Below are positions 1 to 64,000 of a DNA stretch of 64,000 bases, piece by piece. Source of the stretch: Methyloversatilis discipulorum (lineage in GTDB: Bacteria > Pseudomonadota > Gammaproteobacteria > Burkholderiales > Rhodocyclaceae). The translations under genes were made by a program, and so were the position numbers. The stretch covers positions 62,001-126,000 of the forward strand of contig NZ_AZUP01000001.1 in NCBI RefSeq assembly GCF_000527135.1, read 5' to 3'. Under the pieces are notes generated by a model. It was not told where the DNA came from. It ran no database searches and was given only the letters and a program-made list of their open reading frames with translations. Every line of letters starts with the position of its first letter. The first letter of the stretch is position 1.

Positions 1-133
1 GCGCGTCCTCCGGCGCCATCGCGGGGGAATGCGCTTGGTCGGCATCGACAGTCGGTTCCGGCGCCGGCGCAGGTGCGGTTTCCGGCGTATCGAACACCGG
101 CATCTGCCAGGCAGTGAAGGATTCGTTGTTCAT
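1..133 (-). CDS. fliH: FliH, flagellar export apparatus regulator (N-terminal fragment)
   Basis: The first 44 codons read inward from the left edge; the rest lies outside the window. The visible N-terminus starts MNNESFTAWQMPVFDTPE and continues into a Pro/Ala/Glu-rich stretch typical of FliH, which binds and regulates the FliI export ATPase at the cytoplasmic base of the flagellum. The assignment rests mainly on position: it follows fliG by 31 bp on the same strand, as in fliF-fliG-fliH-fliI operons. The conserved FliI-binding C-terminal half is not visible. An ATG further upstream at 162 is excluded because its frame stops at 130-132. Confidence 0.7.
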   Translation of the reverse strand, partial: MNNESFTAWQMPVFDTPETAPAPAPEPTVDADQAHSPAMAPEDA

Positions 134-164
134 CTTGCGCAGCCTGCCTCAGAGCGGGCCATCG

Positions 165-1157
165 TCAAAGCATTTCCTCGCCACCCTTGCCACCCATGAC
201 GATCTGGCCTTCCTCGGCCAGGCGGCGGGCGATCTTCAGGATTTCCTTCTGTTCGGCTTCGACTTCCGACAGCTTCACCGGGCCGCGGCCTTCGAGGTCC
301 TCGCGCAGCGCCTCGGCGGCGCGCGACGACATGTTCTTGAATATCTTCTCGCGCAGTTCGGGCGACGCACCCTTGAGCGACAGCACCAGCTGATCGCCGC
401 TGACCTCGCGCAACAAGGTCTGGATGCCGCGGTCGTCGATGTCGAGCAGGTTCTCGAACACGAACATTTCGTCGACGATCTTTTGCGCCAGATCGGCGTC
501 GTATTCCTTCACCGCATCGAGGATGGCCGACTCGTTGGCGCTGCCGACGAAACCGAGGATTTCCGCGGTGGCCTTGATGCCACCCAGCGTCGTCTTCTTC
601 ATCTTGGCCGAGCCGGACAGCACGCGCGACATCGCCTCGTTCAGCTCGCGCAGCGCCACCGGCTGTACGCCGTCGAGCGTCGCGATGCGCAGCACCACGT
701 CGTTGCGCAGCCGTTCGACGAACAGCTTGAGCACCTCGGCCGCCTGGTCGAATTCCAGATGGGTCAGGATGGTGGCGATGATCTGCGGGTGCTCGTTCTT
801 GATCAGGTTGGCGATGGTGGCCGCGTCCAGCCACTTCAGGCCCTCGATGCCGGCGGTGTCGGAGTCGTTCAGGATGCGCGACAGCAGGTGGCCGGCGCGT
901 TCTTCGCCGAGTGCCTTGGTGAGCATGTTGCGGATCAAGGTCTCGTCGGCCGACACACGGCTGCCGGCGGCGGTCGCTTCGTCGAACATGTCGAGCACCG
1001 CCTGCACCTTCTCGCGCGGCACGTTCTTGAGGCCGGCCATCGCGGTGCCGATCTTCTGCACTTCGCGCGGGCCGAGGTGGCGCAGCACCTCGGCGGCGGC
1101 GTCTTCGCCCAGCGTTACCAGCAGCAGGGCACTGCGTTCGATTCCTTCGTCATTCAT
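165..1157 (-). CDS. fliG: Flagellar motor switch protein FliG
   Basis: This 330-residue protein has full FliG length. FliG joins the MS ring (FliF) to the C ring and carries the charged torque helix that meets the stator. The sequence shows the armadillo-like N and middle domains, the diagnostic EHPQ motif in NEHPQIIATIL near residue 118, and a C-terminal domain rich in alternating charges (ELREKIFKNM, AEALREDLE). The start overlaps the end of fliF by 8 bp, so translation is probably coupled. Confidence 0.97.
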   Translation of the reverse strand: MNDEGIERSALLLVTLGEDAAAEVLRHLGPREVQKIGTAMAGLKNVPREKVQAVLDMFDEATAAGSRVSADETLIRNMLTKALGEERAGHLLSRILNDSDTAGIEGLKWLDAATIANLIKNEHPQIIATILTHLEFDQAAEVLKLFVERLRNDVVLRIATLDGVQPVALRELNEAMSRVLSGSAKMKKTTLGGIKATAEILGFVGSANESAILDAVKEYDADLAQKIVDEMFVFENLLDIDDRGIQTLLREVSGDQLVLSLKGASPELREKIFKNMSSRAAEALREDLEGRGPVKLSEVEAEQKEILKIARRLAEEGQIVMGGKGGEEML

Positions 1158-2871
1158 CGCCGCTCACCCAGTGCTTGATCACTTCGGCCACCGCCTTCGG
1201 ATCGTTCTTCGCGAACTCGCGCGCCGAATCGAGCTTCGTTTCGAAATCGAGCTGGGCGCGCGCCTCAGGTGACATCTCGATCTGCGCGGCGGCGCTGCCG
1301 GCCAGCGTGCCGATCGGCTTGCCGTTCTCGTCGAGTGTCACGTCGCGCACTTCCGGCTCGTTCTCGTCCGCTTCTGCCGGCGTGGTCAGATTGCGCACCA
1401 GCGGGCGCAGCACGCCGAGCAGCAGGTAGGCGGCGACGCCAGCGACCAGCAGATACTTCAGCAGTTCGCGCGCAAAGCCCATGGTTTCCGGGTCTTTCCA
1501 CAGCGGCGTTTCGGGCGCGACATCGACCACTTCGGTGAACGGCGCGGAGGCGACATTGATCGTGTCGCCGCGACCTTCGTTGAAGCCCATCGCCTCACGC
1601 GTCAGCGCAGTGATGCGCTGGATTTCTTCCTCGTTCAGCGGCACCTGTACCACCTTGCCGTCCTTGTCGGTTTCGGTCTTGTGGTTCACCAGCACCGCCA
1701 CCGACAGCCGCTTGATCTGGCCGACCGACTGGCGCACGTGCTGCACCGTCTTGTCGAGCTCGTAATTGGTGGTTGAATCCTTGCGCGTATTGATCGGCAG
1801 CATCGCAGGCTGGCCGTTGGCGCCTTCGACCGCCGGCGTGCCCGGCGCCGGCGGCGTGGTGACCGGTGCGGTGGCCGGCGTCGGCGGCTGGTTGGTCAGC
1901 GCGCCCGGCACGCCGGCGGCGTTCGGCTGGTTGGTTTCCGATTCGCTGAGCTGCTGGCTGCGGATGGCCGCGTTCGGCGTCGGGTTCGGCTTGTAGGTTT
2001 CGGCCGTCTGTTCGGCCTGGTTGAAATCGATGTCTGCCGCCGTCTGCACGCGGTAATTGCCGCGACCGACCAGCGGTTCGAGGATGCCTTCGATGCGCCG
2101 TATCGTGGCCGCCTCGATCTCGCCCACGTACTTCAGCTGGGTCGGATTCAGCGACGCATTGTCCTTGGCATCACGGTTGTTCGACAGCAGATTGCCGTTC
2201 TGGTCGAGCACCGACACGCTGGTCGGCTGCAGCTGCGGCACGCTGGAAGCCACCAGGTGAACGATGCCGCCGACCTGTTCCGGCGTCAGCGTGCGGCCGC
2301 CCAGCAGGCTGACCACGACGGAGGCCGACGGCTTCTGGTCGTCGCGCAGGAAGGCGCTCTGTTTCGGGATGGCCAGGTGCACGCGTGCGCCATCGACCGC
2401 CGCCAGCGTACCGATGGTGCGCGCCAGTTCGCCTTCGAGGGCGCGCTGGTAGGTCACCTGTTCGGAAAACTGCGACTGGCCGAGCTTCTGGCTTTCCATC
2501 AGCTCGAAACCGACCGAGCCGCCGCGCGGCAGACCCTGCGCCGCCAGCTTCAGGCGCGTGTCGTGTACGAACTGCGACGGCACCAGGATGGCGTGGCCAC
2601 CTTCGGAGAACTTGTAGGGCACGTTGCCCTGCTGGAGTGCGGCGACGATGGCGCCGCCGTCCTTGTCATTGATATTGGAGAACAGCACCTCGTAATCGGG
2701 CGTGCGGCTCCACAGCATCAGCCCGACCAGAAGTGCGATGGCCATGGCCAGCCCGCCGGCCAGCATCATCTTCTTCTGCATCGGCATTTCGGCGAGCCGT
2801 TGCTGGGCCAGCGCCAGCGGCGTTGCCGGCGAGGCGGGAGCGGCGTTCGGATCGAGTACGGCGTCGGCCAT
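1150..2871 (-). CDS. fliF: Flagellar MS-ring protein FliF
   Basis: FliF, 573 residues, builds the membrane MS ring on which the flagellum assembles. A first transmembrane helix spans about residues 36-54, a periplasmic YscJ/FliF-type region follows, then a Pro/Thr/Asn-rich disordered stretch (about 310-390). A second transmembrane helix (LLKYLLVAGVAAYLLLGVL) precedes the acidic C-terminal tail that binds FliG. I chose ATG 2871 (MADAVLDPN), which has an AAGAGA-like ribosome site, over an in-frame extension to 3009. That extension would add 46 Arg-rich residues and run into the fleS promoter region. First gene of fliF-fliG-fliH. Confidence 0.96.
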   Translation of the reverse strand: MADAVLDPNAAPASPATPLALAQQRLAEMPMQKKMMLAGGLAMAIALLVGLMLWSRTPDYEVLFSNINDKDGGAIVAALQQGNVPYKFSEGGHAILVPSQFVHDTRLKLAAQGLPRGGSVGFELMESQKLGQSQFSEQVTYQRALEGELARTIGTLAAVDGARVHLAIPKQSAFLRDDQKPSASVVVSLLGGRTLTPEQVGGIVHLVASSVPQLQPTSVSVLDQNGNLLSNNRDAKDNASLNPTQLKYVGEIEAATIRRIEGILEPLVGRGNYRVQTAADIDFNQAEQTAETYKPNPTPNAAIRSQQLSESETNQPNAAGVPGALTNQPPTPATAPVTTPPAPGTPAVEGANGQPAMLPINTRKDSTTNYELDKTVQHVRQSVGQIKRLSVAVLVNHKTETDKDGKVVQVPLNEEEIQRITALTREAMGFNEGRGDTINVASAPFTEVVDVAPETPLWKDPETMGFARELLKYLLVAGVAAYLLLGVLRPLVRNLTTPAEADENEPEVRDVTLDENGKPIGTLAGSAAAQIEMSPEARAQLDFETKLDSAREFAKNDPKAVAEVIKHWVSGDE

Positions 2872-2955
2872 GGTTCGTCTCTTGCAAGTTGCTCGAATGC
2901 CGGGTGTCGACGTACCGACACACCATCGAGGATGGGACGGATTCTCTGCTCCCCT

Positions 2956-2971
2956 CGCGCGTGGCGTTCCA
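2956..2971 (-). promoter_or_regulatory. Possible sigma-54 promoter for fliF (weak)
   Basis: Read on the minus strand, TGGAACGCCACGCGCG keeps the invariant GG and GC with the required 10-bp spacing and matches TGG and ACG of the -24 box, but the -12 box is GCGC rather than TTGC. It lies about 85 bp upstream of the fliF start. It is the better of two candidates on this strand. Confidence 0.3.
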
Positions 2972-2987
2972 TGAATAAGGCGGGTTT

Positions 2988-3009
2988 TTGGCCGGCTGAT
3001 TCCGGCCAA
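2988..3009. repeat. Inverted repeat between fliF and fleS
   Basis: A perfect 8-bp inverted repeat, TTGGCCGG and CCGGCCAA, separated by 6 bp. It sits in the divergent fliF/fleS region, ending 4 bp before the -24 element of the fleS promoter. No U-tract follows on either strand, so a protein-binding site is more likely than a terminator. The binding protein is unknown. Confidence 0.5.
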
Positions 3010-3013
3010 TCCG

Positions 3014-3029
3014 TGGCTTGACGCTTGCT
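3014..3029 (+). promoter_or_regulatory. Sigma-54 (-24/-12) promoter of fleS-fleR
   Basis: TGGCTTGACGCTTGCT matches 10 of the 12 defined positions of TGGCACGN4TTGCW and has exact GG-N10-GC spacing. Transcription would start near 3040, 29 nt before the fleS ATG, which also argues against an in-frame start at 3018. Confidence 0.72.
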
Positions 3030-3068
3030 ACGCTGGCACCGTCGATCAATCCACTGTCCACGACACGC

Positions 3069-4277
3069 ATGTCAGAGCCGTCCGCCAGCGCCGCCGAACC
3101 GGCCCGCATCGCCCCCGAGGAGGCGGCGCGGCTGGCAGAAGCTTTCCGTCTGTTCAATGCCGCTTCGGCCGAGCTGACCGAGGCTTACGGCGCGCTGGAG
3201 AAGCAGGTGGCCAGCCTGACCGAGGAACTGGCGCAGGCCAACGGCGAACTGCGCCGTCAGTACGAGGAAAAGGCGCGTCTGACCGACCGCCTGAGCACGC
3301 TGCTGAACCAGCTGCCGGCCGGCGTGGTCGTGGTGGATGGTGCGGGTGTGATCGAACAGGCCAATCCGGCCGCACTGGACATGGTGGGTGCGCGCGCCGG
3401 CGCAGCTTGGGACGGCAGCGCCGCCCGGCTGCAGCCGTCGGACGCGCCGGCCGAATGGGACTGCACCGGCGCCGACGGACAACCGCGCCGGCTGTCGATG
3501 AGCGAGGCGCGATTGGCGGGCGAGGACGCGCGCATCGTGCTGCTGCACGACATGACGCGGCAACACGCGCTGAAGATCGCGGCCGCGCGCAACGAACGGC
3601 TGGCGGCGATGGGCGAGATGGCCGCCTCGCTGGCGCACCAGTTGCGCACGCCGCTGGCGGCGGCGACCTTGTACGTGGGCACGCTGATTTCGCGCGACAT
3701 GGCGCCGGACGACGTCAAGTCGATCGCCTCGCGCGCGCAGGGCCGCTTGCGGCACCTCGAACGGCTGATCCGCGACACGCTGATGTTCGCGCGCGGCGAG
3801 GTGCTCGGCCGCGAAGCGATAGACGTGGCGGCGCTGGTCGACGAGCTGCAGCACACGGTCGAGCCGGTGGCGCGCCAGGCCGGCGTGCGGCTGACGGTGG
3901 AGGCGGCGTCAGGCAGCGTGTCCGGCGATCGCAAGGCGGTGGCCAGCGCGCTGGTGAGCCTGCTGGAGAACGCGGTGCAGGCCTGCGCCGACGGTGGCGA
4001 GGTGGCGCTGGCGGTCGAAGCGACGGACGGCAGCGTCAGTTTCGTCGTACGTGACAACGGTCGCGGCATACCGCGCGAGATACAGGAAAGATTGTTCGAG
4101 CCCTTCTTCACCACGCGGGAAGAGGGGACCGGGCTGGGGCTGGCGATCGCACGCGGCGTGGCGCGCGTGCACGGCGGCGACATCGAATGCGAGTCCGCGC
4201 CGGGCGCGGGCAGCCGTTTCACCTTGCGCCTGCCTGCGCAGACGCCTGAAGACGTAGTGCTGGAGAACGGGCAATGA
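3069..4277 (+). CDS. fleS: FleS/FlrB-like flagellar sensor histidine kinase
   Basis: A 402-residue kinase with no membrane helix, as in the cytoplasmic FleS/FlrB sensors of flagellar class III genes. After a coiled coil (about 20-75) comes a PAS-like domain (about 78-165), then HisKA with phospho-acceptor H190 in ASLAHQLRTPL. The HATPase domain shows the N box (LLENAVQ), DNGRGIP and GTGLGLAI. The stop overlaps the start of the downstream regulator (ATGA). A sigma-54 promoter precedes it. The name rests on architecture plus flagellar context; a generic NtrB-like kinase is the alternative. Confidence 0.85.
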   Translation: MSEPSASAAEPARIAPEEAARLAEAFRLFNAASAELTEAYGALEKQVASLTEELAQANGELRRQYEEKARLTDRLSTLLNQLPAGVVVVDGAGVIEQANPAALDMVGARAGAAWDGSAARLQPSDAPAEWDCTGADGQPRRLSMSEARLAGEDARIVLLHDMTRQHALKIAAARNERLAAMGEMAASLAHQLRTPLAAATLYVGTLISRDMAPDDVKSIASRAQGRLRHLERLIRDTLMFARGEVLGREAIDVAALVDELQHTVEPVARQAGVRLTVEAASGSVSGDRKAVASALVSLLENAVQACADGGEVALAVEATDGSVSFVVRDNGRGIPREIQERLFEPFFTTREEGTGLGLAIARGVARVHGGDIECESAPGAGSRFTLRLPAQTPEDVVLENGQ

Positions 4278-5680
4278 GCGAGAAGCTGAACATTCTGGTG
4301 GTCGAGGACGAACCCAATCTGCGCGATGCGCTGTGCCTGGCGATCGAGTGCGCCGGTCACCGCGTCATCGGCGCCGCCGACGGCCCGCAGGCGCTGCGCA
4401 TGCTGGAGCGCAACACCGGCGAGCACGCGCTGAACCTGGTCATCACCGACCTGAAGATGCAGCCGATGGACGGCCTTACGCTGTTGCGCGAAATCCGCGC
4501 CCGCGAGCCGGTACTGCCGGTGCTGCTGATGACCGCCTTCGGCGACGTCGAAAAGGCTGTCGCGGCGATGCGCGCCGGCGCCTGCGATTTCCTGCTCAAA
4601 CCTTTCGAGCCGGACGTGCTGCTCGCCCACATCGACCGCTACGCCGCGCCGGTGGTGGCACCGACCGATATGGTGGCGGAGGACGCCCGCACCCGTCAGG
4701 TGCTGGGCCTTGCGTCGCGCGTGGCTAAATCCGAGGCGACCGTGCTGCTGACCGGCGAGTCCGGCACCGGCAAGGAGGTGTTCGCGCGCTACATCCACCA
4801 GCAGTCGGCGCGCGCCGGCAAGCCCTTCATCGCGATCAACTGCGCGGCGATTCCCGACAACCTGCTCGAAGCGACGCTGTTCGGCTACGAGAAAGGTGCC
4901 TTCACCGGCGCCACCACGGCGCAGGCGGGCAAGTTCGAACAGGCCGACGGCGGCACACTGCTGCTGGACGAAATATCGGAAATGCCGCTGTCGCTGCAGG
5001 CCAAGCTGCTGCGCGTGCTGCAGGAACGCGAGGTCGAGCGCGTCGGCGGCAAGAAGCCGGTGCCGCTGGACATCCGCGTACTGGCCACCAGCAACCGCGA
5101 CATGGAAGCCGAGGCGCGCGCGGGCCGCTTCCGCGAGGATCTCTATTACCGCCTGAACGTGTTCCCGATCGCCATTCCGTCGCTGCGCGAGCGCCCGGGC
5201 GACATCGTGCCGCTGGCGCGCCACTTCCTCGCGGCCTGCGCCAAGGCACAGGGCAGGGCACTGAAGTTGGGCGAATCGGCGGCGGCAATCCTTGCCGGCC
5301 ACGACTGGCCCGGCAATGTGCGCGAACTGGAAAATACTATGCAACGCGCCGCCATCCTGGCGCCGGGCGACACGGTCGAGGCGGAGCTCATCGTGCTCGG
5401 CAGCCAGCGTGTCGCGTCGCGTCCGGTGAGCGAACCGGCTCCGGTCGCCGCTGCTGCCGCACCGGCGTCGGCGGCCAACGATGCACCGCCGAGCGCCACG
5501 CCCGACGCGCCGCTCAAGGTGAAGTCGGTTCGCGACATGGAACGCGACCTCATCCTCGAAACGCTGGCCGCAGTCGGGGGGTCGCGCAAGAAGGCGATCG
5601 AGAAACTGGGCATTTCGGAACGCACGCTGCGGTATAAACTTGCGCGCTACAAGGCGGATGGTCTGCTGCGCGAGGGGTAA
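4274..5680 (+). CDS. fleR: FleR/FlrC-like sigma-54-dependent response regulator
   Basis: A 468-residue NtrC-class activator. The receiver domain (1-120) has phospho-acceptor D59 in VITDLKM. The AAA+ domain has Walker A GESGTGKE (161-168) and the sigma-54 contact loop GAFTGA (208-213). The C-terminus is a Fis-type helix-turn-helix ([18 protein letters not shown]) after an Ala/Pro-rich linker (about 385-415). It is probably phosphorylated by the overlapping upstream kinase and activates sigma-54 flagellar promoters. The fliE promoter 20 bp downstream is an obvious target. Confidence 0.92.
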
Positions 5681-5699
5681 ATCGAGCGCTTCGCCTGCT

Positions 5700-5715
5700 T
5701 GGCCCGGTTATTGCA
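5700..5715 (+). promoter_or_regulatory. Sigma-54 (-24/-12) promoter of fliE
   Basis: TGGCCCGGTTATTGCA matches TGGCACGN4TTGCW at all but one defined position and has exact GG-N10-GC spacing. It lies between the fleR stop and fliE, giving a leader of about 80 nt. Confidence 0.85.
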
Positions 5716-5807
5716 AGAGAAAGGCTGAACAGGTCATGAACGCCGGAATTGCCCCGGCGGGCAGTCCGTAACCGGCATTTTTTGCCGGCGGGCACAGGAG
5801 AAACTGC

Positions 5808-6131
5808 ATGAACACCAGCCTCAACCAGATGATTACCGAGCTGCGCTCGACCGCGCAGACCGCGGCGAACAAGCCGGTCGGCAAGGTCGATGCGGCGTCC
5901 GGCGGCGCCGACTTCGGCGAGGCCCTGAAGAACGCGATCGAACAGGTCAATGCCGCGCAACAGGAAGCGCAGAAGATGTCGGAAGGTTTCATCACCGGCA
6001 GCAATACCGAAGCCAACCTGCAGGACGTGATGATTGCGTCGCAGAAGGCCAGCCTGTCCTTCCAGCAGATGGTTCAGGTGCGCAACAAGCTGGTGAATGC
6101 CTACCAGGACATCATGAACATGAGCGTCTGA
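5808..6131 (+). CDS. fliE: Flagellar hook-basal body protein FliE
   Basis: FliE, 107 residues and of usual length, is the junction protein between the MS ring and the proximal rod. The C-terminal half carries the family signature: NTEANLQDVMIASQKASLSF and then QMVQVRNKLVNAYQDIMNM. The ribosome site is CAGGAGAA. It has its own sigma-54 promoter and is followed by a terminator, so here it is a single-gene unit on the opposite strand to fliF. In many relatives fliE instead heads fliEFGHIJ. Confidence 0.97.
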   Translation: MNTSLNQMITELRSTAQTAANKPVGKVDAASGGADFGEALKNAIEQVNAAQQEAQKMSEGFITGSNTEANLQDVMIASQKASLSFQQMVQVRNKLVNAYQDIMNMSV

Positions 6132-6157
6132 GCGCCGATGCGCGCGAGCTCACAAGG

Positions 6158-6183
6158 AACCGGCCGCAAGGCCGGTTTTTTTT
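6158..6183 (+). terminator. Rho-independent terminator after fliE
   Basis: AACCGGCC-GCAA-GGCCGGTT stem-loop running straight into an eight-T tract. Confidence 0.92.
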
Positions 6184-6465
6184 CGTCCGGATCGCGCCGG
6201 TATAACCCTTCAATTGACAATAATTCTCGTTTGAACGAAGCTCACCGAACCTGAGCCTCGGTCATTAGCGCCGGCCAGGGTATTCCGGAACGGCACATCA
6301 GCATTGCCGCTCCGGCCGCAGTTCCGCCAGCCCGTCGGCGTCCGCCGCCCCGCAAGCCTCCGTTTCCATCCGCCGCCAGCCGCGCCCGCCCCGGAGCCGC
6401 GTTGCCAGCCTCTTCGTCCTTCGTCGGCGGTGCATGCACCGCCGATCTGATTGCAGAGGTATCCG
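6184..6465. other. Gap upstream of the metalloprotease pair
   Basis: No gene is visible. TTGACA occurs at 6214-6219 but no good -10 lies at normal spacing. The surrounding AT-rich stretch resembles a shortened Fur box too weakly to call. The rest is GC-rich and featureless to me. Confidence 0.4.
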
Positions 6466-7263
6466 ATGTCAGTACCGATCAACGTGACGCTGCCGGCCGT
6501 TCGCGTCCTGCGGCGCGCCGCCGCGTGCAGCCTGATTGCGCTGTGCATGGCGGCGCCCGCGTCCGCAGGCCATTTCCCCATGTACGCCGCCTGGGCGCAG
6601 CCGGACGGGCCGGGCAGTGCCCTCACGCTGACCTACAGTTTCAGCAATCTGCTCGACGGCAGCCTGCTCGACAGTGCGACCGGCGCGCCGCTGCCGGTAT
6701 CGCTGTTGCGCAGCGCGTTCGAACTTGCGCTGTGGGACTACGCCGCGGTGCTGCCCATCCATTTCGTAGAGGTGAGCGACAGCGGACCACCGCCGGAAAC
6801 CGGCGAGTACGACCCGACCGGGCTGGCCGACATCCGGGTGGGGCAGGTGGCGCACATCGCCGACGCGAATGCCTATGCCTATTTTCCGTTCTCGCCGGAC
6901 AGCGGTCTGGCCGGCGACATCGTGTTTAACGCCGGCCGTTTCGGCGCCGACTGGACGCCGCTCTGGGTCTACGCGGTCGCCCAGCACGAGCTGGGTCATT
7001 CGCTGGGCATGGGGCACTACGTCAACGACGATCCGGTCACCGTCGGACCGGCTGCATTGCTGTCTTACGAAGGTCCGGTTTTCCCGCTCGACGAGGCCAC
7101 ACGCGCCGCGCTGCAGGGCGTGTATGGCGCAGGCGTCGGTTCGGTGACGCCGCTGTCGCCGGTGCCGGAGCCCGGCGCCGCGGCGCTGTTGCTCGCCGGC
7201 CTGATCGTGTTGCGCACGAGGACGCAGCGTCGCACATCGCGGGGGAGCCGACGTCATGGGTGA
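6466..7263 (+). CDS. PEP-CTERM matrixin-like zinc metalloprotease
   Basis: This 265-residue exported protein has an Arg-containing signal peptide (1-34, ending PASAG). The zinc-protease motif HELGHSLGMGH has H174, E175, H178 and H184 in the classic HExxHxxGxxH order of matrixins and other metzincins. The C-terminus is a PEP-CTERM sorting tail: VPEP near residue 233, a hydrophobic helix, then an Arg-rich end. Exosortase would remove the tail, leaving the protein outside the cytoplasm. ATG 6466 has AGAGG upstream, so it is preferred over 6451. The gene overlaps the next by 8 bp. Substrate unknown. Confidence 0.85.
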   Translation: MSVPINVTLPAVRVLRRAAACSLIALCMAAPASAGHFPMYAAWAQPDGPGSALTLTYSFSNLLDGSLLDSATGAPLPVSLLRSAFELALWDYAAVLPIHFVEVSDSGPPPETGEYDPTGLADIRVGQVAHIADANAYAYFPFSPDSGLAGDIVFNAGRFGADWTPLWVYAVAQHELGHSLGMGHYVNDDPVTVGPAALLSYEGPVFPLDEATRAALQGVYGAGVGSVTPLSPVPEPGAAALLLAGLIVLRTRTQRRTSRGSRRHG

Positions 7264-8236
7264 ACGCGCATGCAGACTTCACCGGCGGAGCGCCCGCGCG
7301 GCGCTCGCCCTGGCGCTGTTTGCCGGCGTTCCGAATGCGGTGTCGGCATTGCAGATCGAGTTCGACTACCGCTACGACACGCGCGGCTTCTTCACCGATC
7401 TGGCGACCGGTGAGCCGCTGGCCGAACGTCGCGCGATGCTCGACCTTGCCGCGTCGTTCTACGGTGGCTTCACCGACACGCTGACCGCCATCGCACCCGG
7501 AGCGGGTGACAGCTGGTCGGTGTCCTTCGTGCATCCCAGCCTCGGCGGCCCGGGCGTGACGCTGGTGAACGAAACGATCGCCGCCGATACGCTGCGTATC
7601 TACGTCGGCGGCTCGCCGAGTGCGCCCGGTGTGCTCGGCTTCGCCGGCACCGGATCAAACCTGCAGGCCAGCGGCGACGCGGCTTTCGTCGACGCGGTGA
7701 CGACGCGGGGGCAGGCCGGTGTGGCGCAGGGGACCGACTACGCCACCTGGGGTGGCTACATCTGGTTCAACGCCAGCAACGACTGGTACTTCGGCGCGGA
7801 TGCCAGCGGCCTGACTGCCGGCCAGCCCGACTTCCTGACCACCGCAACGCACGAGATCGGGCACATTCTCGGCTTCGGCGAAGCCCACGCCTGGTATGCC
7901 AATGTCGATCCCGACAGCGGGCTGTTCGTCGGTGCGAACGCGGTCGCCGCCTACGGCGGTGGCGTGCCGCTGGACCGCTATGGCAGCCACTGGGCCGAAG
8001 GCACGTACAGCCTGCGCGACGGCGTGCTGCAGGAAACGATGATGGATCCGAGCACGCCTGCCGGCGAGCGCCAGCTGCCGACTGCGCTCGACTATGCCGG
8101 TTTCGCTGACATCGGCTGGCAGGTGTCGGCGGTGCCCGAGCCGGCAGGCTGGGCGTTGCTGCTGAGCGGTGTCGGCGTCGTCGCGGTCGCGAGGCGGCGC
8201 CGGCGCATCGGCCTGCCTGAAGCCGGGTGCAGCTGA
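7256..8236 (+). CDS. PEP-CTERM zinc metalloprotease-like protein
   Basis: A 326-residue exported protein with a signal peptide (1-31) and a PEP-CTERM tail (VPEP near 293, hydrophobic helix, RRRRR). The zinc site reads HEIGHILGFGEAH: H199, E200 and H203 are in place, but the expected third histidine is E209, with a histidine two residues on at H211. Either E209 or H211 may be the third ligand, so this could be a different clan from its neighbour. The start overlaps the upstream gene and follows GGGGGAG, suggesting coupled translation. Confidence 0.8.
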   Translation: MGERACRLHRRSARAALALALFAGVPNAVSALQIEFDYRYDTRGFFTDLATGEPLAERRAMLDLAASFYGGFTDTLTAIAPGAGDSWSVSFVHPSLGGPGVTLVNETIAADTLRIYVGGSPSAPGVLGFAGTGSNLQASGDAAFVDAVTTRGQAGVAQGTDYATWGGYIWFNASNDWYFGADASGLTAGQPDFLTTATHEIGHILGFGEAHAWYANVDPDSGLFVGANAVAAYGGGVPLDRYGSHWAEGTYSLRDGVLQETMMDPSTPAGERQLPTALDYAGFADIGWQVSAVPEPAGWALLLSGVGVVAVARRRRRIGLPEAGCS

Positions 8237-8308
8237 GCGGACGCGGGCTTCGCTCTGATCCGGCTTGCAGGTGCGGCGTTACACTGACCGCCGGAGGAAA
8301 GGTCCATC

Positions 8309-9664
8309 ATGAAAATCCGCTTTCTCGGCGCGGCCGGTACGGTCACCGGTTCGCGCTATCTGCTGACGCACGGCGGTCATCGTCTGCTCATCGACTGCGG
8401 CCTGTTCCAGGGCGTGAAGAACATCCGCAGCCGCAACTGGAAGCCTTTCCCGATCGCGCCGCGCGATATCGAGGCGGTGGTGCTGACGCACGCCCACCTC
8501 GATCATTCCGGCTTCCTGCCGCGACTGATGCGCGAGGGCTTTCACGGCCCGGTGTGGTCGACCTCGGCCACCCGCGAACTGGTCGACATCCTGCTCGAAG
8601 ACAGCGCTCATCTGCAGGAGGAGGACGCCCGTCACGCCAACCGCTACGGCTACAGCAAGCACCATCCGGCCGAACCGCTCTACACCACGGAAGACGCGCG
8701 GCAGGTGATGAAGCAGTTCCGCAGCACCGGTTTCGACGAGCCGGTGGACATCGGCCCCTTCCGCGTCACCTTCACGCGCGCCGGCCACATCCTCGGTGCG
8801 GCCAGCGTGCGCGTCGATTGCGCCGGGCGCAGCATCACGTTCAGCGGCGATCTCGGGCGGCCGGAGGATCCGGTCATGCACGCGCCGGACCGTCTTGCCG
8901 CCACCGACTGGCTGGTACTCGAATCGACCTATGGCGATCGGCTGCACCCGGACGAAGATCCTTACGAAACGCTGGCCGGCATCGTGAACCGCACCGCTGC
9001 GCGCGGTGGCACCGTACTGCTTCCGTCGTTCGCGGTCGGTCGTTCTCAGGCGCTGATGTATCTGTTGTCGCGCCTGATGGACGAACACCGCATCCCCGAA
9101 CTGCCGGTTTTTCTCGACAGCCCGATGGCGATAGACGTGACCGGCGTGTTCCGTCACTTCCGCAGCGAGCACCGGCTGACCCAGGATGCCTGCGACCGGC
9201 TGCATGCCATGGTCACCTACACGCGTTCGCCGGAGGACTCGGAAGCGCTTGCCTCCAACCGCTACCCGAAGATCATCATCGCTGGCGCCGGCATGCTGAA
9301 CGGCGGCCGCATCCTGCACCACCTGATCGCTTTCGGGGCCGACCCGCGAAATGCGGTGGTGATCGCCGGTTACCAGGCCGAAGGCACGCGCGGCGACGCG
9401 CTGCTCAAGGGCAAGCGCAGCCTGCGCATCTTCGGTCGTGACGTGCCGATCGCCTGCGAGGTGGCACAGGTCGAAGGCCTGTCGGCGCATGCCGACTGGA
9501 GAGAAATACTGGACTGGCTGCGTCCGGTCGATCGCGCCCCGCAGTGCGTGTTCGTCACGCACGGCGAGCCGGTGGCCGCCGACAGCCTGCGGCAGAAGCT
9601 CGAGCACGAACTCGCCTGGTCGGCGCAGGTGCCGGAACAGGACGAGGAGTTCGACCTTGACTGA
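8309..9664 (+). CDS. MBL-fold metallo-hydrolase of the beta-CASP family (RNase-like)
   Basis: This 451-residue cytoplasmic protein combines a metallo-beta-lactamase fold (HAHLDHSG at 61-68 binds two metals; SGDLGRPEDPVM further on) with an inserted beta-CASP domain and a C-terminal RMMBL-like segment (VEGLSAHADWREIL). This is the layout of bacterial relatives of CPSF73/Ysh1 that cut RNA. The ribosome site GGAGGAAAGG is strong. It stands alone between the metalloproteases and a convergent two-component pair. RNA cleavage is inferred from the family. Confidence 0.88.
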   Translation: MKIRFLGAAGTVTGSRYLLTHGGHRLLIDCGLFQGVKNIRSRNWKPFPIAPRDIEAVVLTHAHLDHSGFLPRLMREGFHGPVWSTSATRELVDILLEDSAHLQEEDARHANRYGYSKHHPAEPLYTTEDARQVMKQFRSTGFDEPVDIGPFRVTFTRAGHILGAASVRVDCAGRSITFSGDLGRPEDPVMHAPDRLAATDWLVLESTYGDRLHPDEDPYETLAGIVNRTAARGGTVLLPSFAVGRSQALMYLLSRLMDEHRIPELPVFLDSPMAIDVTGVFRHFRSEHRLTQDACDRLHAMVTYTRSPEDSEALASNRYPKIIIAGAGMLNGGRILHHLIAFGADPRNAVVIAGYQAEGTRGDALLKGKRSLRIFGRDVPIACEVAQVEGLSAHADWREILDWLRPVDRAPQCVFVTHGEPVAADSLRQKLEHELAWSAQVPEQDEEFDLD

Positions 9665-9705
9665 ACGGATGCCCGTCGGCCGTGACGAGCGCCTCGCCGC
9701 GGTGC

Positions 9706-10129
<424 letters not shown>

Positions 10130-10149
<20 letters not shown>

Positions 10150-11326
10150 CATTGGCTCCCGTTGAATGGGCTGCGTCGGCCGAAGGTCGGTCGGACGGAT
10201 TGGGCAGGGTGAAATGGAAACTGGCGCCTTGATCGGGTGAGGCTTCGGCCCAGATGCGGCCGCCGTGGCGATCGACGATGCGCTTCACGTTCGCCAGGCC
10301 AATGCCGGTGCCCTCGAACTCGGCTGCGTGATGCAGGCGCTGGAATACCCCGAACAGCTTGGCTGCGTACTTCATGTCGAAGCCGGCGCCGTTGTCGCGT
10401 ACGTGGAAGGTGTGCTGGCCATCCTCACCACGCTCGCACTCGATGCGGATGCGTGCCGGGCTGCGGCCCCGCGTGTATTTCACTGCGTTGGCGATCAGGT
10501 TGTAGAACACCTGGAACATCAGGGTCCGGTCGGCACGGATATGCGGCAGCTCACCGATACTGATGTCGATCTCGCGCCCGTCGAGTTCCGGTGCCAGTTC
10601 TTCGATCACCTCGCCGACCAGCACGCGTGAGTCGCAGCGGTCGAGGTGCATTTCGGCGCGGCTGGCACGGGAGAACGCGAGCAATCCTTCGACGATGTCG
10701 CTCAGATGCCGCACCGAGGCGCGGATGCGCTGCAAGTAGCCGAGCGACGCCGGCTCGGTGTCGACAATTCCGAGGCGATCGCCCAGCACGCGCGCAAAGC
10801 CGTCGATATGGCGCAGCGGCCCACGTACGTCGTGTGCGATCGCGTAGGACATCGCCTCCAGTTCGTCGATCTGCTGGCGCATCCGCGCGTTCATTGCCTG
10901 CAGCTGTGCCTCGTATTGCTGCCGGCGCGCGATCTCGGCGCGCAGTTCCTCGTTGGCACGGCGCAGGCTGTCGGGAGAGGGTAGGGCGAGCGCCAGTGGA
11001 ATCAGCCGCCACAGCAGGATGGCCGTGGCCAGCGACACCAGGGCGGTGAAGGCGCGTATCCAGCCATCCAGCCAGAAATCGGGGTTCCACAGCGTCCACA
11101 CGTCCATCACGTGGGTGACGCCACAGGCCATGATGAACACGCCGAACATGACGAAGGCCGAGCGGAAACCGAGATCGGCCCGGCGTCGCACGAACACCCA
11201 GAGCGTGACCGGTATCGTGAAGTAGGCCAGCGCGATCAGCGTGTCGGACAGCACGTGCAACAGCAGCAGGTCGCGTTGCCACGAGAAGCAGTAGCCGTGT
11301 GGAAGAAGGGTGTTCAGTTCCGCCAT
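10130..11326 (-). CDS. Histidine kinase with ethylene-receptor-like membrane domain
   Basis: A 398-residue kinase. Residues 20-110 form three membrane helices that closely resemble the ethylene-binding domain of plant ETR1: LSDTLIALAYFTIP and then MACGVTHVMDVWTLW. The copper ligands C68 and H72 and the positions D28, Y35, I38, P39 and I65 all match ETR1 ligand-site residues with a constant +3 offset. A coiled coil (119-160) leads directly to HisKA (H165 in AIAHDVRGPLRHI) and a HATPase domain (DNGAGFD, GTGIGL). Unlike the cyanobacterial receptor, no GAF or PAS domain is visible. It overlaps its response regulator gene. Copper or ethylene binding is inferred. Confidence 0.85.
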
Positions 11327-11661
11327 GGTGCCGCCGCTCCAAAGACGTCGCGCGTCGCCCGAACGCTCGCGTTGACGAGCGCACTATAGCCCGCGCACTA
11401 CCGGAGGCGTGCGCGTTCACCCATCAGTGTGGTTGGCCGCTGTGACAGCGCGACGCGGCACCGGGTTTCCGGGTGGCTGTCGCGGGAGGAGGGGCGGTGC
11501 GTGCCGGTCATCGCGCGCGCCGGGGGAAGCCGGGCACGCGATGCCTGTCCAAGGCAGGGCACGCCTTGGTAAGCGGGCGCAAGGCAGCGCGATAGCTGCC
11601 TCGCGCCGGTCAGCCAGCCGCGGACCTGAGGCAGATCCGCGCCGGCCGCTCAACGACGCGC
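11327..11661. other. Gap between the DUF4394-like gene and the ethylene-receptor-like kinase
   Basis: I see no gene here. It holds the kinase promoter region and one short perfect inverted repeat (AGGCAGC, 6-nt loop, GCTGCCT, 11582-11601) without a U-tract. Confidence 0.4.
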
Positions 11662-12546
11662 TCAGGTGCGAGTGAGGCGACGGCGCGCCGCGACACCGAT
11701 CAGACCGAGGCCGGCCAGCAGCATCGCGTAGGTTTCGGGTTCGGGTACCGGCGCCATGAACGGCGCCGAGCTCAGGCCACGCAGGTTGGCGTTGAGTGCG
11801 CCATTGAAGGTGGCCAGCCCGGTCATCAGGTTGACCGAATAGAGGCCGCTGTCGCCATTGTCCAGCGTCAGCGCGGCCCAGCCCATGCCCATCGCGTCGA
11901 TCTCGAAGCCGTTGGCACCGATCACGTTGCCGGCAACGCCCAGCGATCCGACCTGGCTGATGGTGGGGGCATTGAAGGCGCCGGGTGCGAAATGCAGGGT
12001 GTCGGTCGCCGTGTCGATGTAATACAGCGCAGTGCTCGCCGGGCCGCTGGACTGTGACGCATCGGAGTTGGTATAGGCGACGGCCGTGATGCCGCCCGGG
12101 ATGACGCTGGCGGCGTTGCCGACCACGCCGGTGTTCGCGTTGATGGCCAGATTGCTGCCGGTCTGGCTCACCAGGCGCAGCGAGGCCGCGCCGGCGAAGT
12201 CGGCCACCGGGTTGAAGTCGATGCCGTAGGACAGCGACGGATTGACCAGCGGGATGTCGAGCGCCGACACGAAGCTGGCGGCGCCGGTCGAGACGTCCAG
12301 CGTATAGATGCGGTTCAGGCTGCTGACGCCGTAGATCATGTTGTCGCTCGGGCGCAGGTCGATGCCGAGGATGCGTTCGCCACTGCCCAGCCCGGTGATG
12401 GACATGAAGCTGGCGCTGCTGGCGTTGCTGCTGCTGAACATGCCGATCTGATTGCCGGTGGTGAGACCGACGAAATCGGCCGCGTGGGCGGCGGTGCCGG
12501 ACAGAGCGAGAGCGGCGGCGAGGGCGGTGAGGGTGCGTGCTGACAT
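11662..12546 (-). CDS. PEP-CTERM protein with DUF4394-like domain
   Basis: A 294-residue exported protein with a signal peptide (1-22, TAAHA) and repeated segments such as ILGIDLRPSDNMIYGVSSL and IYTLDVSTG. These match the beta-propeller-like pattern of DUF4394 proteins, whose function is unknown. The C-terminal PEP-CTERM tail (VPEPETYAMLLAG followed by RRR) predicts exosortase processing. It lies 126 bp downstream of the flagellar run on the same strand, with an inverted repeat between, so it is probably a separate unit. Confidence 0.8.
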   Translation of the reverse strand: MSARTLTALAAALALSGTAAHAADFVGLTTGNQIGMFSSSNASSASFMSITGLGSGERILGIDLRPSDNMIYGVSSLNRIYTLDVSTGAASFVSALDIPLVNPSLSYGIDFNPVADFAGAASLRLVSQTGSNLAINANTGVVGNAASVIPGGITAVAYTNSDASQSSGPASTALYYIDTATDTLHFAPGAFNAPTISQVGSLGVAGNVIGANGFEIDAMGMGWAALTLDNGDSGLYSVNLMTGLATFNGALNANLRGLSSAPFMAPVPEPETYAMLLAGLGLIGVAARRRLTRT

Positions 12547-12620
12547 GTCTGACCTTTCCTGAAAAAAGTAGGGGAGGACGCGTCACCAGAGTGAGTCGTC
12601 ACCCGCTCTACACAGGAGGG

Positions 12621-12660
12621 GGCCGCATGGATGCAGCTGTCACCGAAAATTCATGCGGCC
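12621..12660. repeat. Inverted repeat between the PilZ gene and the DUF4394-like gene
   Basis: Perfect 9-bp arms GGCCGCATG and CATGCGGCC enclose 22 nt. There is no U-tract. It could be a weak terminator for the flagellar operon or an operator for the DUF4394-like gene. Confidence 0.45.
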
Positions 12661-12672
12661 ACGCCGCGCGGG

Positions 12673-13425
12673 TCAGATTTCGCGCGCGTTGCGTTCTCTT
12701 TCCATGCGCAGGATGTAGCGCTGGATCAGCGCGTCGGCGGCGCCGGGCAGACCGATGAACTGGCAGCCCGCACGCAGTTCGCTGCCGCCGCGTTCGGTCA
12801 CGCGGAACATGTTGCGCACCTGCAGCGTCGCGGTGATGGTGCCGATTTCCGGCAGCGTGATCTGGCAGTTGTCGATCACGCTGTCGACCTTGAGCTCGAT
12901 GCCGCTCGGCGGTGCAACGACGGCCAGACCGCCGCCGGAAATATCCACGACCATGGCTTCAACCATGCGCCCCTCGCCGTCGCCGGCCGGCAGCAGACAG
13001 CGCAGCGGCGGGTTGGGCGGCAGGATGAGGCGGTAGTAGTCGCGCCGCTGCAGTCGCAGCATGCGCGTCGGGAAGGGGATTTCCAGCGCCGGATGACCGT
13101 CGTGTTCGATCGCGGTGCATTGTCCGACCATGAACTGGACCTTCACCTTTTCGAGCGAGGTCAGGAAGACCAGCGGCGACGCTTTCACGGCCTGCTCGAG
13201 CTGCGCCGGGTCACGCGGTGCGTCGAGTATGACCACGCCGCGCGTGTCGTCGACGGCCAGCACCGCGGTCAGGAAGGGGTCGGGCGCACGGCCGGCATAG
13301 ACGGACAGATTGACGCGGCGATCCCGCATGGCTCGCAGGTAAAAGGCGATATCGGTCTGGCCGTCGAGCACGTAGCGTGCGAAATCGTCTGCTTCCAGCA
13401 GATCGAACCGGATGTTCTCGGTCAT
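12673..13425 (-). CDS. ycgR: YcgR-like flagellar brake protein with PilZ domain
   Basis: A 250-residue cytoplasmic protein. The N-terminal half is a YcgR-type domain. The C-terminal PilZ domain has both cyclic-di-GMP-binding signatures: RRDYYR with R128 and R132, and DISGGG at 161-166. YcgR proteins slow the motor when cyclic-di-GMP is high. Its place at the end of the flagellar run, with a diguanylate cyclase upstream of fliC, fits that role. ATG 13425 (MTENIRF) has AGGG at 8 nt; an ATG three codons upstream (13434) is possible. Confidence 0.9.
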   Translation of the reverse strand: MTENIRFDLLEADDFARYVLDGQTDIAFYLRAMRDRRVNLSVYAGRAPDPFLTAVLAVDDTRGVVILDAPRDPAQLEQAVKASPLVFLTSLEKVKVQFMVGQCTAIEHDGHPALEIPFPTRMLRLQRRDYYRLILPPNPPLRCLLPAGDGEGRMVEAMVVDISGGGLAVVAPPSGIELKVDSVIDNCQITLPEIGTITATLQVRNMFRVTERGGSELRAGCQFIGLPGAADALIQRYILRMERERNAREI

Positions 13426-13482
13426 TGGGTGCATCCCTGGCTATGAGCAATCACCCGGTGCGGCGGCGCACCAGGCACGAAT

Positions 13483-13785
13483 TCATTCAGATGGCAGTTT
13501 AACGGCTGGCGCCGGAACGTCGGTCAATCCCTTTTCGATGCGGTAGATCCAGGCCAGCAGCTCGGCGACCGCGACATACAGTTCGGGCGGAATGCGCTGG
13601 TCCAGATCCAGTCCCATCAGCAGCGACACCATTTCGCGCGATTCATGCACGAAAACGCCCGCTTCGCGCGCGCGGCGGATGATTTCGTCGGCAACCATGC
13701 CGCGCCCCTTGGCGACGACACGTGGCGCAGCGTCGCCGGCTCCGTAGGCGAGCGCGACGGCCTGGGCGCGCGGCGAGGTGTTCAC
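13483..13785 (-). CDS. FlhB-like C-terminal domain protein (short FlhB paralogue)
   Basis: A 100-residue protein matching only the cytoplasmic tail of FlhB: AVALAYGAGDAAPRVVAKGR, EIIRRAREAGVFVHES, LDLDQRIPPELYVAVAELLAWIY. The NPTH self-cleavage site and all membrane helices of full FlhB are absent. Such short paralogues usually sit beside fliK and are thought to affect export specificity switching. The start overlaps the fliK stop by 4 bp. Confidence 0.88.
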   Translation of the reverse strand: MNTSPRAQAVALAYGAGDAAPRVVAKGRGMVADEIIRRAREAGVFVHESREMVSLLMGLDLDQRIPPELYVAVAELLAWIYRIEKGLTDVPAPAVKLPSE

Positions 13786-15026
13786 GACACGCTTTCCTCG
13801 CCGCCTGCCGGCGGCGCGCCCGCGGCCTCGTCCAGTTCGCTGAAATTCACGCTGCCGAGGCGCAGGCCGGCGTCGGTCATCCGCTGCTGCAGGTCGAGCA
13901 GGGCGGTACCCATGCGCAGGCGCGCACCGTCGTCAGCCGATATGCCCAGCGTCAGACCATGATCCTTCCACAGCGTGAGCGAGGTTTCGACCTCGCCCAG
14001 GCCCGGCAGCACCAGCCGCACGCGAGACGTCCACGGGACTTCCGGCGTGCTGTCCGCTTCGGTGCCGGACTCGCCTTGGCGCTGGGGCTCCGGGTCGTCG
14101 ATCTCGATCTTCATCGTCTGGCCCGGCCAGGCCAGCCCCTCCCAGGCGAGCGTGTGCTGGGACAGGCCGAGCAGCTGGTTCTGTACCAGCGGTCGCAGTT
14201 CGGCAGGCGGGCCGGTATCGGCCTTGGCTGCCTCGCTGCGTTCGCGCACGCCGGTGTCGCCGCGCAGCGTGCCGGTGTCCGGCATCGATTCGTCGTCGGC
14301 GCGAGCGCTGGTCGTGCCGTTTGCGACCTGCCCGGGTTCCGGCGTGTCGTCCGTCGCTGCGGATGGCGCGACCGGCAGGCCGGCGCGCGGCGCAGGTTTC
14401 TCCGGGTCGAAGGCGCGCTGCGGCTCGGCTGCGGTCGATTCGAGCGGCCGTTCGCCACTGACCCACTGCGCCTGATGCGATTCGTAGAACAGCCCGCTGG
14501 TGCCGATCGCTTGCGCCAGGCGGCTGGCAATCTGCGGCGTGGCATCGCTTTCGAGCGTGCCGGTGGCCGCATCCAGCATGGCGGCTGGATCCAGCATCGG
14601 TTTGCCGCTGGCGAGACGCGTCGGCTGTGGTTCCGGCCCTTCGAGCAGGCTGGCGATGGTGCGCGCTGGCACGCTCAGGCGTACCGGGCTGCCCGCGTCG
14701 TCGGGCGGCCCATCGCCGTCAGTCGGCGCCGCGTTGTCGCTGTCGAGCGTGGCCACCAGCGTCTGCGCGCTGCGGCTCACATGGGTGAGCGATACGGTGC
14801 GGCCTTCGGGAATGGTCTGCGGCAGGCGCAGGGTGACGGTCTGCCCGCCCACGTCGGCACGTGCGAGGCCGTCGCGCAGGTTCTGCAGGATGCGTGCGGT
14901 GTAGCGTTCGCCCGGCTCGAACTCGGGCAGCTGGTCAGACAGCGCGGCGATCGGGCCGGTGGTCTGGACCGATTCGCGCGTCAGCGCCGCCAGACGCTGT
15001 GCGAGCCCTGGCAGCAGGTTGTTCAT
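13782..15026 (-). CDS. fliK: Flagellar hook-length control protein FliK
   Basis: A 414-residue protein that measures hook length and triggers the switch of export specificity at FlhB. Most of it is a low-complexity Ala/Pro/Thr/Glu-rich region (about 90-270). The conserved C-terminal domain (about 300-400) has the family pattern WPGQTMKIEIDD, WTSRVRLVLPGLGEVETSLTL and LLDLQQRMTDAGLRL. It lies 7 bp downstream of fliT and overlaps the short FlhB paralogue by 4 bp, a sensible functional pair. Confidence 0.87.
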   Translation of the reverse strand: MNNLLPGLAQRLAALTRESVQTTGPIAALSDQLPEFEPGERYTARILQNLRDGLARADVGGQTVTLRLPQTIPEGRTVSLTHVSRSAQTLVATLDSDNAAPTDGDGPPDDAGSPVRLSVPARTIASLLEGPEPQPTRLASGKPMLDPAAMLDAATGTLESDATPQIASRLAQAIGTSGLFYESHQAQWVSGERPLESTAAEPQRAFDPEKPAPRAGLPVAPSAATDDTPEPGQVANGTTSARADDESMPDTGTLRGDTGVRERSEAAKADTGPPAELRPLVQNQLLGLSQHTLAWEGLAWPGQTMKIEIDDPEPQRQGESGTEADSTPEVPWTSRVRLVLPGLGEVETSLTLWKDHGLTLGISADDGARLRMGTALLDLQQRMTDAGLRLGSVNFSELDEAAGAPPAGGEESVS

Positions 15027-15033
15027 GGTGTGC

Positions 15034-15333
15034 TCAGCCGTTGTCTGCCGTGCCTGCCGGCAGCTTGCCCAGGTAGCTGGTGACCTGCTGCATCCACGGT
15101 TCGACGTGACGGCGCACTTCGGCGTCGTCGGCGAGAATCTGCTTCATCAGGTCGAACTTGCGCGCACGCTCGGCCGGCGAAGACACCGGCTCGTCGTTGT
15201 CGGCGAGTCGGCTGCGCATCGAGGCGACGGCCTGTTCGAGATTGACCAGACGGTCCCAGTCGTTCGCGCGCGCGGCCTCCACCATGTCGCTGGAGATCTG
15301 ACGCATGTTTTCGAGCAGTGACAGAGAGTTCAT
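15034..15333 (-). CDS. fliT: Flagellar export chaperone FliT
   Basis: A small helical protein of 99 residues (LENMRQISSDMVEAARANDW, LVNLEQAVASMRSRL). Its size and place after fliD-fliS match FliT, the chaperone for the filament cap FliD. Sequence conservation in this family is low, so the call leans on context. Confidence 0.82.
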   Translation of the reverse strand: MNSLSLLENMRQISSDMVEAARANDWDRLVNLEQAVASMRSRLADNDEPVSSPAERARKFDLMKQILADDAEVRRHVEPWMQQVTSYLGKLPAGTADNG

Positions 15334-15478
15334 GTGATCAGGCCGTTTTGCGTAAGTGTCGCCGCGGCAATTCCGTCGTTCGGCCGGCGGTGAATGGTGT
15401 GTAAAGACTACAGCGGCCCCCGTGCTCCGAGGCGTGCATGTAGACGCTTTTTACCTTTCTATTTCCCCGGTTTGCCGG

Positions 15479-15892
15479 TCAGACCGGCGCCCCTTGGACC
15501 AGTTTTTGCCGGATGTCCTCCCAGGCGCCCTTCAACTCGCCCAGCAGGTGGGCCACCTCATCGAGCGCGGCCTTGTCGTTCTGCGAGTTGGCGTGCAGCA
15601 GGCGCACGCACATGTAGTCGTAGAGCGCGTACAGGCGCTGCGCGAGTTCGCCGCCGGCGTCCAGATCCAGGCTGACCTTGAGGCCGTTGCCGATGATGTC
15701 GATCGCACGCGAGATCGACTGACCCTTGCCCGCAGTGTCGCCCATGTCGATCTGGTGGCTGGCTGTCGATACCGACATCATCGCGCCGTCGAACAGCATC
15801 AGGATGAGCTGGTGCGGATCGGCGCTGGCCACGCGTGCCTCGACGCCGACCTGGTTGTAGGCCATGCGCGGGTTGGAAAGTGATGCAAACAT
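15479..15892 (-). CDS. fliS: Flagellin chaperone FliS
   Basis: FliS, 137 residues, binds the C-terminus of newly made flagellin and keeps it unfolded for export. Family marks are the N-terminal YNQVGVEARVASADPHQLILMLFDGA and the C-terminal LHANSQNDKAALDEVAHLLGELKGAWEDI. It follows fliD by 46 bp on the same strand. Confidence 0.95.
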   Translation of the reverse strand: MFASLSNPRMAYNQVGVEARVASADPHQLILMLFDGAMMSVSTASHQIDMGDTAGKGQSISRAIDIIGNGLKVSLDLDAGGELAQRLYALYDYMCVRLLHANSQNDKAALDEVAHLLGELKGAWEDIRQKLVQGAPV

Positions 15893-15938
15893 GATGTTCT
15901 GGTCCCGTTAGAGGATGGCTGTGTCGTCCGCCGCGCTG

Positions 15939-17354
15939 TCAGCTCGAATAGGTCGGCAGGCTGGCGAGTTGTTGTGTGAGGAAGGTACTGGTCGTGTTCA
16001 TGCTGCTGATCAGCGAATCGAGCGCAGTGAACTGTCGGCGGTAGCGGGCCTCGATCTGTTCCATGCGGACGTTCAGCGCGTCGCGCTGGCGGTTCATCGC
16101 CTTCTTCGTCTCTTCCATGCCTTCGAGACGGTTGCCGATCAGGCCATCCTCGTCGATCACGGACGAGATCATCGAATCGATCTTGGAGGCCAGACCGGTC
16201 ACGCCGGTGCTGCCCATGAACAGCGACTTGGCGGCGCCGCTCTCCAGCGCTGTCGTGAGCTTGTCGGAGTCAATCTTCAGCGAGCCGTCCTTCTGCACCG
16301 ACACACCGATGCTGCCGAGAGAAACGCCCGGCGCGATCTCTTCGGTGACGGCCGAGGCAAGACGCGAGCGCAGGCTGAGCACGGTGCTTTCGCCGTTCAG
16401 TGCCGCACCGGTCTGGGTGGTCGTGTTGTAAGACGTCTGGTTCTTGATGGTCAGGATGGCGTCGTTGTAGCTCTTGACCAGCTTTTCGACGGCGCTCTTC
16501 GCGCCGGTGTAGTCGGCACCGACCGTCAGCGTCGTCGGATTGCCGACGTTGGTGCTTTTCAGCGTCAGCGTGACGCCTTCGATGGTGTCGGTGAGCGTGT
16601 TGCTGCTCGAGGTGACGTCGATGCCATTGATCTTCAGCACGGCATCCGAAGCGGTCACCTTCTCCGAAAGATTGGAGGTGCCGCCGGTCGAGGCGTCATA
16701 GATCAGCCGCGACAGGCCTGCGTTGTCGGTGTTGTTGCCGTCGTCATCGGCGGCGGTGATGCGCACGGTATTCGCGGTGCCGCCATCCTGCGAGGTCAGC
16801 ACGAGGCGGGTGCCGGTGCCGTCGTTGAGCAGGGAGGCCGTCACGCCGGCGTCGGCCGCGTTGATCGCGTCACGCACGTCGGCGAGCGTCGCGGCGCCGC
16901 TGGAAATGTCGATGTTGACCGCTGTCTTGTCGGGGTTCGCGGTGAATGCGCCGCCGCTGTAGCTGCCCAGTTCGATGGTCAGCGTGCCGCTGCCCACGTT
17001 CGCGGTGCTGCCGCCGGCGAAAGCTGCCGACGCGGTGACCTGCGAGCGGGCCAGGCTGCTCACCTCGATTGAATAGTTGCCGGGCGTCGCCGTCGTCGAG
17101 GCGGCAACCGTTGCCACCGCACTGTCGGCAATCGTTGCCTTGCGGGAGGCAAAGATTTCCGCCTTGCCGAGTGCTTCCGCTGCCGTCTGCAGCGTCGACA
17201 TCGCACCCTTGATCATGCCGTAGCTGGAAATCTTGGTTTCGAGCTTGGCCTGCTTTTCCGCGAGCAGCGTGAGCGGACGCTGCTCTACCGTCATCAGCTG
17301 CGTGACGATGGAGTTGATGTCCAGGTTGGTACCGAATGCGAGCGACGATGCCAT
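15939..17354 (-). CDS. fliD: Flagellar filament cap protein FliD (hook-associated protein 2)
   Basis: A 471-residue protein that forms the cap under which flagellin subunits fold onto the filament. The N-terminal domain starts LAFGTNLDINSIVTQLMTVEQ, a typical FliD_N opening. Thr/Ser/Ala-rich beta domains follow, and a C-terminal coiled-coil region ends near TFLTQQLASLPTYSS. It lies between flaG (10 bp upstream) and fliS. Confidence 0.96.
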   Translation of the reverse strand: MASSLAFGTNLDINSIVTQLMTVEQRPLTLLAEKQAKLETKISSYGMIKGAMSTLQTAAEALGKAEIFASRKATIADSAVATVAASTTATPGNYSIEVSSLARSQVTASAAFAGGSTANVGSGTLTIELGSYSGGAFTANPDKTAVNIDISSGAATLADVRDAINAADAGVTASLLNDGTGTRLVLTSQDGGTANTVRITAADDDGNNTDNAGLSRLIYDASTGGTSNLSEKVTASDAVLKINGIDVTSSSNTLTDTIEGVTLTLKSTNVGNPTTLTVGADYTGAKSAVEKLVKSYNDAILTIKNQTSYNTTTQTGAALNGESTVLSLRSRLASAVTEEIAPGVSLGSIGVSVQKDGSLKIDSDKLTTALESGAAKSLFMGSTGVTGLASKIDSMISSVIDEDGLIGNRLEGMEETKKAMNRQRDALNVRMEQIEARYRRQFTALDSLISSMNTTSTFLTQQLASLPTYSS

Positions 17355-17364
17355 GGCAGTCTCC

Positions 17365-17715
17365 TCAGGCCTTGCGTTCGATCAGTCCACTCTGGCTCTT
17401 GCCGAGCGACCGCGCAATCGCAATCAGTTCTTCGGAAGGAATCTGCCGCAGTACTTCCTTGGTGGTCGAGTCGATCAGCCGCACGATGGTTTTCCCTGTG
17501 TCTTTGTCGATCGTGAAGAGCAGGTTCTGTGCCACCGGTTCGATCCTGCGGCGAATCTCGTCCACCGTCTGTTCGATCTGTTCGTTGCTGAGCGCTGCCT
17601 CAGTGGGCTGCGCTTCCGCCTTCTTGCTCTCCGGCATAACGGGCTTTGCCCCGGTGGTCGCCTGGACGCCCGGGGCAGAGATCGTTGCGCTGTTCGGGAT
17701 AGGCTGTATGGCCAT
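17365..17715 (-). CDS. flaG: FlaG family flagellar protein
   Basis: A 116-residue protein with a variable Ala/Pro-rich N-terminus and the conserved FlaG C-terminal domain: NLLFTIDKDTGKTIVRLIDSTTKEVLRQIPSEELI. FlaG affects filament length in some bacteria; its exact role is unclear. It is separated from fliC by a strong hairpin. Confidence 0.9.
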   Translation of the reverse strand: MAIQPIPNSATISAPGVQATTGAKPVMPESKKAEAQPTEAALSNEQIEQTVDEIRRRIEPVAQNLLFTIDKDTGKTIVRLIDSTTKEVLRQIPSEELIAIARSLGKSQSGLIERKA

Positions 17716-17737
17716 GACATTCTCCCTTTGCTGGGTG

Positions 17738-17761
17738 GGGGGCGCGGTCGCCCGCGCCCCC
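17738..17761 (-). terminator. Strong hairpin between fliC and flaG
   Basis: A 10-bp all-GC stem, GGGGGCGCGG with TCGC loop and CCGCGCCCCC. No U-tract follows on the minus strand, so it may stabilise the fliC transcript or partly stop transcription rather than end it fully. That would fit the far higher demand for flagellin than for FlaG and FliD. Confidence 0.6.
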
Positions 17762-17780
17762 TCTTTACTGCCTTACGCGA

Positions 17781-18974
17781 TCAGCCGCGGAGCAGGCTCA
17801 GCACGTTCTGCGGCAGCGAGTTGGCTTGCGCCAGCATCGCGGTACCGGCCTGCTGCAGAATCTGCGCGCGGGTCAGGTTGGCGGTTTCGGCAGCGAAGTC
17901 GGCGTCGGTGATGCGGCTCTTCGAGGCGGAGATGTTTTCCGCTTGCGTTTGCAGGTTGGCTACGGTGTAGTCGAGGCGGTTCTGCTGGGCACCGAGGGCG
18001 GCACGCTGTTCCGACACGTAGGTCAGTGCGTCTTCGACCGAGGTCAGCAGCGCCTGCGAGTTGGCGGCCGTGGTGGCGCCGGTGAAGGCGGTGATGTCGG
18101 TGTCCAGGGCGACCATGCGGGCGTCGGCCGAAGTGGCGTTGATACGCGTGTCGCCGAAGGTCAGCGTCAGGCGGTTGTCGGCAGCGTCGTCAGCACCGAC
18201 CTGGATTTCAGCGCCAGTGGCAGCGGTCGTGATGATGGTGCCTGCGTCGAGGTCGGCAGCGATGTTGGCGCCGGTCTCAGCACCCGAAGCCTTGATCGTC
18301 ACCTTCACGCCGAGCTCGTTGTAGTTCAGCTCGTACGATTGGCCTGCGGTCAGCGCCAGGGCGGTGATGTCGATCATCTGCGAGTTCGTGCCATCCGACA
18401 GCGTCAGTTCGCCGGTGTTGGCATCGGCGAAGGTGAAGGTCGTGCCGGCGGCGGCGCCGGTGATGTCGACCTTGGTCACTGCGGCGGTGCCGGAGGTGGC
18501 CAGGTTGAAACCGCCTTGTACGGTCGAGGTGGTGTCGAGTGCCTTGCCGAAGGAACCGTTCAGCAGCTGCTGGCCGTTGAACTTGGTACGGGTCGAGATG
18601 TTGTTGATCTCGTCGCGCAGCTGGGTCATTTCGTCGGCGATGAAGGAGCGCTCTGCGTCGGCCAGCGTCGAGTTCGAACCCTGGGTGGCCAGTTCCTTCA
18701 TGCGGATGAGCATGTCCTGGATCTGCGACATGCCGCCTTCAGCGGTCTGGATCATCGAGATACCGTCGCTGGCGTTACGGGCAGCTTGGTTCAGCGACTT
18801 GACCTGTGCATTCATGCGCTGCGAAATCGCCAGACCAGCGGCATCGTCACGGGCGCTGTTGATGCGCAGACCGGACGACAGACGCTGCAGCGAAGTGGCG
18901 AGCGAATTCTGCGAGGAATTGAGGTTGCGCTGAGCGGTGAGCGAGGCAACGTTGGTGTTGATGATTTGCGGCAT
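17781..18974 (-). CDS. fliC: Flagellin
   Basis: Flagellin, 397 residues, polymerises into the filament. The conserved helical D0/D1 ends are intact: MPQIINTNVASLTAQRNLNS with LSSGLRINSARDDAAGLAI at the N-terminus, and ITDADFAAETANLTRAQI with NVLSLLRG at the C-terminus. The variable middle (about 170-290) is Ala/Thr/Gly-rich. It is the first gene of a minus-strand run through fliS, with a sigma-28 promoter upstream. It is the only flagellin gene in the window. Confidence 0.98.
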   Translation of the reverse strand: MPQIINTNVASLTAQRNLNSSQNSLATSLQRLSSGLRINSARDDAAGLAISQRMNAQVKSLNQAARNASDGISMIQTAEGGMSQIQDMLIRMKELATQGSNSTLADAERSFIADEMTQLRDEINNISTRTKFNGQQLLNGSFGKALDTTSTVQGGFNLATSGTAAVTKVDITGAAAGTTFTFADANTGELTLSDGTNSQMIDITALALTAGQSYELNYNELGVKVTIKASGAETGANIAADLDAGTIITTAATGAEIQVGADDAADNRLTLTFGDTRINATSADARMVALDTDITAFTGATTAANSQALLTSVEDALTYVSEQRAALGAQQNRLDYTVANLQTQAENISASKSRITDADFAAETANLTRAQILQQAGTAMLAQANSLPQNVLSLLRG

Positions 18975-19054
18975 TTTCTTTCTCCTGTCACGAAGTGGTG
19001 TAGTTACGGCGCCCTGGGTTGCATGACCCGATGTTGATGTCGCCGATGATTCAA

Positions 19055-19081
19055 GTAACGGAGAGGGGAGAGAAAACTTTA
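19055..19081 (-). promoter_or_regulatory. Sigma-28 (FliA) promoter of fliC
   Basis: On the minus strand TAAAGTTT (19081-19074) is a perfect -35 element, followed after exactly 11 bp by TCCGTTAC (19062-19055), which keeps 5 of 8 bases of the GCCGATAA -10 box. Transcription would start near 19048, giving a leader of about 74 nt. Confidence 0.8.
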
Positions 19082-19155
19082 GGCCGCTATCTCAATGAAA
19101 GCCTTTGTGCTCGTGGCTTTCAGGCGCAGGCATCGCGAAATGGCTTGCCGCTGCG

Positions 19156-19182
19156 GTGTAGGTTCGAGGGGCAAAAACTTTA
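19156..19182 (-). promoter_or_regulatory. Possible second sigma-28 promoter upstream of fliC
   Basis: A second exact TAAAGTTT lies about 100 bp further upstream, with ACCTACAC after 11 bp (4 of 8 matches to GCCGATAA). It could be a weak tandem promoter or a decayed copy. Between 18975 and 19306 I see no coding sequence. Confidence 0.3.
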
Positions 19183-19279
19183 GGGTTGCCCCGAAGAGTG
19201 CCTTGTGCTTTGGGGATGGCGTGAAATTCGCCCGGAAAGCCGCGTCAGCGCTTGATTTCAACTGTTACCAATTGTGATT

Positions 19280-19304
19280 GCCGCTGCGCAGGGGACGCAG
19301 CGGC
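19280..19304 (-). terminator. Hairpin after the diguanylate cyclase gene
   Basis: Perfect 9-bp arms GCCGCTGCG and CGCAGCGGC around a 7-nt loop, 3 bp past the stop codon. There is no U-tract, so intrinsic termination is uncertain. Confidence 0.5.
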
Positions 19305-19306
19305 GT

Positions 19307-21058
19307 TCAGGCGGCGATGGCGGCGCCCGGTGCGACGACGACGCGGTTCTTGCCGGTCGCCTTGGCCTGATACATCGCGACGTCGGCGCGTTCGATTGCC
19401 GAACTCTGGGCTTCGTCCTGCTGCACGACGGTGACACCTGCGCTGAAGGTGATCAGCAGCTTGTCATTGTTGGCGAGGAAGTAGCGCTTGGTCAGTTCAC
19501 GCTGCAGTCGCTGCAGCACGACGACCGAGTCATCGACCGAAGTCTCCGGCAGCAGTATGACGAACTCCTCGCCGCCATAACGCGACAGCGTGTCGTGCGG
19601 GCGCAGGCAGTCGCGCACCGTGGCGACCAGATGCAGCAGGGCATCGTCACCGGTGTTATGGCCGTAGGTGTCGTTCAGGCGCTTGAAGTTGTCGATATCG
19701 AGCACGGCCAGACAGAGCTGGGTGCCGCGGCGCGATGCGCGCGACACCTCTTTCGCATAGGACTCTTCCAGACCCTTGCGGTTGAGCGCGCCGGTCAGCG
19801 GGTCGTGGCGCATCTTCTCGCTGGTCTGTTCGAGTTCGATCTGCAGACGCTCGATCTCGGCTTCGGCCGCACGCACGCGATCGCGCATGGTGTCGACCTC
19901 GTTGCGCGAACGTTCCGTGGTGGCGCGCATTTCGTGCGTCGCGGTGATCACGTCCGCGATCACGCCCTGCAGCGCGCCGATGTCGTCGGCTTCCGCAATG
20001 GTGCGCGCATAGCCTTCCATCTTGTCGCCGAAGCCGGACGTGGCGTCGGTGAAGCTGCCCAACTGCTCGACGAAGCCCGCCAGCATCAGTTTGATCTGGT
20101 GCTTGGCGTCGTCGATATTGCCGCGCAGCGAGCCCTGTCGTTCGATCACCTCGCGCAGGCGGCGCTCGACTTCGTCGAGCTCGCGCGCACTGATCGGGTG
20201 ATCGCACAGGCCGCGCAATGCATCGATCTGGCCGCGCATCCAGCGGTCGTCGATGACGAGATCGCTGATGTTTCGCAGTAGCAGGTCGAGCAGCGAAAGC
20301 AGGCCGGTACGGATTTCCGCCTGATCGTCGACCACCCAGTTCAGGCGGTAGATGAGATTGCGCAGCTTGGACGCAAGGTCATCCACACCGCGCATGTCTC
20401 GTACTTCGCGCAGCACCTTGCCCAGTTCGATCGCTTCGTCGCGCAGTTCGGGGGCGGTAATGAGCAGGCTGGCGACGACGCCTTCGAGCGTACGCGCGAA
20501 CAGGTCGCGCAGTGCGGCGTCGCTGTTGTCGGTCGGTGCTGCGCTGTCGGCGACCAGTTGCACCGCCGACGCGGCCTTGCCGTCCTCGGCCGATTCCCAT
20601 TTGTCGGCCAGCGCGCTCATGCGCGAGTACAGCGCATCAAGCTCGCCGTTGGACGAATCAAGCACCTGCTGCAAGGCCTGATGCTTCTGTGCGAAGGTCA
20701 GCGTCGCGTGGTTGCGTTCGAGCTGCTTGAACACATCCTTGAGCAGGGCGGTCCATTTGCGCTGCGGTGCCGCCTGGGCGCGCAGCAGCCCGACCAGAGA
20801 CCCGCTGATCGCCGACCAGCTGCGGCTGGTGACCGCGCTTTCGAGGCGCTGCACGAACTCGATCTGCGCCTGGTTGAGCCGCGGCAGCGTGCTGCAGACC
20901 AGCTTCAGCGCGCGCTCGGGAAAGAGGTCCTCCGGCTTGGTGCCGGCGATCTCGTGGTACAGCGCGCGATAGTTCTCCGGCGTCGGCTGCAGTTGACGCA
21001 TGGCAAGCCGCCGCAGGGCTTCACGAGCGATTTCGAGCGGCTGCATGGCGTCTGACAT
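19307..21058 (-). CDS. Diguanylate cyclase (GGDEF domain)
   Basis: A 583-residue protein without membrane helices. A long helical N-terminal region (about 1-400, coiled coil near the end) leads to a GGDEF domain with active-site GGEEF at about 495-499. An RPHD inhibition site lies five residues before RYGGEEF, so product feedback is likely. It should make cyclic-di-GMP from two GTP. Next to fliC, and in the same window as a PilZ motor brake, it probably tunes motility. I chose ATG 21058 (MSDAMQPLE) over 21091 because a sigma-28-like promoter overlaps the upstream option. Confidence 0.88.
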   Translation of the reverse strand: MSDAMQPLEIAREALRRLAMRQLQPTPENYRALYHEIAGTKPEDLFPERALKLVCSTLPRLNQAQIEFVQRLESAVTSRSWSAISGSLVGLLRAQAAPQRKWTALLKDVFKQLERNHATLTFAQKHQALQQVLDSSNGELDALYSRMSALADKWESAEDGKAASAVQLVADSAAPTDNSDAALRDLFARTLEGVVASLLITAPELRDEAIELGKVLREVRDMRGVDDLASKLRNLIYRLNWVVDDQAEIRTGLLSLLDLLLRNISDLVIDDRWMRGQIDALRGLCDHPISARELDEVERRLREVIERQGSLRGNIDDAKHQIKLMLAGFVEQLGSFTDATSGFGDKMEGYARTIAEADDIGALQGVIADVITATHEMRATTERSRNEVDTMRDRVRAAEAEIERLQIELEQTSEKMRHDPLTGALNRKGLEESYAKEVSRASRRGTQLCLAVLDIDNFKRLNDTYGHNTGDDALLHLVATVRDCLRPHDTLSRYGGEEFVILLPETSVDDSVVVLQRLQRELTKRYFLANNDKLLITFSAGVTVVQQDEAQSSAIERADVAMYQAKATGKNRVVVAPGAAIAA

Positions 21059-21091
21059 GTGCGAGGTATTAACGGTTTGTAACGAATGCAA

Positions 21092-21118
21092 ACTACGGCA
21101 ATCGCCCTGAGGCCTTTA
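21092..21118 (-). promoter_or_regulatory. Possible sigma-28 promoter of the diguanylate cyclase gene
   Basis: Minus-strand TAAAGGCC, 11 bp, then GCCGTAGT: the core TAAA and GCCG are exact and the spacing is that of FliA promoters. It would place the gene in the flagellar late class. Confidence 0.42.
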
Positions 21119-21132
21119 GGGGGAAGCCGTGC

Positions 21133-21168
21133 AAAATTTGTCACACGGCGCTGCAACGCCTGTGCGAC
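21133..21168 (-). terminator. Terminator after the NarL-type regulator
   Basis: On the minus strand GTCGCAC and GGCG pair with CGCC and GTGTGAC around a 6-nt loop (one bulge, one G-U), followed by AAATTTT. Confidence 0.6.
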
Positions 21169-21174
21169 CGATGT

Positions 21175-21813
21175 TCAGTCAACCAGGCCGTGCTTGAGAC
21201 CGTAGTGGGTCAGTTCGGCATTGTTCTTCATGCGCATCTTCTCCAGCAGGCGGGCACGATAGACGCTGACCGTCTTGACGCTCAGATTCAGTTCCTCGCC
21301 GATCTGGGTCAGCGTCTTGCCCGAGGCGATCATCACCAGCGTCTGGTACTCGCGGTCGGACAGCTTTTCGTGCGGCGGGCGCTCGCTGTCGTCGGTGATG
21401 GCGTTGGCCAGTTCCATCGCCAGCGTCGGCGACACGTACTTCTTGCCGCTGGCGACCTGACGGATGGCGGTCACCAGCTGTTCCGGCGCACTCTGCTTGG
21501 TCAGGTAGCCCGAGGCGCCGGCCTTCAGCGCGCGGATGGCGTACTGGTCTTCCGGGTGCATCGACAGCACCAGCACCGGCAGTTTGGGAAACTCCTTGCG
21601 TACCAGCTTCAGCGTGTCGATGCCGTTGCGGTCGGGCATGGATACGTCCATCAGTACCATGTCGAAACTGCCGTCGCGCAGCTTGTGCATCGCCTCGACG
21701 CCGTTCTCCGCCTCGCCGGTGACCACCAGGTCGGGGCTGTCGGACAGGATCTGGCGCAGACCCGAGCGCACGATGGCGTGGTCGTCGGCGATCAGGATGC
21801 GGATGCTGCTCAT
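21175..21813 (-). CDS. NarL/FixJ-family response regulator
   Basis: A 212-residue regulator with a receiver domain (D56 in LMDVSMP; Lys in GYLTKQ) and a C-terminal LuxR-type helix-turn-helix (about 147-204: LSDREYQTLVMIASGKTLTQ, LSVKTVSVYRARLLEKM). ATG 21813 overlaps the stop of the upstream kinase (ATGA). An in-frame extension to 22164 only reads through the kinase gene in another frame. Target genes are not evident. Confidence 0.93.
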   Translation of the reverse strand: MSSIRILIADDHAIVRSGLRQILSDSPDLVVTGEAENGVEAMHKLRDGSFDMVLMDVSMPDRNGIDTLKLVRKEFPKLPVLVLSMHPEDQYAIRALKAGASGYLTKQSAPEQLVTAIRQVASGKKYVSPTLAMELANAITDDSERPPHEKLSDREYQTLVMIASGKTLTQIGEELNLSVKTVSVYRARLLEKMRMKNNAELTHYGLKHGLVD

Positions 21814-23330
21814 CGTGCGAACTCCAGTACGGTGCGGCGGCAGGCCGGTACGCGCAGCAGCAGCCGGGTGCCGCCGCCGTCGCGGCCGCTCGCCTCGAAG
21901 CGGCCGTTCAGATGGGCGACCCGCTCGCGTATGCCGCGCAGGCCGAATGATTTGGGCTTGTTCAGATCGGTGGGCGCAAGACCGCGACCATCGTCGGCGA
22001 TTTCCAGCACGATGTCGTCGTCTTCCTGCGTCAGCCTGACTTCGACCTTGTGCGCCTGCGCGTGCTTGGACACATTGGTCAGCGCTTCCTGGAACACGCG
22101 GAACAGCGCGATCGCCGTTTCCTCGTCCGGCTCGATGTCGTGGTCGATGCACAGCAGTTCGCACTGCAGGCCAGTGCGCGCCGAAAAATCCTCGGCATGG
22201 CTCTCGATCGCCGGCGCCAGCCCGAACTCCTTCAGGATGCCCGGGCGCAGTTCGCGTGCGATGCGGCCGACCGTGGTGATCGCGTCATCCACCAGCTTGC
22301 CCATGCTCTGCGAACGCGCGCGGATGGCGTCGGGGTCTGCGGCGGTCTTGTTCGCCAGCAGCGACACCTCGAACTTCAGCGCCACCAGCAGGCCGCCCAG
22401 TTCGTCGTGGATGTCGCGCGCGATCCGTTCGCGTTCCTCTTCCTTCGCCATCTGCAGATGCGAAGACAGCTCGGCGAGCTGTCCACGAGACTGGCGAAGT
22501 TCTCGCTCGGTCAGCTTGCTCTGCGTGATGTTGGAAACGATGCCTTCCCAGATCGGCACGCCTGAGGCGAGCAGGCGCGGCGACGAGCGCAGGTTCACCC
22601 ATTTCACGTCGCCGTCCGGCAGCCGGATACGGCCTTCCCAGTTCACCGTCGATTGCGACTGCGCCGACTGCTTCATCGCGCGGTTCAGTTCCGGCATGTC
22701 TTCCGGCAGCACCATTTCGAGGAAGCGACCGGGTTGGGCGATCAGTTCAGACGGCTTCAGCGCGAGCAGGGCGAGGCAACCGTCGCTGACGAACAGGAAG
22801 CGCCAGCCGCCGTCGTCGTGGCGCAGCAACTGGAACACCATGCCGGGGATGTTGGCGGCCAGCGCGCGAAAGCGTGCTTCGCTGTCGCGCACGGCGTCGA
22901 GCGCACTGTGCCGCTCGGCGCGGTTGCGCGCCTCGCGCATTTCGCGCTCGACCGCCGGTACCAGGCGGTCGAGATTGGTCTTGCTCAGGTAATCGTGGGC
23001 GCCGGCGCGCATCGCCGACACCGCGATGTCTTCCTCGATCACGCCGGACACGATGATGAAGGGCAGATCCAGCCCCAGTTCCTGCAGGATGCCCAGCGCC
23101 GCCATGGCCGAGAACTGAGGCATGTTGTGATCGGACAGTACGACGTCCCAGGAACCCGAGCGCAACGCGGCGCGCAGCCCCTTCTCGTCCTCCACGCGGA
23201 TCGAGCGCACGGTGTAGCCGGCCTGGCGGAAGCGATGCAGCAGCAGCACCGCGTCGTCCTCGGAGTCCTCGATCAGCAGGACATCGAGCGTGCGCTGGGC
23301 GGTCAGAACAGGCGTGACGGGATCGGGCAT
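21810..23330 (-). CDS. Receiver-PAS-HisKA_3 sensor histidine kinase
   Basis: A 506-residue soluble kinase. It starts, unusually, with a receiver domain (EDSEDD at 21-26, D67 in VVLSDHNMP), followed by a PAS/PAC region (about 150-285), a HisKA_3 dimerisation helix (RIARDIHDELGG, phospho-His near 320) and a HATPase domain (ADDGRGL, FGLRGIRERV). An N-terminal receiver suggests control by another kinase. It is coupled to the NarL-type regulator. An upstream GTG at 23363 is possible, but ATG 23330 has GAAGG upstream. Confidence 0.9.
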   Translation of the reverse strand: MPDPVTPVLTAQRTLDVLLIEDSEDDAVLLLHRFRQAGYTVRSIRVEDEKGLRAALRSGSWDVVLSDHNMPQFSAMAALGILQELGLDLPFIIVSGVIEEDIAVSAMRAGAHDYLSKTNLDRLVPAVEREMREARNRAERHSALDAVRDSEARFRALAANIPGMVFQLLRHDDGGWRFLFVSDGCLALLALKPSELIAQPGRFLEMVLPEDMPELNRAMKQSAQSQSTVNWEGRIRLPDGDVKWVNLRSSPRLLASGVPIWEGIVSNITQSKLTERELRQSRGQLAELSSHLQMAKEEERERIARDIHDELGGLLVALKFEVSLLANKTAADPDAIRARSQSMGKLVDDAITTVGRIARELRPGILKEFGLAPAIESHAEDFSARTGLQCELLCIDHDIEPDEETAIALFRVFQEALTNVSKHAQAHKVEVRLTQEDDDIVLEIADDGRGLAPTDLNKPKSFGLRGIRERVAHLNGRFEASGRDGGGTRLLLRVPACRRTVLEFAR

Positions 23331-23472
23331 CGGATCAGGGCCTTCGTCCGCGGCGAACGGCACGCCGCGCTGACGCGCGAAGGCATTGTTGTAGTGCCCT
23401 GCAGTTTAATCCATGCACATTGCGCAGCGACAGCGCCGCGACAGGCGACGGCAGCGATATAATCCGCGACTC

Positions 23473-23548
23473 GCCGCTTTAGCTCAGTTGGTAGAGCAAC
23501 CGCCTTGTAAGCGGTAGGTCGTCAGTTCGATTCCGACAAGCGGCACCA
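23473..23548 (+). tRNA. tRNA-Thr (TGT anticodon)
   Basis: A 76-nt cloverleaf: 7-bp acceptor stem GCCGCTT/AAGCGGC, D-arm TAGCTCAGTTGGTAGAGC, anticodon stem ACCGC/GCGGT with loop CTTGTAA (TGT at 34-36), T-arm with GTTCGATTC, and an encoded CCA end. Confidence 0.97.
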
Positions 23549-23556
23549 ATAAGGAG

Positions 23557-23586
23557 AAAGGCCGATTCCTTCGAATCGGCCTTTTT
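23557..23586. terminator. Terminator after tRNA-Thr
   Basis: A 12-bp stem AAAGGCCGATTC / GAATCGGCCTTT with CTTC loop, flanked by A and T tracts. It can serve both the tRNA and the convergent gene ending at 23619. Confidence 0.92.
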
Positions 23587-23618
23587 CACATCCGTCGCCG
23601 CTGCGGTCAGCAGGGCGC

Positions 23619-24044
23619 TCAGCTCTTCTGTTCCGGTCCGCGCGCGATCAGCATGTCGGCGACGGTGCGGATCGACGGCCAGTCCTTCATCGCCTCGACG
23701 GCCGGCCCGAAGCCGGCGGCGGCGGACTGCTGCAGCGCCTGTTCAGCCATTGCCAGCATATTGGCCGAGTAGCTCTTCATCGCTTCGCTCTGCAGCGTGA
23801 CGAAGTTCTGGTACAGCGCGTCCGGGCTGTTCGGGTCGGCCGCTGCAGGGGCGTCAGCGTCGGCCGCAGGCGTCGCGCCCTGCAGCACGGCGAAGACGAA
23901 GCGGCCCAGAGCGCGCTGGGCCTCGGCCGAATCGGGATTGCCGAAGAAGTCCGGGTCCAGCGTGATCGCCGGGGCGGCATCGCCCTTGCGGCACTCGATG
24001 CGGCCGTCGGCGGTCAGGCGGATGCGCAGTTCAGAAGTGCTCAT
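23619..24044 (-). CDS. Conserved hypothetical protein
   Basis: I do not recognise this 141-residue protein. It has no signal peptide or membrane segment. The N-terminal 60 residues look like beta strands (ELRIRLTADGRIECRKGD), followed by an Ala/Asp/Pro-rich linker and a helical C-terminal half with many Met, Gln and Ala residues (SEAMKSYSANMLAMAEQALQ) that loosely recalls phasin helices. It precedes lpxH on the same strand by the normal ribosome-site distance. Confidence 0.65.
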   Translation of the reverse strand: MSTSELRIRLTADGRIECRKGDAAPAITLDPDFFGNPDSAEAQRALGRFVFAVLQGATPAADADAPAAADPNSPDALYQNFVTLQSEAMKSYSANMLAMAEQALQQSAAAGFGPAVEAMKDWPSIRTVADMLIARGPEQKS

Positions 24045-24055
24045 CTAAGGTCTCC

Positions 24056-24814
24056 TCAAGCGGTGTAGCGGGTGTCCGGCAACGGTGCGCCCGCATCGTC
24101 GGTGGTGAAGGCGCGCAAGCCGCTGTCGTCGGCCTCGAACCAGCAGGCGCGGTCACGCCAGTCGGCCAGCACGTGCCGCACGCAGGGCCTGCCATCGACT
24201 TCGTGCAGATGACGGGCCGGCCGGTGCGTGTGACCGTGGATCATTCGCGCGACGTCGTGGTGGCGGAACATCGATGCGATCGCCTCGGCGTTGGCGTCCA
24301 TCAGGTATTCACCCTTGCCGGCCGTGGCTTCCTTGCTGCGCCGGCGCATGTCCTCGGCGATCGCATGGCGCTCGGCCAGCGGTTTCGCGAGGAAGGCGGC
24401 CTGCCACTGCGGGTTGCGCACCATCTGGCGGAACTGCATATAGGGCAGGTCGTCGGTGCACAGCGTGTCGCCGTGCAGCAGCAGCGTGTGATCGCCGCCG
24501 ATGTCGGCGATCAGCCAGTCGCCATGGATGCGCGCACCGGTGGCCGCAGTGAAGCCCGCGCCGAGCAGAAAGTCGCGATTGCCAGGCAGCACGTGCAGTT
24601 CGATGTCGCGCTCGTGCAGCGCCCGCAGAGCACGGACCACCGGACGCACCGCCGGGTCGTCGACGTCCTCGTCGCCAGCCCAGGCTTCGAACAGATCGCC
24701 GAGCAGGAACACGCGCTGCGCGTCGCGCGCGCGACCTTCGAGCAGTGCCACGAAGGCTGCGTTCAGTGCAGGCGTGGCGGCGGACAGGTGAAGATCGGAA
24801 CAGAGCAGGTCCAT
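24056..24814 (-). CDS. lpxH: UDP-2,3-diacylglucosamine diphosphatase LpxH
   Basis: A 252-residue calcineurin-like phosphoesterase that cleaves UDP-2,3-diacylglucosamine to lipid X and UMP in lipid A synthesis. Metal-site motifs are SDLHLS (5-10), LLGDLFEAW, LPGNRDFLLG and MIHGHTHRPARH. The length fits LpxH. ATG 24814 is preferred over an in-frame GTG at 24823. It lies between a hypothetical gene and ppiB on the same strand, so it may be cotranscribed. Confidence 0.93.
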   Translation of the reverse strand: MDLLCSDLHLSAATPALNAAFVALLEGRARDAQRVFLLGDLFEAWAGDEDVDDPAVRPVVRALRALHERDIELHVLPGNRDFLLGAGFTAATGARIHGDWLIADIGGDHTLLLHGDTLCTDDLPYMQFRQMVRNPQWQAAFLAKPLAERHAIAEDMRRRSKEATAGKGEYLMDANAEAIASMFRHHDVARMIHGHTHRPARHLHEVDGRPCVRHVLADWRDRACWFEADDSGLRAFTTDDAGAPLPDTRYTA

Positions 24815-24829
24815 GCCACGCACGCGGTG

Positions 24830-25318
24830 TTACGCCACTTCGGCGCGTTCGATCACCACGTCTTCCTTCGGCACGTCCTGGTGGAAGCCGGAGCGGCCGG
24901 TGGCCACGCCCTTGATCTTGTTCACCACGTCCATGCCGTCGGTGACGCGGCCGAACACGCAGTAGCCCCAGCCGTCCTGCGACTGTTCCTTGTCGAGAAA
25001 CAGGTTGTCGCCGACGTTGATGAAGAACTGGGCGGTCGCCGAGTGCGGGTCCGAGGTGCGCGCCATGGCGATGGTGCCGACCGTGTTCGAAAGACCGTTG
25101 CCGGCTTCGTTCTTGATCGGTGCCTGGGTGTCCTTCTGCTTCATGCCGGGTTCGAAGCCGCCGCCCTGGATCATGAAGTTGCCGATCACGCGGTGGAAGA
25201 TGGTGTTGTTGTAGTGACCGGCCTCGACGTAGGCGAGGAAGTTGGCGACCGTCTGCGGGGCCTTTTCGGCGTCCAGTTCGAGCGTGATGACGCCGTGATT
25301 GGTGTGCAGTTTGACCAT
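24830..25318 (-). CDS. ppiB: Cytoplasmic peptidyl-prolyl cis-trans isomerase (cyclophilin B)
   Basis: A 162-residue cyclophilin without a signal peptide. Catalytic-region motifs are [29 protein letters not shown] and [10 protein letters not shown]. It speeds folding at proline bonds. It lies 35 bp after a periplasmic paralogue, apparently a local duplication with divided location. Confidence 0.95.
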
Positions 25319-25353
25319 GTTGTGTTCTCCGGTTGGGGCCGCTTGCGCGGCGG

Positions 25354-25929
25354 TCAGGGTTTGGCTTCGAGGACGCGGACGGACTGGATGACCACCGGCG
25401 TCAGCGGCACGTCCTGGTGCATGCCGGCGTTGCCGGTGCGCACCGTGGCGATGTTGTTCACGACTTCCATGCCCTTGATGACCTTGGCGAATGCGGTGTA
25501 GCCGTAGCCGTCGCGTGACGGGTAGTCGAGCATGCGGTTATCGACCAGATTGATGAAGAACTGCGCCGTCGCCGAGTGCGGGTCGTTGGTGCGTGCCATG
25601 GCGAGCGTACCCGGCGCATTGCGCACGCCCTTGTCGAGCGCCCGTTGCGCCTCGTTCTTCACCGGCGCGCGGGTGGCCTTCTGGTTCATCTGCGGGTCGA
25701 AACCGCCGCCCTGAATCATGAAGCCGTTGATCACGCGATGGAAGATCAGACCGTCGTAGAAACCAGCTTTCACATATTCGACGAAATTGTCGACCGTGGC
25801 CGGCGCGGCCTCCGGGAACAGCTCGATCACGATGGTGCCCTGGCTGGTCTTCATTTCGACCTGCGGGTTGGCGGCGAGGGCGAACAGCGGCAGCAGGCCG
25901 GCCAGCAGGCCGAACAGGAACTTCTTCAT
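25354..25929 (-). CDS. ppiA: Periplasmic peptidyl-prolyl cis-trans isomerase (cyclophilin A)
   Basis: A 191-residue cyclophilin with a clear signal peptide (1-20, [20 protein letters not shown]), so it acts in the periplasm. Motifs are [19 protein letters not shown] and [11 protein letters not shown]. It is the exported counterpart of the downstream ppiB. Confidence 0.95.
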
Positions 25930-25984
25930 GCGGGTGACTCCGTGTGGGTGGGAAGCGTGAAAGACAGGTGGAGCGGCGGCCGGT

Positions 25985-27214
25985 TCAGGCCGAGCCCTCG
26001 AAGACGATGCGCCAGCGGCCGTTTTCCTTCTGCCAGTACTGCTGCTTGCGCATCACGTTGCTGAGATTATCGCTGCGGTAGTCCTGTTCGAAGGTGACAA
26101 CCACCAGGTGGTCCCGGCCGGGATTGCGGAAGGTGCTCAGATTGCGCACGCCGACCTTGATCCATTTCTTCGCCGCATTGACCTCGCGCTTGTTCTTCGC
26201 GAAGGCGTCGAAGTTCTTGCCGTCGGCGCTGAACTGAGGAGAGTAGTGCGACAGCAGGCGATCGGTGTCGCGGCTTTCCCAGTCGACGCGCCACTGTTCG
26301 AGCGCGCGGTTGAATTCGGCGCGCTCTGCCTGCCAGTCGTCCAGCGTCAGCCATTCGACCTGATCGCTGATCACCACCGGCACCGGCGCGCCCTGTACAT
26401 ATCCGTTCAGCGCCTGGAAATCCGGATTGGCCAGCACGACGCAGCCGTCCGAGGCACGCGGTGGCCGCGAGAAGGTGTCGGACGGCACGCCATGCAGCCA
26501 GATGCCGTGGCCGTTGCGCCCCTGCTTGCGGTCCCAGGCGTTCGGGTAGTTGATCGGCAATGCGCCCGCGCCATAGAAATCGGTCAGCTTCTCCGGCGGC
26601 AGGAAGCCGGTCACCTGATAGACGCCGAGCGGCGTCTTCTTGTCGCCCTCGCGCATTTTCTCGATGCCGAGGCGACCGTGCGACACATACCAGTCGGCGA
26701 CGAAGCGCGGCTTGCCGTCGACGTTCTCGTACAGGTAGAGGCGCGAACGTCGCGCATCGACCACCAGCGCGTGGCGCTGGTCCGCCGGCAGTTGCATCAG
26801 GTAGCGCGGTACGCGATCGACCGGCGGCTTGTCGCGGTAGGCGCGGATGCGCGCGATCGCCTCGTCGCGCAGGTCGGCCAGGCGCTCGGCCGGCGCATTC
26901 GGTGCGTTGCCTATCGTAGTCAGCGCGCTGGCACGGGCCATCAGCAGGTCACCGCGTATCAGGTGGGCGAGACGGAAATTCGGCCAGATGTGGAGCAGGG
27001 CATCGACCTGTTCCAGCGCGAGGTCGAGCCGTTTGCTTTCGATCTGGCGGAACACCTGTTCGAGCATCGGTTCGGGACCACTGTCGGAATAGCGGACAGC
27101 GTTGCCCGACTGGCCGGAGCCGATGGCCAGCGGCACGCACAGCGAGGACAGGAAAAGGGCGTTGCGCAGCACGCGTGTGAGCGCGCGGCTGCGGGCGACC
27201 GGGGTCGTGCTCAT
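25985..27214 (-). CDS. L,D-transpeptidase (YkuD domain) with C-terminal NTF2-like domain
   Basis: A 409-residue exported enzyme. After an N-terminal signal or anchor (about 10-33), a helical region (50-130) leads to a YkuD catalytic domain (about 147-290) with H241, S255, G257 and catalytic C258 (SDGCVVL). This family links peptidoglycan stems or attaches proteins. Residues about 300-409 form an NTF2-like domain (WRVDWESRDTDRLLSHYSPQF) resembling that of the adjacent TPR protein. ATG 27214 overlaps the stop of the upstream gene; a longer in-frame reading to 27427 only shadows it. Confidence 0.92.
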   Translation of the reverse strand: MSTTPVARSRALTRVLRNALFLSSLCVPLAIGSGQSGNAVRYSDSGPEPMLEQVFRQIESKRLDLALEQVDALLHIWPNFRLAHLIRGDLLMARASALTTIGNAPNAPAERLADLRDEAIARIRAYRDKPPVDRVPRYLMQLPADQRHALVVDARRSRLYLYENVDGKPRFVADWYVSHGRLGIEKMREGDKKTPLGVYQVTGFLPPEKLTDFYGAGALPINYPNAWDRKQGRNGHGIWLHGVPSDTFSRPPRASDGCVVLANPDFQALNGYVQGAPVPVVISDQVEWLTLDDWQAERAEFNRALEQWRVDWESRDTDRLLSHYSPQFSADGKNFDAFAKNKREVNAAKKWIKVGVRNLSTFRNPGRDHLVVVTFEQDYRSDNLSNVMRKQQYWQKENGRWRIVFEGSA

Positions 27215-28344
27215 CCGCCGACCCGCTCCTGCTGGATCAGCCAGCGGCCGTCGCGGCGCACCAGCGTCAGCGTCTTGGTCGTGCTGGTCTTCAGGCCGAC
27301 CGCCTTGTAATGCTGGCGGAAGGTGGCGTCGGCACGGTCGGCGGCGACGGACTTCACCTTCACGTTCTCGACACGCACCTCGATTGCGCCCGGCTTGGCG
27401 ATGCGCGAGCGGCGCTCCGCTTCCCACGCGCTGCGGGGTTTGCCGTCCGGTACCTTGAAGTCGGCGGCGTAGTAGCCGAGGTAGCTCTTCACGTCCTTGC
27501 GTGACCAGGCGGCTGCCCAGTCCTGCACGGTGCGGCTCAGTTCGGCAACAGGGGGTGTGGCAGCGGTCGGTGCGGCGGCCTTCGCCGGCGCTTCGGGCAC
27601 TGCGGCGGCCGGCGCTGGTGCGGATGCCGGTGCGGGTGTGGCCGCGGGCGGTTTCGGTGCTTCGGCGGGTTTCGCCGCCTCGGCTTGCTTCGGGGCGGCC
27701 GGAGCAGCCGGCGTGACCGGCACGGGCGGAGCAGTCGGCGCTGGCGTAGCGGTCGCCGTCGACGGCGCGGCTGCGATCGGTGCGATGGCGCGTGGCTTCT
27801 GATTGCCACGACTGCCGTTGCCGACCATTTCGCGGATCAGGTTCAGCTTGCTCTGCGCAGCCTTGTTCGACGAATCGAGCTGCAGCGCGCGGTCGTAGGC
27901 CTGCGTAGCCATTCGGGCGTAGATGTCGCCGAGGTTCTCGTGCGCCACCGCGTAGCTCGGATGGGTGCGGATCGCCATCTCAAGCGCGGTCTTGGCCTTG
28001 TCGTACTGCTTCTGCTGCGCGTACAGCACGGCCAGGTTGTTGTAGGGCTCCGGCAGTTCCGGATAGTCCTCGGTCAGCTTCTGGAATACCAAGGTCGCTT
28101 CCGGGATCTTGCCCAGTTCCGTCAGGATGAGGCCCTTGAAGAAACGGCCCTGCGGATCGCGCGGTCGCTGCGCAAGGTAGATGTCGATCTTTTCAAGCGC
28201 CTGTTGAGGCTGCTTCAGGCGCAAGAGCTGCTCCGCTTCCTGGATGCTGTCGGCGAAGACCGGTGAGACCGATGCGCACAGCATCATCAGGCCGGCGATC
28301 AGGCTGGAAACGAGGCGGGAGGCGGAGCGGTGCGTAAAGGCCAT
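27211..28344 (-). CDS. TPR protein with C-terminal NTF2-like domain
   Basis: A 377-residue exported protein: signal peptide (about 1-31), TPR repeats (about 32-160, for example AEQLLRLKQPQQALEKIDIY and PYNNLAVLYAQQKQYDKAKT), a long Ala/Pro-rich linker (about 175-255) that could span periplasm, and an NTF2-like domain (about 263-377: VQDWAAAWSRKDVKSYLGYY). The last domain is a paralogue of the tail of the overlapping L,D-transpeptidase. It probably scaffolds envelope remodelling with that enzyme. Confidence 0.88.
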   Translation of the reverse strand: MAFTHRSASRLVSSLIAGLMMLCASVSPVFADSIQEAEQLLRLKQPQQALEKIDIYLAQRPRDPQGRFFKGLILTELGKIPEATLVFQKLTEDYPELPEPYNNLAVLYAQQKQYDKAKTALEMAIRTHPSYAVAHENLGDIYARMATQAYDRALQLDSSNKAAQSKLNLIREMVGNGSRGNQKPRAIAPIAAAPSTATATPAPTAPPVPVTPAAPAAPKQAEAAKPAEAPKPPAATPAPASAPAPAAAVPEAPAKAAAPTAATPPVAELSRTVQDWAAAWSRKDVKSYLGYYAADFKVPDGKPRSAWEAERRSRIAKPGAIEVRVENVKVKSVAADRADATFRQHYKAVGLKTSTTKTLTLVRRDGRWLIQQERVGG

Positions 28345-28492
28345 GTGTTAGACTTTTTGGCGTGAATGCGTCGTTTGACAACCCCGGATCTTATCAAGAA
28401 GGCGTGCCGGCGTCCTGTCGTTGCGTCTGATTCGAGTACTTGCCCGCAGAGCGGGTCTTCCCCTTCGCAGCCCTCCCGATTTACGGCCAGCC

Positions 28493-29872
28493 ATGCTCAA
28501 GATTTACAACACCCTCACCCGCGAGAAGCAGGATTTCGTTCCGATCGAACCCGGCCGGGTGCGCATGTACGTGTGCGGCATGACGGTGTACGACTACTGT
28601 CACCTCGGCCACGCCCGCGTGATGGTGGTGTTCGACATGGTGACGCGCTGGCTGCGTGCGTCGGATTATCAGGTTTCCTACGTCCGCAACATCACCGACA
28701 TCGACGACAAGATCATCAAGAGGGCGGCCGAGAACGGCGAAACGATGCGCGCGCTGACCGACCGCTTCATCGCCGCGATGCACGAGGACGCCGACGCGCT
28801 GGGCGTGCTGCGCCCGGATCACGAGCCGCGCGCGACCGAATTCGTGCCGCAGATGCAGTCGCTGATCCAGCGTCTGGAGGCGAAGGGCCTGGCCTATCGC
28901 GCGGCCAGCGGCGACGTGAACTACAGCGTCCGCAAGTTCGACGGTTACGGCAAGCTGTCCGGCAAGTCGCTCGACGACCTGCGCGCCGGCGAACGCGTCG
29001 ATGTGATCGACGACAAGCAGGACCCGCTCGATTTCGTGCTGTGGAAGCACGCCAAGCCGGCCGAGCCGGCCGAAGCGAAGTGGGCGTCACCGTGGGGCGA
29101 TGGCCGCCCGGGCTGGCACATCGAGTGCTCTGCCATGAGTTCGCAGCTGCTCGGTGACCAGTTCGACATCCACGGCGGCGGCGCCGATCTGCAGTTCCCC
29201 CACCACGAGAACGAGATCGCCCAGAGCGAGGGCGCGCACGGCCACACCTTCGTCAATTACTGGATGCACAACGGCTTCGTCCGCGTCGACGACGAGAAGA
29301 TGTCGAAGTCGCTGGGCAACTTCTTCACCATCCGCGAGGTGCTGCAGAAGTACGACGCCGAGGTGGTGCGCTTCTTCATCCTGCGCGCCCATTACCGCAG
29401 CCCGCTCAATTATTCCGACGCCCATCTCGACGACGCGCGCGGCGCACTGACCCGACTTTATACGACACTGAAGAACGTGCCGCCCGCCAGCCGTGCGCCG
29501 GACTGGTCGACGCCGGCCGGCAGCCGCTTCCGCGCCGCGATGGACGACGACTTCAACACGCCGGAAGCGATGGCGGTGCTGTTCGACCTGTCGGCCGAAG
29601 CCAACCGCAGCGGTGACGCCGCGGTGGCGGGCGAACTGCGCGCGCTGGCCGGTGTGCTCGGTCTGCTGGAACGTTCTCCGGAAGACTTCCTCAAAGGCCG
29701 TGCACAGGCTGGCGGTCTGGATGACGCGCAGATCGAGGCATTGATCGCGCAGCGAGTGGCCGCCAAGAAGGCGCGCGACTTCGCGACCGCCGACCGCGTG
29801 CGTGACGAACTGAAGCTGCAGGGCGTCATTCTCGAAGATTCGGCCGCTGGAACGACCTGGCGGCGTGCGTAA
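28493..29872 (+). CDS. cysS: Cysteinyl-tRNA synthetase
   Basis: A 459-residue class I synthetase that charges tRNA-Cys. Motifs: the HIGH-type HLGHARV after MTVYDYC, the [10 protein letters not shown] zinc region, [10 protein letters not shown], and KMSKSLGNF. The length is typical. ATG 28493 is chosen because the family starts MLKIYNTL. It is divergent from the TPR gene. Confidence 0.98.
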
Positions 29873-29893
29873 CATGGAGTTTTGCAGTCGGGC

Positions 29894-30622
29894 ATGCGTG
29901 CGATCACGATCAAATCGGCGTGGAACGGCCACAGTGACTGCGAAGGCTGCAGCATCCGCCAGTCGGTGTTGTTCGCCGACCTGGTGGAGGCCGATTTCGC
30001 CCTGCTGCACGAGCAGATAGACGACCTGGACTACCCGTCCAGCGCCGTCATCTACCACGCCGGTGCTCACGGCGACTGGCTGTTCACGCTGCGTGCCGGC
30101 GCCATTAAGCTGGTGCGCTACAGCAATGACGGCAACCAGCGCATCCTGCGCGTGCTGCGGCCGGGCGACGTGTGCGGTCTCGAAGCGCTGGTGCGTCCCG
30201 GCTACGATCACACTGCCATCACGCTGGCGCCGACCAAGATCTGCCGCATCCCGCGCGCGCTGATCGAACGTCTGAATCGGGAAACGCCGCGGCTGCAGAA
30301 GCCGCTGTTCGAGCACTGGTACGCCGCACTGGCCGAAGCCGACGCCTGGCTGGCCGAACTCGCCGCCGGCCACGCCGACGTGAAGACACGGGTGGCGCGC
30401 TTGCTGCTGCGACTGCGCACCGACGAGGCGCCCGGCCGGGCGATCCGGCTCAGCCTGGAAGACATCGGCGCCATCCTCGGCGTCGCCCCGGAATCGGCCA
30501 GTCGTGCACTCGGCTTGCTGCGCCGCAGCAACCTGCTTTCCGACGCCGACAGCCGCTACCACTGGCGCATCGACGCTTCAGGTCTCGCCGCGCTTCTTGC
30601 GGCGCACGATCAAGAAAACTGA
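29894..30622 (+). CDS. FNR/CRP-family transcription regulator with incomplete cluster ligands
   Basis: A 242-residue regulator with a cyclic-nucleotide-type sensor domain and a C-terminal winged helix. The HTH (LSLEDIGAILGVAPESASRA) keeps the E-x-x-S-R contacts of FNR. Cysteines C16 and C19 align with FNR C20 and C23 (CEGCSIRQ against CQDCSISQ), and C117 in KICRIP aligns with FNR C122. The position of FNR C29 is V25, so only three of four [4Fe-4S] ligands remain; C94 is extra. It may bind a cluster differently or sense redox through thiols. It lies between cysS and pckG. Confidence 0.85.
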   Translation: MRAITIKSAWNGHSDCEGCSIRQSVLFADLVEADFALLHEQIDDLDYPSSAVIYHAGAHGDWLFTLRAGAIKLVRYSNDGNQRILRVLRPGDVCGLEALVRPGYDHTAITLAPTKICRIPRALIERLNRETPRLQKPLFEHWYAALAEADAWLAELAAGHADVKTRVARLLLRLRTDEAPGRAIRLSLEDIGAILGVAPESASRALGLLRRSNLLSDADSRYHWRIDASGLAALLAAHDQEN

Positions 30623-30839
30623 TCCAGCGTTGCCGAATGCAATGCCTTTTTCGGGCAGGACCGGCTTCGTCCGAACAATTCGCATCATTCGTGACTCTTA
30701 TAGCAGACATAAGACCGCGTTATGGTTAAAGTGCGACCTCCGTGAGGATGACCGCAGGCGCAGTCGGCGGTCAGCAGGGTCCGACGCATACACCTACCCG
30801 GTGGATGCCGAGTCTGTTTCAACCGTCGAACCGGGACGG

Positions 30840-30857
30840 CAACGGTTACCACCGTTG
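30840..30857. repeat. Inverted repeat upstream of pckG
   Basis: Perfect arms CAACGGT and ACCGTTG around TACC, 33 bp before the pckG start. It could be an operator or a leader hairpin; it does not resemble an FNR box. Confidence 0.45.
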
Positions 30858-30889
30858 TCCGATTCCGGTGGATTTTGGAGAGCGTCGCA

Positions 30890-32758
<1,869 letters not shown>

Positions 32759-32783
32759 CAGGCCGTTCTCTTGCTCGAAACGG

Positions 32784-32813
32784 AAAAGGCCCGCGCTGTG
32801 CGCGGGCCTTTTT
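32784..32813 (+). terminator. Terminator after pckG
   Basis: A 13-bp stem AAAAGGCCCGCGC / GCGCGGGCCTTTT with TGT loop, ending in a T run. Confidence 0.94.
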
Positions 32814-32870
32814 CATTTGTCTGTCCGTCGGGCTTGACCAAGTTGCAGCGGATCGCCTACCCTCGAAAAA

Positions 32871-33062
32871 GTTCAGGTGCCCCGCGCGTCCTTCTTCGCG
32901 CAGGGTGAAACGGGAAGTCGGTGCGCAGACCACGAACGGTCTGTCATTCCGACGCTGCCCCCGCAACGGTAGGCGAGTCGTAGCGCCCCACACAGCCACT
33001 GTGCCCATGCACGGGAAGGCGGAGCGCATATTTCCCTCGCAAGCCCGGAGACCGGCCTGGAC
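32871..33062 (+). ncRNA. Cobalamin riboswitch
   Basis: The region shows the conserved parts of the adenosylcobalamin riboswitch in order: P1 strand CAGGTGCC (from 32874), GGGTGAAACGGGAAGTCGGT, then GCTGCCCCCGCAACGGTA, the CCACTGTG and CACGGGAAGGCGG segment, and the B12 box AAGCCCGGAGACCGGCC with the closing CCTG of P1 (33056-33059). It would lower expression of the downstream operon when cobalamin is plentiful. Confidence 0.95.
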
Positions 33063-33247
33063 GGGAGCATTCCGCTCCTTCAAGACCGATGGTTACGGTG
33101 GGTGACCGCGGGACGCATGCGTTCGTCCGCCTGCATCCGGTTCATGCCGGACGCATCGACTTCACCTGTGTTCTCCGCGCTGCCTGTCCGCATTCCATCG
33201 GATTTTCCATCTGCCGGCGGGGGTTGCTGGCGATTGCGGAGATTCGC
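33063..33247 (+). promoter_or_regulatory. Leader between the B12 riboswitch and the first gene
   Basis: No gene is visible. Two small hairpins occur (GGAGC/GCTCC at 33064-33078; CGTCCG/CGGACG at 33124-33153), neither with a U-tract. The switch therefore may act on translation or through Rho; the sequence does not decide. Confidence 0.45.
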
Positions 33248-34042
33248 ATGCGTAACGTATTGACTTCACTTCTCGGACTGGCGCTTGCCAGCGCCGCCCA
33301 GGCCGGGCCTTTCGCACCGGCTGCCGGGCAAGCCGGCTCTACCGCCATTCACAAGGACGACGCGTCCATCGTGCAGTGGGCCACTGGCTGGCAGGACTAC
33401 CGTCCGAACGAGGCTGCCGGTGCCGTCGCCACGACCTGGCGTACGCCCGAAAAAGCGCTGGGCGAGGCGGTCGGCGATTCCTACGACATCGTGTCGCTGG
33501 GCAACGGTGGCACCATCACGCTGACTTTCGACGGCTACATTGTCGACGGCGAAGGCGCGGATTTCGCGGTGTTCGAGAACAGTTTCAGCGCCACTTTCCT
33601 GGAACTGGCCTTCGTCGAAGTGTCGTCGAATGGCACGGATTTCTTCCGTTTCCCGGTCTATTCGTTCACGCCATCCGCCGTGAATGCTTTCGGTTCGGTC
33701 GATCCGACCAATATCGACGGTTTCGCCGGCAAGTATCAGCAGGGCTGGGGCACGCCCTTCGATCTGGCGCTGCTGGCAGGTACCGACGGACTGGACATCG
33801 ATCGCGTCACGCATGTGCGACTGGTCGATGTGGTGGGCAACGGGACCGAGTTCGACGATTTCCCGCTCGCCTACGGCGGTCCGAACCGGATTTACGACCC
33901 CTACAACACGACCGGCAGCCAGGGTTTCGACCTCGATGCGATCGGTGTCATGAACTTCGCCGCTGCGGTGCCCGAGCCGTCGCAGATCGCACTGTTCGCC
34001 GCAGGCCTGGGCCTGATCGCACTGCGTCGCCGCCGCGCCTGA
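33248..34042 (+). CDS. PEP-CTERM surface protein of a B12-riboswitch operon
   Basis: A 264-residue exported protein: signal peptide (1-19), a beta-rich body with [40 protein letters not shown] and [11 protein letters not shown], and a PEP-CTERM tail ([13 protein letters not shown], then RRRRA). Similar [16 protein letters not shown] proteins occur, as far as I recall, beside B12 transport genes in Bacteroidetes, usually as lipoproteins. It starts 185 bp after the cobalamin riboswitch with GGAG at 7 nt. A role in holding cobalamin at the cell surface is inferred from the operon, not shown. Confidence 0.85.
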
Positions 34043-34103
34043 GCCGAACGCTTACCTTCAACCATGGGCTGCGCGCGGCGCGGCTACCGACAGGACATTG
34101 CTT

Positions 34104-34889
34104 ATGAAGACCTCTTCACTCCGTACCCTGCTTGCCGTCGCTCTGGCGACGCTGGCCGGACAGGTCGCCGCGGCGACCGTCACTTTCGAAGATCTGGCAC
34201 TGACACCCGAAAGCCACTTCTTTCCTGAAACGACCACGACCTTCGGCAGCGGCGGGGCGACCTTCAACCACGACTACACCGAGTGGTTTCCCGGCTGCTG
34301 CCATTCCGGTTGGGTGTATTCGAACCGGACCGACACCACCACGGCCGGTCACCTGAATCAGCACAGCGCATTCACCGGTATGGGTGCGAATGGTTCGTCC
34401 AACTACGCCATCGCCTACTTCGGCGCACCGGTTGTCGAGTTCGGTACCGCTGTGCAGGTGGGCAGCGCATCGTTCACCAACACGACCTATGCGGCGCTGT
34501 CCATGCTGAATGGCGACAGCTTTGCCAAGAAGTTCGGCGGAGCGAGCGGCAACGATGCGGACTGGTTCAAGCTCACCGTGATCGGTTGGGACAATTCGGC
34601 GCAGACCGGCGCGGTCGACATCTATCTCGCCGACTTCCGCTTCGAAGACAACAGTCAGGACTACATCCTGGATAGCTGGACGCAGTTCGACCTGAGCGCA
34701 CTGGGTACGGTTACCCGCCTTGAATTCGCCATCGATTCAAGCGATTCCGGTGCCTGGGGCATCAATACGCCGGCCTATTTCGCGATGGACAACCTGAACG
34801 TGACCGCCGTCCCGGAACCGGGTCAAGCCGCCATGCTGCTGGCCGGTCTGGCGCTGCTGGGCGCCGCTGCGCGCCGTCGCCTCGGCTGA
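34104..34889 (+). CDS. DUF4465-like PEP-CTERM surface protein
   Basis: A 261-residue exported protein with a signal peptide (1-23), a DUF4465-type domain (TVTFEDLALTPESHFFPE, TGMGANGSSNYAIAYFG, AKKFGGASGNDADWFKLTV, IYLADFRFEDNSQDYI, WGINTPAYFAMDNL) and a PEP-CTERM tail (VPEPGQAAMLLAG, RRR). DUF4465 proteins are frequent in Bacteroidetes near TonB receptors. It lies second in the B12-riboswitch operon, and its stop is 1 bp before the TonB receptor start. Cobalamin binding is a hypothesis. ATG 34104 has CAGGA upstream. Confidence 0.87.
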   Translation: MKTSSLRTLLAVALATLAGQVAAATVTFEDLALTPESHFFPETTTTFGSGGATFNHDYTEWFPGCCHSGWVYSNRTDTTTAGHLNQHSAFTGMGANGSSNYAIAYFGAPVVEFGTAVQVGSASFTNTTYAALSMLNGDSFAKKFGGASGNDADWFKLTVIGWDNSAQTGAVDIYLADFRFEDNSQDYILDSWTQFDLSALGTVTRLEFAIDSSDSGAWGINTPAYFAMDNLNVTAVPEPGQAAMLLAGLALLGAAARRRLG

Positions 34890-34890
34890 C

Positions 34891-36975
34891 GTGTCGCACG
34901 CTGTCCGCGCGCGCCGCCTCGCCCGGCGAGGTGGCGCGTATTTTTTTGCGGTGCTGGCGCTGCCCGTGGCGAGCATGGCTCGTGCGCAGGCCGACGACCG
35001 GGCCTACGAACTGTCGCCGGTCGAGGTGCGTGCGCGCTTCACGGGCAACCTGCCGACCGACGGCCACAGCACTTCGGTCATCGAGGCCGAAGATATCGAG
35101 CGCTCGGCTGCCACGTCCTTGCCCGAACTGATCGCGCGCGAAGCCAACGTCAATCTGCAGAGCTTGTCCGGCACCGAAAAATGGACTTCGCTGGATATCC
35201 GCGGCATGGGTGAGACGGCATCGAGCAATGTGGTCGTCCTGGTCGACGGCGTCAGGCTGAATGAACTGGACCTGTCCGGCTCTGACCTGTCGGGCCTGAA
35301 CCTGTCGCGCATCGAACGCATCCGCATCGTGCGCGGTGGCGGAGCGGTCCGCGTCGGCGACGGCGCGGTCGGCGGCGTTATCGACATCGTCACGCGTGCA
35401 CCGGCGCCCGGTACCGTGTCCGGATCCTTGCGCGCCGAGGCGGGAGCCTATGGCACGCGCAAGTACACCGGTTCGGTCGCCGCTGGCGCTGGCCCGTTAA
35501 GCCTTCAGCTCACCGCAGGACGGTCGGACACCGATGGTTTCCGCCGCAACGGCTATCTGTATTCGCGCGACGGCTCGGCCGAATTGCGCTTTTCGCCGGA
35601 TGCCCGCTTCAGTGCCTGGGTGCGCGTCGTTCGCCATGTCGACGAATACGGCCTGCCCGGGGGGTTGCCCGCTTCCGTGCTGTCGCAGGGCGAGGCGGCG
35701 CGCCGCGCCGCAGCCAGCCTGCTGAACGGCGGCACGACCGACGATTCGCGCTATATGGCGGGGGCCGACATCGATGCCGGTCCCTTTGGCGTGACGCGGG
35801 TGCAGGCCAGCAGCCGGCTGCGCGAAAACCCCTTCATCATCGGCTGCGTTTCGGCCGGTTGCGATGAGGCACCGATCCGCTCTTCGCGGCATGCGCTGCA
35901 GATCGATCATGAGATCGATCTGCCGTCGGCACTCGGTGCGCGACCGCATCAGCTCGGCTTCGGCCTGAATAGCTGGAACGGCGACTACCAGCGCCATACC
36001 GGATCACCCACGGCCATCGGTACCACCCGGCACTCCGGCGACATTCACAGCCATGGCGGCTATGCGGATGCCAGGCTGGCGCTGGGCGAGCGCTGGACAC
36101 TCAATCTGGGGGCACGTATCGACCGCTTCCGGTCGGATCGCGATACCGAGGTGCTCAGCCTGCCGACCGTCGTCATCCCGGTACCGCCCTTTGTCGCGCC
36201 ATGTACCACCTGTGCGCCGTTCTGGGCGGCGAGTGCCGCGCCGTCGCGGGGCACATGGCGCAATCACGCGCGTGAAATCGGCCTGTCCTGGGACGCAACG
36301 CCAACGCTGTCTATCCATGCCAGCGCAAGCAGCCATTTCCGCAGTCCCAATATTGACGAACTGGCGCAGGCGTCGGCCGACATCCGGCCTCAGAGCGGCC
36401 GCACGGAAGAAGCGGGCATGCGCTACCGGCCGGTTGCCGGCGCCGAACTGGCGCTGTCGGTCTTCCGGATAAGGATCGACGACGAAATCTTCTTCGGCAG
36501 GGACGCCTTCGGCGTCAGCAACAACACCAATTTTCCGTTGCCGACCGAACGCCGTGGCTTCGAGTTCCAGTCGCGCTGGCCGCTGACGTCGGTGCTGCGC
36601 GCCGCTTTCAATTTCGGCTATGTGCAGCCGAAAGCGGACGATTTCGATGGCGACCTGCCCGGTGTGCCGCGGCGCAACGCCAGCCTGCGACTGGACTGGC
36701 AGGTGCTCGAACGGGTCGATGCCACGCTGGCGGCGCGCTATGTGTCGAGCGTGCGCGACAACAACGCCTTCGACGATCCGAATCCGCGCCCGCGACTTGC
36801 CGCCTACACGGTGGTCGACGCCGGCATGCGCTGGCGGCCGCATGGCGAGGCATTGTCGATGAGCCTGTCGGTGAACAATCTGTTCGACCGGGCTTACGCG
36901 ACGCGGCAGTACAGCGGGGACGTGTACCCGATGCCGGGACGGCATGTCATGGTGGCCGCCAGCATGACTTTCTGA
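34891..36975 (+). CDS. TonB-dependent outer-membrane receptor, probably for cobalamin
   Basis: A 694-residue receptor: signal peptide (about 1-33), plug domain (about 42-165 with [55 protein letters not shown]), and a 22-strand-type barrel with the C-terminal [20 protein letters not shown] and terminal aromatic Phe. Substrate cannot be read from the sequence, but the riboswitch points to cobalamin (BtuB role). It starts with GTG 34891, 1 nt after the previous stop, so its translation is probably coupled. A later ATG would remove the signal peptide. Confidence 0.9.
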
Positions 36976-36997
36976 CTACGGTCGCCAGCGCCGAGAA

Positions 36998-37027
36998 CGA
37001 CAAAGCCCGCACAAGCGGGCTTTGTCG
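36998..37027. terminator. Bidirectional terminator between the TonB receptor and dnaJ
   Basis: A 13-bp perfect stem CGACAAAGCCCGC / GCGGGCTTTGTCG with ACAA loop between convergent genes. Confidence 0.85.
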
Positions 37028-37049
37028 TGTCCGGCGTGCTCAAGGCCGA

Positions 37050-38183
37050 TCAACCGGCGAAGAAGTCCTTCATCTTGTCCATCCAGGACTTCGCGCGCGG
37101 GCTGTGGCTCGCTTCGTCGCTGCGGTTGATGTCGTCGAACTCCTTCAGCAGTTCCCGCTGACGCGCGGTCAGGTTCACCGGCGTCTCGACCACGACGTGG
37201 CACATCAGGTCGCCGGGATAGCTGCTGCGCACGCCCTTGATGCCCTTGCCGCGCAGGCGGAATACCTTGCCGGACTGGGTTTCGGCCGGGATCTTGATCT
37301 TGGCCGCGCCATCCAGCGTCGGAATCTCGATCTCGCCACCCAGGGCTGCGGTGGCGAAGCCGATCGGCATTTCGCAGTGCAGGTCGTCGCCTTCGCGCTG
37401 GAACACGGTGTGCGGCTTGATGTGGATCTGCACGTACAGGTCGCCGGCCGGACCGCCGCCCTGGCCGCGTTCGCCTTCACCGGCCAGACGGATGCGGTCG
37501 CCCTCGTCGATGCCGGCCGGAATCTTCACCTGCAGCGTCTTGCTGCCCTTGACGCGCCCGGCGCCGTGGCAGTCGTTGCACGGATCCTTCACCATCTTGC
37601 CGGTGCCGTGGCACTTCGGGCAGGTCTGCTGGATCGAGAAGAAGCCCTGCTGCATGCGCACCTGGCCGACACCGTTGCAGGTGGTGCAGGTGACCGGCTT
37701 GGTGCCCGGCTTGGCGCCGGTACCGCCGCAGGTGCCGCAGTCGTCCATGGTCGGGATGCGGATGCGCGTATCGGTGCCGCGCGCCGCTTCTTCCAGCGAC
37801 ACTTCGAGGTTGTAGCGCAGGTCGGCACCGCGGTAGACGCCGCTGCGACCGCCGCCACGTCCGCCCTGGTTGCCGAAGATTTCGCCGAAGATGTCGCCGA
37901 AGGCGTCGCCGAAACCGCCGAAGCCCTGACCGCCGCCCGCGCCGCCGCCCATGTTCGGGTCGACGCCGGCGTGGCCGTACTGATCGTAGGCCGCCCGCTT
38001 CTGTCCGTCGGACAGGATTTCGTAGGCTTCCTTCGCTTCCTTGAACTTGTCCTCGGCTTCCTTGCTGTCCGGATTGCGGTCCGGGTGGTACTTCATCGCC
38101 AGCTTGCGGTAAGCCTTCTTGATTTCGTCATCGGAGGCGTCGCGGTTGACGCCCAGGATGTCGTAAAAATCTTTCTTCGCCAT
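37050..38183 (-). CDS. dnaJ: Chaperone DnaJ
   Basis: A 377-residue type I J-protein. The J domain has HPD in KYHPDRNPD; a Gly/Phe-rich region follows (about 75-115); four CxxCxG zinc repeats ([32 protein letters not shown]) lie at about 148-210; then comes the substrate-binding C-terminus. It stimulates DnaK ATPase. Last gene of grpE-dnaK-dnaJ, behind a long hairpin. Confidence 0.98.
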
Positions 38184-38207
38184 TCGTTTTCACCACAGAT
38201 GCGCCAA

Positions 38208-38247
38208 AGGCACAGCGCGTCAGGAGGGCTCCTGCCGCGCTGTGCCT
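38208..38247 (-). terminator. Long hairpin between dnaK and dnaJ
   Basis: Arms GGCACAGCGCG and CGCGCTGTGCC (11 bp, extended by an A-T pair) pair outside an inner CAGGAG/CTCCTG stem with a single mismatch between them, giving an 18-bp structure with a 2-nt loop. There is no long U-tract. It probably lowers or separates dnaJ expression relative to dnaK. Confidence 0.65.
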
Positions 38248-38287
38248 CGGTCGTTGAACTGCTCGCTGTCAGCGTCGGGAGCGCAGC

Positions 38288-40213
<1,926 letters not shown>

Positions 40214-40266
40214 GTTCGGGGTCCTCTATATATATGCGGGTGGAGGAGAGAGCTTGTCTGAGGTCG

Positions 40267-40295
40267 AAGTGGGGCGTTTGCCCCTGCATTTCAAG
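40267..40295 (-). promoter_or_regulatory. Sigma-32 promoter of dnaK
   Basis: Minus strand CTTGAAA (within 40295-40289 plus the preceding C), 14 bp, then CCCCACTT, one base from the heat-shock -10 CCCCATNT. It lies in the 89-bp gap after grpE and gives a leader of about 46 nt. Confidence 0.75.
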
Positions 40296-40302
40296 GGGCT
40301 TT

Positions 40303-40839
40303 TCAGCCCGCCGCCTTCGAAACGATGACCAGGGCAGGGCGCAGCACGCGGTCGTGCAGCAGATAACCCTTCTGCAGCACTTGCACCACGTGGTTCGGTT
40401 CGCCCGGCGCTTCGATCTGGCTGATCGCCTGGTGCTTGTGCGGGTCGAATTTCTCGCCCAGCGGGTTCACTTCCTCGACGCTGGCGCCGGAAAAAGCCTG
40501 CACCAGCTGCTTCAGCGTCAGTTCGACGCCTTCGCGGATCTTGGCGACGTCGTTCGAGGTGTCGGCCAGCGCCGCTTCCAGGCTGTCCTTGACCGGCACC
40601 ATGGCGGACGCGAACTTCTCGGCGGCGAACTTGCCCGCCTTAATCACGTCTTCGGCGGCGCGACGGCGCATGTTTTCGGTTTCGGCCTTGGCGCGCAGCA
40701 GCGCGTCCTGCAGCTCGGCCACCTTCTGCTCGGCGGCGGCCAGCGCCTCGGGCGTCGCTGGAGCGGCCGGCGTGGCGGCTTCGGTGTTGGGGGCGGCCTG
40801 CTGTTCTTCGGGCACCGGTTGCGGGGTCTGCTCGGTCAT
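40303..40839 (-). CDS. grpE: Nucleotide exchange factor GrpE
   Basis: A 178-residue protein that releases ADP from DnaK. The disordered, Pro/Ala/Gln-rich N-terminus leads to a long coiled coil ([27 protein letters not shown]) and a C-terminal beta domain with the family end [23 protein letters not shown] 40839 has AGAGGA at 8 nt. The longer in-frame reading to 40998 would run over the heat-shock promoter. Confidence 0.97.
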
Positions 40840-40871
40840 GCGTAAAGTCCTCTGAATCTGAGACCCGCCGG

Positions 40872-40899
40872 AAATGGGGGCGTCCGCACGCATTTCAAG
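40872..40899 (-). promoter_or_regulatory. Sigma-32 promoter of grpE
   Basis: Minus strand CTTGAAA, 13 bp, CCCCATTT: both elements match the heat-shock consensus exactly. The transcript would start about 25 nt before grpE. No CIRCE repeat is seen although hrcA is nearby. Confidence 0.9.
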
Positions 40900-41003
40900 C
40901 CCGAAAAGTCGACTTTCCCTCAGCCTTTTGACCCATTCTTTGTCCGGCGCTTGGCGATGGCCTATCATTCGCGGTTCATGACGCGTCCATCGCTCCACAA
41001 GAC

Positions 41004-42386
41004 ATGCTCGAACGCATTGGCAAATACAGGGTAATCCGCGAAATCGGCAAAGGCGCCACCGCGACTGTCTACCTGTGCAAGTGCGACGACATCGAGGAAA
41101 TGGTCGCCGTCAAGCTGGTCGATTTCGGCGACAAGAACCGCGACCAGGGCAAGTGGTCGCGGCGCATGCGCAAGCTTTTCCTGACCGAGGCGGCGATCGC
41201 CGCCAAGCTCGACCACCCCAACATCATCCGCATCTACGACGCGCAGGTCGAAGAGAACCGTGCCTATCTGGTCATGGAGTTCATCGACGGCCAGCCGCTC
41301 GACCATTACTGCGAATTCAACACGATGCTGCCGCTGCCGCGCGCGGTGAGCATCGTGTTCAAGTGCGCGATGGCGTTGGACTACGCTTTCCGCCACGGCG
41401 TCGTGCATCGCGACATCAAGCCGGCTAACATCCTGATCGGCGCCAACGATCTGGTGAAGGTGACCGATTTCGGTCTGGCGCTGAATGTGGCCAAGGAGAA
41501 CGACAAGGATTCGACCTTCATCATGGGCGTTGGCTCGCCGGCCTACATGAGTCCGGAACAGGTGAAGGGCTATCCGCTGAACCAGAAGACCGACCTCTAT
41601 TCGCTGGGGGTCGTGCTGTTCCACCTGCTGACCGGGCGGCTGCCCTTCCGCGCCAAGCATCCGGCACAGCTCATCTACAAGATCATCAACGCCGACCCGC
41701 CGTCGGCCTCGCAGCTGAACCCGGAAGTGCCGGAGGCGATGGACCGGGTGATCCGCAAGGCGCTGGAGAAGGACCTCTACTCGCGCTACAAGAACGGCGC
41801 CGAGTTCGCCAAGGACCTGTCGACCGTGCGGTTCAAGATCCTCGACGACAAGTACGTGCCGCCGGACACCACGCGCTTCTCCATCCTGCGCAAGATGACC
41901 TTCTTCACCGAATTCGACGACGTCGAGGTGTGGGAGGTGTTGCGTTTCTCGAACTGGCGGCAGTACACCGAAGGCACGGTGCTGATGCGCGAGGGCGACA
42001 GCGACAACCGCTTCGGGCTGATCGTGTCCGGCCACGTCCGGGTGGTGGTCGGCGGCCGGCTGCTGGCCGAACTGGGGCCGGGCGAGGTGGTGGGCGAGAT
42101 GGGCTATCTCGACCCGAACCACCTGCGCCGTTCGGCGACGGTGATCGCCTCGTCGCCGGTGGCCTTTCTCGAAGTCAGCCCGTCGGCGCTGGCGCTCGCG
42201 TCGGAAGAGTGTCTGGAGCACTTCCGCGCCCAACTCATCAGCACCGTGGTGCAGCGTCTGGCCCGCGCCAATTCTGCTCTTGCCGCCCAGGGCGAGCAGG
42301 TGGTGCTGGCGACCGAATCGGGTTTTTCGGTCATTGGCGGTGGCATCGATCTCGAACTGCTGCCCGATACGCCGGCGCGTCGCTGA
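41004..42386 (+). CDS. Ser/Thr protein kinase fused to a cyclic-nucleotide-binding domain
   Basis: A 460-residue cytoplasmic protein. Residues about 8-275 form a Hanks-type kinase: glycine loop [11 protein letters not shown]37, catalytic HRDIKPAN (D136), DFG at 154-156, and SPAYMSPEQ. Residues about 295-420 form a CRP-like cyclic-nucleotide-binding domain ([33 protein letters not shown]). This recalls eukaryotic cNMP-dependent kinases but with the binding domain C-terminal. It is divergent from grpE and its upstream region holds the grpE heat-shock promoter. Substrate and ligand are unknown. Confidence 0.93.
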
Positions 42387-42518
42387 GCGCGCCACCTGCT
42401 GCCGCGACCCCCGCGGCGTGAAGAACGCCCGCCAGCCCGGCTAAAGTTTCGACACGGCAGGCCGAAACTCTCCTCACAAGCACATGGCGACGCCTGTGCT
42501 ATCGGAAGGAGACCGACC

Positions 42519-43052
42519 TTGAGCCGCAATTCAGTTTATGGCATCAGCCGCGTGGACAACGAAGCCAGCCGCACGCATGGCTGGCTCGTGACCATACAGC
42601 GACGCGGAGTGATACACCGGAAGCACTTCAGCGATGGTGTGTTCGGTGGCAAGCAGAAGGCCTTTGCCGCCGCGAAGCAGTTTCGCGACGACATCATTTC
42701 GAAATTCCCGCCCTTCTCGCTGCGCGAGTATTCGAGCATCGTCAAGAAGAACAACCGTTCCGGCGTGGTCGGCGTGTGCCGCTATTGCGCTTCCGAAACC
42801 CGTGACATGCCGGAGGACAAGCAGCGCTGGTTCTGGGTGGCTTCGTGGCCGCTGCCGTCCGGTCGTCGCAAGCGGGTCAAGTTCTCGGTGAACAAGTACG
42901 GCGAGGAGGGTGCGTTCAAGATGGCGCTCAAGGCGCGCAAGGACGCGCTGAAGAAGCTCGACGGCCAGTTCGATCCGGGTGCTTCGCGGCGCGGTCGTCC
43001 GCGCAAGGCGAAGAACGACGAGAACATCGTGCCGACGCGCGCTGCGGCCTGA
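42519..43052 (+). CDS. AP2-like domain protein
   Basis: A 177-residue basic protein. GVVGVCRYCASE, WFWVASWPLPSGRRKRVKFS and EEGAFKMALKARKDAL resemble the three-strand-plus-helix pattern of AP2/ERF DNA-binding domains. A similar earlier segment (THGWLVTIQRRGVIHRKHFS with QKAFAAAKQFRDDI) suggests two repeats. The C-terminus (RRGRPRKAKN) is AT-hook-like. It starts with TTG 42519 behind a strong GGAAGGAG site at 7 nt. No endonuclease domain is present, unlike AP2 proteins of mobile elements. A DNA-binding role is inferred. Confidence 0.78.
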   Translation: MSRNSVYGISRVDNEASRTHGWLVTIQRRGVIHRKHFSDGVFGGKQKAFAAAKQFRDDIISKFPPFSLREYSSIVKKNNRSGVVGVCRYCASETRDMPEDKQRWFWVASWPLPSGRRKRVKFSVNKYGEEGAFKMALKARKDALKKLDGQFDPGASRRGRPRKAKNDENIVPTRAAA

Positions 43053-43076
43053 GCAGGACTGCATTGCGCAACAAAT

Positions 43077-43101
43077 AGGCGACCGCGAGGTCGCCTTTTT
43101 T
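43077..43101 (+). terminator. Terminator after the AP2-like gene
   Basis: AGGCGACC-GCGA-GGTCGCCT followed by a T run that touches the stop codon of the convergent hemH. Confidence 0.92.
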
Positions 43102-44198
43102 CATTGCTTCGCGCCCATCTCCGTTGCGGCACGCGCTTGCAGTGCAAGGTCGGCCGGTGGCCGGCCGGCTTCGTCCCACCAGTGACCAAGTTCGCGCCGT
43201 ACGATGCCGCCCAGCGCGGCGATCCAGTCCGGCCGCTCGTTCAGGCAGGGGATGTAGCTGAACTGCTTGCCGCCGCGACCGATGAAGGCGTCGCGGTTTT
43301 CGACTGCGATCTCCTCCAGCGTTTCCAGGCAGTCGGCGACGAAGCCGGGACACATCACCTCGACGCTGCGCAGGCCGCCCTCGGCCAGCTTCTCAAGTGT
43401 CGGCTGCGTGTACGGTTCAAGCCAGCGGGCGCGGCCGAAGCGCGACTGGAAGGTGACCAGGTAGTCGTCCTTTGCCAGACCGAGCGCCTCGGCGATCAGG
43501 CGGCCGGTCTTGTGACACTCGCATTGGTAGGGGTCGCCCTTTTCCAGGTGGAAGTGCGGCACGCCGTGAAAGGACATGACCAGCTTGTCGGCGCGGCCGT
43601 TCTTCTGCCAGTGCTCGCGCACGCTGGCCGCCAGCGCGTCGATATAGGCGCGGTCACCGGCGAAGGCGCGGACGTAGCGCATTTCCGGCAGGTTGCGCCA
43701 GCGCAGCAGCGCGCGCGCCATTTCGTCCACCACCGAACCGGTCGTACTGGAGGCGCCCTGCGGGTACATCGGCACCATCAGGATGCGCGTGAAGCCGTCG
43801 GCCTTCATCTGCTGCAGTACGTCGGCAATCGACGGGCTGCCATAGCGCATCGCGTGCCGCACCTCGATCTCGCGCTGCCCTTCGGCGATCATCCAGCCGC
43901 GCAGCAGCTTGGTCTGCCTCTCAGTGTGCACTCGCAGCGGCGAGCCCTCGTCGGTCCACACGGTGGCGTACTTTTCCGCCGACTGCTTCGGGCGCACGTT
44001 CAGGATGATGCCGTTGAGGATCAGCCACCACAGCGGCTTCGGCACCTCGACCACGCGGTCGTCGGACAGGAATTCCTTCAGGTAGCGGCGCAACGACGGC
44101 GCATCCGCCTGGTCGGGCGTTCCCAGATTGACCAGCAGCACGCCGGTGCGCGGCACCTGGCCGTGTGAATAAGGCGGTTCTGCAACGAAGCGGGACAT
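43101..44198 (-). CDS. hemH: Ferrochelatase
   Basis: A 365-residue enzyme that inserts iron into protoporphyrin IX, the last step of haem synthesis. Motifs: GVLLVNLGTPD, VPMYPQGASSTTGSV, active-site MSFHGVPHFHLEKGDPYQCE, SRFGRARWLEPYT and CPGFVADCLETLEEI. Full length. It lies downstream of hrcA on the same strand with a 54-bp gap. Confidence 0.98.
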   Translation of the reverse strand: MSRFVAEPPYSHGQVPRTGVLLVNLGTPDQADAPSLRRYLKEFLSDDRVVEVPKPLWWLILNGIILNVRPKQSAEKYATVWTDEGSPLRVHTERQTKLLRGWMIAEGQREIEVRHAMRYGSPSIADVLQQMKADGFTRILMVPMYPQGASSTTGSVVDEMARALLRWRNLPEMRYVRAFAGDRAYIDALAASVREHWQKNGRADKLVMSFHGVPHFHLEKGDPYQCECHKTGRLIAEALGLAKDDYLVTFQSRFGRARWLEPYTQPTLEKLAEGGLRSVEVMCPGFVADCLETLEEIAVENRDAFIGRGGKQFSYIPCLNERPDWIAALGGIVRRELGHWWDEAGRPPADLALQARAATEMGAKQ

Positions 44199-44252
44199 AT
44201 CGGGTTTTCTTGTTGTGATCCGTCCCGACGGAGACGGCGTTTCAGGTCTGGC

Positions 44253-45272
44253 TCAGGTCTGACTGAGGGCACTCGACAGCAGTTTGGCCGTGACGTCGAC
44301 GATCGGGATCACGCGCTCGTAGGCCATGCGCGTCGGTCCGATCACACCCACGGTGCCCACCACCTGACCTTGCACCTCGTACGGTGCGGTCACCACGCTG
44401 CATTCGTCGAGCGGAGCCAGACCGGACTCGCCGCCGATGAAGATCTGCACGCCATCGGCCCGCTGTGACAGGTCGAGCAGACTGGCCAGCTGCGTGCGCT
44501 GATCGAACAGCGAGAACAGTTCGCGCAACCGCGACATATTGGACGCGAGATCGTCGACCTCGAGCAGATTGCGCTCGCCGGTGATGACGTACTGCCCCTT
44601 GTCGTCGGAGAAGGCCTCGTTGCCGGCCTGCAGCGCGGCCGACATCAGCGTCGTCAGATCGCCGTGCAGCTGCTTCAGTTCCGCCTGCAGCCGGCCACGG
44701 ATCTCGTCGAAATCGAAGCCGACGTAGTGCTGGTTCAGGTAGTTGGCCGCACTGACCAGCTCTGACGGCGAAAAGTTGCGTTCGGTCAGCAGGATGCGGT
44801 TCTGCACCTCGCCGGTGTCGGTCACGATGATGAGCAGGATGCGCTTGTCCGACAGGCTCAGGAATTCGATCTGACGGATGCGCGGCAACTGGCGGCGAGG
44901 TGCCACGACGATGCCGGCGAAGCGGGTGAGCTGCGACAGCAGCTGCGAGGCCTGATTGACCAGCAGCCGCGGATCGGCCGGGCGCAGTTCGCCTTTCAGT
45001 TCGCTGATCTGGCCGGGCTCCAGCGGCTGCACCGACAGCAGCGAGTCGACGAAGAAGCGGTAGCCGCGCGGCGTCGGGATGCGACCGGCCGAGGTGTGCG
45101 GGCTGGCGATGTAGCCCATGTCCTCAAGGTCGGACATGACATTGCGTATGGTCGCCGGCGACAGATCGAGGCCGGAGTACTTCGACAGCGTGCGCGAACC
45201 CACCGGCTGGCCGTCGGCGATGTAGCGCTCGACCAGGGTCTTGAGCAGCAGTCTCGAACGATCTTCAAGCAT
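44253..45272 (-). CDS. hrcA: Heat-inducible transcription repressor HrcA
   Basis: A 339-residue repressor with an N-terminal winged helix ([39 protein letters not shown]) and a GAF-like C-terminal domain ([19 protein letters not shown]). HrcA represses chaperonin genes through CIRCE elements. I find no CIRCE upstream of grpE or dnaK here, so its target (probably groESL) is elsewhere. Divergent from nadK. Confidence 0.97.
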
Positions 45273-45430
45273 GGTGCGGGTGGCGGGATGCGATTCCTGA
45301 TGCGGTTGCGGAGACTGATTCTAGAGCAGCGACGGCGTGTTGGCGCCGTCAGCGCACCGATATTGACACAGCCGTCGTCACACCGCCGTGCCGTCGATGA
45401 CGGGTCAGGGCTTTGTGGTTTAATTCGCCG

Positions 45431-46321
45431 ATGAAAAACGAATCCCCGGCCTTTGGCTGCGTCGCGCTGATCGGCAAGTACCAGAGCGCCGAAGTGGCCG
45501 AGTCGCTGCGCGCGCTGGCGCACTGGCTGAGCGAGTCCGGGCGCGAGGTGCTGATCGAGCAGGCATCGGCCGAAGTGTTGCCGGACGACCGCTTCGAAGC
45601 CGCCGATTTCGATACCCTGGGCCGTCGGGCGAAGCTTGCCGTGGTGGTCGGCGGTGACGGTTCGCTGATCAGTGCCGCCCGCAAGCTGGCACCGCACGAC
45701 GTGCCGCTGGTCGGTATCAACCAGGGCCGGCTCGGCTTCCTGACCGACGTCGCCCGCTCCAACATGCTGGCGGCGATGGAATCGCTGATGCAGGGCCAGT
45801 TCCGTCCGGAGCGGCGGGCGCTGATGCAGGCATCGGTGCAGCGCGAAGAGGGCGAGGTCTTCTCCGCCTTCGCCTTCAACGACGTGGTCATTTCCAAGGG
45901 CGACCTCGGCCGCATGATCGAGTTCGAAATGCGGGTCGACGACGAATTCGTCTACAGCCAGCGTTCCGACGGCCTCATCGTATCGACGCCGACCGGCTCG
46001 ACCGCCTACTCGCTGTCGGCCAACGGACCCATCCTGCATCCGTCGCTCGGCGGCATGCTCATCGTGCCGCTGTGCCCGCACGCGCTGTCGTCGCGCCCCA
46101 TCGTGCTCGGCGATTCGGCCGTGCTGAAGGTGCGCCTGTTTTCGCGGCACGACGCGCGGGCGCATTTCGACGGCCAGGAACACTGCAATCTGCAGGGCGA
46201 CGACGTGCTGCGCATCGAGCGTTCGCCGTATCGCGTTACCTTGCTGCACCCGCCCGGCTACAGCTACTTCTCGATGCTGCGCGAAAAGCTGCGCTGGAGC
46301 GAGGCGCCCAAGGAAGTCTGA
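45431..46321 (+). CDS. nadK: NAD kinase
   Basis: A 296-residue enzyme that phosphorylates NAD to NADP. Signatures: VVVGGDGSLISAAR (GGDG), GINQGRLGFLTD, SDGLIVSTPTGSTAYSLSA and LCPHALSSRPIV. ATG 45431 is chosen over an in-frame TTG at 45413. recN begins 27 bp downstream, a common betaproteobacterial pair. Confidence 0.98.
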   Translation: MKNESPAFGCVALIGKYQSAEVAESLRALAHWLSESGREVLIEQASAEVLPDDRFEAADFDTLGRRAKLAVVVGGDGSLISAARKLAPHDVPLVGINQGRLGFLTDVARSNMLAAMESLMQGQFRPERRALMQASVQREEGEVFSAFAFNDVVISKGDLGRMIEFEMRVDDEFVYSQRSDGLIVSTPTGSTAYSLSANGPILHPSLGGMLIVPLCPHALSSRPIVLGDSAVLKVRLFSRHDARAHFDGQEHCNLQGDDVLRIERSPYRVTLLHPPGYSYFSMLREKLRWSEAPKEV

Positions 46322-46348
46322 ACCTCACGTCTGAGTCCCTCTCGTTTC

Positions 46349-48004
46349 ATGCTCGAACGTCTTTTCATCCGCGACTTCATCCTGGTCGACCGGCTCGAAC
46401 TCGATTTTGCGTCCGGCTTCGGCGCGCTGACCGGCGAGACCGGCGCCGGCAAGTCCATCCTGGTTGATGCGCTGGGTCTGCTGCTCGGCGGCCGGGCCGA
46501 TGCCTCGGTCGTGCGCGCCGGCTGTGAGCGCGCCGAACTGTCGGCCGAGTTCTCCTGTGCCGCCGACAGTGCCGTCGCCGGCTGGCTGAAGGAACAGGAT
46601 TTCGAGGTGGAGGATGGCGTGGTGATCGCCCGTCGCGTCATCGACGCCGGCGGTCGTTCGCGCGCCTATATCAACGGTGCGCCGGCCAGCGTGAGCCAGT
46701 TGCGCGATCTCGGCGGGCAACTGGTCGACATCCACGGTCAGCACGCCCATCAGGCGCTGATGCGCGAAACGGCGCAGCGCGCGCTGTTCGACCAGCACGC
46801 CGGTCTGACTGCGCAGGTGGCGACCGTCGGGCGGCTGCATCGCGAATGGCAGCAGCGCGAACAGGCGCTGACCCGCGCGCTGCAGGACCGCGACGCCGCC
46901 GAGCGCGAGCGCGAGCGGCTGCAATGGCAGGTCGAGGAGCTGACTGCACTGGCCTTTGAGCCGCAGGCCTGGGCTGAACTGCAACAGGATCACGGCCGAC
47001 TGGCGCACGCCACACAACTGCTCGAAGGCTCGGCCGAGGCGCTGGCGCTGATCGAGGAGGGCGAGGCAGCGCTCGACGGGCAACTGGCGCACATCGCATC
47101 GCTGCTTGGCCGGCTGGAAGCCTTCGACGCCTCGCTCGGCGAATGTCGTGGCCTGATCGAGTCGGCCGCCACCCAGGTCGACGAGGCGGCGCGCGCGCTG
47201 CGCGCCTACGCGCATCGCATTGATGCCGACCCGGCCGCGTTGGCGCGCGCCGACGAACGCATAGCGACCGTGTTGGCCTGCGCACGCAAATATCGCGTCG
47301 ATCCGGACGATCTGCCGCAGCTGCTGGCGGACAGCCAGGAAGGGCTGCAGCGGCTGGAGGCGGAATCCGACCCGGCCGCGCTCGAAGCGGCGCGCGACGC
47401 CGCACGGGCGGCGTGCGTCGAGGCAGCCAAGGAATTGTCCAACGCGCGCCGGCCGGCGGCAAAGCAGCTGTCGCAGGCGGTGACCGCGGCAATGTCAGAG
47501 CTGGCCATGCAGGGCGGGCGCTTCGAAGTGGTGCTGAAGCCGCTCGATCAGCCGTCGGCTACCGGCCTCGAAGAGGTCGAATTCCATGTCGCCGCCAACC
47601 CGGGGCAGCCGCTTGCACCGCTGGCCAAGGTGGCTTCCGGCGGCGAGCTGTCACGCATCGGGCTGGCCATCCAGGTCATTGCCAGCGCGCGCAGCGGCAC
47701 GCCGACGCTGGTGTTCGACGAGGTCGATGTCGGTATCGGCGGTCGCGTTGCCGAGGTCGTCGGTCGCCAGCTCGCCCGTCTGGGCGAGGCGCGTCAGGTG
47801 CTGTGCGTGACCCATCTGCCGCAGGTAGCGGCGCGGGCGGACTGGCAGTGGTCGATCGCCAAGCGCAGCGAGGGCGGGCAGACGCGCAGCTCGGTCACGC
47901 CGCTGGATGCGCCGGCGCGCGTCGACGAAATCGCCCGCATGCTGGGCGGCGAGGTGATCACCGACACCACCCGCGCGCACGCGCGCGAAATGCTCGGCGC
48001 CTGA
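46349..48004 (+). CDS. recN: DNA repair protein RecN
   Basis: A 551-residue SMC-like ATPase for double-strand-break repair. Walker A is GETGAGKS (about 28-35); coiled-coil arms span about 155-365; the signature motif SGGELSRIGLAI and Walker B LVFDEVDVGIGG sit near residues 430-470, followed by CVTHLPQVAA. It ends exactly where the convergent Mn-exporter-like gene ends. Confidence 0.98.
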   Translation: MLERLFIRDFILVDRLELDFASGFGALTGETGAGKSILVDALGLLLGGRADASVVRAGCERAELSAEFSCAADSAVAGWLKEQDFEVEDGVVIARRVIDAGGRSRAYINGAPASVSQLRDLGGQLVDIHGQHAHQALMRETAQRALFDQHAGLTAQVATVGRLHREWQQREQALTRALQDRDAAERERERLQWQVEELTALAFEPQAWAELQQDHGRLAHATQLLEGSAEALALIEEGEAALDGQLAHIASLLGRLEAFDASLGECRGLIESAATQVDEAARALRAYAHRIDADPAALARADERIATVLACARKYRVDPDDLPQLLADSQEGLQRLEAESDPAALEAARDAARAACVEAAKELSNARRPAAKQLSQAVTAAMSELAMQGGRFEVVLKPLDQPSATGLEEVEFHVAANPGQPLAPLAKVASGGELSRIGLAIQVIASARSGTPTLVFDEVDVGIGGRVAEVVGRQLARLGEARQVLCVTHLPQVAARADWQWSIAKRSEGGQTRSSVTPLDAPARVDEIARMLGGEVITDTTRAHAREMLGA

Positions 48005-48568
48005 TCAGTTCAGCCCGACCGCCAGCGTGATCACGCCGGTGGCGACGAACAGGCCGGCGGCGATGCGCCGTATCCAGTTCACCGGCAGCCGCTGCGCCAG
48101 CTTCTGGCCGACATACACCGCCGGTACGTTCGCGATCATCATGCCCAGCGTGGTGCCGGCGACCACCCAGACATAGGCGTCCTCGAAGCGGGCGCCGAGG
48201 GCGACCGTCGCCAGCTGCGTCTTGTCGCCCATTTCGGCCATGAAGAACAGCAGGGTCGAGGTCAGGAATACGCCGTGCGCGCTGCCGACCTCGGTTTCCT
48301 CCAGCTTGTCCGGTACCAGCGCCCACAGCCCGCAGCCGATGAAGGCGAGGCCGACGATCCAGCGCAGCACCTCCGGCGACAGCACGGAAGCGACCAGCGC
48401 ACCGAGCCAGGCGGCCAGCGCGTGGTTCAGCACGGTGGCCACCAGTATGCCGAGGCAGATGGCGCGCGGCCGGCGCATGCGCGCCGCCAGCACGAAGGAC
48501 AGCAGCTGGGTCTTGTCGCCGATTTCGGCGAGTGCGACCAGCGCGGTGGAGGCGATCAGGGCATCCAT
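48005..48568 (-). CDS. TMEM165/GDT1 (UPF0016) family membrane protein, probable Mn2+ exporter
   Basis: A 187-residue protein with about six membrane helices and two copies of the family signature: EIGDKTQLLSF (15-25) and EMGDKTQLATV (about 111-121). Homologues move Mn2+ or Ca2+ out of the cytoplasm. It lies 42 bp downstream of fur on the same strand, so the two may be cotranscribed, linking iron sensing and manganese export. ATG 48568 is used; a TTG two codons upstream is possible. Confidence 0.92.
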   Translation of the reverse strand: MDALIASTALVALAEIGDKTQLLSFVLAARMRRPRAICLGILVATVLNHALAAWLGALVASVLSPEVLRWIVGLAFIGCGLWALVPDKLEETEVGSAHGVFLTSTLLFFMAEMGDKTQLATVALGARFEDAYVWVVAGTTLGMMIANVPAVYVGQKLAQRLPVNWIRRIAAGLFVATGVITLAVGLN

Positions 48569-48610
48569 GGGCAAGCCGCCGGGCGGCGGCAGGGGTGGGC
48601 GCGGCTGGAC

Positions 48611-49057
48611 TCAGCCGCGGGGCGTGGTCTTGCGCTTGTTCGGGCAGGCTTCGGTCGAGCAGTCGGCGAAGATGGTCAGCGCGTGGTCGTGTACGGTGAA
48701 ACCGCGTTCCTTGGCCACCTTGATCTGGCGGCGTTCGATCTCGGCGTCGTAGAACTCCTCCACCTTGCCGCACTGGATGCACACCAGGTGGTCGTGATGG
48801 TGGCCCTCGTTCAGTTCGAACACCGCCTTGCCCGACTCGAAGAAATGGCGTTCGAGCAGGCCGGCCTGCTCGAACTGGGTCAGCACGCGGTAGACCGTGG
48901 CGAGGCCGATGTCCATGTCCTCCTGCAGCAGGGCCTTGTAGACGTCCTCGGCGCTCATGTGGCGCACGTCCGCGCGCTGGAAAAGCTCGAGTATCTTCAG
49001 TCGCGGCAGCGTAGCCTTGAGGCCGATGTTCTTCAGGTTCTGGGAATTTGCGCTCAT
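48611..49057 (-). CDS. fur: Ferric uptake regulator Fur
   Basis: A 148-residue iron-responsive repressor. Winged helix: [15 protein letters not shown] and [19 protein letters not shown]. Metal sites: [17 protein letters not shown] (CxxC) and a second cysteine pair in [13 protein letters not shown]. Divergent from bamE, as in many betaproteobacteria. Confidence 0.98.
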
Positions 49058-49088
49058 CCGGGTCGTCTGGAGGCTATGGCAAGGTCGC

Positions 49089-49094
49089 TATAAT
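49089..49094 (+). promoter_or_regulatory. Probable -10 element of bamE in the fur/bamE gap
   Basis: A perfect TATAAT in an AT-rich patch (CTATAATATAGAC) of an otherwise GC-rich divergent region. The -35 position is weak. The near-palindromic patch may also serve fur on the other strand. Confidence 0.45.
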
Positions 49095-49162
49095 ATAGAC
49101 TTTCGCGTCCGGCCCGGCGTTCCGTCCGCGGTCGCCCGATCATCACCCGAGTCCTGCCCGCG

Positions 49163-49618
49163 ATGTCCCTCGCTCCCTTCGTCACCCTGAGCCGCGTCTG
49201 TATCGCGCTTGTTCCGTTGATTGCCGGCTGCAGCAGCTTCGAGGTGCCCGATGCGCTCGACGTCACCAGCAAGCTCAATCCCTACCGTATCGACATCCGC
49301 CAGGGCAATCTGGTCACCCAGGAGATGGTGGGGCAGCTCAAGGCGGGCATGAGCCGCGAGCAGGTGCGCTTCGTGCTCGGCTCGCCGATGCTGGCCGACG
49401 TGTTCCATCCGGACCGCTGGGATTACGTCTACTACTTCAAGCCGGGCAACAAGCCGGAAGAAACCCAGCAGCGCCGGCTCATCGTCTATTTCGAGGACGA
49501 CAAGCTGGTCAGCGTGGGCGGCGACGTGGTCGCTGCGGAAGATGGCGAGATCCAGCCGCCGGAGCCGCGCACGCGCACCCTGGATCTGGGCGAGATTGCG
49601 GCGCCCGAAAAGAAGTGA
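49163..49618 (+). CDS. bamE: Outer-membrane assembly lipoprotein BamE
   Basis: A 151-residue lipoprotein of the BAM complex, which inserts beta-barrels into the outer membrane. Lipobox LIAGC with lipidated C23; BamE core NPYRIDIRQGNLVTQEMVGQ, LKAGMSREQVRFVLGSPML and DRWDYVYYFKPG. An acidic C-terminal extension follows. It diverges from fur and precedes dapB. Confidence 0.96.
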   Translation: MSLAPFVTLSRVCIALVPLIAGCSSFEVPDALDVTSKLNPYRIDIRQGNLVTQEMVGQLKAGMSREQVRFVLGSPMLADVFHPDRWDYVYYFKPGNKPEETQQRRLIVYFEDDKLVSVGGDVVAAEDGEIQPPEPRTRTLDLGEIAAPEKK

Positions 49619-49655
49619 AACCGGGCGCTGCGAGCGTCCGCACACAGCGAACTGA

Positions 49656-50471
<816 letters not shown>

Positions 50472-50547
50472 ATCGCAACGGCTGCAGCGGCGCTTCAGTG
50501 CTGCGGGTGAGTGTCGTTAATTCTGCAGGATCCTGTTCGGTACATTC

Positions 50548-53127
<2,580 letters not shown>

Positions 53128-53158
53128 CCCGGCTGCAGTGCGCCTCTGTGCACCAAAA

Positions 53159-53187
53159 TTGCGCGCCGCACCACCCCGAGGTATAAT
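53159..53187 (+). promoter_or_regulatory. Sigma-70 promoter of carA
   Basis: TTGCGC, 17 bp, TATAAT. Transcription would begin near 53194, leaving a leader of nearly 100 nt. Confidence 0.75.
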
Positions 53188-53197
53188 TCGCACACTC

Positions 53198-53229
53198 AGC
53201 GGGAGACGCCTCGAACGGCGTCTCCCGCT
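53198..53229 (+). promoter_or_regulatory. Perfect hairpin at the 5' end of the carA leader
   Basis: A 13-bp perfect stem (AGCGGGAGACGCC / GGCGTCTCCCGCT) with a TCGAAC loop, beginning within about 5 nt of the predicted transcript start. Only two Ts follow, so it is either a transcript-stabilising structure or a regulatory leader rather than a simple terminator. Confidence 0.6.
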
Positions 53230-53290
53230 TCGCATATGTGGCGCACGCGCGCGCCGCCGTCCCCCGATCAAGAAATTCAGGAGTTACTAC

Positions 53291-54410
<1,120 letters not shown>

Positions 54411-54433
<23 letters not shown>

Positions 54434-54506
54434 GGGCTAGAGAGCATGCGGCGGCGAAGCCGCCGTGATGTTTCCCCCAGTCCCTGATCCCTAGTCCCTG
54501 ACCCCT
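54411..54506. repeat. Inverted-repeat element between carA and carB
   Basis: Directly repeated AGGGGCTAGGG-type units on the left are roughly complementary to repeated CCCTGATCCCTAGTCCCTGA units on the right, around a central perfect hairpin CGGCGGC-GAA-GCCGCCG (54449-54465). The element overlaps the final carA codons. It looks like a dispersed small repeat that has entered the carAB operon. Confidence 0.7.
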
Positions 54507-54515
54507 CAAAGACAA

Positions 54516-57731
<3,216 letters not shown>

Positions 57732-57736
57732 ACGAT

Positions 57737-58210
57737 ATGAGCGTACCTCTTACCGTCAACGGTGCCGAAAAGCTCAAGGCCGAGCTGCACCGACTGAAAA
57801 CCGTGGATCGTCCCGCCGTCATCGCCGCGATCGCCGAAGCGCGCTCGCATGGTGATCTGTCCGAAAACGCCGAGTACGATGCGGCGAAGGAGCGTCAGGG
57901 TTTCATCGAAGGCCGGATTGCCGAAGTCGAAGGCAAGCTGTCGAATGCCCAGATCATCGATCCGAAGGCGCTCGACGCCGACGGCCGCATCGTGTTCGGT
58001 GCGACAGTCGATCTGGAAGACGTGGAAGCCGGCAAGCCGGTGACCTACCAGATCGTCGGGGACGACGAGGCAGACCTGAAGGCGGGCATGATTTCGGTGA
58101 ATTCGCCGATCGCGCGCGCGTTGATCGGCAAGTACGCCGGCGACGTGGCCGAAGTGCAGGCCCCGGGCGGCATCCGCGAGTACGAAATCGTGGACGTGCG
58201 CTACGTCTGA
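57737..58210 (+). CDS. greA: Transcription elongation factor GreA
   Basis: A 158-residue factor that rescues backtracked RNA polymerase. N-terminal coiled coil with the acidic tip [20 protein letters not shown], and a C-terminal FKBP-like domain ([18 protein letters not shown]). ATG 57737 starts 5 bp after the carB stop with no clear ribosome site, so coupling is likely. Confidence 0.98.
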
Positions 58211-58225
58211 GCGCAGCGCCGCGGC

Positions 58226-58669
58226 TCAGCGCGTCGGACGGGCGCGCGGCCTGAGCGGCTTCGTGCTGTTGCGGGCGACGCCGCGGCGATTGGCCACCGG
58301 CTTGGCCGGCGCGCTGCGCGTCGGTACCGGCTTGGCGGCAGGCGTCTTGGCAGCGCTCTTGCGCACCGGCTTCACCGGCTCGGCCGGCACGTGCAGTTCG
58401 GGGTTGGGGCGGTACAGCACCAGGATGTTGCCGATGCGCTGCACCGGCGCGGCGCCCAGCGTTTCGCAGGTTTCCGCCAGCCAGGCGTCGCGCTGTTCGC
58501 GGTCCGCGTCGAACACGCGTACCTTGATCAGCTCGTGCGACTTGAGCGCCAGTTCGATTTCCTTCAGTACCGCAGCGGTCAAGCCGTTCTGCGCGATCAT
58601 CACGACCGGCTTCAGCGGGTGGGCTTGCGCGCGCAGCGCGCGGCGTTCATCGGGAGTCAGGGTCAACAT
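58226..58669 (-). CDS. yhbY: YhbY-family (CRM domain) RNA-binding protein
   Basis: A 147-residue protein. Residues 1-95 form a CRM domain (LTPDERRALRAQAHPLKPVV, IAQNGLTAAVLKEIELALKS, IGNILVLYRPN), associated with the large ribosomal subunit. The C-terminal 50 residues are a Lys/Arg/Ala/Pro-rich tail absent from the short E. coli form. Convergent with greA and divergent from rlmE. Confidence 0.93.
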   Translation of the reverse strand: MLTLTPDERRALRAQAHPLKPVVMIAQNGLTAAVLKEIELALKSHELIKVRVFDADREQRDAWLAETCETLGAAPVQRIGNILVLYRPNPELHVPAEPVKPVRKSAAKTPAAKPVPTRSAPAKPVANRRGVARNSTKPLRPRARPTR

Positions 58670-58708
58670 GGCGTTCTTCCAGAAAGGCGCGCAAGTCTAA
58701 GCTAAGTC

Positions 58709-59341
58709 ATGGCCAAGAACAAAACCAGCCGCCAGTGGGTACACGACCACATCAATGACCCGTATGTAAAGCAGGCGCAGGCGCAGGGCTTCCGCTCGCG
58801 CGCCGCGTTCAAGCTGATGCAGATCGACGACAAGGACCGTCTGCTCGCCCCGGGCAAGGTGGTGGTCGACCTCGGCAGCACGCCCGGCGGCTGGTCGCAG
58901 GTGGCGTCGAAGAAGGTCGGCGCGTCCGGCAAGGTGGTGGCGATAGACCTGTTGCCGATGGAACCGGTGCACGGCGTGCATTTCGTCCTCGGCGATTTCC
59001 GTGAGGACGAGGCGCTGGCCGAACTGGTGGAATCGCTGGACGGTCGTCGGGTGGACCTTGTTTTGTCCGATATGGCCCCCAACCTGTCCGGAATCGCGGT
59101 CACCGATCAGGCGAGATCCATTCATCTGCTCGAACTGGCGCTCGAATTCGCGCGCGAACACCTCAAGAGCGGCGGTGACATGCTCGTAAAAGTGTTTCAG
59201 GGCTCGGGTTTCGACGAGCTCAGACGCGAAATGGAACAACTTTTCACGTCGGTGGCTGTGCGCAAACCCGACAGTTCCCGCGACCGCAGTGCAGAGGTGT
59301 ATCTTCTGTGTCGTGGCAGGCGCGGAGAGCCTGCCGCGTGA
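58709..59341 (+). CDS. rlmE: 23S rRNA 2'-O-ribose methyltransferase RlmE (FtsJ)
   Basis: A 210-residue methyltransferase that modifies U2552 of 23S rRNA. SAM site [20 protein letters not shown]-type catalytic residues include K38 region ([10 protein letters not shown]), [13 protein letters not shown] and [12 protein letters not shown]. Located just before ftsH, as in E. coli. Confidence 0.97.
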
Positions 59342-59456
59342 CATTCAGGCGCGGGCGCGGAACATACGCGGCCGATTCCGGTCTGTCGGTGGTCGATTCG
59401 TGATGTTGCATTGATCGGACCGGTTAATCCGGTTCCGGGAATACAGAGGAAATGCC

Positions 59457-61343
59457 TTGAACAACATGTTCAAAAATCTTGCGATCTGGCTTGTGATCGG
59501 CATCGTGCTGATGACGGTATTCAACCAGTTCAATCAGCGCCAGGCCACGCAAGGCATGGTCGAGTACTCGGAATTCCTCGAAGAGGTGAAGGCCGGCCGG
59601 ATCACCAAGGTCGAAATCCAGGGCCGTTCGCTGAACGCCCAGACCGCCGACGGCAAGCGCATCACCTCCTACGCACCGCCGCAGGACATCTGGCTGATCA
59701 GCGACCTGCTGAAGAGCAATGTCAAGGTGGTCGCCAAGCCGGAAGAGGAGCAGAGCTTCCTGATGAGCATCTTCGTGTCGTGGTTCCCGATGCTGCTGCT
59801 GATCGGCGTCTGGATCTTCTTCATGCGCCAGATGCAGGGTGGCGGCCGTGGTGGCGCCTTCTCCTTCGGCAAGTCCAAGGCACGCATGCTCGACGAGTCC
59901 ACCAACACCGTCACTTTCGCCGACGTCGCCGGTTGCGACGAAGCGAAGGAAGAAGTGGGCGAACTGGTCGAATTCCTGCGTGATCCGTCCAAGTTCCAGA
60001 AGCTGGGCGGCCGCATTCCGAAGGGCGTGCTGATGGTCGGCTCGCCGGGTACCGGCAAGACGCTGCTGGCCAAGGCCATCGCCGGCGAAGCCAAGGTGCC
60101 GTTCTTCTCGATTTCGGGTTCCGATTTCGTTGAAATGTTCGTCGGTGTCGGCGCCGCCCGCGTGCGCGACATGTTCGAACAGGCCAAGAAGCAGGCGCCG
60201 TGCATCATCTTCATCGATGAAATCGACGCGGTCGGCCGCCAGCGCGGCGCCGGCCTGGGCGGTGGCAACGACGAGCGCGAACAGACGCTGAACCAGCTGC
60301 TGGTCGAAATGGATGGCTTCGAAGGCCAGACCGGCATCATCGTCATCGCGGCGACCAACCGTCCGGACGTGCTCGACCCGGCGCTGCTGCGCCCGGGTCG
60401 CTTCGACCGACAGGTCGTGGTGCCGCTGCCGGATATCCGCGGTCGCGAGCAGATCCTCGCCGTGCACATGCGCAAGGTGCCGCTGGCGCCGGACGTGAAG
60501 GCGGAAATCATCGCTCGCGGCACGCCCGGCTTCTCCGGCGCTGACCTCGCCAACCTGGTGAACGAAGCGGCGCTGTTCGCTGCGCGCGGCAACAAGCGCG
60601 TGGTCGATATGGAGGACTTCGAGCGCGCCAAGGACAAGATCATCATGGGCGCCGAACGACGCACCATGGTGATGGACGAGGAAGAGAAGAAGAACACCGC
60701 CTACCACGAGTCCGGCCACGCCATCGTCGGCATGCTGCTGCCCAAGTGCGACCCGGTGCACAAGGTCACCATCATCCCGCGCGGCCGCGCGCTGGGCGTG
60801 ACCATGTCGCTGCCGGAGAAGGACCGCTACAGCTACGACAAGGACTACTGCCTGCAGCTCATTTCGATGATGCTGTCCGGCCGCATCGCCGAAGAGATCT
60901 TCATGAACCAGATGACCAACGGCGCCGCCAACGACTTCCAGCGCGCGACCGACCTGGCGCGCCGGATGGTGACGCAGTGGGGCATGTCCGATGCGATGGG
61001 CCCGATGGTGTATGGCGAGGAGGAGGGCGAGGTATTCCTCGGCCGCTCGGTCGCCACGCACCGCAACATGTCGGAAACGACGATGCAGCACGTCGATGCG
61101 GAAATCCGCAGCATCATCGACGAGCGCTACGCTGTGGCCCGCAAGCTGCTGGAAGACAACCGCGACAAGGTCGAGGCGATGACCCGGGCACTGCTGGACT
61201 TCGAAACCATTGACGCCGACCAGATCGACGACATCATGAACGACCGTCCGGTGCGCCCGCCCAAGCCGACCTCGCGTCCGCCCAAGGCGTCGTCCGACGG
61301 CGGTGCGCCGGGCGCGGCAGCGAACGCCGCAGCGCCGGCCTGA
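59457..61343 (+). CDS. ftsH: ATP-dependent zinc metalloprotease FtsH
   Basis: A 628-residue membrane protease that degrades, among others, heat-shock sigma factor and LpxC in E. coli. Two membrane helices (about 6-23 and 104-122) flank a periplasmic domain. AAA+ domain: Walker A GSPGTGKT (195-202), Walker [13 protein letters not shown], and the second region of homology [20 protein letters not shown]. Zinc site HESGH near residue 420. Start is TTG 59457 with AGAGGA at 6 nt; ATG 59466 is the alternative. Confidence 0.98.
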
Positions 61344-61366
61344 CACCGACTGCAATTCAACCCACG

Positions 61367-61390
61367 ACCGGAGGCGCTGCCTCCGGTTTT
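61367..61390 (+). terminator. Terminator after ftsH
   Basis: ACCGGAGGC-GCT-GCCTCCGGT followed by TTT, between ftsH and folP. Confidence 0.85.
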
Positions 61391-61404
61391 CATTTGTGAC
61401 GACC

Positions 61405-62244
61405 ATGAACACGACCTTGCACTGCGGCCCTTACCGCCTCACGCTCGATCGCCCGCTCGTGATGGGCATCATCAACGCCACGCCCGACTCCTTTTCAGGT
61501 GACGGCATCGCCTTCGACGTCGGCCGTGCGGTCGCCCAGGCCGAGAAATTCATCGCCGACGGCGCCGACATGCTGGACATCGGCGGCGAATCGACGCGGC
61601 CCGGCTCCGATCCGGTGCCGGCCGACGAGGAAATCCGCCGCGTCGTGCCGGTGATCGAGGCGCTGTCCGGTCTGGGCGTGCCGCTGTCCATCGACACCTG
61701 GAAGCCGGAAGTGATGCGCGCGGCGCTGGCGGCCGGCGCCACGCTGGTGAACGACATCAACGGCCTGCGCGCGCCCGGCGCGATCGAGGCGGTGGCAGCG
61801 ACCGATGCCGGCGTCTGCATCATGCACATGCAGGGCACGCCGCAAACCATGCAGATCGATCCCCGATATGCCGATGTGTGCGCGGAAGTGACTGATTTCC
61901 TTCTGCAACAGGCCCGCGCCGCGGAAGATGCCGGCATCGCGCGCGAACGCATCATGCTCGACCCGGGGTTCGGTTTCGGAAAAACCTCCGAACACAACCT
62001 GACCCTGCTCAAGGGACTGCGTGCGTTGGCCGATTATGGTTATCCATTGCTCGTCGGTCTGTCGCGCAAGTCGGTACTGGGGCGGCTGACCGGGCGACCC
62101 GTGACTGACCGGGTGGCGGCCAGCGTGGCGGCCGCGCTGGCGTCGGTCGCGCGGGGCGCGCACATGTTGCGCGTGCACGACGTCGCAGCCACCCGCGACG
62201 CGATCGCGGTCTGGCAGGTGGCGGGCATTTTCGAACACAGATAA
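61405..62244 (+). CDS. folP: Dihydropteroate synthase
   Basis: A 279-residue enzyme of folate synthesis, the sulfonamide target. Motifs: [65 protein letters not shown] and [12 protein letters not shown] 61405 (MNTTLHCG) is preferred over an in-frame reading that would overlap ftsH. glmM follows at 16 bp. Confidence 0.98.
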
Positions 62245-62260
62245 TTTGGAGACGGAGCAG

Positions 62261-63616
62261 ATGTCGAGACGCTATTTCGGTACGGACGGCGTACGCGGTC
62301 GGGTCGGTCAGGCGCCGATCACGCCGGATTTCGTGATGCGCCTCGGCTATGCCGCCGGCCGCGCGCTGGTGGCCACCGAACATCTGCCGGCGGGCGAACA
62401 CCCCGCGGTACTGATCGGCAAGGACACCCGGGTGTCCGGCTACATGCTCGAAGCTGCGCTGGAAGCCGGCTTTGCTGCGGCCGGTGTCGACACCGTGCTG
62501 GCCAAGGTGGTGCCCACGCCGGCCGTCGCCTACCTTACCCGCGCACTGCGCTTGCAGGCGGGCGTGGTGATCAGCGCATCGCACAACCCCTTCGAAGACA
62601 ACGGGATCAAGTTCTTCTCCGCCCGCGGCACCAAGCTGCCGGACGAGGTCGAACTGCAGATCGAGGCACTGCTCAACGAACCGATGGGCTGCATGGAATC
62701 GTCCCGCCTCGGCAAGGCCCGCCGCATCGAGGACGCGCCCGGCCGCTACATCGAGTTCTGCAAGAGCACCTTCCCGACCGAACTGGACCTGCGCGGCCTG
62801 AAGATCGCGCTCGACTGCGCGCACGGCGCCGCCTACAGCATCGCGCCCAAGGTGTTCCACGAACTGGGCGCCGAGGTGGTGACCGTCGGCTGCAGCCCGA
62901 ACGGCATGAACATCAACGACGGCGTCGGCGCCACGGTACCGAAGTCGCTGTCCGAGGCGGTGCGCTCGACCGGCGCCGACATCGGCATCGCCCTCGACGG
63001 CGACGCCGACCGCCTGATGATGTGCGACGCCTCTGGCCGCATCTACGACGGCGACGAACTGCTCTACGTCATCGCTGCCCAGCGCCTGCGCGAAGGGCGG
63101 CTGAACGGCGTGGTCGGCACCTTGATGACCAATCTGGCGCTCGAACACGCGCTGAACGAAATGGGCGTCGGTCTGGCGCGCGCCAAGGTGGGTGACCGCT
63201 ACGTGCTGGAAACACTGCACCAGCAGGGCTGGCGCCTCGGCGGCGAGAATTCGGGCCACATCATCGACCTCGACCGCCACACCACAGGTGACGGCATCGT
63301 GGCCGCGCTGCAGGTACTGGCGGCGCTGCGCGCACAGGGCATCAGCCTGGAACAGGCCTGTTCCGGTCTCAAGCTCTACCCGCAGAAGCTGGTGAACGTG
63401 AAGCTGCGCCCCGGTTTCGACTGGAAGAAGGCGCCCATCATCGACCAGACCCGCATCGAGGTCGAAAGCGAACTGGCGCAGCGCGGCCGCGTGCTGCTGC
63501 GCCCTTCGGGCACCGAGCCGCTGCTGCGCGTGATGGTCGAAGGCCAGGACGCCGCCGAAGTCGGCCGGCTGGCCCAGCGCCTGGCCCAGGTGGTCGAGTC
63601 GGCGATGGCCGCCTGA
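62261..63616 (+). CDS. glmM: Phosphoglucosamine mutase GlmM
   Basis: A 451-residue enzyme converting glucosamine-6-phosphate to glucosamine-1-phosphate for peptidoglycan and LPS. Phosphoserine loop [13 protein letters not shown] (S107), metal loop [11 protein letters not shown], sugar loop GGENSGHII and phosphate loop [16 protein letters not shown] 62261 has GGAGACGGAG upstream. Confidence 0.99.
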
Positions 63617-63636
63617 CGGGCAGACGCCTCTCCCCG

Positions 63637-63671
63637 AAATGCCGCCACCGCATCCGCGGGGCGGCATTTTT
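63637..63671 (+). terminator. Terminator after glmM
   Basis: AAATGCCGCC / GGCGGCATTT stem with a 13-nt loop, followed by a T run. Confidence 0.88.
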
Positions 63672-63713
63672 CTTTGCTGCACCGCTTTTGTGCGCGATGC
63701 CTTCCGCGTGTAG

Positions 63714-64000
<287 letters not shown>

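Follow-up and report, generated by a model that had tools for sequence, protein, structure and literature searches.

A cobalamin riboswitch locus of Methyloversatilis discipulorum that pairs two PEP-CTERM proteins, predicted to capture B12, with a TonB-dependent receptor

The B12 uptake loci of Bacteroides (encoding BtuJ, BtuH, BtuL, BtuG, BtuB, BtuF, BtuC, and BtuD) are under riboswitch control. In Bacteroides finegoldii (L084), the gene order is DUF4465, PKD-like/BtuH, lipoprotein, YncE, receptor, and ABC parts. PMC12751083 describes operon 2 of B. thetaiotaomicron as arranged in this order; BtuH of L084 was confirmed by 7BIZ, and BtuL was placed by gene order only. B12 binding by DUF4465 proteins has been reported, and an HI-loop motif with a B12-binding tyrosine has been described for them (PMC13398666). 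A second system for comparison is ZepA, described as a PEP-CTERM zinc-scavenging exoprotein (PMC10957091).

We analyzed a 64,000-nt stretch of the M. discipulorum genome (i.e., the window; contig NZ_AZUP01000001.1), in which a locus with riboswitch control resembles those of Bacteroides, since in both cases BtuJ-family and BtuH-type proteins adjoin a TonB receptor (Table 1). While the Bacteroides proteins are lipoproteins (BtuG among them), those of the window carry PEP-CTERM tails; the genome has no match to PF16819 (BtuG type), and, unlike in the Bacteroides loci, its BtuF/C/D-like genes lie at a separate locus. ZepA and the two proteins of the window are alike in their PEP-CTERM tails, in the capture of a scarce nutrient (predicted for the latter), and in the TonB receptors of their neighborhood; the likeness is one of description, and ZepA differs in its ligand (zinc versus B12) and its control (FUR-family [Zur] versus riboswitch). 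The first-pass annotation had regarded the capture design as not yet described for PEP-CTERM bacteria; ZepA is a partial precedent. The computed families, folds, linkage, and regulatory element, with the presence of exosortases and a BtuCDF-like system, lead us to conclude that the locus is very probably a riboswitch-controlled corrinoid-scavenging unit.

Table 1. Features of the locus and its flanks (positions in the window)
Feature	Position	Strand	Details
Terminator-like hairpin between upstream gene and riboswitch	32782..32814	+	15 pairs
Cobalamin riboswitch aptamer	32858..33074	+	RF00174, 116.2 bits, full length
Protein 1 (P1): signal peptide (by eye), BtuH-like discoidin-type domain, PEP-CTERM tail	33248..34042	+	ATG, 264 aa
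Protein 2 (P2): signal peptide (by eye), DUF4465 (BtuJ family) domain, PEP-CTERM tail	34104..34889	+	ATG, 261 aa
TonB-dependent receptor, plug nearest BtuB among solved sequences	34891..36975	+	GTG, 694 aa; PF00593, PF07715
Terminator-like GC-rich hairpin then ATTTTTTT, inside the receptor's first codons	34909..34939	+	14 pairs
Inverted repeat (12 bp) past the receptor; no T tract	36999..37026	+	Absent from terminator-like list

The arrangement proposed in the first-pass annotation (i.e., a full cobalamin riboswitch ahead of two PEP-CTERM proteins, with a TonB receptor 1 nt further on) was recovered. The covariance-model search did not reject the riboswitch; the match covered the full model (positions 1 to 189; E = 1.9e-28; gathering score, 31.5) and ends 173 nt before the start codon of P1. 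Folding of the riboswitch leader gave no evident expression platform (fold z, -0.85). The gaps between P1 and P2 and between P2 and the receptor are 61 nt and 1 nt, respectively. Both PEP-CTERM tails matched PF07589 (24.2 bits for P1 and 28.7 bits for P2; cut-off, 20.7), and the receptor has plug and beta-barrel domains.

The HMM search confirmed P2, previously called DUF4465-like, as a match to PF14717 (DUF4465; E = 9.1e-52; 176.4 bits; gathering cut-off, 25). The nearest solved sequence was PDB 9hmu_A (E = 2.6e-33), which was solved in complex with B12 (9HMU). The HI-loop motif NTPAY is present (GINTPAYF, residues 219 to 226), and N221, P223, and Y225 are invariant across 25 aligned sequences, that of the window included. 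On the basis of its score and the conserved HI-loop motif, P2 is a member of the BtuJ family and a predicted B12 binder. P2 differs from this family in its PEP-CTERM tail; neither PEP-CTERM nor exosortase occurs in the main text of the 2026 paper on DUF4465/BtuJ proteins.

Two exosortases (PF09721 matches over the cut-off) and 67 PEP-CTERM matches were found in the genome; with both of their tails over the cut-off, P1 and P2 belong to a PEP-CTERM/exosortase system. We propose that low cobalamin would permit expression of the genes, as the riboswitch family suggests, and that the N-terminal signal peptides would direct the export of P1 and P2. An exosortase may then process the PEP-CTERM tails, so that the mature domains would reside either at the surface of the cell or within the exopolysaccharide matrix. 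There, P2 (BtuJ family) and P1 (BtuH-domain type) would bind cobamides, so that more of them would be available locally to the neighboring TonB receptor, which would bring them into the periplasm, where the BtuF/BtuC/BtuD-like system from a second riboswitch locus may take over. The earlier idea, in which surface proteins of the exosortase type gather cobalamin and pass it to the receptor, is supported by the BtuJ family of P2, the probable BtuH kinship of P1, the co-occurrence of the genes, the exosortases, and the BtuB-, BtuC-, BtuD-, and BtuF-like genes of the second riboswitch locus.

Of 300 genomes sampled from the order, nine have full-length P1, and the same nine have DUF4465, which is more than chance would give. 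In every one of these (the window and eight others), a cobalamin riboswitch precedes the genes and a TonB receptor follows them. Across phyla, 80 named loci included 58 with P2, 55 with a receptor, 58 with a riboswitch, and 37 with all three; P1 and P2 share one frame in seven of the 80. Riboswitches in the 80 loci were counted within 6 kb upstream of P1 by cmscan or by a DNA profile at E < 1e-3, which was built from 25 sequences (24 loci and the window) that match by construction. No riboswitch was counted at 22 of the 80 loci, 11 of which are among the 65 loci away from the upstream contig edge; 18 of these 65 are without a detected receptor and 16 are without P2.

A variant of the scavenging unit, in which the PEP-CTERM proteins are loose in the matrix and undocked, serving as a B12 sponge that holds cobamides in the floc or biofilm, as has been proposed for ZepA and zinc, is a serious possibility to which we give somewhat less than even weight. 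The exopolysaccharide matrix has been described as the destination of PEP-CTERM proteins, ZepA was found in the exoproteome (PMC10957091), and the genome has no BtuG-type match. Among the B. thetaiotaomicron pull-downs described in PMC8941943, that of BtuB2 did not enrich BtuH2 and that of BtuH2 did not robustly enrich BtuG2. However, the receptor adjoins the P1-P2 pair in all nine genomes of the order sample, and a private path from the pair to the receptor is therefore favored.

The domain of P1 is named by no Pfam or NCBIfam model, and the C-terminal part of Bacteroides BtuH has no Pfam domain either. P1 shares the fold of the C-terminal, B12-binding domain of BtuH (7BIZ; also in BtuG1, 8BLW). 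In the second structural comparison, the two BtuH-containing chains ranked first and second among 987 aligned to P1 (16 and 20% identity across 163 and 162 aligned residues, respectively). The profile match between P1 and BtuH is local, with only 35 columns (hhalign probability, 94.6; E = 7e-8; best E among 50 column-shuffled controls, 0.016). Of the BtuH contact residues (Gln333, Asn399, His476, Tyr510, Trp511, and Trp577), Asn399 was the one mapped onto P1, and its equivalent is conserved in 83 of 83 P1 rows. These rows are the window and 82 of 93 P1 domain matches; two copies of the window's own sequence and nine partial matches (including the sole L077 match, at a contig edge) were omitted. 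From the fold and the local profile match, P1 and the BtuH B12-binding domain are probably divergent relatives. Since P1 has no Cys in its first 30 residues and carries a PEP-CTERM tail instead, we call it a BtuH-domain relative and not a BtuH lipoprotein; compared with BtuH, it is also shorter and is without a PKD domain (none found by Pfam).

Of the two likenesses suggested for the PEP-CTERM proteins, that to BtuH stood for P1 and that to BtuG did not: kinship with Bacteroides sequences placed as BtuG (E = 0.75) or BtuL (E = 0.33) was rejected for want of a match. P1 did not match P2 either (E = 0.25). The rival reading, which makes P1 a generic discoidin/CBM32-type domain tethering P2 or the receptor to a glycan without binding B12 and leaves P2 as the sole capture protein, is unlikely. 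Discoidin- and CBM-type folds make up most of the Foldseek top 50 for P1, from which BtuH is absent, and the BtuH sequence match is local; we do not prefer this reading, given the top rank of BtuH in the second structural comparison. The P1 family comprises 5,890 matches at E <= 0.001 among the 8,000 candidates scored (120 listed), the weaker of which may match the tail only. A Pfam scan of 25 members gave sorting tails and otherwise weak matches only (best E, 0.022), and no P1 was found in plasmid records.

The second cobalamin riboswitch locus of the genome carries BtuB-, BtuC-, BtuD-, and BtuF-like genes. We call their products "like" rather than equivalent because all four score below the NCBIfam equivalog cut-offs (e.g., TIGR01779, 399.6 versus 599.7 for the BtuB-like protein) and because the BtuC- and BtuD-like proteins score higher with other transporter models. 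The same locus encodes an adenosyltransferase, cobB, and cobQ over NCBIfam cut-offs (i.e., late steps of corrinoid assembly). One cobM/cbiF model gave no match over the cut-off in the genome and two below it; three B12-binding-domain matches exceed their cut-off. Since these late steps would make incomplete corrinoids useful, the unit might handle another corrinoid or cobamide precursor, or retain B12 for non-uptake ends (protection or competitor exclusion), but this is improbable, as both the linked receptor and the control by a riboswitch suggest uptake, with cobalamin as the probable end product.

Beyond the corrinoid-scavenging unit of the window, we consider a wider joint reading, whose chances we judge to be evenly balanced. 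A pair of BtuH-type and BtuJ-type B12-binding modules may have spread across phyla, with each lineage adding its own surface-sorting tails: PEP-CTERM-like in Proteobacteria, type IX in the six Bacteroidota loci seen, and an unnamed GCF type in Desulfobacterota-type loci. As part of this reading, some genomes of the order would encode a tandem precursor (signal peptide, P1, PEP-CTERM, second signal-like segment, P2, PEP-CTERM), which an exosortase and signal peptidase would cut to release equal amounts of two B12 binders. If so, PEP-CTERM proteins would serve as protein-type B12 scavengers in the biofilm matrix. As proposed, the unit brings Bacteroides-type surface B12 capture to Proteobacteria and other phyla, suggests a function for the large P1 family, and is a case of lineages equipping a single binding module with tails of their own. 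It also links a pair of PEP-CTERM proteins to a single nutrient, and the riboswitch itself indicates which nutrient is sensed.

Among PDB sequences, BtuB was the best match to the receptor (E = 9.5e-19, plug region only), and E. coli BtuB is the nearest solved sequence to its plug. The receptor falls outside the BtuB equivalog (TIGR01779, 153.9 bits; cut-off, 599.7), for which the second riboswitch locus has the higher-scoring protein; the siderophore model TIGR01783 gave 178 bits, more than TIGR01779 and also below its cut-off.

Seven terminator-like sites were listed (3.6 expected from shuffles), and the two with the most pairs are those upstream of the riboswitch and inside the receptor start. 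The latter (fold, -32.2 kcal/mol; z, -3.1) is strong and qualifies the earlier picture of a plain three-gene operon, and co-expression of the receptor is therefore not assured. The terminator previously placed after the receptor was not borne out; the repeat there is not among the seven sites and was rejected as an intrinsic terminator because it has no T tract. Under looser criteria, perfect inverted repeats of at least 8 bp were located within 100 nt past P2 at 11 of 22 loci, compared with 4.8% of 1,320 random pieces. These repeats are only a hint of differential expression, because the 11 do not include the window (whose stem has G-T pairs), several of the 22 loci are near-relatives, and the control was not limited to intergenic DNA. 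With loops of 3 to 8 only, an equivalent of the hairpin in the receptor start (a stem of at least 8 pairs and a T-rich tail) occurred at 1 of 34 other loci. Eight regions of the order sample, three of them already among the 34, had none. Missed by this loop limit, a 9-bp repeat followed by CTTTTTAT was observed at locus L015.

The cobalamin riboswitch (RF00174), protein 1 (P1; a BtuH-like discoidin-type domain with a PEP-CTERM tail), protein 2 (P2; DUF4465, the BtuJ family) and a TonB-dependent receptor follow one another on the forward strand (see table). The full riboswitch upstream of P1 and the receptor 1 nt past P2, both claimed by the first-pass annotation, were recovered, and P2, described there as DUF4465-like with a PEP-CTERM tail, matched DUF4465 (E value, 9.1e-52) and carries that tail. 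We regard the unit as a putative surface B12 capture system of a new variant, i.e., one whose parts are known and whose combination was not found described in the open literature covered.

Coordinates of the unit (window positions), of a second riboswitch locus in the same genome, and of tandem P1-P2 frames in relatives (locus:positions)
Feature	Position	Strand	Remark
Terminator-like hairpin	32782-32814	+	between upstream gene and the unit
Cobalamin riboswitch, full	32858-33074	+	116.2 bits
P1	33248-34042	+	173 nt after riboswitch
P2	34104-34889	+	61 nt after P1
TonB receptor	34891-36975	+	1 nt after P2
Second cobalamin riboswitch locus	L003:6821-17159		BtuB-, BtuC-, BtuD-like genes, late corrinoid genes, two BtuF-like genes
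Tandem frames	L030:7785-9488; L087:2031-3716; L089:2675-4561; L090:6267-7970; L091:5973-7676; L094:5353-7239		internal PEP-CTERM and second signal-like segment

Among 300 evenly sampled genomes of the same order, DUF4465 was present in nine, and full-length P1 (score, >100 bits) was present in the same nine; 11 further genomes gave a weak P1 match towards the tail only, and RF00174 occurred in 258. The survey for co-occurrence with cobalamin riboswitches proposed earlier bore out the linkage: in all nine genomes (i.e., the window itself and eight regions examined by DNA profile and protein search), P1 is preceded by a riboswitch and P2 is followed by a TonB receptor. Loci L015, L021, and L033 are identical to L088, L092, and L093, respectively.

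A wider P1 scan matched at least 587 stretches, at least 510 of which encode a relative. Among the best 80 loci, which were retained, the nearest P1 relative is that of Methyloversatilis thermotolerans (81% identity). P2 was nearby in 58/80, a receptor was detected in 55/80, a riboswitch in 58/80, and all three in 37/80; for the 65 loci away from the upstream contig edge, the counts were 49 for P2, 47 for the receptor, and 54 for the riboswitch. In both sets, riboswitches were counted only by cmscan or by a DNA profile built from 24 of the same 80 loci plus the window. BtuC- or BtuF-like genes accompany 16/80. Gene orders vary (RS-P1-P2-receptor, RS-receptor-P1-P2, RS-P2-receptor-P1, and RS-P2-P1, where RS is the riboswitch). 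Genome-wide, RF00174 was found in 73 of the 79 genomes searched (49/50 and 24/29); the six without a match are Puniceicoccales, Opitutales, Opitutaceae, Coraliomargarita, and Kiritimatiellales records, one of which (L078) has the related RF01482 at its locus. On one stretch of a Verrucomicrobium record (L032), P1 occurs three times and the cobalamin riboswitch twice.

The solved sequence closest to P2 is 9HMU (E value, 2.6e-33), the B12 complex of Coraliomargarita D5EK51. According to PMC13398666, eight divergent DUF4465 members bind B12 and the HI-loop motif is conserved; in P2 this motif reads GINTPAYF. Neither PEP-CTERM nor exosortase appears in the main text of that 2026 paper (term search).

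Of the solved sequences, BtuB comes closest to the plug region of the receptor (E value, 9.5e-19), but the whole protein stays under the cut-off when scored with the B12 receptor model; its score with the siderophore model is slightly higher, likewise below cut-off. Elsewhere in this 4.3-Mb, single-contig genome, a second cobalamin riboswitch, with cobQ upstream, precedes a BtuB-like receptor (399.6 bits with the BtuB model TIGR01779, under 599.7), BtuC-/BtuD-like proteins, a corrinoid adenosyltransferase, cobB, and BtuF-like proteins. All the transport proteins fall below equivalog cut-offs; the adenosyltransferase, cobB, and cobQ exceed theirs. The genome gave no match to PF16819 (BtuG type), none above cut-off to cobM/cbiF, three above cut-off to the B12-binding domain, two exosortases, and 67 PEP-CTERM matches.

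Judged by letters, a P-E/V/L/I-P motif plus basic end closes 36 of the best 80 P1 frames; PF07589 matched 20 of 25 P1 family proteins (set A1), and a type IX sorting tail above cut-off was present on each of the six P1 proteins scanned from Bacteroidota. Ten P1 proteins (records: Desulfobacteraceae/-ales, 6; Deltaproteobacteria, 3; Proteobacteria, 1) had no NCBIfam sorting match and share a GCF[IVL] end, found in 12/80 frames (L029, L037, L039, L041, L043, L044, L045, L047, L048, L051, L063, and L064) and possibly an unnamed sorting tail. No tail match was obtained for ten Verrucomicrobia- or Kiritimatiella-type P1 proteins scanned. Many P1 proteins match NF033170 (LIC_13355 lipoprotein) weakly and locally, far below cut-off, in the BtuH-like stretch; this may be a further BtuH-type family.

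P1 and P2 share a single open frame in 7 of the best 80 loci. L075 (a Paludibacter record) reads P1-P2 with one type IX tail. Six tandem frames, that of L030 and those of five of the nine order genomes (L087, L089, L090, L091, and L094), begin with a signal peptide and P1, continue with an arginine-bearing PEP-CTERM and, judged by eye, a second hydrophobic signal-like segment that ends in AxA-type fashion, and close with P2 and PEP. Pfam called only the internal PEP-CTERM in 4/6 and two stretches in 2/6. An exosortase-cut polyprotein is possible.

Within the portions of the open literature covered, no PEP-CTERM B12 system was found among papers on BtuH, BtuG, BtuJ, or DUF4465 or on PEP-CTERM/exosortase with cobalamin or B12, and within the same scope no paper combined PEP-CTERM with BtuB. 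In the one paper joining PEP-CTERM and cobalamin riboswitch terms, the PEP-CTERM genes adjoin c-di-GMP riboswitches. The nearest published idea found is ZepA, a PEP-CTERM exoprotein for zinc (PMC10957091); the Bacteroides comparison draws on PMC12751083 and PMC10404256.

A strong terminator-like hairpin with a T tract (34909-34939) spans the first codons of the receptor gene. Alone, it would stop part of the transcripts past P2, which would favor capture protein over receptor; ribosomes that leave P2 and reach the start of the receptor could keep it unfolded. Such hairpins are rare among relatives (1/34; in L015, a similar hairpin has a longer loop). Relatives are also enriched in long inverted repeats after P2 (11/22 versus 4.8% of random pieces), the window not being among the 11.
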